From Gemmatimonadaceae bacterium (GTDB lineage Bacteria; Gemmatimonadota; Gemmatimonadetes; Gemmatimonadales; Gemmatimonadaceae): 34,579 nucleotides of DNA. The translations under genes and the position numbers were made by a program. Location of the stretch: NCBI GenBank assembly GCA_013816855.1, contig JACDDT010000021.1:1-34579 (forward strand), given 5' to 3'. This document shows, piece by piece, positions 1-34,579 of this stretch (positions within the stretch are counted from its first letter, which is position 1; every line of letters begins with the position of its first letter). Below the pieces are notes generated by a model that had not been told where the DNA came from, did not search any database, and saw nothing but the letters and a program-made list of their open reading frames with translations.

Positions 1-644
1 TCGATCTTCATGTCGATCTCTTCTGCTTCTGGAAGCACGGCGACGGTCGCAGCAGAGGTATGGATGCGACCCTGATTCTCGGTGACCGGCACTCGCTGCA
101 CGCGGTGCACGCCGGACTCCCAGCGCATCAATCCGAAAACCCCTTCGCCTTTGACTTTGAAAATCGCTTCCTTCACACCGCCCAGCGTCCCTGCGGATTC
201 GGAGATTACTTCGACACGCCACCCCCGCGACTCGGCGTAACGGGTGTACATGCGGTAGAGGTCGGCGGCAAAGATTGCGGCTTCGTCTCCGCCGGTCCCG
301 CCTCTGATTTCCACGATGGCGGGCCTGTCATCCAACGGATCGTGCGGAATGAGCGCGGGCTTGATCTTCACCTCGAGCCCGGCGATCGCCGCCTCGAGCG
401 TGGCCTGCTCGGCGCGCGCTTCCTCCCCCATCTCGGGATCGTCGGCGAGCTCGCGCGTCTGCGCGAGATCGTCTTCGTATTTATCGAGCTGGCGCGACAT
501 TTCGACGAGCGGCGTGAGATGTCTAAGCTCCCGCCCTAGGGCGGCCATCCGTTGCTGATCTCTTACAACCTTCGGATCGGAGAGCTGCTGCTCTACTTCA
601 GCGGCGCGCGCAAGCGCATCCGCGAGTCGATCCCGGAGGCTCAG
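1..644 (-). CDS. prfA: Peptide chain release factor 1 (RF1), 3' end cut by window edge
   Basis: RF1 recognises UAA and UAG in the ribosomal A site and triggers peptide release. The N-terminal ~214 residues are visible: a helical domain, then the start of the domain 2 superdomain with [19 protein letters not shown] and [21 protein letters not shown] is the PxT stop-codon tripeptide of RF1 (RF2 has SPF). The GGQ motif lies beyond the window. The frame opens after an in-frame TGA inside rpmE and then has no ATG, GTG or TTG before the homologous region. The first usable codon is CTG at 644-642, overlapping the rpmE stop. The next canonical start is ATG at 548-546, which would remove about 32 residues of the family's N-terminal helix. 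rpmE followed by prfA is a common bacterial gene order. The function is sure; the start is inferred. Confidence 0.93.
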
Positions 645-865
645 CTTTCGGTTGGGGCCGGAGCGCCCGGCTTGTTGTACTTCTGACGGAAGCGCTCGAC
701 GCGGCCTGCGGTATCAACTAGCTTCTGCTTGCCGGTGAAAAACGGATGACACTCGGCGCAGATATCGGTGTGAATCTCGGCCTGCGTGGAACGGGTCTGA
801 TATGTGCTGCCGCACGCGCATTTAACGGTTGCGGTGGCGTAAACTGGATGGATATCGGGCTTCAT
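641..865 (-). CDS. rpmE: 50S ribosomal protein L31 (zinc-binding type)
   Basis: The 74-residue product is a structural protein of the large ribosomal subunit. It begins MKPDIHP and carries CxC at residues 16-18 (KCACGS) and CxxC at 36-39 (ICAECHPF), the four zinc ligands of the C+ form of L31, followed by the family block [20 protein letters not shown]. Its length is normal. A purine-rich GAGAG lies about 7 nt before the ATG as a modest ribosome-binding site. The stop codon overlaps the proposed CTG start of prfA downstream, so the two are probably co-transcribed and translationally coupled. Having the C+ (zinc) form means the protein can serve as a zinc reserve, as in other bacteria. No C- paralogue is visible here. 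Confidence 0.97.
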
Positions 866-928
866 TAGTCGGCTCTCAGTGTTCGGTGCTAGCCTTGAAA
901 TATAGCTAAGCCGACCCCCCCAAACCAG

Positions 929-1174
929 TTAGCGGGGCTTGAGGCCGAGCTCCTTGAGCGCATCCTTGGCGTAATCGCGCCACTTCTCCCCGCGGATGGC
1001 GACGTCGAACCGCTCGTAATCGAGAACGCCGGGTGCGGGGGGCTCCGTGAAGTCGTACGCCGGCGCCTGCCGGAAACGCTCGACCTGGAGCGGAAACCGT
1101 CGGACGACGGCCCACTGCGATCTGAAGCGGCGGACGCCGCGCGACGGTCTCTCGGATCGTCTGCTATTATCTAG
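929..1174 (-). pseudogene. C-terminal remnant of a PIG-L/LmbE-family deacetylase
   Basis: One minus-strand frame is open from an in-frame TGA (1177-1175) to a TAA at 931-929. It has no ATG, GTG or TTG start. The translation contains FRSQWAVVRRFPLQVERFR, QAPAYDFTEPPAPG and LDYERFDVAIRGEKWRDYAK. This pattern (RAPxYDFTxPPHPG, then a YE/W block) is one I know from the C-terminus of secreted or sugar-related PIG-L deacetylases. The metal-binding AHPDD and HPDH motifs that must lie upstream are absent, so only about the last 75 residues survive. The remnant begins almost exactly at a 13-bp tandem repeat next to the M20 gene, which suggests deletion or rearrangement at that point. An ATG-started 69-residue reading in another frame (906-1115) is Arg/Ala-rich and is taken as a shadow. 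Confidence 0.6.
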
Positions 1175-1192
1175 TCAAATTATCTAGTCAAA
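1166..1192. repeat. Perfect 13-bp tandem duplication
   Basis: TTATCTAGTCAAA occurs at 1167-1179 and again immediately at 1180-1192, with one more matching base on the left. The right copy contains the stop codon and last codons of the M20 peptidase gene (minus strand). The left copy abuts the 5' end of the deacetylase remnant. It marks a slippage or rearrangement junction. No inverted repeats or transposase fragments are seen beside it. Confidence 0.9.
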
Positions 1193-2502
1193 CGGTAAAT
1201 CATGAGGGCGGCGCGCTCGACCTGAAGGTTCCAGCTCGCTAGATCCAAGTCTTCCTTTACCGTATGCCCGCCGTTTCCCTGCGGACCCAGGCCAGCCATT
1301 CCATCGACATACTGCGCAACGAAAGAAATGTCTCCCGCCCCGCGCCGAATGGGGTCGAGGATCGGCATCTGCTTGAGCCCTAGGTCGCGATTGATTCCGT
1401 TGATCAGGGTGACGAGCGTCCTGTTACCGGCGGTCGGCGCCATCGACGGATAGCCGTCGGTGAACTTGATTTCCGCGGATGTCCTGGGCAGATGCTGCGC
1501 GACGATCGCGCGCATCTTCTCCCGCGTCGAACGGAGCTGCTCGTCGGAGATGGTGCGAATGTCACCGAGCACGAGGGCGGCCGGAGCGATGATGTTATCC
1601 TTGCCGCTCGCCCGTCCGCTGTACGTCGAGGCATCGAACGAGATGTTCGCAGCGCCGAGGAAGAGAGCCGGGTTGAACGTAAGATACCGCTCGCCCTGGA
1701 GCTGCTTGTAGAACTCGTTTACTATCCGCGCAGCTTCGAAAACCGCGCCCGCCCCGGTCTCCGCGTTGAACATGTTTGAGGAATGTGCGGTGATGCCCGT
1801 GACTTTAAGCTCCCATTTGCTCGAGCTGCGCCGCGAGATCGTCGCGTAGTCTGAGGTATCGTCACGCACCGCCGATTCGAACTCGAGAGCGATGTCGCTG
1901 CGCTTCCCGGCATCGATCAGATCCTTTCGAGCCATGGAAAGCGGCTGCCCCGGCGCTTCCTCGTCACCGGTCATGGCAACGATGACAGTGCGATCCTTGA
2001 GGGCGCCGATGCTGTACAGCGCCTTGAGCGCGTAAAGCATCACCACATCGCCGCCCTTCATGTCGTTCACGCCGGGACCGGCAACGGTTACTGAGTCGAT
2101 AACCGTGTAACGTTGGAAGGGACTGTCTTTTTCAAAGACGGTGTCGAGGTGCCCGATGAGGATCAGCTTCTTTCCTTTCGTCCCGTGCTGCTCGGCGAAA
2201 AGATGACCCGCGCGATGAAGCGAATCGGGCATTTCGATCCAACGAGTCTTCAATCCGATCTTGTCGAATTCCGGTCGCAACACGTCGCCGACAGCGCGCA
2301 CACCGGCGGGATTGAGAGTGCCGCTGTTGATATTCACGATGCGCTCAAGTAGTGAGAGCGCTTCCTGCTTGTGCGAAGCCACATAAGCAGCGATGCGGCG
2401 CTCATCGCTGGAGAGTCCGGGACGCGGCTGTGCGGCTGCGCGGATGGCCGGCAGGGCAAGCGCAAGCAGAAGGCCTGGGAGGGAGTGGATTCGGCGTTGC
2501 AT
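1180..2502 (-). CDS. Secreted M20-family metallopeptidase (glutamate carboxypeptidase-like)
   Basis: The 440-residue product is probably a di-zinc exopeptidase or amidohydrolase of the M20/M28 clan, closest in pattern to carboxypeptidase G2-type enzymes. A signal peptide spans residues 1-24 (Arg-rich start, hydrophobic LLLALALPAI, AAA-Q cleavage), so it acts outside the cytoplasm. The zinc motifs are GHLDTVF (H118, D120), VNDMKGG (bridging D147), the general base in TGDEEAPG (E181, E182), the acidic ligand region LEFES near 206-210, and a late GGHTVKEDLDL histidine. The lid/dimerisation domain sits between (about 225-340, KWELKVTGITAHSS). The substrate cannot be read from the sequence. The gene stands alone. 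Downstream lie the tandem repeat and the deacetylase remnant, and upstream lies a non-coding gap towards the divergent DUF4105 gene. Confidence 0.88.
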   Translation of the reverse strand: MQRRIHSLPGLLLALALPAIRAAAQPRPGLSSDERRIAAYVASHKQEALSLLERIVNINSGTLNPAGVRAVGDVLRPEFDKIGLKTRWIEMPDSLHRAGHLFAEQHGTKGKKLILIGHLDTVFEKDSPFQRYTVIDSVTVAGPGVNDMKGGDVVMLYALKALYSIGALKDRTVIVAMTGDEEAPGQPLSMARKDLIDAGKRSDIALEFESAVRDDTSDYATISRRSSSKWELKVTGITAHSSNMFNAETGAGAVFEAARIVNEFYKQLQGERYLTFNPALFLGAANISFDASTYSGRASGKDNIIAPAALVLGDIRTISDEQLRSTREKMRAIVAQHLPRTSAEIKFTDGYPSMAPTAGNRTLVTLINGINRDLGLKQMPILDPIRRGAGDISFVAQYVDGMAGLGPQGNGGHTVKEDLDLASWNLQVERAALMIYRLTR

Positions 2503-2661
2503 TTGGTATCTCGAATATTCAAAGGGTGCGGGAAGCTGCCCCCCGGATATCTACTACGCAAGCCAAGCGCCGTCACTGCAATTTTGGCCGCGAACCCCGG
2601 GCGGATCGACAGCATCTATTGTCAAAACGGCAAAAACCACGGGTCTGCGCGAGGCGCCTCC
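2503..2661. other. Non-coding gap between divergent genes
   Basis: With the adjoining terminator, this forms a 221-bp interval between the M20 gene (minus) and the DUF4105 gene (plus). Short reading frames across it have no ribosome-binding site or protein-like composition. No tRNA, SRP-RNA core or riboswitch that I recognise is present. Because a plus-strand terminator closes it at 2662-2689 with no plus-strand gene upstream, it may encode a small RNA or an attenuated leader. No convincing promoter was found by eye. Confidence 0.4.
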
Positions 2662-2689
2662 AAGGCCCACCAAACGGTGGGCCTTTTTT
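2662..2689 (+). terminator. Strong rho-independent terminator with no upstream plus-strand gene
   Basis: GGCCCACC, loop AAAC, GGTGGGCC, then TTTTTT: an 8-bp GC-rich perfect stem at 2664-2683 followed by six T at 2684-2689. On the minus strand the stem is followed by TTGGAGG, so it is directional towards plus. It ends 34 bp before the GTG of the DUF4105 gene. Confidence 0.85.
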
Positions 2690-2715
2690 ATGGGTGTAAC
2701 CCGCGGCGCTAGATT
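2686..2715 (+). promoter_or_regulatory. Possible promoter placing transcription start at the GTG of the DUF4105 gene
   Basis: TAGATT at 2710-2715 is a -10-like hexamer ending 8 nt before the GTG start. A weak -35 candidate (TTTTAT/TTTATG) lies 17-18 bp upstream, inside the T-run of the terminator. Together with the lack of a Shine-Dalgarno sequence, this would give a leaderless or nearly leaderless mRNA. The -35 match is poor. Confidence 0.3.
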
Positions 2716-2723
2716 TAGCCGCA

Positions 2724-4028
2724 GTGAAGACAGCATTTCTCCGCGTCTTATCGATCTCGATAGCAGCCGGATTCGCGCTCTCCCCGGTGTTGCCGCGGGG
2801 CGCCGACGCCCAACCATCTACTTTCCAGGCGGATTCTACGCCCTCGGACGGCAATAACCTAACGGTTTACCTCGTCACCTTTGGCGCGGGCGACATCGTT
2901 TGGGAAAAGTTCGGCCACAACGCGATCTGGATTCACGACGCGCGTACCAACGAGAACATCACCTACAACTGGGGAATGTTCAGCTTCAACCAGCCGCAGT
3001 TCGTCCGCCGCTTCCTCAGCGGCGACACGCACTACTGGATGCAGGGCTTCGAGCTCGCCGCGATGATGCCGGAATATCGCGCGGCAAACCGCAGCGTCCT
3101 CGCCCAGGAGCTTGCGCTCACTCCCCACCAGCGGATTGCCCTCAAAGATTATCTAGCCTGGGATTCGCTCCCGCAAAACAAGTATTACCGGTACGATTAT
3201 TTTCGCGATAACTGCTCCACGCGCGTGCGCGATGCACTCGATCGCGCTCTCAGCGGACAGATCCGGTCGGCGACTGACGCCATTCCCACCAAGCAGACTT
3301 ACCGCACGGAAACAGCGCGACTCACTGCGGACGATCCGCCACTGTACACCGGGACCATGCTTGCACTCGGTCACCGCGCAGACAAGCCGCTCAGCGTGTG
3401 GGAAGACATGTTCCTTCCAGTCCCGATGGCTGCCGCGCTGCGACGTGTCACAGTCTCCGGGCCAGGTGGCGCGCGGATGCCAATCGTGCGTTCCGAGCGT
3501 TGGCTGTTCGAGGCAGAACGCGCTCCCGAGCGCAGCGCTCCTCCCGACTACCTCCCTTTCTTCATTGCCGCGGGACTGGCGCTCGGCGGACTGCTTATCT
3601 ACCTCGTCCGGCTTGGGGAGACCGGATCTCGCACTGGCACCATCGCCGCCGGCATTCTCACCACTCTGTGGACGTTCGTGTCAGGCTTCTTCGGCCTCGT
3701 CGTGCTCGCCGCCTGGCTGCTGACCTCGCACGTGTTTATGGGAAAGAATGAAAATCTTCTCCAGTTTAATCCGCTCTCGCTCGGACTCTTCGCGGTGGTG
3801 CCGTTCGCGATCGGGTGGGGAAAGATGAGCCGCGGGGTAACGCGGCTTGCGACGTTGATTGCGATGCTTTCCTTAATTGGGTTCGTTCTTCAGGGCGTCC
3901 CGGGGTGGAGCCAGAGTAACGGGGAGATAATCGCGCTCGCTCTGCCACTTAACCTGGCGACGGCGTGGGCGGTGTACCGCCTCGCGCACTACAAGCGGAT
4001 TTCGCGCTCGTCTTCAGCCGATTTGTAG
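2724..4028 (+). CDS. DUF4105 membrane protein, candidate lipoprotein N-acyltransferase (Lnb-like)
   Basis: The 434-residue product has a signal peptide (about 1-29, cleavage near ADA-Q), an extracytoplasmic DUF4105 domain (about 46-260) and five predicted C-terminal membrane segments (about 276-296, 305-333, 351-366, 374-392, 401-420). The domain has a His in EKFGHNAIWI (H65) and a Cys in FRDNCSTRVRDALD (C164), the His-Cys pair of papain/NlpC-like folds, and the family signature KNENLLQFNPL before the third membrane segment. From memory, a DUF4105-type Cys/His membrane enzyme (Lnb) acylates lipoprotein N-termini in Bacteroides. Equating this protein with it is an inference. The start is GTG, the only start in the frame after an upstream TAG, and it lacks a Shine-Dalgarno sequence. 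Its 3' end overlaps the convergent Gfo/Idh gene by 40 bp. Confidence 0.75.
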   Translation: MKTAFLRVLSISIAAGFALSPVLPRGADAQPSTFQADSTPSDGNNLTVYLVTFGAGDIVWEKFGHNAIWIHDARTNENITYNWGMFSFNQPQFVRRFLSGDTHYWMQGFELAAMMPEYRAANRSVLAQELALTPHQRIALKDYLAWDSLPQNKYYRYDYFRDNCSTRVRDALDRALSGQIRSATDAIPTKQTYRTETARLTADDPPLYTGTMLALGHRADKPLSVWEDMFLPVPMAAALRRVTVSGPGGARMPIVRSERWLFEAERAPERSAPPDYLPFFIAAGLALGGLLIYLVRLGETGSRTGTIAAGILTTLWTFVSGFFGLVVLAAWLLTSHVFMGKNENLLQFNPLSLGLFAVVPFAIGWGKMSRGVTRLATLIAMLSLIGFVLQGVPGWSQSNGEIIALALPLNLATAWAVYRLAHYKRISRSSSADL

Positions 4029-4993
4029 ATCGCCTCAATCGTTCTCATTACGGTAAGCTGATCCTCCGGTGCCTCATACGGCGTCGTCTCATTTACCAGC
4101 GCCACGAAGTGTGTGAGCTCGGCCCGGTACGACTGTAGAAAAGCACTCTCCCGTGCCGCCGCTCCCCTCGGCGACACATCTGTCGGCCGCCCATTGAGAT
4201 CTTTGACGACACGCAGTGGCGCGAGTCGCGCGCTGCCGCGCGTGGACAACACCTCGAACCACCACCGCTCCTCCTGTCCAACGTACGACCACGACACGTC
4301 GAAGCTAAAGCTGATTCCACCGGCGCACTCGAGATGCACCAGCATCGCGTCCTCCACGCTTCCACTGCCGCGCGTGCGATCCATGTGCGCCGACACACGC
4401 CGGGGCTCCGGAAAATCGGTGAGCCACAGCGCGAGGTCCAACAACGGATAGCCATGCTCGAAGAACGCGCCCCCGCCGGCTTCAGCCGGTCTGCGACGCC
4501 ATCCCGACGCGGCGCTCCCAATTTGATATTGCCCAGAGCGCACACCGACAAGCCGGCCGAGCTCACCACCTTGGAGAAACCTGTACAGCTGCTGCACGTC
4601 GCTGCGAAAACGATGGTTGTTACCGACAACTACTTTGCGCCCCGACTGTTTCGCCGCAGCTAGAATGCGCTCGACACCGCGTGAGGTCAGCGAAAGGGGG
4701 CGCTCGCAAAGGACGTCTACTTTGGATTTAAGCGCGCGCAGCACATGCGGCTCGTGAAGATGGTTCGGTGTCGCGAGTACTACCGCGTCCACCTCATGGA
4801 GCTCGAGCATTTCCTCGAGATCCGTAAAGACATCCGGAATTCCCATTCGCTCGGCGAGCGCACGCGCCTTCACCTCATCGTTGTCCGCAATGGCGACGAG
4901 CTGCGCCCCTTTGATCTTCGAAAGCACGGGGAGATGCGCCAGCTGCGCGATCGCGCCCGCCCCAACCAGCCCGATGCGCACGTCGTCACTCAT
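3989..4993 (-). CDS. Gfo/Idh/MocA-family oxidoreductase with altered active-site residues
   Basis: The 334-residue product has an N-terminal Rossmann fold (GLVGAGAIAQLAHLP, residues 8-22), then ATPNHLHEPHVLRAL and an alpha/beta dimerisation domain. The family uses NAD(P) to oxidise or epimerise sugars and cyclitols. Two signature positions are changed. The catalytic EKP lysine is Arg (CERPL, R98). In the usual GGG..D.G.H..D block the Asp is Glu (E179) and the His is Pro (P183, in FFEHGYPLLDL). The enzyme may therefore have different chemistry or act non-catalytically. I chose ATG at 4993 (MSDDVRIGLVGAG). An earlier in-frame ATG at 5053 would add 20 residues and overlap the SpoIID gene. It is the last gene of the long minus-strand run, and its 3' end overlaps the DUF4105 gene. 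Confidence 0.87.
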   Translation of the reverse strand: MSDDVRIGLVGAGAIAQLAHLPVLSKIKGAQLVAIADNDEVKARALAERMGIPDVFTDLEEMLELHEVDAVVLATPNHLHEPHVLRALKSKVDVLCERPLSLTSRGVERILAAAKQSGRKVVVGNNHRFRSDVQQLYRFLQGGELGRLVGVRSGQYQIGSAASGWRRRPAEAGGGAFFEHGYPLLDLALWLTDFPEPRRVSAHMDRTRGSGSVEDAMLVHLECAGGISFSFDVSWSYVGQEERWWFEVLSTRGSARLAPLRVVKDLNGRPTDVSPRGAAARESAFLQSYRAELTHFVALVNETTPYEAPEDQLTVMRTIEAIYKSAEDEREIRL

Positions 4994-5012
4994 GACCGCC
5001 GCGCGCCGCCGA

Positions 5013-6263
5013 TCACCGCACTCTCCCGATTGTAGTTCCGGGATAATACGCATTCAGGATTGTCCGGTAGTCCTGCCCAGCCCGCGCTCTTCCGATCGCG
5101 CCCCATTGGCACATCCCGATTCCGTGGCCGTATCCAACGCCGCGGAGGGTGAGCCCTGACACTTCCCCGCCGCTCACCGAAGCTTCCGCGGTGAAATGTG
5201 TGCTGTTGAGAATCTCGCCGTTCACGGAACGGAGCACGAAGCGGATATCGTTCCCGCGAAGAACGTAATTGCCGCGGTCCGTCTGAATGCGCAGCGCCCG
5301 AACCCGGTCCGATTCAGTTCTCCCCTCCTCGTAAACTCCGGTCACTCTGCCGAGGGATCCTTTGGGCGCGTTCGTATACGACGACAAGTATTTCTCGAGT
5401 ACGCTGCGCAGAGATTCGTTCGTGAAGCTGCTCGTCCAGCGAAACCTTGGCGACGGGTCGCAATAGAAGCTGTCGGTTCCGGGAATTCTGTCGCTCACCG
5501 GCCGCAGATACGGCTGGTCCGGCTCCTTGTACCACACTTCATGCACGGCAGCCGTACTGCCGCCGCAAGTCGAGGAATAAGGAGTGTTGATCACCTTGCC
5601 AGCGTACATCACGACCATGCCGTCGGTCGCTACTACCGCCGCATCGGATACGGGCTTCTCTGCATCCACTCCGCCGTACACTTGATCCTGCACCGTCGAC
5701 ATCATGTCATACGCGCGCGTCGGAATGAAGTGCAAATAACTATAACTGCGTGCCGCAACTGCCTGCGCTTCAACCGCCGCATGCTCCTCGGGTTTGCGAT
5801 TACCAATTTCAAGCGGAACGACACCGCGCAGATACGATTCCAAAGCGACGCGATTGACGACGAGCAGCCCGCTATCGTTAGCGCTGATCAACAGCTCGCC
5901 GCGGTACCGCTTTCCATTCCAAGTCACGAAAGAGCCGTCTTCAGCGCTGCGAATAACAATGGGACCGTTGTGTGTGGTGGGGCTCGCTCCGCGATTCACG
6001 CGCACTCCGCTTCCAGCGCGCTCCACCGACCACGTCTCCGCGCTGCTTCCCGCAGCGAACGGTTTCCTATCACCTGCTTCGTAGGAGCGCCACGCCCCGG
6101 TCGCGCCGGATTTGCCCGTGGGAACGCCTATCGCGAGTGCGATACGGACGATTTGATCGTTCGTCGCCGCCGACGACGACGACGAGGCGACATCCGGCGC
6201 CGGCACCATTGAAGCGCAGGCAAGGGCAACCACAGCCACAAGCATCGAGCTAATTCTTTCCAC
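5013..6263 (-). CDS. SpoIID/LytB-domain peptidoglycan lytic enzyme, probable lipoprotein
   Basis: SpoIID-type proteins cleave glycan strands as lytic transglycosylases, mostly on denuded peptidoglycan. The 416-residue product has the family core: LESYLRGVVPLEIG with the catalytic Glu (E152), AVEAQAVAARSYSYL, TCGGSTAAVHEVW, and the C-terminal GYGHGIGMCQWGAIGRARAG. A GTG start at 6263 is chosen because GGAGG sits 6 nt upstream. This gives MERISSMLVAVVALAC, a short charged and hydrophobic leader with a lipobox-like ALAC (C16), so it is probably membrane-anchored. A later ATG at 6245 would shorten the leader to ten residues. The long upstream extension of the open frame lies inside hemL and is not coding. 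It overlaps hemL by 14 bp. A non-sporulation role in wall remodelling is likely. Confidence 0.88.
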   Translation of the reverse strand: MERISSMLVAVVALACASMVPAPDVASSSSSAATNDQIVRIALAIGVPTGKSGATGAWRSYEAGDRKPFAAGSSAETWSVERAGSGVRVNRGASPTTHNGPIVIRSAEDGSFVTWNGKRYRGELLISANDSGLLVVNRVALESYLRGVVPLEIGNRKPEEHAAVEAQAVAARSYSYLHFIPTRAYDMMSTVQDQVYGGVDAEKPVSDAAVVATDGMVVMYAGKVINTPYSSTCGGSTAAVHEVWYKEPDQPYLRPVSDRIPGTDSFYCDPSPRFRWTSSFTNESLRSVLEKYLSSYTNAPKGSLGRVTGVYEEGRTESDRVRALRIQTDRGNYVLRGNDIRFVLRSVNGEILNSTHFTAEASVSGGEVSGLTLRGVGYGHGIGMCQWGAIGRARAGQDYRTILNAYYPGTTIGRVR

Positions 6264-7530
6264 TGGCAGCCTCCAACGATTCGGAAATAATGGAGAGTGC
6301 GGATCCGATCTCGGCTGAGCCGTGCGCCGAAGAAACGAAACCAGCCTCGAAAGCGGAAGGCGCAAGATTGAGTCCTCTGTCGAGAGCGGCGTGGAAGAAT
6401 CTCTTGAAGAAGGCGACGTCGGATTTCCTCGCATCGTCTAGGTTTCTCACCGGCCCGCTCGTGAAAAAGTATCCCCACATGGAGCCGGCGTGGTCAGCCG
6501 TGAGAGGGACGCCGGCACGCGACGCGGAGCCCCTGAAGCCGTCTACGAGCCTCGCGGCAGCGGTATCCATAGCTCGGTGAGTGTCCGTGGTGAGCGCTGT
6601 GAGCGTCGCGATTCCCGCCGCCATTGCCAGCGGGTTGCCGGACAGTGTGCCGGCTTGATAAACCGGGCCGGCCGGCGCAATTCGCTCCATCAAGTCCCGT
6701 CGCCCCCCATAGACCCCGACGGGTAACCCCCCTCCGACAACTTTCCCAAGCGTGGTGAGATCCGCAGTCACCCCGAAGCGCTCTCTTGCGCCTCCGGGTG
6801 CGATTCGGAACCCGGTCATCACTTCGTCGAAAATGAGCAGTGCACCGGTTTCATCGGCGATCGTGCGAAGTCCTTCGAGAAAACCGGGCTCCGGCGGTAT
6901 GAATCCCGAATTGCCTACCACCGGCTCGACTATCATCGCGGCGAGCGGAGTTGAGCGCGCGAGAGAGCGCACCTGATCGAGATCGTTGAACGGCGCTGTC
7001 AATGTGAGGGCGGCGAGCGATGCCGGTACGCCGGGCGAATCGGGAAGGCCCAGCGTCTCCACACCAGACCCTGCTTTGACGAGGAACGAGTCAGCGTGCC
7101 CGTGGTAGCAGCCGTCGAATTTCAAAATCGTCTCGCGCCCGGTGGCCGCGCGCGCGAGGCGAACCGCTGACATCGTCGCCTCCGTCCCGCTCGAAACGAA
7201 GCGCATCATCTCGATGTGCGGCATCCGCTCCCGTATCAATTCGCCAAGCTGGACTTCGAGCTCGGTGGGCGCGCCGAAGGTCGTACCGTCCTGCATAACT
7301 CTGCCGAGTGCATCGAGCACTTCCGGCGCTGCATGTCCGAGCGCCAGCGCTCCCCACGACATCACGAAATCGATGTACTCTCTGCCGTTAACGTCTGTAA
7401 TTCGAGCGCCCTTCCCGCTCTTGATGACTATCGGCTCTCCGCCGACACCGCGAAATGCACGAACAGGAGAATTGACGCCCCCCGGAAACAGGCTGGCCGC
7501 GCGGGACATGATCTCCGCGGCGCGCGTCAC
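6250..7530 (-). CDS. hemL: Glutamate-1-semialdehyde 2,1-aminomutase
   Basis: This PLP enzyme converts glutamate-1-semialdehyde to 5-aminolevulinate in the C5 route of heme synthesis. The 426-residue length is typical. Signatures: LFPGGVNSPVRAFRGVGG at the N-terminus, FVSSGTEATMSAVRLAR (phosphate-binding cup), FDGCYHGHADSFLVKAGSG, FDEVMTGFR, and the PLP lysine in TTLGKVVGGGLPVG (K263), followed by YQAGTLSGNPLAMAAG. These separate it from other class III aminotransferases. Its ATG overlaps the rimO stop by 4 bp and its 3' end overlaps the SpoIID gene, so translation is probably coupled across all three. No other heme gene is in the window. Confidence 0.97.
   Translation of the reverse strand: MTRAAEIMSRAASLFPGGVNSPVRAFRGVGGEPIVIKSGKGARITDVNGREYIDFVMSWGALALGHAAPEVLDALGRVMQDGTTFGAPTELEVQLGELIRERMPHIEMMRFVSSGTEATMSAVRLARAATGRETILKFDGCYHGHADSFLVKAGSGVETLGLPDSPGVPASLAALTLTAPFNDLDQVRSLARSTPLAAMIVEPVVGNSGFIPPEPGFLEGLRTIADETGALLIFDEVMTGFRIAPGGARERFGVTADLTTLGKVVGGGLPVGVYGGRRDLMERIAPAGPVYQAGTLSGNPLAMAAGIATLTALTTDTHRAMDTAAARLVDGFRGSASRAGVPLTADHAGSMWGYFFTSGPVRNLDDARKSDVAFFKRFFHAALDRGLNLAPSAFEAGFVSSAHGSAEIGSALSIISESLEAASGKN
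6270..6274 (-). promoter_or_regulatory. Shine-Dalgarno sequence fixing the GTG start of the SpoIID gene
   Basis: A consensus GGAGG on the minus strand lies 6 nt before the GTG at 6263, inside the hemL coding region. It rules in the GTG over the downstream ATG at 6245. Confidence 0.8.
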
Positions 7531-8915
7531 CGTCCGAAACTGCCCGCTGATGTGGCGTGCAGCGGAAGCCCGCGCTCACGTACGACAATCGGCGCACCCG
7601 GCGCAGACTCAACCTTGATGAGCGACGCCGAGAAGTCATAATCGTCGACCACCTCTCGTACTGCTACCTCGGCGATGGTGCCTGGCGCCAGCGCCTCGTC
7701 GAGTGTGGTAATCCCATCGATGTCATCAGCCTGCCAGAAAAGCCGCGCGATTGAGACGCCATCGATGGGATGGACGCGGTCGACGATAGCCCTCGCGGTT
7801 TTTCCGACGCGCTCTTCGTAGCGGGCAGCGGTGATTCCCCGCTGCAGCTCAGTCAACCGCTCGAGTCGCACGCGCTTGATCGTTTCCGAGACGTCGTCGT
7901 TCAGCTCGGCCGCGCGGGTTCCTTCCTGTGGCGAATAGGTAAAAACACCCACGCGCTCGAACTGCATTTCCTCCAGGAATTCGGCGAGCTCGTCGAAATC
8001 GCGGTCCGTCTCACCGGGAAAGCCGACGATGCACGTCGTCCTGATGGCGACGTCGGGAACTGCGTCGCGATAGCGACTCACTTTTTCACGAATCGACGCT
8101 TTCCGCTCGGGCCGGCGCATCGCTTTGAGAACCGAGTCGGCTGCATGCTGCATCGGCATGTCGAGATACCGGAGCACCCTACGCTCGTTCGCAACGACGT
8201 CGAGCAGCTCGTCGGTGATTCCGGCGGAATACAGATAAAGCATGCGTAGCCACGGAATGTCCGTCTCGGCAATAAGCACTTTCAGCAGCTGCGGCAGTCC
8301 GTTCCCGTCGCGGACGTCGCGCCCGTAGTGCGCGAGATCCTGCGCAACCAGGTTTAGCTCTCTCGCACCCTGCATCTCCAACAGCTGCGCTTCGCGAATG
8401 ACGTCACCCAGTGCGAATGACCGGTGCCGGCCACGCATCAGAGGAATCGCACAGAATGCGCATCCGTGATCGCAGCCCTCGCTGATCTTGAGGTAACGGA
8501 CGTGCGGGAGATCTCCAGCATAAACGCGGACACCCGGATGCAAAACCTCGGAGTCGGCGGAAAGCAGGCCGCGCTCGACGAGCTCGGGAATGAGACGGCT
8601 CGCATCGGAAGCCCCCAGGAAGAGATCTACTTCCGGGAGCTCCGCCGCGAGCTCGGCCCGGTGGCGCTCGACCATGCAGCCAACCGCTACGACCGCTTGG
8701 CACCGGCCCGTCTGCTTGTGGGAGGAGGCGTCGACGATGGCGTCGATCGATTCCCGTTTCGCTGCGTCGATAAATCCGCAGGTATTGACGATGATGACGT
8801 CGGCCTCATCCAGGTCCGTCGTCAGCTCACCCTGATAATCGGTCAGCTCGGCGATGTACCGCTCGCTGTCGACAGTGTTCTTGTCGCAGCCGAGCGTGAT
8901 CACGCCAACCTTCAT
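7527..8915 (-). CDS. rimO: Ribosomal protein S12 methylthiotransferase RimO
   Basis: RimO is a radical-SAM enzyme that methylthiolates a conserved aspartate of ribosomal protein S12. The 462-residue product has the N-terminal UPF0004 domain with three cluster cysteines (C10 in ITLGCDKNTVDSE, C46 in NTCGFI, C80 in VGCMVER), the radical-SAM CxxxCxxC at C148, C152 and C155 (SEGCDHGCAFCAIPLMRGRH), and a C-terminal TRAM domain (about 385-445). GCDKN.VDSE and CAIP..RG.H fit RimO; MiaB has different flanking residues. It is the second member of the overlapping yajQ-rimO-hemL run, with 4-bp ATGA overlaps at both ends. Confidence 0.96.
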   Translation of the reverse strand: MKVGVITLGCDKNTVDSERYIAELTDYQGELTTDLDEADVIIVNTCGFIDAAKRESIDAIVDASSHKQTGRCQAVVAVGCMVERHRAELAAELPEVDLFLGASDASRLIPELVERGLLSADSEVLHPGVRVYAGDLPHVRYLKISEGCDHGCAFCAIPLMRGRHRSFALGDVIREAQLLEMQGARELNLVAQDLAHYGRDVRDGNGLPQLLKVLIAETDIPWLRMLYLYSAGITDELLDVVANERRVLRYLDMPMQHAADSVLKAMRRPERKASIREKVSRYRDAVPDVAIRTTCIVGFPGETDRDFDELAEFLEEMQFERVGVFTYSPQEGTRAAELNDDVSETIKRVRLERLTELQRGITAARYEERVGKTARAIVDRVHPIDGVSIARLFWQADDIDGITTLDEALAPGTIAEVAVREVVDDYDFSASLIKVESAPGAPIVVRERGLPLHATSAGSFGR

Positions 8916-9412
8916 CGATAGTTGCCGAACTTGAGCTCGACTCCGAAATCCTTCGAGCGGAGAAGCGTCATCGCTTCCTGAAGGTCGTCTTTGGAGGGCG
9001 AGCTGACACGTACCTGCTCGCCCTGAATGGCAGCCTGAACCTTTTTCAGCTTCGCGTCCTTGATCGCGGCCGAGATTTTCTTCGCCGTCTCACCGTCGAG
9101 CTGCATCTTGAGCGTCACGTTCCGCTTTACCGTATCGCCGCCCGCAGGTGTGATCTCTCCGATGTCGAGATTTTTTACGGCCACGCCGCGCTTGATCAGT
9201 TTGCCCTGAAGGACGTCGAAGAGCGCCTCCATTTTGAAATCGTTTTCAGCCGTTAAGGCGAGAACCCCTTCCGCGCGCTTGAATTCGATCGTTGCGACCG
9301 ATCCCTTGAAATCGTAGCGCTGGCCGATCTCCTTCTGCGCCTGATTGACGGCGTTATCGACTTCCTGGAGGTCTACTCCGGTGGTGACGTCAAATGAGCT
9401 CTGTTGTGCCAT
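8912..9412 (-). CDS. yajQ: YajQ-family nucleotide/cyclic-di-GMP-binding protein
   Basis: The 166-residue product is full length for the family and shows its conserved blocks: SSFDVTTGVDLQEVDNAVNQ at the start, EIGQRYDFKGS, LTAENDFKMEALFDVLQGKL, KRGV, and the C-terminal QVRVSSPSKDDLQEAM with FGVELKFGNYR. YajQ proteins are small soluble proteins with two ferredoxin-like halves. Some bind cyclic-di-GMP and act as transcriptional co-regulators, while in others the ligand is unknown. No ligand can be deduced here. The stop overlaps the rimO ATG. Between it and the sigma-factor gene upstream is a 35-bp gap with a 7-bp inverted repeat at 9426-9442 that lacks a convincing T-tract. Confidence 0.95.
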   Translation of the reverse strand: MAQQSSFDVTTGVDLQEVDNAVNQAQKEIGQRYDFKGSVATIEFKRAEGVLALTAENDFKMEALFDVLQGKLIKRGVAVKNLDIGEITPAGGDTVKRNVTLKMQLDGETAKKISAAIKDAKLKKVQAAIQGEQVRVSSPSKDDLQEAMTLLRSKDFGVELKFGNYR

Positions 9413-9447
9413 GCCTCAAATCTAACGCCGGCCAAGCCGGCGGATTG

Positions 9448-10305
9448 TCACCCGAGGAACGACTCCAGCGCACGGCGGCGGGAGTTGTGGCGCAGCTTGA
9501 GGAGCGCTTTTTCCTTGATCTGGCGCACGCGCTCACGCGTGATGCGGAGGAGCGTGCCGATGTCTTCGAGGGTCATAGGGTCTTCCCCGTCGAGCCCGAA
9601 ATAGAGACGCAGAATCTTCGACTCTCGTTCTTTCAGGCTCGAAAGTGACTCCTCGATCGCCTCGGACAGCGCCTTTTCGAAGGTGATCTCGTCCGGCGTC
9701 GGATTCATGTTGTCGGGCAGATAATCCAGCAGCCGGTTGTCCTCCCCCGGCGTGAGCGGCGCATCGAGTGAAAGATGCACCTGCGAGATCATCATCGTCT
9801 TCGCAACTTCATCCTCGGTGATGTCGAGGCCGTCGGCGATCTCCGTATTCGTCGGCTGCCTGCCGAGCTCCTGGAGAAGTGTGCTCGCCCGCTTCCCGAT
9901 GCGGTGCAAAGTTCCGGCACGGTTGAGCGGCACCCGAACTATGCGCGACTGCTCAGCGAGCGCCTGAAGAATCGACTGGCGGATCCACCATACCGCGTAC
10001 GAGATGAATTTGATTCCCTTCGTCTCGTCGAATTTGTGCGCGGCGCGGATGAGGCCGAGGTTGCCTTCGTTGATCAGATCGGAAAGCGAAACGCCCTGGT
10101 TCTGGTATTTTTTCGCAACCGAGACGACGAAGCGCAAGTTCGACCGCACGAGGGTATCCAGCGCTTCCTGATCGTGTTGCTTGATTCTCTTCGCGAGGAG
10201 GACTTCCTGCTCGCGCGTGATGAGCGGGAACGCGCTGATGTCCCTTAGATACTGGTCGAGTGATCCCTCATCGACCGATGCCTTCCGGTTCGCCGAAGCG
10301 GCCAT
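9448..10305 (-). CDS. RpoD/SigA-type RNA polymerase sigma factor without region 1.1
   Basis: The 285-residue product is a sigma-70 family protein. Region 1.2 is at about 15-50 (SLDQYLRDISAFPLITREQE). Regions 2.1-2.4 run from about 55 to 125 (NLRFVVSVAKKYQNQGVSLS, LINEGNLGLIRAAHKFDETK, YAVWWIRQSILQALAEQSR). Region 3 follows (VRVPLNRAG), and region 4 has LRLYFGLDGEDPMTLEDIG and ITRERVRQIKEKALLKLRH. The region 2.4 and 4.2 helices match primary-type sigmas that read TTGACA/TATAAT promoters. Region 1.1 and the long non-conserved insert of proteobacterial RpoD are missing. It may be the housekeeping sigma or a group 2 paralogue; the window cannot decide. It lies between lepB (66-bp gap) and yajQ. 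Confidence 0.93.
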   Translation of the reverse strand: MAASANRKASVDEGSLDQYLRDISAFPLITREQEVLLAKRIKQHDQEALDTLVRSNLRFVVSVAKKYQNQGVSLSDLINEGNLGLIRAAHKFDETKGIKFISYAVWWIRQSILQALAEQSRIVRVPLNRAGTLHRIGKRASTLLQELGRQPTNTEIADGLDITEDEVAKTMMISQVHLSLDAPLTPGEDNRLLDYLPDNMNPTPDEITFEKALSEAIEESLSSLKERESKILRLYFGLDGEDPMTLEDIGTLLRITRERVRQIKEKALLKLRHNSRRRALESFLG

Positions 10306-10371
10306 GTGTCTTGTTTTACCTGCGGCGGGCGGAGCGTGGTTTCACAATGTGGGCACCGATGTCATACCAGA

Positions 10372-11118
10372 TCAATGTACGATCTCTCCGAACCTTTTCC
10401 AGCGAACGTGCGTGAGCCAGTCGAGCCGGCTCGCGCTGTCAGGCGCGTAGCTATAATAGACCATCATCGGCTCCCCGCGCACAAGAGAGTCGGGAACGAA
10501 ACCCCAATATCTGCTGTCCGACGAATTGTCCCGATTGTCGCCGAGAACGAAATAATTTCCCCGCGGGATGACGAGCGGCCCCCAGTTATCGCGGGAGGGA
10601 TGATATTCCGCGAGCGGTGACCGGCCGACGAGATACGCGGTCTGCCAGTGGAAATCGGTGTCCCCAACATCGGGGCCCGCTGGAGCGTGCTGAACGTAGC
10701 CTTCCACAACTCTGTGTCCGTTCCGGAACAGCTGCCCATCGCGCATCTCTACGGTGTCTCCGGGCTCGCCCGCGATGCGCTTCACATAATTCCGGGTCGG
10801 ATCGATAGGATACACGAAGACGATCACGTCTCCGCGCCGGGGAGAGCGCATTGCCGGCATCTTTGCCCGAAGTCCCGGGATCCCCGCTCCATACACCAGC
10901 TTATTGACGAGGAGGAAGTCCCCCTCGAAGAGGGTGTGCTCCATAGAGCCGCTGGCGATCTTGAACGCTTCGAGCCCGAATCCGCGGATGACGACGAAAA
11001 GCGCCAGCGAGAGTATGGTGATGCGTACCCACCGCCCGAAAAAGGCGATGGTTCCCTTCGGGCGTTTGTTCGCGCGCCTTAGCGCGTCGGAGCGGCGTTT
11101 CTCGGAATCTGGCACCAC
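10372..11118 (-). CDS. lepB: Signal peptidase I
   Basis: LepB is a membrane serine protease that removes signal peptides from exported proteins. The 248-residue product has a basic N-terminus, one membrane segment at about 30-48, box B with the catalytic Ser (IASGSMEHTL, S58), the general base Lys in NYVKRIAGEPGD (K113), and GNYFVLGDNRDNSSDSRYWG (boxes D/E). The usual SMxPTL proline is His (SMEHTL), a tolerated variant. The frame starts with two consecutive GTG codons (11118 and 11115); the first is taken and the choice changes one residue. It follows the aldehyde dehydrogenase by 17 bp, suggesting co-transcription. Many exported proteins here (M20, OmpA, TolC, DUF4105) would be its substrates. 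Confidence 0.95.
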   Translation of the reverse strand: MVPDSEKRRSDALRRANKRPKGTIAFFGRWVRITILSLALFVVIRGFGLEAFKIASGSMEHTLFEGDFLLVNKLVYGAGIPGLRAKMPAMRSPRRGDVIVFVYPIDPTRNYVKRIAGEPGDTVEMRDGQLFRNGHRVVEGYVQHAPAGPDVGDTDFHWQTAYLVGRSPLAEYHPSRDNWGPLVIPRGNYFVLGDNRDNSSDSRYWGFVPDSLVRGEPMMVYYSYAPDSASRLDWLTHVRWKRFGEIVH

Positions 11119-11135
11119 CGTCTATACCTGCGCGA

Positions 11136-12629
11136 TCAATCCGGCGTTCCCGGATAATTATCTATCTGCGCGCGCTGCAACGTGCCGGAGAAGTCGGCGT
11201 AGCCCACCTTAGTCTCCGAATAAAATTCGTACACTTCCCAACCGCCTTCGCGGTGTCCGTTCCCGGTCTGCTTGACGCCGCCGAATGGAAGATGCGCCTC
11301 AGCGCCGATGGTGGGTGCGTTCACGTACGTGATCCCGTTGTCCAATTCGCTAAAGGCACGGAATGCGGTATTCACGTTGGTCGTGTACACTGACGAAGAC
11401 AGTCCGTATTTGACGTCGTTGTTCACCGCGAACGCTTCATCGACGCCGTTAACGCGGATCACGGAGAGAACGGGGCCGAAGATTTCCTCCTGCTCGAGTC
11501 GCGAGCCCGCTTTTACGTTCGCAAAAATCGTCGGCTCGAAGAAATTGCCCTCGGTGAGTTTCGCGGACCTAGTACCGCCGCAGACGAGCTCCGCCTTTTC
11601 GCCGCGACCGATGTCGATATAGCTCGCCACCTTCTGAAGTGAAGCTTCGTTGATGAGCGGTCCGATGTCAGTGCCCTCTTTCCGCCCATCACCCAGCTTG
11701 AGGCCTGTGACGCGGTCCGAGAGCATCGAGAGAAAGCGATCGTGGATTCCCGACTCGAGCACGAGCCTGCTCGTCGCAGTGCATCGCTGCCCCGTGGTGC
11801 CGAATGCGCCCCACAGCGCTCCTTCGAGCGCCAAATCGAGATCCGCGTCGTTCATCACGATCTGCGCATTCTTGCCGCCCATCTCCAGTGAGAGTCGCTT
11901 GTGCATTCTTCCGCACGTTTCTCCGACAATGCGGCCTGTCTCCGTCGAGCCGGTGAAGGAGATGAGCGGAATCTCACGGTGCTCGACGATGGCCGCTCCC
12001 ACTGTCTCGCCGTTTCCGTGCAGCAGCTGAATCACTTCTGCCGGAAGCCCGGCCTCGAGCAGAATCTCGACGAGAAGAGCTCCCGTATGGGGCACGTCCT
12101 CCGCCGGCTTGAATATCACGGCGTTCCCGCAAACCAGTGCGGGAAACATTTTCCAGGTTGGAATCGCCATCGGAAAATTGAACGGGCAAATGAGCCCGGC
12201 GATTCCGATCGGACGGCGGTAGCTCATCGCCCATTTATTTCGCAGCTCGCTTGGCACGGTCTTGCCGAAAAGACGCCGGCCCTCGCTCGCCGCGTAATAC
12301 GCGGTATCGATTCCCTCCTGGACGTCGCCCCGCGTCTCGGTGAGCGGCTTCCCCATCTCCCGTGTCATGGCATCGGCGATTTCGTCCTTTCGCTTCGCCA
12401 TGATGTCGCCGACGGCGCGGAGAACATCGCCACGGGCGGGCGCGGGCCACTTCTTCCAAAGCTCGAAGCCTCTCTTCGCACTGCCGACGGCCAGGTTCAC
12501 TTCCTCTCTCGTGGAGAGCGGAAATTTTCCAATGATGTCTTTGCGATCGGCGGGGTTCTTGTTCTCGAAGTACTCACCGGATGCCGGCGCTTTCCATTCG
12601 CCCGCTATGAAATTCTCAAATTTTTTCAT
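11136..12629 (-). CDS. NAD(P)-dependent aldehyde dehydrogenase
   Basis: The 497-residue enzyme oxidises an aldehyde to its acid. Family residues are all present: the oxyanion Asn in PFNFP (N151), cofactor motif SFTGSTETGR, the general base in LEMGGKNAQIV (E249), the nucleophile in GTTGQRCTATSR (C283), EEIFGPVLSVI and LPFGGVKQTGNGHREGG. The pattern resembles the ALDH7 and ketoglutarate-semialdehyde groups, so an amino-acid-derived semialdehyde is possible. The substrate is not determinable from sequence. The start is ATG at 12629 (MKKFENFIAGEW); the frame runs further upstream only as a shadow inside the regulator gene. No Shine-Dalgarno sequence precedes the ATG. It lies 10 nt after the sigma-54 response regulator and is probably in its operon. 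Confidence 0.93.
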   Translation of the reverse strand: MKKFENFIAGEWKAPASGEYFENKNPADRKDIIGKFPLSTREEVNLAVGSAKRGFELWKKWPAPARGDVLRAVGDIMAKRKDEIADAMTREMGKPLTETRGDVQEGIDTAYYAASEGRRLFGKTVPSELRNKWAMSYRRPIGIAGLICPFNFPMAIPTWKMFPALVCGNAVIFKPAEDVPHTGALLVEILLEAGLPAEVIQLLHGNGETVGAAIVEHREIPLISFTGSTETGRIVGETCGRMHKRLSLEMGGKNAQIVMNDADLDLALEGALWGAFGTTGQRCTATSRLVLESGIHDRFLSMLSDRVTGLKLGDGRKEGTDIGPLINEASLQKVASYIDIGRGEKAELVCGGTRSAKLTEGNFFEPTIFANVKAGSRLEQEEIFGPVLSVIRVNGVDEAFAVNNDVKYGLSSSVYTTNVNTAFRAFSELDNGITYVNAPTIGAEAHLPFGGVKQTGNGHREGGWEVYEFYSETKVGYADFSGTLQRAQIDNYPGTPD

Positions 12630-12639
12630 GGATATATTT

Positions 12640-14004
12640 TCAGGTTGTTTCGCGTGTGAGCGAATACCGTTCGATCTTCTTATAGAGGTTTGAGCGCGGC
12701 ATCTCGACCGCGCGCGCCGTTTCCGAGACGTTCCACTCGAACTCGCGCAGCTTCGCGAGCAGGAACGCACGCTCCGCGGCGTCCTTGAATTCCTCGAACG
12801 TCTTGCAGCCCGAGAGCGATGCGAGGCCGGTGTCGTCCAGCGTGCGCTGGCCGCTCAAGCGATCAACGTCTCCCGCGGTTATCTCGCTCCCCGAGCTGAG
12901 GATGAGCAGCCGCTCGACCGTGTTTCTCAGCTCGCGCACATTGCCCGGCCACTCAAGCGCGGAGAGACGTTGTATCGCGTCGCGAGCCATGGTACGCGGA
13001 ATGATTCCCTCGCGTAAGGTCAGGAGGTTCACGAAATATTCGGCCAACAGCGGAATGTCCTCCCGGCGCTCGCGCAGCGATGGAACGTGGACAGGGACGA
13101 CGTTCAGCCGGTAAAACAGATCCTCCCGAAACCGGCCGGCGCCAATCTCGGTTTCGAGATTTTTGTTCGTCGCCGCGATTACACGCACATCGACGGAGAC
13201 CGGTTTCGAGCCCCCGATTCTCGTCAGCACGTTGTCCTCGAGAACGCGCAGCACCTTCGCCTGCGCGGCGAGACTCATGTCGCCAATCTCGTCAAGGAAG
13301 AGCGTTCCGCGGTTCGCCTGCTCGAACTTTCCCGCGCGGTCGGATATCGCCCCGGTGAACGATCCTTTCACATGTCCGAAAAGCTCGCTTTCGATGAGCT
13401 CTCCGGGAATCGCCGCGCAGTTGACCTCAACGAACGGCTTCGATGCTCTAGGCGATCCGCGGTGGAGGGCGCGGGCGACGAGCTCTTTCCCGGTTCCATT
13501 CTCCCCTGTAACAAGCACGCGCGCGGGGGTGGATGCGACCTTGTCGATTTTTTCCTGGAGGGCGCGGATCGGCGCGGAGCGGCCGACGATCTGATAGGGC
13601 TCAACTGCCTCGCGCAATCGCGCGTTTTCCCTCTGGAGATCAACCTGCGAAACGGCATTTCGCAGGAGCACCAGGATACGATCGGTGTCGAGGGGCTTCT
13701 CGAGAATGTCGTATGCGCCGAGCTGCGTCGCTTCCACCGCCGTTCTAATGGTAGCGTGCCCGCTGATGATCACGACCGTCGCCGTAGGGTCGAGGTCGCG
13801 AATCTTTTTTAGCGCCTCAAGCCCGTCCATTCCCGCCATTTTCACGTCGAGAAAAACGAGATGCGGTCGCCAGCGTATGTATTCGGCGATGCCGTCAGGT
13901 CCGCTCGACGCCGTGCGCACGTCGTACCCTTCGTATTCCAGGAGTTGGCTCAGCGCTCCGCGGATTCCCTCCTCGTCGTCGACAACGAGAATCTTTCTGC
14001 TCAC
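12640..14004 (-). CDS. NtrC-family sigma-54-dependent response regulator
   Basis: The 454-residue product has a receiver domain (about 1-120, ILVVDDEEGIRGAL, phospho-acceptor D53 in VFLDVKM, late Lys in LEKPLD), an AAA+ activator domain (about 140-370) and a Fis-type helix-turn-helix at the C-terminus (NVSETARAVEMPRSNLYKKI). AAA+ features: Walker A GENGTGKE, the sigma-54-contacting loop as GSFTGA (Ser in place of the first Ala of GAFTGA), Walker B GTLFLDEIGDMS and sensor RVIAATNKNLE. It should therefore open sigma-54 promoters, which requires rpoN elsewhere. Its order and sequence resemble NtrX/AtoC regulators. The NtrY-like histidine kinase at 20229-23441 is the only sensor kinase in the window and a possible partner. 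It overlaps the upstream gene by 4 bp. Confidence 0.95.
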   Translation of the reverse strand: MSRKILVVDDEEGIRGALSQLLEYEGYDVRTASSGPDGIAEYIRWRPHLVFLDVKMAGMDGLEALKKIRDLDPTATVVIISGHATIRTAVEATQLGAYDILEKPLDTDRILVLLRNAVSQVDLQRENARLREAVEPYQIVGRSAPIRALQEKIDKVASTPARVLVTGENGTGKELVARALHRGSPRASKPFVEVNCAAIPGELIESELFGHVKGSFTGAISDRAGKFEQANRGTLFLDEIGDMSLAAQAKVLRVLEDNVLTRIGGSKPVSVDVRVIAATNKNLETEIGAGRFREDLFYRLNVVPVHVPSLRERREDIPLLAEYFVNLLTLREGIIPRTMARDAIQRLSALEWPGNVRELRNTVERLLILSSGSEITAGDVDRLSGQRTLDDTGLASLSGCKTFEEFKDAAERAFLLAKLREFEWNVSETARAVEMPRSNLYKKIERYSLTRETT

Positions 14005-14651
14005 TTCACACTCTTGTAGAGCGTGATTTTTCCATTCTCGATTCGAACGTCCGAGATGTAGTCAGGCATCTTCATCGGCAGCCCGCGGTCTGACAGGCCC
14101 TCAGCGTTTCCTTTCCGAAGCCGGGCGACTAGCCGCGGAATGAGAATGTTCGGAATTCCCGCCTGGCCGAATTTCATCTCTTGAACCGTGAATTCGCCGA
14201 CGCCTGGACGAAGAACGTGGATCGTGCCGCCGAGCTGCACGGTATCACGGTCGCCGATAAGCGATCCGAGCGGACCCAGGACCGAGGCGCCGCCAAAATC
14301 CTTGATCGAGATTTCCGAGCGGACGCGGAGCCGGTCGTTGATGGCGCTCGCCTGGATGTTCTTCGCCGATGCCGGAAACTGGCTGGTTGCGGCAAGGAAG
14401 ATGTACGAAGCCGCTTCGGCGGGAGTTATGTTCGCGAACACGGGGCCCGCGCGCTGCGACAATGACTCAACCGCCAGCTTGCCCCGCTGGGCTGCAGCGG
14501 GATTGAGCGGCTCCCAAGTGGCGCTCGATCTCGCCGGGCTTCCGCCGGGCACACTGCGGTCGCTGCCCTTTAGATGTGTGTAGAAATACCATCCACCGAG
14601 CCCGGCGATGATGATGAGGAGACATCCCAATCTGCGGAGACAACCGAACAT
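14001..14651 (-). CDS. Membrane-anchored protein of unknown function
   Basis: I do not recognise a family for this 216-residue protein. Residues 1-24 start MFGCLRRLGCLLIIIAGLGG, an N-terminal membrane anchor with the basic residues inside, so the rest is probably extracytoplasmic. The body has a strand-rich look (LRVRSEISIKDFGG, DTVQLGGTIHVLRPGVGEFT) and ends ISDVRIENGKITLYKSVK, reminiscent of small lipid-binding or AsmA-like beta domains, but this is only an impression. Its 5' end lies 82 bp inside comM in another frame. Its stop overlaps the start of the sigma-54 regulator (ATGA), implying translational coupling. The coupling makes envelope sensing or a function under that regulator plausible, but nothing in the sequence proves it. 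Confidence 0.75.
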   Translation of the reverse strand: MFGCLRRLGCLLIIIAGLGGWYFYTHLKGSDRSVPGGSPARSSATWEPLNPAAAQRGKLAVESLSQRAGPVFANITPAEAASYIFLAATSQFPASAKNIQASAINDRLRVRSEISIKDFGGASVLGPLGSLIGDRDTVQLGGTIHVLRPGVGEFTVQEMKFGQAGIPNILIPRLVARLRKGNAEGLSDRGLPMKMPDYISDVRIENGKITLYKSVK

Positions 14652-16249
14652 TTCGATTCCGTCGTTGCGAGTCGTGAGGTATCAGGGAGAATACCCTGCA
14701 CACGAGTGACAGGCAAACCTGATCCCACCGCTCGCGCCGCGACCGGGCGATACCGAAGGGCTTCCGCGACGTGCCCCGATCTGATTTGATCCTCACTCTC
14801 GAGATCCGCGATCGTCCGGGCGACCTTCATAACCCGATGGTACCCTCTGGCGGAAAGGTGCAGAGATTCGGCTGCGTTGTGCAGCAGCGTGCGGGCGTCG
14901 CTCATCCAGTTCGCGTCTGAATTCAATGCGCGTCCGGTTGCGTGAGCGTTGCATTTGAAGACGGTCGTCTTTGCGTAGCGCTTCCGCTGTCTCGCACGCG
15001 CTGCTTCGACCCGCGAGCGTATCTCGTCCGAAGATCGCCCACGCGGGCGCGCCGCCAGGTCGGAAAGCGGCACGGCAGAGACGCGCACATGCATATCGAT
15101 GCGATCCGCGAGCGGTCCTGATATTCTCGAGGCATAGCGAAGAATGTCGTTCGGCGCGCAGTTGCAGACTGAGGCTCCGTTCCCCGCGTGTCCGCAGGGG
15201 CACGGATTCGACGCGCCCACGAGTGTAAAGAGCGAAGGGTAGGTCACCGATTGTGCCGCCCGGGCGATGACGACCCTTCCGTCTTCCATTGGCTGTCTCA
15301 ATCCTTCCAAAACGCTCCGCGAAAACTCGAGCATTTCGTCGAGAAAGAGCACGCCATTGTGTGCGAGACTTACTTCGCCCGGGCGGGGCGAGCTTCCCCC
15401 GCCAATCAAACCCGCTGCGGAGATCGTGTGATGCGGCGCGCGGAATGGGCGCATTGGACTTTCCAAACTCGATTCGTCCAGTACTCCGGCCACTGAATGA
15501 ATGGCGATGACTTCGAGCGCTTCTTCTTCGGATAGTGCCGGCAGGATAGTCGGCAGCCTCCGCGCCAGCATCGTCTTCCCTGCGCCAGGAGGGCCGACGA
15601 GCAGCACGTTGTGACCCCCGGCAGCCGCTACCTCCAGTGCTCGCTTCGCCCCCTCTTGTCCCGCTACATCGACAAAATCGTCCGCTTGGTCGCGCCGGGT
15701 GGGCGGCCGCGCGCTCGCCATTGTGACCGGCGCGAGCGATCTGGATTTTAGCTGCGCCACGAGTGACGCAAGCGATGGCGGGCTCGACAATGCAATCCCG
15801 GAGACCCGCCGCGCTTCATCTACATTCGCACTTGGCAGCACGAGATTCCGCGCGCGTACCGACAATGCGTACCGCGCAACCGGAAGCGCGCCTTTGACTG
15901 CGCGGAGCGACCCGTCAAGACCAAGCTCGCCGACGAAGACGACCTCGCGCACGGAAGCAGGCTCGAGCTGGCCTGTAGCGATGAGAATTCCAATCGCAAT
16001 TGGAAGATCGAACGCCGTTCCGTCTTTCCTTCTGTCGGCCGGGGCGAGGTTCACGGTAATCCGTCGTGGCGGAATCGCGAAACCCGAATTTGCGAGCGCC
16101 GAGCCGACTCGCTCGCGGCTTTCCTTCAGGCCGCCCGAAGGCAAGCCTACAATCGTCCACTGCGGCAGCCCTGCGGACGCATCGACCTCCACTGTGACCG
16201 CGTATGCCTCGACGCCCAATAGCGCCGCCGATTGTACTGCTGCGAGCAT
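14570..16249 (-). CDS. comM: YifB/ComM-family Mg-chelatase-like AAA+ ATPase with C-terminal extension
   Basis: ComM is a hexameric helicase that promotes branch migration during natural transformation in some bacteria. The 559-residue product has the N-terminal Lon-like ChlI domain (about 15-140, VEVDASAGLPQWTIVGLPSG, NLAPADRRKDGTAFDLPIAI), an AAA+ domain with Walker A GPPGAGKT (219-226) and Walker B GVLFLDEMLEF, the cysteine cluster NPCPCGHAGNGASVCNC, and the C-terminal Mg-chelatase helical domain. The family normally ends near residue 505. Here about 58 extra residues follow (Ser-rich, ending STHI), and the last 27 codons overlap the next gene. The ATG at 16249 is supported by AGGAG 6 nt upstream; 15 further in-frame upstream residues are not family-like. 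The role in transformation is inferred from the family. Confidence 0.92.
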   Translation of the reverse strand: MLAAVQSAALLGVEAYAVTVEVDASAGLPQWTIVGLPSGGLKESRERVGSALANSGFAIPPRRITVNLAPADRRKDGTAFDLPIAIGILIATGQLEPASVREVVFVGELGLDGSLRAVKGALPVARYALSVRARNLVLPSANVDEARRVSGIALSSPPSLASLVAQLKSRSLAPVTMASARPPTRRDQADDFVDVAGQEGAKRALEVAAAGGHNVLLVGPPGAGKTMLARRLPTILPALSEEEALEVIAIHSVAGVLDESSLESPMRPFRAPHHTISAAGLIGGGSSPRPGEVSLAHNGVLFLDEMLEFSRSVLEGLRQPMEDGRVVIARAAQSVTYPSLFTLVGASNPCPCGHAGNGASVCNCAPNDILRYASRISGPLADRIDMHVRVSAVPLSDLAARPRGRSSDEIRSRVEAARARQRKRYAKTTVFKCNAHATGRALNSDANWMSDARTLLHNAAESLHLSARGYHRVMKVARTIADLESEDQIRSGHVAEALRYRPVAARAVGSGLPVTRVQGILPDTSRLATTESKCSVVSADWDVSSSSSPGSVDGISTHI

Positions 16250-16255
16250 TGAACT

Positions 16256-16260
16256 CTCCT
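16256..16260 (-). promoter_or_regulatory. Shine-Dalgarno sequence fixing the comM start
   Basis: AGGAG on the minus strand, 6 nt before the ATG at 16249. It decides between this start and an in-frame ATG 45 bp upstream. Confidence 0.8.
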
Positions 16261-16337
16261 TAGGCTGAGAGAGTCGCAGCCGATCGTCGCGCATATGCCA
16301 TCGTCATAGCGCTCAGCGAACCCAACTTTTGCTAGGA

Positions 16338-16380
16338 CAAAAACAAAGCGGGGCGCCCTTTCGGACGCCCCGCCTTTTTC
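16338..16380. terminator. Bidirectional rho-independent terminator between the OmpA gene and comM
   Basis: An 8-bp perfect GC stem, GCGGGGCG (16348-16355) and CGCCCCGC (16366-16373), flanks a 10-nt loop. On the plus strand it is followed by CTTTTT. On the minus strand it is followed by TTTGTTTTTG, so it ends transcription of the OmpA-type gene and insulates comM. A second, weaker GGCC-rich hairpin lies at about 16390-16408. The rest of this 174-bp gap shows nothing else. Confidence 0.85.
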
Positions 16381-16423
16381 TGCTTTCAGCCGGCCCCTTT
16401 CGAGGCCGTCCGAAATCCCTGCT

Positions 16424-18157
16424 TTACATCTTCGGGACCATGATCATGTCACTGCCGACCGTCACGATACGGAAATCATCGCGGCGATTCTGCTGCCAGC
16501 AGGTCTCGTTGTGCTCCGTGCACACCGGACGCTCTTCGCCATAGCTGACGAGGTCGAACCGGTCTGCTGCAATTCCGTGGTCAACCAACCAGTGCTTCGC
16601 CGAAGCTGCACGGCGCTGGCCGAGGGCCAGGTTGTACTCATCAGAGCCACGCTCGTCGGCGTTGCCTTCGATGCGGATACGCATTCCAGGATTCGCGTTG
16701 AGCCACGGCAGCTTCCGCTCGAGTGTTGCCTGAGCGTCAGGTCTGATGTTCGACTTGTCGTAGTCGAAGTAGATCGGAGCGGTGATCGCGGTCGAATCAA
16801 CCGAGACCGGAGCCGTGCAAGCCGGATCCGTCGCCATGATGTTGCCGTTGTACATGCACATCGCCGGTGCAACAGCGACAGGTGCCGGCGGCGGCGGTGG
16901 CGGCGGCGGTGCTACGCAGTTCGGGCTCGAGGCAGGAATCGTCTCAAGACCAGCGTAGGTGCACATCGCCTGCGCCTGTGCGCCACCAAGAAGGAGGCTC
17001 AGACCCGCGCGGCCATGAAGATTCAGGTTCGCGCTTGGCTTGTGGTTCGGCATGTAATCGACGACACCGTCCAAACGGAGGGCGACGCGATTGGCAAGAC
17101 CGAAGCGGACACCGATGTCGCCGGTCGCGCCGTAGTTATACGTGTACGACGGGTTCGGCTTCACCGTGCCGTTCTCGAACTTGTAGCTGGTGCGGGTTCC
17201 ACCGGCGCCGATAATGAACTGGCTGCTATTACCCAATCCAAGCGGGATGTTGTAGAGCAGGCGCATCGCGAACGCGTGAGCGTTCACGTCAGCCGGACGG
17301 TTGAACGTTAGTGCAACCGGAGTCCGCGGAGCGTCATTGTCCTGCGGCGAATAGTAGCCGTCGCCTTCCAACTCCCACTTCGGATCGGAAAGGAACACAC
17401 CGACACGACCGCCGTAGCCGATCCCGTCCTTCGGGATCGCGTTCGGACGGCCTGCGTTGTCATCGAAACGGCTGTACTGACCGAACGCACCGACCTCGAC
17501 CGTGCCCGGAAGCGGGCCCGCGAGGTCGCTGTTCCACCAAATGATCGGGCCGTAGTTCATCCCCATCATCGAGGAGCCGCCCATCATGCTCGCAAGGTCA
17601 GGCGTGAACTGAAGACCAGCCTGTGCGCCGAAATCGAACTTGCCGTCATTAGAGGGCAGGTAGTTCGCGAAGCCGTCGAGTCTCAGCGCGAACCCGCCGA
17701 AACCAATGTTGACGCCGGCCATGCCGTTGACGCCGAACTGATACGTGCCCGGGGAGTTGTCATTCGGTCCGCGGAAATTCTCGAGCACTCCGCCCGCACC
17801 GACATGGAACGAGGGCATGTTCGCCATCGGGAAGCTGTACATGAGGCGTGCGGTAAGCGCACTCGCCTTCACTTCGCCGCCGGCAACACCGGCGCCGCCG
17901 AATTTAAAGCGTGCCCTCGCATTGGCCGGGGTGTAGGAACCGTCAGCTTCGAGGTTCCATGAAGGCGCGATGAACGCACCCAAACGGCCGCCGTAGCCGA
18001 TGCTGTTGCCGAAACCGGTGTCCAGGTTCCATTTGCTATCATAACGTGAATATTGGCCAAAGCCGCCTACCAACAACGTACCGGGCGACTGAGCCGCCGC
18101 CGATCCGCCGAGGAGCAACGCGGCCATCGCGCAGAGGGTCGAACTCCTTCTCAACAT
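16424..18157 (-). CDS. OmpA-family outer-membrane protein with two tandem beta-barrel units
   Basis: The 577-residue product has a signal peptide (1-22, cleavage AAA-Q), two consecutive barrel-like units and a C-terminal OmpA/Pal peptidoglycan-binding domain. Unit 1 (about 26-185) begins GTLLVGGFGQYSRYD, and unit 2 (about 217-388) begins GTVEVGAFGQYSRFD. Both then show IGYGGRxG.F, a W.LE.DG.Y strand, and LRLDG..(N/D)Y.P, indicating an internal duplication. After that come two Cys-bracketed mini-repeats (MCTYAG...C 398-414, MCMYNG...C 433-447) around a run of eight prolines, then the OmpA domain (about 461-567) with YFDYDKSNIRPDA and the binding block GNADERGSDEYNLALGQRRA (D501, R515/R516). 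It probably tethers the outer membrane to peptidoglycan. The ATG at 18157 follows AGAGG. A terminator follows the gene. Confidence 0.88.
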   Translation of the reverse strand: MLRRSSTLCAMAALLLGGSAAAQSPGTLLVGGFGQYSRYDSKWNLDTGFGNSIGYGGRLGAFIAPSWNLEADGSYTPANARARFKFGGAGVAGGEVKASALTARLMYSFPMANMPSFHVGAGGVLENFRGPNDNSPGTYQFGVNGMAGVNIGFGGFALRLDGFANYLPSNDGKFDFGAQAGLQFTPDLASMMGGSSMMGMNYGPIIWWNSDLAGPLPGTVEVGAFGQYSRFDDNAGRPNAIPKDGIGYGGRVGVFLSDPKWELEGDGYYSPQDNDAPRTPVALTFNRPADVNAHAFAMRLLYNIPLGLGNSSQFIIGAGGTRTSYKFENGTVKPNPSYTYNYGATGDIGVRFGLANRVALRLDGVVDYMPNHKPSANLNLHGRAGLSLLLGGAQAQAMCTYAGLETIPASSPNCVAPPPPPPPPAPVAVAPAMCMYNGNIMATDPACTAPVSVDSTAITAPIYFDYDKSNIRPDAQATLERKLPWLNANPGMRIRIEGNADERGSDEYNLALGQRRAASAKHWLVDHGIAADRFDLVSYGEERPVCTEHNETCWQQNRRDDFRIVTVGSDMIMVPKM

Positions 18158-18459
18158 AATGGTTTTCCTCTCGAAAGGTGGATACAGTCCTACCGGTACC
18201 ACAGGAACGCGATACGCTTTTAAGGCTTACAACGCCCGCGACGACTTGCGCAGTCGCAGAGCGTTGTTGCCGTACACATTCGCACTATACTAGCGAAACT
18301 TGGCATAAACGCCAGTGACAAATGTCTTTAAGTCGAAATTTCGTAAACATTTGACGTCTATACGTGCCGCTGTTCCCTGGTCCGTAACTACAACTTCCGG
18401 CCGTACTTGCAAGTGCTAAGCCACCAACATGATGCGAGCCTTCAAAGCCAGCCAAACCC
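18158..18459 (-). promoter_or_regulatory. AT-richer upstream region of the OmpA gene with a nested dyad
   Basis: This 302-bp gap carries no gene. It is visibly AT-richer than its neighbours at 18280-18360. A nested dyad lies at 18319-18353: outer arms CAAATGT (18319-18325) and ACATTTG (18347-18353) around the palindrome CGAAATTTCG (18334-18343). Downstream in transcription order is a -10-like TAGTATAGT at about 18284-18292 (minus strand) with no good -35, which could fit an activator-dependent promoter. The 5' leader to the ATG would be about 120 nt. No terminator is seen after the kinase gene. Confidence 0.4.
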
Positions 18460-20232
18460 TCATCTGGCGAAAACTCGGCCCAACCACCCTACTCGGCGGC
18501 GGCCACGCACCACGTTCATAGCCTCCCGCCATGACGACTGCATCTCGGACGCGTCACTAAAACGGCTCTCAGGCTCAGGCTCGAGCGCTCGCTTCAGCCA
18601 CTCACAAACGGCTGTGGGATAAGGAGTCAAATCGGCCAAGCGCCCCAGCTGACGCCCTAAGATGGCCGTCGCGTCATCACTGCCAAACGGCGATTTCCCC
18701 GAGAGCGCGAAGATCACTATGGCAGCAACCGAGAAACAATCGGACTGCGGCCCTTGAAGCTCGCCAAGCAGCTGCTCGGGTGCCGAGAATGCCGGCGTGC
18801 CCGTTCCGCCTGTAACGTCTTCGCCTGTGATGTTCGCGATTCCGAAGTCCGTGAGCCTCCATCTGCGATAGCGGTCGATGAGAATGTTCTCCGGCTTGAG
18901 ATCGCGGTGAAGAATTCCGCGTGCGTGCGCTGCCCCTAACGCATCGAGGACCGCATCCACCTGGGGCGCTATCTCGCTCAAGGTGCGGGGACCGCCGCGC
19001 GCTACGAGATTCGCGATCGATCCTTCTTCAGCGAGCTCCATCGTGTACCACGCGACATCACCCCTGCTGTCGAGATCGTAGATCGGCACGATTGCGGGAT
19101 GCGCGAGCTGAGCGGCGAGGCGCGCTTCGCGCCAGAATGCGCGCACCGCGTCATCGTCGCGTGCGATCTGGGGATGGAGCGCCTTGAGTGCCACCTCGCG
19201 CTCGAGTGAAAGATCGCGCGCGCGCCACACAGTGCCGAACCCGCCTTTGCCGAGCTGCGAAAGAATTTCGTAATCGTCGCCCACCGCCCAGCGCAGGCGC
19301 GCTTCTTCCCCCTCGTCGGCGGACGGGGCGGGCGCTTCACCGCGCATCACCAATCCCGTGCGGAGTGAGTCACCGCGGTCGACTGACCGCATTAGCGCGC
19401 CCAGCGATGGAAACCGGTCGGCGGGGTCGCGAGACAATGCACGATCGACTGCCTTCGCAAGCACGTCCGGACACTCAGGGCGAACGAGCTTCACCGGCGG
19501 GATCTCGTCGCGTGGCGGCAGCTCGCCCGTGAGCGCGGAAAAGCAGATTGCGGCGATCTGCCATTGATCGCTCAGCGGACTGGGCTTCCAGCTCTCGCCC
19601 CATTCGGGAGGACGCGGGCGGGGCGAAGTGAGGGCGCGGAATTCATCTGCATTCGGCGGACGGGCACCTGCCGCGCCAGGCCTCGCGCCGGAGGGAATCG
19701 CGCCCTGCTCGATTGCCCACTGCCACTCCAGAACCCAAAGCCGTCCTGTCGGCGTCATCCACAACGCATCTGCGCTCAAGCCGCCGTGGGCGAGTCCCGT
19801 ATCATGCAAGTAAGCAAGTGTCGAGCAGCCGCCACGAATTACCTGAAGCACGAAAGGAATGTCGGCGAGACCGAGCCGGTGCAGTCGTGCGCTTACTGTT
19901 TCGCCCGTCACCCATCTCCGCAAATAACAGGGTCCGCGCCGGCCGTCGCCCTGTGCCATCCAGTAGTGATAAGTCGTTGGGATCGATGGATGACTTCGCT
20001 GCGCCAGCTGGCGGGCTTCGGCAAACAGCCACGCTGAATGCGCCGTATTCGGCACGGTGACCATCGCGAGCGAGCGCCCGAGGACGTCGACTACCTCCTG
20101 ATAATGCCGGTAGTCGCCGTAGAGCCCGTCTTCGCCCCACTTCCATCCCGGAGGCAGCTGCCATCCTTCGATGTGGATGGGAAGCCGCCGCGGCGAGCGC
20201 GGCTGCGGAGTTTCTGGGCGAGGAGCGGTCAT
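18460..20232 (-). CDS. Ser/Thr protein kinase: N-terminal pseudokinase fused to active Hanks-type kinase
   Basis: The 590-residue soluble protein has no membrane segment. Residues about 322-575 form a complete Hanks kinase: glycine loop LGKGGFGTVWRA, K350 in VALKAL, HRDLKPEN (D444), DFG (D462), TGTPAFSAPEQ and SDCFSVAAIVIFAL. Residues about 30-290 have the same architecture in decayed form. LAHGGLSADALWM stands for the catalytic loop (Asp lost), LWVLEW stands for DFG (Asp lost), and the beta-3 Lys is missing (LAMVTVPN), yet SDQWQIAAICFSALTGELPP and the RDPADRFPS end are kept. It is therefore a pseudokinase-kinase tandem, suggesting allosteric control in cis. The ATG overlaps the stop of the upstream histidine kinase by 4 bp, so the two are translationally coupled. 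Substrates are unknown. Confidence 0.92.
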   Translation of the reverse strand: MTAPRPETPQPRSPRRLPIHIEGWQLPPGWKWGEDGLYGDYRHYQEVVDVLGRSLAMVTVPNTAHSAWLFAEARQLAQRSHPSIPTTYHYWMAQGDGRRGPCYLRRWVTGETVSARLHRLGLADIPFVLQVIRGGCSTLAYLHDTGLAHGGLSADALWMTPTGRLWVLEWQWAIEQGAIPSGARPGAAGARPPNADEFRALTSPRPRPPEWGESWKPSPLSDQWQIAAICFSALTGELPPRDEIPPVKLVRPECPDVLAKAVDRALSRDPADRFPSLGALMRSVDRGDSLRTGLVMRGEAPAPSADEGEEARLRWAVGDDYEILSQLGKGGFGTVWRARDLSLEREVALKALHPQIARDDDAVRAFWREARLAAQLAHPAIVPIYDLDSRGDVAWYTMELAEEGSIANLVARGGPRTLSEIAPQVDAVLDALGAAHARGILHRDLKPENILIDRYRRWRLTDFGIANITGEDVTGGTGTPAFSAPEQLLGELQGPQSDCFSVAAIVIFALSGKSPFGSDDATAILGRQLGRLADLTPYPTAVCEWLKRALEPEPESRFSDASEMQSSWREAMNVVRGRRRVGWLGRVFAR

Positions 20233-23200
20233 CCGGGTCTCACCAGCGCGACGAGGACGCGCGCGCCTTTTCCTTCTTCGCTCGTAATTGCAATCTCGCC
20301 GCCCCAGTGCTCTATGATTCGCCGGCTACTGGCGAGACCCAGTCCGCTGCCCGTCGTCCGCGTTGAAAAATGCGGTTCGAATAGTCTCGTCAGAGCTGAC
20401 GCGGGAATTCCAGAGCCGTCGTCACAGGTTTCGATGGTCACTCGCTTCTCTTCTTCCCTCAACGTAATGACGACGCGGCGCGCTCCAGCGAGTCGCGCGT
20501 TCTCCAGAATGTTAAGCATTACCTCGCGCAGCTCTTCCGCCCGCGACATCGCGAGCATCGAGTGTTCCGCGCCACGGAGCCGCCACTTCACCTCGCCTTT
20601 TCCCATTTGCTCGAGCGCGACGATGTCCCGCAACACAGCGGACACATCGACGCGCTCGGCGGGAAGAAGATCAGCGGGCGCGCTTCCGTAACGGCTGAAA
20701 GAGCGCGCGATAGAATCGAGCCGGTCGATCTCAGAGAGAATCCTCGCCACGTTATCGTCGAGCACCTTGTCAAAGTCCGCGCGATTGTCTTTTCGCGCGC
20801 GTCTTAGATGCTGAACTCCGAGGCGGATCGGCGTGAGCGGATTTTTTATCTCGTGCGCGACCTGCCTCGCCATCTCGCCCCACGCGATGATTCGCTCAGC
20901 TCGCGCGACTTCAATGCGACTCAGCTCCAGATCCCGCGCGAGCCGCTTGGCGGCAACTCCGCTGAGCCACAATGCGGCTACTGCGCCCAGTGCCGTCGCA
21001 AACAGAACGAGCATGCCGAGATCCCGCCGCCGGCGATCCAGAACGAGATCGTCGCTGCGCGCGGGCGCAGACAAGATGAAGGGCTCCTCGTTGGTGCCCC
21101 TCGCGGCGCGATAACCGAAAAGCGCATCCACTGCTCCCACGCGCTGTTCGGCAGCGGCGGTCAGCTCACCTCGCACACCGATTTCCAGCTGCACGTCTCG
21201 CGGAAGGGCGACACCGCCGGGGGCAAGCGAGCCATAGAGTGGGTCGCTCGCTGAATCGAGAAACCCGGCCGAATAACGAAAGAGCGGCGTATCGAAACGT
21301 TCGCCGGCGCGCTGGAGATCGCCGGCCGCCGTTCCCGCGGAGAGCGTCGCGAGGGTTTCGTTGACGAGGAGCTCCCGGGTCTGGCGGTCGTCGGTGCGGA
21401 GCCGCTGGTACGACCACAGTGCGAATGCCAATGCCGGAATTATGAAAAAAGCGAACAGTGCGAGGGTAAGCCTGGCGCGATAGGTACGCGCCCATTTCGC
21501 GCCTCGCCTGCGGAGCAATCGCAAAAACGGCCGCTCCGCCGCCGCTCCTAACAACCACAGCAATCCCGCCAATAGCACGTCGAGCAGAACGATTAGAATG
21601 CCACGCTCCCCGCGCGCGAAGATCGAGCGCATATCGACCTCGACATGGGCGCGCTTGAGGCCGGCAGACGTGGGGATGAGACGGTCACCGTGCCATTGAT
21701 CGTCGATGCGATGCCAGACGACGCGGCCCATGTCAGCGGGCACGCCCCTACCTCCTTCAGGCATTGTCACCGTGTAGGGCGGATCGCCCCGCACCGGCGG
21801 TGAGACGCCGAGCAGCGGCGCAAAAGCAGGCGCGCCGACAAGCCGGGTGTGAGGCAGGACGATGGTCGTAGTGATGGCGCCATCGGAGTGCACCGCGGCG
21901 CCGGCCATTTGAACTCCGATGGTGCCAAGTACGGTAGTCACTGTGCCCGCCGCAGGAAAAGCGGATGACGACACAGTGCTAGACGAATCAGTGGCGCCCG
22001 GCGCGAGGTCGAGACGCGCTACGCGTTGGGAGCCGCGGCGGGTTTCGAGCACTACTGGAAATTCGGCGGCGCTCAGCTCGGAGGAAGAGTACAGCCGCAG
22101 TAAATCCGCAGCGCTGGCGGGTGTCTTCGCGCGTGAGAGATCCTCGAGGAAGCGTCGAACCAGAACGTCTTCCGATTCATCCACTCGCGTGAGCGCGGAG
22201 AGATCGCGCTCGGCCAATCGCATTCGCTGGCGGGTAGTGGTAACCCAAAGCGCAGCATTCGTCACTAGCGCGGCGATGAACGCGATAGACAATACCGCGC
22301 GTGCCGAAAGCATACTCGCTCGTGCAAATGCCATTCGGGCAAGCGATGCAAACGCGATGAGCACGGTGAGGAGAAATAGAAAAACTGGCAGCTCCCACGA
22401 GAGCCATAGTCCGGGAGTCGAACCCCACGAGGGCTGTCCAACGCCGCGCAGGATGTTGCTGCCGATGGCGAGCCCTGCGGCGAGTATGCAGATCGCGAGG
22501 GCGCCGGCAACCGGCCGGGGCATACTTCTCCAGCTTCGGGCGCGAGTCAGCGCAAACACCCCCATGAGGAGAAGGACCACTGTCGCAAGCAGCGCCGCTG
22601 CGTTCGCGGTGTATGGTCCGCCCACTCGAGAGAAGTAGAAAGCAGGATCGAAAGCCCGTGACGAGTTGGAGAAATCGCTCCACGGAACGAGTCCGGTGAT
22701 CACAAGCCCGGTGCCGATTGCCACGAGACGAAGCGCAAGGTCCTTCCGCTCTCGCCAGGCGGCGCCGAGTACGATCAGGAATCCAATGAGCAGAGCGACA
22801 CCGAGCAACGCTCTCGTGCGTGCCGCTCGCTCAAACCGGAGCTCCGCCGGATTGCGCGAGGAGGCGACGGCAAAGAGAAGCCCTCTGTTAGCGGCGGCAA
22901 CGATTGGAGCTGCAGCATCCGAAAGCGAATCCGCGGAAACGTTGAGATCGAAATGGACGCCGGCTTGCCGCCCGATTTTATTGACGAGTCCGTCCACGAC
23001 CCGCGACGCCGGAGGAAGGGCATACACGACGGTCGACGCGACGGCGCGCGCGCCGGACTTCTCGCGAACGACATGGAGAACGGTAAGGAACGCGTCACGA
23101 GTGATAGACAGAGGCGCGACGATGCCGTCCACTCTCACGCGCGGCTTCCCGACCCAGGCGCGCGGGGCCGAATCGAGGACGACTACCGACTCGAAATCTT

Positions 23201-23441
23201 CCTTGATGTCGAGGGCGGCGAGTGCGCGAAACGCTTCCGTCTGATCTCGCGGGATCGCGAGGGCAGCGTCGGCGAGATTGCCGAGGCGCGCCACCTCCGC
23301 GGTGAGAGAAGCACGCAGCACAGAAACGGACTCCTCCACGGATTTACGCCCGACGCCCACTGCCGTTAGCTGGGCGGTTCGCATCCAAAAAGCGACCGCG
23401 ACGAGAGCGACACACGCGCCGGTAAGGATTGCGCGACGCAC
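20229..23441 (-). CDS. NtrY-like multi-pass sensor histidine kinase
   Basis: The 1070-residue product has about ten predicted membrane segments (about 3-25, 209-229, 238-255, 278-299, 310-332, 345-371, 380-402, 614-634, 656-678, 807-831). These leave three large non-membrane stretches (26-208, 403-613, 679-806) that may be extracytoplasmic sensors. The cytoplasmic kinase core has the H-box AWGEMARQVAHEIKNPLTPI (H863), N-box LNILENARLAGA, G1 CDDGSGIP and G2 GSGLGLASS, with the WGEMARQVAHEIKNPLTPIRLGVQHLRR style of the NtrY family. I chose GTG at 23441 because AAGGGG lies 7 nt upstream and a membrane segment follows at once. The frame stays open further upstream across the divergent creatininase start. 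The last 4 bp overlap the Ser/Thr kinase. No receiver gene adjoins it; the NtrC-type regulator at 12640-14004 is a candidate partner. Confidence 0.9.
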   Translation of the reverse strand: MRRAILTGACVALVAVAFWMRTAQLTAVGVGRKSVEESVSVLRASLTAEVARLGNLADAALAIPRDQTEAFRALAALDIKEDFESVVVLDSAPRAWVGKPRVRVDGIVAPLSITRDAFLTVLHVVREKSGARAVASTVVYALPPASRVVDGLVNKIGRQAGVHFDLNVSADSLSDAAAPIVAAANRGLLFAVASSRNPAELRFERAARTRALLGVALLIGFLIVLGAAWRERKDLALRLVAIGTGLVITGLVPWSDFSNSSRAFDPAFYFSRVGGPYTANAAALLATVVLLLMGVFALTRARSWRSMPRPVAGALAICILAAGLAIGSNILRGVGQPSWGSTPGLWLSWELPVFLFLLTVLIAFASLARMAFARASMLSARAVLSIAFIAALVTNAALWVTTTRQRMRLAERDLSALTRVDESEDVLVRRFLEDLSRAKTPASAADLLRLYSSSELSAAEFPVVLETRRGSQRVARLDLAPGATDSSSTVSSSAFPAAGTVTTVLGTIGVQMAGAAVHSDGAITTTIVLPHTRLVGAPAFAPLLGVSPPVRGDPPYTVTMPEGGRGVPADMGRVVWHRIDDQWHGDRLIPTSAGLKRAHVEVDMRSIFARGERGILIVLLDVLLAGLLWLLGAAAERPFLRLLRRRGAKWARTYRARLTLALFAFFIIPALAFALWSYQRLRTDDRQTRELLVNETLATLSAGTAAGDLQRAGERFDTPLFRYSAGFLDSASDPLYGSLAPGGVALPRDVQLEIGVRGELTAAAEQRVGAVDALFGYRAARGTNEEPFILSAPARSDDLVLDRRRRDLGMLVLFATALGAVAALWLSGVAAKRLARDLELSRIEVARAERIIAWGEMARQVAHEIKNPLTPIRLGVQHLRRARKDNRADFDKVLDDNVARILSEIDRLDSIARSFSRYGSAPADLLPAERVDVSAVLRDIVALEQMGKGEVKWRLRGAEHSMLAMSRAEELREVMLNILENARLAGARRVVITLREEEKRVTIETCDDGSGIPASALTRLFEPHFSTRTTGSGLGLASSRRIIEHWGGEIAITSEEGKGARVLVALVRPG

Positions 23442-23496
23442 GCGCAATCCCCTTCTTTCGAAGCTTCGCACTGAAGCCGAGCTACTTACCGACACG

Positions 23497-24243
23497 ATGA
23501 CTGTTCCCTCAACCGCCTCCTCTCCGCGTCCCCTTCGGGTGAAAGAGCTCGGCCCCGCCGAGATCAACGCCGCCATGAACAATGACCCGCGGCTAATTAT
23601 TCCGGTGGGAACGTGCGAGCAGCACGGCCCCCACCTGCCGCTGGGCTGTGACACCATCATCGTCGAGCATCTGTGCGACGATTTGTCAGCAGAATATGGC
23701 GTGCTGCGAGCGCCAACGGTGGAGTATGGGGTCAACGTAGATACGGAGCGCGGGTTTCCAGGGAACGCATCGCTTCGTAAAAAAACGCTTCACCGCATGC
23801 TCAATGACCTGCTGGATGCGTGGGAGCACACCGGCATCTGCGAATTCATCTTGATCACCGCGCACGGGCATGACCCTCACCAGGAAGCGCTTGCGACTGT
23901 CACTACGATGAAAGCACGCGTGCGCGTCGTTGATATCTTCGGCGTCAATCTCTCGGATCTTCTCGAAGGCCAAACCGAAGCGATGCACGGCGACGAAGTG
24001 GATACATCGCTGATGCTCTTCCTCGCGCCCGAGCTAGTCCATGCCGAATCCGCGCAGGATTACATGATGAGCCGCGAAATGCTTCGCAGGTACCGTCGCG
24101 GCTCGCTGAAGGTGCCGAGTGGGAGCGCCGGCTCGATAGGAAGACCCTCGCTTGCCTCCGCCGAAAAGGGCAAGCTGTTGTACGAGCGCATCCGATCGAA
24201 GATCAGCGACCGGATCTTTCTGGCCCCCGCTTCGGAAGAGTAG
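23497..24243 (+). CDS. Creatininase-family metal-dependent hydrolase
   Basis: The 248-residue product belongs to the creatininase/MftE/ArfB amidohydrolase family, which opens cyclic amides or cleaves peptide-like bonds using two metal ions. The first metal motif is intact: IPVGTCEQHGPHLPLGCDT (Glu, His, Asp). The usual NGHGGN block reads ITAHGHDPHQ, and the HAGExETS block reads HGDEVDTS, so the metal shell is partly changed. The length is normal. The ATG at 23497 gives MTVPSTASSPRPLRVKELGP; 73 residues of upstream open frame overlap the histidine kinase on the other strand and are not family-like. No good Shine-Dalgarno sequence is visible. It is transcribed divergently from the histidine kinase across a 55-bp gap holding the palindrome CGAAGCTTCG (23459-23468). 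The substrate is unknown. Confidence 0.87.
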   Translation: MTVPSTASSPRPLRVKELGPAEINAAMNNDPRLIIPVGTCEQHGPHLPLGCDTIIVEHLCDDLSAEYGVLRAPTVEYGVNVDTERGFPGNASLRKKTLHRMLNDLLDAWEHTGICEFILITAHGHDPHQEALATVTTMKARVRVVDIFGVNLSDLLEGQTEAMHGDEVDTSLMLFLAPELVHAESAQDYMMSREMLRRYRRGSLKVPSGSAGSIGRPSLASAEKGKLLYERIRSKISDRIFLAPASEE

Positions 24244-24273
24244 GAAAACCCTTTCAAATCGCTTCGCGCGGCA

Positions 24274-24294
24274 GTACTTTGTGTCGCAAAGTAC
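24274..24294. promoter_or_regulatory. Perfect inverted repeat, probable operator upstream of the efflux operon
   Basis: GTACTTTG (24274-24281), 5-nt spacer, CAAAGTAC (24287-24294). It lies 20 bp upstream of the -35 element of the TolC-operon promoter. Symmetric sites of this size are usual for dimeric regulators of efflux genes (PadR, TetR or BlaI types). No such regulator gene is in the window. It is not followed by a T-run, so it is not a terminator. Confidence 0.6.
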
Positions 24295-24313
24295 ACTCCT
24301 TAGACGACGCCTT

Positions 24314-24341
24314 TTGACGGCCTGAAACTCCGTTGTATAGT
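24314..24341 (+). promoter_or_regulatory. Sigma-70-type promoter of the tolC-macA-ABC operon
   Basis: The -35 TTGACG (24314-24319), 16-bp spacer and -10 TATAGT (24336-24341) are close to consensus. Transcription would start near 24348, leaving a leader of about 36 nt before the ATG at 24384. It is the best promoter in the window by eye. Confidence 0.75.
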
Positions 24342-24383
24342 AGGCCGTAGTCTGAACAACTTCTCCTCCCAAACATCACTGCA

Positions 24384-25862
24384 ATGATGCGCTTTCTGTT
24401 TCTCTTGTCATTGGTCGGCGCCCAGACCGCGTCCGCTCAAGGCGGCCGTGATTCTCTCACGAAGTCGACGCTGTCGATGGACGAGGCAATCGCCATAGCC
24501 CGGCGCAACAATCCCGATTTCCTTCAGACGGTCAATAACCGGCATACGGCGAGCGCCGCAGTGCGCAGCGCATACGGTGCGCTTCTTCCCACCGCCGACG
24601 CATCGCTCGCCGCGACCCGCCAACAGAGTGGGCAGCAAATCGTCAGCGGCTCCTCGCTCGGCGCGAGCTCCGATATCAATCAGTCGAGCTATCGTATCGG
24701 GTTTGGCTACAGGCTCAATAGCGCGACGCTTATCACGCCCAGCCTGCAGCGTGCAAACAAGGACGCGGTCGAGGCAGACATCACCGGCGCCGCGCAGATG
24801 CTTCGCGACAACGTTGCCCGCCAGTACCTGACCGCGCTTCAGGCAGAAGCGCGCGCAGACCTTCAGGATTCGCTCCTCGTCGCCGCGCAAGCGCAGCGGG
24901 TGCTCGCGCAGGCGCGTGAAATCGTCGGATCGGGAACGCAGCTCGACGTGCAGCGCGCCGAAGTCACGCTCGGCCAGCAGCAGGTCGCCATTTTACAGGC
25001 GCGAAACCAGATCGAGATCGAGAAGCTCAAGCTGTTTCAAATAATGGGTGTGCAGCAGCCGGCGAACGTGCGCCTCGTCACCAACCTCGAAGTGCGGCCG
25101 ACTACGCTTTCGCTTCAAGAGCTACTCGAGTCGGCTCACCGCCAAAACCCGGTGGTGCTCGCCCTCCGCTCGCGGAAGCGTGTTGCCGAGCTCAATGTGC
25201 GGCGCGAGCGTGGCGAATACTCGCCAACGCTTTCACTCAGTACTGGCATCGGCGGCTACACGTATGGATACGTGAACGACAATTTCCCCGTTGCCCAGGC
25301 GCAGGCCTCGACCCTGGCTTCGAAGGCGAGCTGCATCCGCACCGAGGAGGTGCGCGCAGCGCTCAGCCTGAGCAACAATCTCGCCTCCTGCAGCGCGATT
25401 TCTTTCACGGATGCTCAGGCAGCAGCGCTTCGCACGCAGAACTCGAAATTCCCCTTCAATTTCACCAGAGCTCCGCGCTCAATTACGGCAGCGCTTTCTT
25501 TGCCGCTGTTCGACGGCTTCGCCCGTGAAGAGCGCGTCCAGCAGGCAATCGTCGCACGTGAGGATGCGCAGCTCGGCATTCGCTCGCGCGAGCTTGGGCT
25601 GAATGCGGAAGTCACGGGTGCTTATCTCACACTCACCACCGCGGAAAAAACTGTCGCTCTGCAGCAGCAGAATTCGGCAAAAGCGAAACAGGAGCTGACG
25701 CTGGTGCAGGAACGCTATCGTGTGGGCGCCACCACTTACGTGGACGTCATGCAGGCGCGCGCTGACTACGAGCGCGCGGAAAATGACCGCATCAACGCGG
25801 TCTATGATTACCACAAGGCCTTCGCAGCGCTCGAGAGCGCCGTCGGCCACCCCCTCCGCTAA
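24384..25862 (+). CDS. TolC-family outer-membrane efflux channel
   Basis: The 492-residue product forms the trimeric outer-membrane and periplasmic tunnel of tripartite exporters. It has a signal peptide (about 1-18, FLFLLSLVGAQTASA) and two repeats of the outer-membrane efflux fold. The first runs from about 30 to 235 (LSMDEAIAIARRNNPDFLQT, then long coiled-coil helices with ARADLQDSLLVAAQAQRVLA). The second runs from about 245 to 490 (LSLQELLESAHRQNPVVLAL, GATTYVDVMQARADYERAEN). The GATTYVDVMQA block near the C-terminus is the usual TolC signature. A Cys pair in the second half (residues about 318 and 336) could form a disulfide in a surface loop. It is the first gene after the promoter and leads into the adaptor gene with a 12-bp gap. 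Confidence 0.95.
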   Translation: MMRFLFLLSLVGAQTASAQGGRDSLTKSTLSMDEAIAIARRNNPDFLQTVNNRHTASAAVRSAYGALLPTADASLAATRQQSGQQIVSGSSLGASSDINQSSYRIGFGYRLNSATLITPSLQRANKDAVEADITGAAQMLRDNVARQYLTALQAEARADLQDSLLVAAQAQRVLAQAREIVGSGTQLDVQRAEVTLGQQQVAILQARNQIEIEKLKLFQIMGVQQPANVRLVTNLEVRPTTLSLQELLESAHRQNPVVLALRSRKRVAELNVRRERGEYSPTLSLSTGIGGYTYGYVNDNFPVAQAQASTLASKASCIRTEEVRAALSLSNNLASCSAISFTDAQAAALRTQNSKFPFNFTRAPRSITAALSLPLFDGFAREERVQQAIVAREDAQLGIRSRELGLNAEVTGAYLTLTTAEKTVALQQQNSAKAKQELTLVQERYRVGATTYVDVMQARADYERAENDRINAVYDYHKAFAALESAVGHPLR

Positions 25863-25874
25863 TCCGAGATCATC

Positions 25875-27164
25875 ATGAGTAAGAGAACGAAGCTGTCGGT
25901 TTTCGGCGCCATCGGCGTGGCGCTGCTTCTCATCGGCGTGACCGCGGCAATGAAAGGGCGCAACAAGGCGACTGAGGTGCGCATCGAGAAAGTGGAGCGT
26001 CGCGATCTCGTCGCGTCGGTGACCGCGAGCGGTCAGGTCCAGCCGCACACAAAGGTTGACTTGAGCGCTGACATCACCGGGCGCGTCGTGCGTCTCGCCG
26101 TGAAGGACGGCGACATGGTGACGAAGGGCCAGTTCCTTCTCGAGATCGACCCGACTCAGTATCAGGCGAATGTCGAGCGTGCGACTGCCGCTGTGGCGAG
26201 TGCACGCTCACAGTCCGCGCAGGCGAAGCCGTCGCTGCTGCAGGCGCAGCGCAGCTACGAGCGTCTCGCCGCGCTCAAGAAAGCAAACCCGACGCTCGTT
26301 TCGGACGAACAGCTCGAACAGCTTCGCACCAACGTCGAAGTCGCGCAGGCACAGCTGGAAGCGGCTAATCACGCGGTGGATCAGGCCTCGGCGTCAATGC
26401 GCGACGCGCGCAGCAGCCTGAACAAGACGACGCTCGTTGCCCCGATGAGCGGGCGCATCACCCGCCTCAACGTGGAAGCGGGCGAGACGGCAATCATGGG
26501 TACGCTGAATAAGGACGCCGCAACTCTTCTCACCATCAGCGACATGAGCCTGCTGGAAACGAAGGTGAAGGTGGACGAGACCGACGTCTCGCGCATAAAG
26601 CTCGGTGATTCGACGGTCATCCAGCTCGATGCGTTTCCGGATACGACCTTCATTGGACGAGTGTCGGAGATCTCTAACAGCTCGGTGAAGGCGGGTAACT
26701 CGGGCGGCATCGCGAGCTCTAGCGACCAGGCGATCGATTACGAAGTCACTATCACTCTCGTAAATGCTCCGCCCACGACCCGCCCCGACTTTTCCGCCAC
26801 GGCGAAGATCATCACAGACACTAGAAAGAGCGTGCTGTCGATCCCGATCATCGCGCTCACGGTGCGCGAGGATTCGGCCAACAAAGCGGATACGTTGGCG
26901 ACACTTGGCCACAAGAAGGCGGCAAAGGAAGTCGGGAAGCGCGACGTCGAAGGAGTGTTCGCCGTCGCTAATGACAGCAAAGTCATCTTCCGCCCCGTAC
27001 GTGTTGGTATCGCGGGCGAGAAGTACTTCGAGGTCCTCAGCGGATTGAAGGAAGGCGATCGAATTGTCGGCGGAACGTATCAGGCTATCCGCGAGCTGAA
27101 GGACGGCGCGCGCGTTAAGGAAACCAAGCAAGGCCCCGGCAAATCAAACGCGGTCAAATCGTGA
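25875..27164 (+). CDS. MacA/HlyD-type periplasmic adaptor protein
   Basis: The 429-residue product links the inner-membrane ABC transporter with the TolC-type channel. It has an N-terminal membrane anchor (about 8-26), a barrel-sandwich/lipoyl half ([20 protein letters not shown] near 50-70, [19 protein letters not shown] near 195), an alpha hairpin between them (about 95-185, with long Ala/Gln-rich coiled-coil helices), a beta-barrel domain (about 210-310, [20 protein letters not shown]) and a membrane-proximal domain. This order is that of MacA. The 3' end overlaps the ATPase start (GTGA), so the two are translationally coupled. A segment of about 30 charged residues near 345-370 ([18 protein letters not shown]) interrupts the last domain, as in several soil-bacterial homologues. 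Confidence 0.94.
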
Positions 27165-27979
27165 CATCGACAACGGACGAAATCCCGCTTAGCACGACAG
27201 CCGAGCGACAAGCGGTCACGAACGGCGGCGTAGCGCCCGAGAAGGATTGGGTAATCGTCACTCGCGGGCTGAAACGAGAGTACGACATGGGTGGCGAAAT
27301 CGTGCGCGCGCTTCGTGGCGTCGACGTCGCCATCCGCCGCAACGAATACGTCGCGATCATGGGACCGTCGGGCTCTGGGAAATCGACGCTCATGAACCTC
27401 ATCGGCTGCCTCGATACCCCGAACGCTGGCGAGTACTGGTTGAACGGCATGCTCGTGTCCGGCATGCACGAAGACGAACTCGCGCGCGTCCGGAACAAGG
27501 AGATCGGGTTCGTTTTCCAGACCTTCAATCTTCTGCCCCGCGCATCCGCCCTTCACAACGTCGAGCTGCCGCTCGTTTACGCCGGAGTTCCCGGTGACGA
27601 GCGCCGAAAGCGGGCCACTGAAGCGTTGACGCGCGTAAAGCTGGGCGACCGCATTCATCACCGGCCCAACGAGCTCTCCGGCGGTCAGCGGCAACGTGTC
27701 GCGATCGCGCGCGCGCTGGTAAACACGCCCGCCATTCTTCTCGCCGACGAGCCGACGGGCAACCTCGACTCCGCCACATCCGAAGAAATCATGGGCGTTT
27801 TTGAAGGGCTCGCGTCCGAAGGGCAGACGGTCATCATGGTCACGCACGAGCCCGACATCGCGGCGCACGCGCGCCGTGTCATCGTCCTCAAGGACGGCAT
27901 GATCGAGAGTGACGATCGCCGTGAGAATTTCAGAGCCAAAATCCATTCTACCGGCGGCGCGTCGAAGATAGGCATCTAG
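27161..27979 (+). CDS. MacB/LolD-type ABC transporter ATPase
   Basis: This 272-residue nucleotide-binding subunit powers a FtsX-type ABC transporter by the mechanotransmission mode known for MacB and LolCDE. Motifs: Walker [10 protein letters not shown] (68-76), Q-loop [20 protein letters not shown], signature [15 protein letters not shown], Walker [13 protein letters not shown] and the switch His in MVTHEPD. The [17 protein letters not shown] pattern is that of the MacB/LolD/FtsE subgroup. An N-terminal tail of about 30 residues precedes the domain. It starts with GTG overlapping the adaptor stop, and the first permease gene follows after 3 bp. It is the only ABC ATPase in the window although four permease genes follow. 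Confidence 0.96.
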
Positions 27980-27982
27980 CAG

Positions 27983-29224
27983 ATGCCGTTCATCGAGGCG
28001 GTCCGGCTCGCCCTCGCACAAATCCGCGTTCAGAAGCTGAAAAGCTTTTTCACGCTACTGGGTGTGACGATCGGAGTGATGTTCCTCATCGCCGTCATCT
28101 CCATCGTGCAGGGAATGAGCAGTTACATGGAGAACGATTTCGCGGCGAAGATGCTGGGCGTGAACACGTTCACCCTGCGGCGCTTCCCGTGGTTCGGAGA
28201 TGGCGCCCAGTCGGAAGCGGAGTGGCGTCAATGGGTCCGCCGGCCGCGCATCTATCATTCGGACCTGCCGCTCGTCACTCGCGCGGTGCCCCTCGGCAGC
28301 CGTATCGCCGTGGAAAGCCAGGAATTTCTCATCGCAGCCACGCAATGGGCGCGGCCGAAGCAGGTGGAAGCGCACGCCGTCGACGGGGATTACTTCGCTA
28401 TCAAGAAGTACGACGTCGCCTCCGGGCGCCTTTTCACCAACCAGGAAGCGGATCTCGGAGCGCCCATCGTCGTCATAGGCGATGAAGTGGCGAAATATTT
28501 CTTCCCGAACTTGAACCCAATCGGGAGAGATCTCCGCATCAAGGGGATTCCTTACCGCGTAATCGGAATACTCGAGAAACAAGGGAGCGTTTTCGGGCTT
28601 TCGCTCGACCGCGTCGCAATCGCGCCGTACAACTCGCCGATGCACCGCTTCACCAATCCGCGCGGCGACGTGGACGGAATCATGGTGCAGGCGCCCACGC
28701 CCAACGAGATGGACGAGGCGATGGAGTCGGTGCGTGAGGTGATGCGCGGCAAGCGGAACATGCGGCCGAGTGAGTCCGACAATTTCTTCATGGAGACTTC
28801 GGCCTCCGCGCTGGCTTTCATGGACAAGCTGAAGACGATCATGACGACCGCGGGCACCGCGTTTCCAGCGATCGGGCTGATCGTGGGCGGGCTAGTCATC
28901 ATGAACATCATGCTCGTTGCGGTAGCCGAACGCACTCACGAAATCGGCATTAGAAAGTCCCTCGGCGCGAGACGCCGGGACATTCTCCGTCAGTTCCTCG
29001 TCGAAGCGGCAACGCTGAGCACGATGGGCGCAATTGTCGGAATCATTCTTGGAATCGTCCTCGCCAAGGGGATCTCGATGGCGACGCCGCTGCCCGCGAA
29101 AGTGGCGCCGTGGTCGATCGTGCTCGCCACTCTCCTTGGCACCGTAGTTGGAGTGGTTTCAGGAGTGTATCCCGCGAAGCGGGCAGCCGGACTCGATCCG
29201 ATTGCCGCGCTGAGGAAGGAGTAG
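27983..29224 (+). CDS. MacB-like FtsX-domain permease, type A, copy 1
   Basis: This 413-residue permease has one N-terminal membrane helix (about 21-43), a MacB_PCD periplasmic domain (about 44-290) and three C-terminal helices (about 294-314, 343-362, 376-396). The FtsX domain carries the ERTHEIGIRKSLGARRRDILRQF coupling region that contacts the ATPase and ends GVYPAKRAAGLDPIAALRKE. No ATPase domain is fused, unlike true MacB. It is most like the third permease of the window (shared QIRVxKLxSFFTLLG start, shared PLPAxV..WS near the last helix), so the two are type A paralogues. The next gene, a type B permease, starts 2 bp later, suggesting an A-B heterodimer. Confidence 0.93.
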   Translation: MPFIEAVRLALAQIRVQKLKSFFTLLGVTIGVMFLIAVISIVQGMSSYMENDFAAKMLGVNTFTLRRFPWFGDGAQSEAEWRQWVRRPRIYHSDLPLVTRAVPLGSRIAVESQEFLIAATQWARPKQVEAHAVDGDYFAIKKYDVASGRLFTNQEADLGAPIVVIGDEVAKYFFPNLNPIGRDLRIKGIPYRVIGILEKQGSVFGLSLDRVAIAPYNSPMHRFTNPRGDVDGIMVQAPTPNEMDEAMESVREVMRGKRNMRPSESDNFFMETSASALAFMDKLKTIMTTAGTAFPAIGLIVGGLVIMNIMLVAVAERTHEIGIRKSLGARRRDILRQFLVEAATLSTMGAIVGIILGIVLAKGISMATPLPAKVAPWSIVLATLLGTVVGVVSGVYPAKRAAGLDPIAALRKE

Positions 29225-29226
29225 TA

Positions 29227-30498
29227 ATGCGAATCGTGCATCGAATCGTGAACGCGCTCGAAGGCGTGGGCATGGCCGTTGATTCGATCAAGGCGAATCG
29301 CGTCCGTGCCGCGCTCACCATCATGGGTGTAGCAATCGGTGTGTTCGTCGTCGTGGCGATGTCGTCGATCGTACGCGGCATCAACGAAAGCTTTGCCCGC
29401 GATCTCGAAGCGGCGGGGCCGACATCGTTCTACATGTACCGCCGGCCGATCAGCGGCTTCAACGCCTGTGACGGATCCGACGAAACCTGTCCGGAGCGGC
29501 GCAATCCGGCGCTGACCCTGGACGAGGCCAAAGCGATCGAGCGCCTGCCTACCATCAAAGCGGTCACCGCGCACCGCGCCATGAATTACAAGTTCGAGTA
29601 CAAGGACAAATCCACGAATGCAGGCGCGGAGACATACACGCCGAATTGGGTGGACGTGGACGGTGGTGACATCTATCCGGGCCGCAGCTTCACTTACGCC
29701 GAGAACCTGACCGGGGCGCACGTCGTCATCGTGAACGAGAAGCTCGCGCAGCGGCTGTTCGGCAGCTCCGATCCGATCGACAAGGAAATCAAGGTCGATG
29801 GCGTGCAGTTCAGAGTCATTGGCGTCTATCACTACACGGCGAGCCCGATGGGGACGCCGACGGCTGCAGGCGGCGGCGATCAGGCGAAGGGGATTCTCCC
29901 GATCGAGACCGCGCGACGCAGTCTCGCGCTCTACATGCGCGGAGTCGATTTCATCGTGAAGCCTATGCCGGGAGTGACCGCGCTCGAAGCGACGGACGAC
30001 GTAACGGCGCTGATGCGGGCGACGCGCGGCCTCAAGGGATCAGTGAAAAACAATTTCGAGATCGTGACGCAGGATCGGCTCCTGGGCATTTACAACAAGC
30101 TCTTCGGAACGTTCTTCGTGGTGGGCCTCGCGCTATCGTCGATCGGGCTGATGGTTGGTGGTGTGGGAGTGGTTGCCATCATGATGATCAGCGTGACCGA
30201 GAGGACGCGCGAGATCGGTGTGCGAAAAGCGCTCGGCGCCACGAAGAGCGCAATTCTTTGGCAGTTCCTCGTGGAGGCTTCGACGCTGACTACGATTGGC
30301 GCGTCGATCGGCCTGGCGCTGGGAATGGGAGTAGCTATAGCGGTGCGGACTGCCTTCCCCGCCATTCCCGCATCCACACCATTCTCGGCGGTGGTGTCCG
30401 CGCTTTTGGCAAGCGCGGTAACGGGAATCGTGTTCGGAATTCTGCCCGCTGCCAGGGCAGCGAGGCTCGACCCGGTAGAGGCGCTGCGCTACGAATAG
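29227..30498 (+). CDS. MacB-like FtsX-domain permease, type B, copy 1
   Basis: The 423-residue permease has the same layout as its neighbour: an N-terminal helix (about 27-50, ALTIMGVAIGVFVVVAMSSI), a periplasmic MacB_PCD domain, and three C-terminal helices around SSIGLMVGGVGVVAIMM, the ERTREIGVRKALGATKSAILWQF coupling region and ILPAARAARLDPVEALRYE. Its AGPTSFYMYR segment and ALRYE end group it with the fourth permease (type B). A pair of periplasmic cysteines (FNACDGSDETCPERR) may form a disulfide and has no counterpart in copy 2. ATG at 29227 is chosen; 39 further upstream residues overlap the preceding gene and are a shadow. A strong terminator follows. Confidence 0.93.
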   Translation: MRIVHRIVNALEGVGMAVDSIKANRVRAALTIMGVAIGVFVVVAMSSIVRGINESFARDLEAAGPTSFYMYRRPISGFNACDGSDETCPERRNPALTLDEAKAIERLPTIKAVTAHRAMNYKFEYKDKSTNAGAETYTPNWVDVDGGDIYPGRSFTYAENLTGAHVVIVNEKLAQRLFGSSDPIDKEIKVDGVQFRVIGVYHYTASPMGTPTAAGGGDQAKGILPIETARRSLALYMRGVDFIVKPMPGVTALEATDDVTALMRATRGLKGSVKNNFEIVTQDRLLGIYNKLFGTFFVVGLALSSIGLMVGGVGVVAIMMISVTERTREIGVRKALGATKSAILWQFLVEASTLTTIGASIGLALGMGVAIAVRTAFPAIPASTPFSAVVSALLASAVTGIVFGILPAARAARLDPVEALRYE

Positions 30499-30520
30499 CG
30501 AGCGCGACGACGAAATGAAA

Positions 30521-30550
30521 AAGCCGCTTATCTGATAAGCGGCTTTTTTT
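30521..30550 (+). terminator. Strong rho-independent terminator between the two permease pairs
   Basis: AAGCCGCTTA (30521-30530), loop TCTGA, TAAGCGGCTT, then a run of T (to 30550). A 10-bp perfect stem with an A-tract on the left means it may act in both directions. It ends the tolC operon 23 bp after the second permease. The remaining 78 bp before the next ATG must hold the promoter of the second pair unless read-through occurs. No clear -35/-10 is visible there. Confidence 0.92.
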
Positions 30551-30628
30551 GTGTGACACTGACATCGCGGGCGTGGGGCACACGTGCTCACGCTGTTCGC
30601 ATGGACACGCCGCGGCTAACTTCTGCAC

Positions 30629-31866
<1,238 letters not shown>

Positions 31867-31870
<4 letters not shown>

Positions 31871-33108
31871 TCGCGGAGACACTCGGTGCCAATGTCATGC
31901 TGGCGGTGGACAATCTTCGCGGAAACAAGCTGCGCTCCGCGCTCACCATTCTCGGCGTGGTGATCGGGGTCACGACGGTGATGACGATGGCGTCCATCGT
32001 TCAAGGAATCAAAGGTCAGATCGTCCGCACGATCGAAGTCGCGGGCCCAACGACGTTTTATGTAGTTAAAGTTTTTTCAAACACCCCGGTCAACCCTGAC
32101 CGCCCGCCGAAATGGATTCGTGTCCGCCCGAATCTCAAAGAAGAGGAGGCGGAGCGAATCGCGAAGCTGCCGGAGATTTCCTACGCCGCTATATGGGGCC
32201 AGGCGGTTGGCCGCCTGGAGTACAACGGGCTGCGCACCGGAACGTTGGGGATCGTCGGGGCGGACGACCGCTATATGGAAATCCAGGGCGGAGAGCTCGA
32301 GCAGGGTCGCTGGTTCACGCAGTCCGAGCTTACCTCCGGATCACCGGTAGTGGTGCTCCAGGAAGACGCCGCGAGACGTGTGTTCGGAGCGGAAACCGTC
32401 CTCGAGAAAATGGTGCAGTTCGGCGGGCGGCCGATGCGCGTGATCGGGCTGTACGCTCCGCCGGGCAACATTTTCAGTCCTCCGGGGCAAGACATCGGCG
32501 CAATCGTTCCTTTCAAATTTCTCGATCACGCGTTTTACGTGGACCCGATCAACGCGCTTTACATTCCGGTAAAACCGAAGGCGAGCGTTCCGATTCAGGA
32601 CGCAAAGGACGCGGTAACGATCGCGATGCGCGAGCTACGAAAGCTGCGTCCGGCGGACAAGAGCACCTTCGACTTGATCACCAACGATCAGATTCTCGAC
32701 AGTTTCAATCAGATCAGCAACGTTTTCTTTCTGGTGATGATCGTTCTTTCTAGTGTCGGCCTCATGGTGGGCGGCATTGGAGTGATGGCGATCATGATGG
32801 TGTCCGTCACGAGCAGAACCCGCGAGATCGGCATCCGAAAGGCGATGGGCGCGACGCAGAAACAGATTCTCACCCAGTTCCTGGTCGAGGCGGCGACATT
32901 GACGGGTATCGGAGGCGTGATGGGAATCGTCATCGGACTCTCGATGGGCCGCCTTGCCACGACGATAATGAAAATCGACGCGAGCTTTCCGATTGTGCTC
33001 ACTGCAGTGGCAGTCACCGTGTCGGTTGCCATCGGCATCATCTTCGGAATGCTTCCCGCTCGGCGGGCAGCGCGGATGGATCCGATTGTCGCTCTGAGAT
33101 ACGAGTAG
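31867..33108 (+). CDS. MacB-like FtsX-domain permease, type B, copy 2
   Basis: The 413-residue permease starts MIAETLGANVMLAVDNLRGN at the ATGA overlap; 56 longer upstream residues in the open frame lie in the preceding gene and are not used. Layout: N-terminal helix (about 22-44, SALTILGVVIGVTTVMTMAS), a periplasmic domain with AGPTTFYVVK like copy 1, and three C-terminal helices with SSVGLMVGGIGVMAIMM, the SRTREIGIRKAMGATQKQILTQF coupling region and MLPARRAARMDPIVALRYE. It forms the second A-B pair with the 30629 gene. It probably recruits the ATPase encoded at 27161 or one elsewhere in the genome. A 24-bp gap separates it from bshB1. Confidence 0.93.
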
Positions 33109-33132
33109 CGTGAACGCTTTCACGGGAGTGAA

Positions 33133-33852
33133 ATGCAACAGGTAAACGTGCTTGCGATCTGCGCGCATCCGGACGACAGCGAGCTTATCTGCGGCGGCAC
33201 CCTCGCGCGAACGGTTGCGCTAGGTCACACGGCAGGCATCCTCGCTCTCACCGGCGGCGAGCTCGGCAGCCGGGGATCGGTGGATTTACGCGCGAAGGAA
33301 TCGGATGCGGCAGCGAAGATGCTGGGTCTCTCGTTTCACGACACCGTGGGATTGCCGGACGGCGCAGTGCTCAACACGCCGGAGAACCGGGCCCGGCTCG
33401 CGGTGCTGATCCGTCGCGCGAAGCCCGGCGTCGTCATCACGCACTGGCTCAAGGGGCGGCATCCGGACCACGCTGTTACCGCGCAGCTGGTGCGCGATGC
33501 CTGCTTCGTTGCCGGCCTTAAGAACATCGAGCCGGAGGTACCGACCCACCGGCCGAAAAAGATTCTTCACGCGCTTTCCTTTCGTGAAGACAACGAAAAG
33601 CCGACCTTCGTCGTGGACATCTCCGACTCGTTCGAAAAAAAGCTGGACGCAGTGCGATGCTACGCCTCTCAATTTTCCGACGCGAAACAAGCCGGCGAGC
33701 TTTTCCCGAATGGAGAATCCCTCTTCGACCTGATCAGGCACCACGCGGCGCATTATGGATCCCTCATCCGCACGCAATACGGCGAGCCATTTCACACGAG
33801 TGAGACAATGCGGGTTGACGATGTAACAACACTCGAGGTCGCCTCCCTGTGA
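33133..33852 (+). CDS. bshB1: Bacillithiol biosynthesis deacetylase BshB1
   Basis: BshB1 removes the acetyl group from GlcNAc-malate to give GlcN-malate in bacillithiol synthesis and may also act on bacillithiol conjugates. The 239-residue product has the zinc motif CAHPDDSE (H12, D15), GGTLARTVALGH, LTGGELGSRG, RAKESDAAAKMLG, VGLPDGAVLNTPENR, the third zinc ligand in GRHPDHAV (H113), and the BshB1-type tail FVVDISDSFEKKLDAVRCYASQF with RTQYGEPFHTSETMRVDD. These distinguish it from general PIG-L enzymes. GGGAG lies just before the ATG. The bacillithiol partners bshA and bshC are not in the window. Its stop overlaps the start of kynA (GTGA), coupling the two. Confidence 0.93.
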   Translation: MQQVNVLAICAHPDDSELICGGTLARTVALGHTAGILALTGGELGSRGSVDLRAKESDAAAKMLGLSFHDTVGLPDGAVLNTPENRARLAVLIRRAKPGVVITHWLKGRHPDHAVTAQLVRDACFVAGLKNIEPEVPTHRPKKILHALSFREDNEKPTFVVDISDSFEKKLDAVRCYASQFSDAKQAGELFPNGESLFDLIRHHAAHYGSLIRTQYGEPFHTSETMRVDDVTTLEVASL

Positions 33853-34579
33853 GCGCGAACGAGAAGGACGATGGCGAAATCACCTACTTCTCGTATTTGC
33901 GGCTCGGGGAGCTCCTCGATCTGCAAACCCCGAGGTCATCGCCGGAGCATCCCGACGAGCTGTTGTTCATCGTCGTCCACCAGGCGAGTGAGCTTTGGTT
34001 CAAGCTGATACTGCACGAGCTCGATGGGCTCCGCGGATTACTCCAGGAGCATGACACTCTGGGCGCGGTGGGAGCTGTACGCCGATTGAACGCTCTGGTA
34101 GGGATCGTCACTGGCCAACTGAGTGCTCTCGAAACGCTGCCTCCTCAGCGATTCGCGCAGTTCCGCGGGTTTCTTGGAACCTCGAGCGGTTCCCAGAGCT
34201 TCCAGTTCCGCGCGATCGAGGCCAGGTCCGGTTTGCGCGACGCGCATTTCATTCAGGCGCTTTCGGAGCACGGTCCAATTCCGCCTCTCGTACAGGAAGC
34301 CCTAGATACGCCGCCACTACAGACTCTCTTCAATGAACTTCTCGCCGCGCAAAAAGTGACGGTAGAAGAGATCTACTCATCCGACCGCCAGCGACCGCTA
34401 CAGATGCTAGCGGAAGGGTTGCTCGAGTACGAGCAGGGTTTCGGGATGTGGCGATTTCTACACGTTCAGCTTGTAGAGCGCATTATCGGGCCGGGGACCG
34501 GAGGCACGGGGGGAACGCTCGGCGCGAAGTACCTGCAAAAGACCATCTCGCAGCGGTTTTTCCCCGATCTGTGGGCGGT
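33849..34579 (+). CDS. kynA: Tryptophan 2,3-dioxygenase, 3' end cut by window edge
   Basis: This heme dioxygenase opens the indole ring of L-tryptophan to N-formylkynurenine, the first step of the kynurenine route. The first 243 residues are visible: TYFSYLRLGELLDLQTPRS, HPDELLFIVVHQASELWFKL with the active-site His (H44), RFAQFRGFLGTSSGSQSFQF, the mid-region helices, LLEYEQGFGMWRFLHVQLVERIIG, the GTGGTGGTLGAKYLQKT loop that closes over the substrate, and RFFPDLW at the window end. The proximal heme His is probably in the missing or final part. It starts with GTG overlapping the bshB1 stop, so it is translationally coupled to it. Downstream kynurenine genes, if any, lie outside. Confidence 0.95.
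   Translation, partial: MSANEKDDGEITYFSYLRLGELLDLQTPRSSPEHPDELLFIVVHQASELWFKLILHELDGLRGLLQEHDTLGAVGAVRRLNALVGIVTGQLSALETLPPQRFAQFRGFLGTSSGSQSFQFRAIEARSGLRDAHFIQALSEHGPIPPLVQEALDTPPLQTLFNELLAAQKVTVEEIYSSDRQRPLQMLAEGLLEYEQGFGMWRFLHVQLVERIIGPGTGGTGGTLGAKYLQKTISQRFFPDLWA

Follow-up and report, generated by a model that had tools for sequence, protein, structure and literature searches.

A soluble 590-residue protein of a Gemmatimonadaceae bacterium joins a kinase domain that has lost its catalytic residues to an apparently working Ser/Thr-type kinase, and the pairing has been preserved across most of one bacterial family. What is new is that the pseudokinase-kinase stands alone, in minimal form and away from any defence locus; the order of an inactive followed by an active kinase is already known in bacteria. 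Our best reading, to which we assign a probability of roughly 0.55, is that the pseudokinase is a docking and allosteric module setting the activity of the attached kinase in cis, with input from a membrane histidine kinase. The gene lies in a stretch of 34,579 nucleotides (the window; contig JACDDT010000021.1 of assembly GCA_013816855.1, positions 1 to 34,579 of the forward strand), and its features are collected in Table 1.

Table 1. Positions in the window of the tandem kinase gene, its parts and its neighbours
Feature	Positions	Strand	Basis or remark
Tandem pseudokinase-kinase gene	18460..20232	-	590 aa, ATG start; orthologues found
N-terminal pseudokinase domain, about residues 17-290 (predicted)	19363..20184	-	phmmer PknA, AlphaFold2, Foldseek PknB
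Beta-3 Lys position, codon of residue 58 (Val here)	20059..20061	-	alignment of 84
Degenerate catalytic loop, residues 149-156 (HGGLSADA)	19765..19788	-	alignment of 84
Degenerate DFG, residues 169-171 (EWQ)	19720..19728	-	alignment of 84
Linker, residues 291-315, leading into predicted helix 309-320	19288..19362	-	family alignment, full-length model
C-terminal Ser/Thr-type kinase, residues 316-566, motifs intact	18535..19287	-	Pfam Pkinase match at residues 321-562, 2.5e-42; alignment
C-terminal tail, residues 567-590, end of predicted helix 561-589	18463..18534	-	alignment, model
Histidine kinase gene (HisKA and HATPase_c, ten TM-like segments)	20229..23735	-	directly upstream
NtrX/NtrC-type response regulator	12640..14004	-	NtrX model 469.5 bits, below cut-off 600
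216-aa open reading frame	14001..14651	-	no Pfam or NCBIfam match
Tripartite-efflux-like cluster (OEP, HlyD, ABC ATPase)	24384..33108	+	divergent from histidine kinase gene

The N-terminal half gives no Pfam match of its own at E<=1. A phmmer search of the PDB with residues 1-301 returned PknA at 1.3e-8 over residues 69-240, and this half is therefore by sequence a divergent kinase relative. AlphaFold2 modelled residues 1-300 with pLDDT 85.4 and pTM 0.84 (alignment of 71 sequences), and the predicted model contains the strands and helices of both lobes of a complete bilobal kinase; PknB and PknA top its Foldseek list, the first match at 7.9e-15 with a TM score of 0.67 by query and 0.73 by target. 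The proposal of the initial annotation that the first 260 or so residues keep the outline of a kinase is thus borne out, by prediction, as a complete kinase fold whose nearest matches are PknB and PknA.

The catalytic residues of this fold are gone. In the window protein, position 58 is Val, the equivalent of HRDxKPxN reads H149-G-G-L-S-A-D-A, that of DFG reads E169-W-Q, and the GxGxxG loop is absent, so that the initial annotation was right in calling the beta-3 Lys and both catalytic Asp residues missing (at V58, position 151 and E169; its 'LEW' corresponds to residues 168-170). The same losses run through the orthologues, which were compared in an alignment of 84 distinct sequences including that of the window, with 12 partial rows and identical copies dropped. 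Lys occurs at position 58 in none of them (82 Val, one Thr, one Ile), the HRD-Asp position 151 carries Asp in only four (63 Ala, ten Gly, four Cys, three Ser), and the DFG-Asp position 169 carries it in one (63 Gly, 14 Glu, three Ala and one each of Gln, Asn and His), leaving an acidic residue there in 15 of the 84. The DFG-Phe position 170 is Trp in every sequence and is followed by Gln (50) or Glu (34). No sequence has more than one of the beta-3 Lys, HRD-Asp and DFG-Asp together. Five retain a single catalytic Asp (four at HRD, one at DFG) with the other catalytic residues gone, and four further sequences retain the HRD-Arg alone; because of these nine rows the catalytic loss is general, yet not identical in every sequence. 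Invariant in all 84 are E72 (alphaC-Glu), E210 (APE-Glu), D222 (F-helix-Asp) and R273, and H149 is found in 83. Judged by its sequence and predicted fold, the N-terminal half is a pseudokinase, a kinase fold that would be unable to phosphorylate. Of the two outcomes that the initial annotation said would refute it, an N-terminal half not folded as a kinase (checked by prediction) and intact nucleotide-binding residues in orthologues, neither came up. Nucleotide binding of the usual type is most likely absent as well, given the beta-3 Val, the missing glycine-rich loop and the change of DFG to [G/E]W[Q/E].

The C-terminal kinase had been called intact, and the full alignment agrees. The window protein has GxGxFG, K350, HRDLKPEN (442-449), DFG (462-464) and APE (484-486); K350, H442, R443, D444, K446, N449, D462, F463 and G464 are present in 84 of 84 sequences, and E369 in all 72 rows of the family alignment. 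This half, PknB-like in its NCBIfam and structure matches, is apparently a working Ser/Thr-type kinase. Conservation extends beyond the two domains: E310, R312, R314, W315 and A316 of the linker, and W568 and a W583/W584-type pair in the tail, are each at least 90% conserved in the family alignment (72 rows). Across the 590 residues Pfam at E<=1 reports kinase families only, and neither Pfam nor NCBIfam finds a PASTA or other sensor domain, as had been proposed. The protein had also been described as soluble, and a Kyte-Doolittle scan found no TM segment in it, the highest 19-residue mean being 1.52 at residue 499, within predicted helix 495-511. One segment above 1.6 occurs in 24 of the 83 other sequences, at local positions 459-495, and we read these segments as the same buried F-helix.

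Both halves are held by selection. The N-terminal half has 43 invariant positions among 259 and the C-terminal half 56 among 250; identity to the window protein is higher in the C-terminal half in every one of the 83 comparisons (66% versus 56% on average). Median dN/dS among close pairs is 0.101 for the N-terminal and 0.074 for the C-terminal half, based on 121 usable of 128 pairs that are not independent of one another. The N-terminal half is under purifying selection and is kept a little less tightly than its partner. That a dead domain is so well preserved points to a part in controlling or guiding the live kinase. The two halves are joined in all 84 aligned orthologues and in two paralogues, longer second copies carried by two genomes as open frames of 700 and 697 aa (L129 and L130). 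The halves of these long copies fall in the N- and C-terminal clades, and the fusion is therefore older than that duplication.

The arrangement is, as far as searched, limited to one bacterial family. In a sample of 249 Gemmatimonadota genomes, the N-terminal profile matched 107 at E<=1e-20, of which 81 belong to Gemmatimonadaceae, one of them (G084) only at the strength of an ordinary kinase. The tandem protein is thereby placed in 80 of 87 Gemmatimonadaceae genomes and in none of the 162 other Gemmatimonadota sampled, where 26 match the profile with a best value of 1.0e-26, again ordinary-kinase strength. Among the listed genomes without a match at E<=1e-20, which run in order of kinship and begin with the family, are six further Gemmatimonadaceae; four of them (G023, G125, G142 and G266) come from genus g6, unlike most of the family, and their lack of a match would reflect either loss or early branching. 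Among plasmid homologues, 796 records matched and none covered 80% of the query.

The gene directly upstream offers a candidate source of input. The stop of the histidine kinase gene overlaps the start of the tandem kinase gene by 4 nt. Of 80 loci, six were set aside for a missing 5' end or too little upstream DNA, and in 49 of the remaining 74 the orthologue starts at or near the end of such a histidine kinase gene. Another 15 have a gene of the same type no more than about 10 kb away, inverted and downstream in 14 of them; it was not seen in the other ten, some of which have short flanks. This linkage suggests a common role for the histidine kinase and the tandem kinase. At its N-terminus the histidine kinase carries a long multi-TM part; many relatives match over roughly the final 19% only, so the sensor part varies or is replaced. 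The NtrX/NtrC-type regulator is a possible partner of the histidine kinase, and we infer its tie to the tandem kinase only tentatively. Relatives of the 216-aa open reading frame adjoin the NtrX-type regulator gene in six loci (L041, L045, L053, L099, L113 and L116). The efflux-like cluster includes four consecutive MacB/FtsX-type permease frames, and many orthologues of the tandem kinase have OEP and HlyD relatives nearby. Among the Pfam-annotated neighbours in the window there are no BREX partner genes and no defence genes.

The initial annotation likened the protein to JAK-type control. In JAKs the pseudokinase JH2 precedes the kinase JH1; these tyrosine kinases also have FERM and SH2-like domains, and their JH2 binds nucleotide. 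The likeness holds for the order of the domains and fails for domain content and kinase type: the active half here is PknB-like, Pfam finds kinase domains only, with no FERM or SH2-like part, and the beta-3 Lys is lost in 84 of 84 sequences. JAK-type control is therefore only an analogy, and Gcn2 and PglW are nearer comparisons. In Gcn2 a pseudokinase contacts and activates the adjoining kinase (PMC4014428), and here too a pseudokinase adjoins an active Ser/Thr kinase; Gcn2 differs in having a HisRS-like tRNA-binding domain (PMC4014428), where the tandem protein has kinase domains only, and homology of the arrangement is not claimed.

The arrangement had also been called unusual in bacteria, which is too broad as worded. 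In PglW of type-2 BREX, and in some DndF proteins, a NERD nuclease is described as preceding an inactive and then an active kinase (PMC12839542). Streptomyces PglW is described as having two kinase domains with an ATP site in the second only, and its K677 as required for autophosphorylation and phage resistance (PMC4365076). PglW and the tandem protein thus have in common that an inactive kinase precedes an active Ser/Thr one within a single bacterial protein, and PglW models match the tandem protein co-linearly over both halves (129-574 to 315-772; NF033442 at 8.3e-25, PDLC02512 at 1e-24). Unlike PglW, however, the tandem protein has no NERD nuclease, C-terminal DNA-binding or STAND part, and it scores 86.7 bits against an NCBIfam cut-off of 990. 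PglW itself exceeds its cut-off in two of the 249 phylum genomes, that of the window not among them. A defence role was considered and set aside: in PADLOC, 24 of the 25 best stretches (25 of 33 matched models) fall on the active kinase half, PglW alone among those 25 spans both halves, and the neighbours are not defence genes.

Other bacterial kinases resemble the protein in part. PknA and PknB are the nearest solved structures to the N-terminal half, by sequence and by fold, and, among the best 50 matches, to the full-length model. The best NCBIfam match of the whole protein is the PASTA-kinase model NF033483 (202.5 bits versus a cut-off of 450), and in contrast to PASTA kinases (PknB/Stk1) the protein shows no PASTA match and no TM segment and has an extra dead kinase domain. 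In GLW pseudokinases, GLW replaces HRD, beta-3 is poly-Leu and a C-terminal TM region is present (PMC12599244), whereas the tandem N-terminal half has H[G/R][A/G/C/D/S] at the HRD site in 83 of 84 sequences and no TM segment. CP1 pseudokinases are linked to a COG3899 ATPase domain (PMC12599244), whereas Pfam shows kinase families only in the 590 residues here. That review of bacterial pseudokinases does not use 'tandem' or 'Gemmatimon' in its main text, and among its families considered here there is none with a tandem pseudokinase-kinase arrangement (PMC12599244). The tandem protein is likewise unnamed in the titles and abstract openings of the open-licence PMC papers retrieved, which is weak evidence of absence.

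Where the dead domain came from can be narrowed in part. A recent duplication of the C-terminal half as its source is disfavoured by profile scores and by the tree. The N-terminal profile finds 75 of the 84 attached C-terminal halves, at 21.8-46.4 bits (median 27.8), and scores 11 other kinases at 35.8-92.3 bits, mostly above the attached halves; constraining the N- and C-terminal halves to one clade gives p-AU 0.037. In profile-profile comparison the N-terminal half scores highest against ordinary kinases (204), ahead of the C-terminal half (109), the PglW kinase (101) and the PglW pseudokinase (89), and the C-terminal half scores 489 with ordinary kinases and 187 with the PglW kinase. The sets behind these origin comparisons are small, with 7 + 7 PglW rows from eight proteins, plus 12 ordinary kinases, all of them from Gemmatimonadota. 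The pseudokinase rows omit L140, whose N-lobe came out of frame, and the kinase rows omit L138. The tree joins the N-terminal half with PglW pseudokinases (97/81), under a long-branch warning, and with either group removed the other attaches elsewhere on a long branch. The N-terminal half may descend from a PglW pseudokinase, as the tree would have it, but the profile scores do not favour this. Trp occupies the DFG-Phe position in 84 of 84 sequences here and in 8 of 8 PglW-type rows, which may reflect shared descent or convergence. The C-terminal half groups in the tree with ordinary kinases of the phylum (97/95) and not with the PglW kinase, a placement that favours a separate origin for the tandem.

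How the two halves would work together can be sketched as follows. The dead N-terminal domain would be retained for docking and for allosteric action on the attached PknB-like kinase, coupled to it via the conserved helix 309-320 just before the kinase N-lobe. The signal would most plausibly come from the upstream membrane histidine kinase or its regulator, either of which could dock on the dead domain at a conserved surface rich in Trp; the resulting control might be activating or inhibiting. The full-length model has pLDDT 84.0 and pTM 0.64, with the linker at 289-301 below pLDDT 50, and therefore does not fix the arrangement of the domains; among the best 50 structural matches listed for it there is no two-domain match, all aligning over one domain. 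A broader claim is that this bacterial lineage arrived on its own, separately from PglW and from eukaryotes, at a minimal soluble switch whose dead domain gates the attached Ser/Thr kinase allosterically and couples it to the membrane histidine kinase, relaying a two-component signal through a pseudokinase as Ser/Thr phosphorylation; in that full form we consider it rather unlikely.

The strongest rival to control in cis is a pure scaffold, in which the pseudokinase would only recruit a substrate or partner (e.g. the histidine kinase or response regulator) or hold a dimer, leaving kinase activity unchanged. We regard this as possible. For EssB/YukC and the MviN pseudokinase a role in recruitment or dimer formation is described (PMC12599244), the linker of the full-length model is flexible, and the many invariant Trp and Arg residues of the N-terminal half would fit a binding surface; the conserved helix running straight into the kinase domain nevertheless suggests more than a loose tether, although it is not decisive. 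It is less probable still that the N-terminal half has taken up some other ATP-dependent or ligand-binding activity, as in SidJ or SelO, and would be a second enzyme or sensor and no regulator. Pseudokinases with new activities exist (PMC12599244), and the residue set of this half is both unusual and strongly conserved, but the universal loss of the beta-3 Lys, the scarcity of acidic residues at the DFG-Asp position and the missing glycine-rich loop count against it. That the half is merely a functionless, degenerate kinase copy is scarcely credible. A kinase fold stripped of its catalytic residues is what such decay might leave behind, but a median dN/dS near 0.10 and the invariant sixth or so of its positions (43/259) disfavour it, and the weak profile scores of the attached C-terminal halves, together with the p-AU value, do not fit a decaying duplicate.

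Bacterial pseudokinases are largely unexplored by experiment (PMC12599244), and control of an attached kinase by a dead one has counterparts in some yeast and human proteins. In Gemmatimonadaceae a pseudokinase is fixed to its probable target within 590 residues, in a protein kept by nearly the whole family. It would offer a compact system in which to ask whether pseudokinase control of an adjoining kinase has arisen in bacteria outside defence, and whether the tandem protein joins histidine-kinase to Ser/Thr-kinase signalling.
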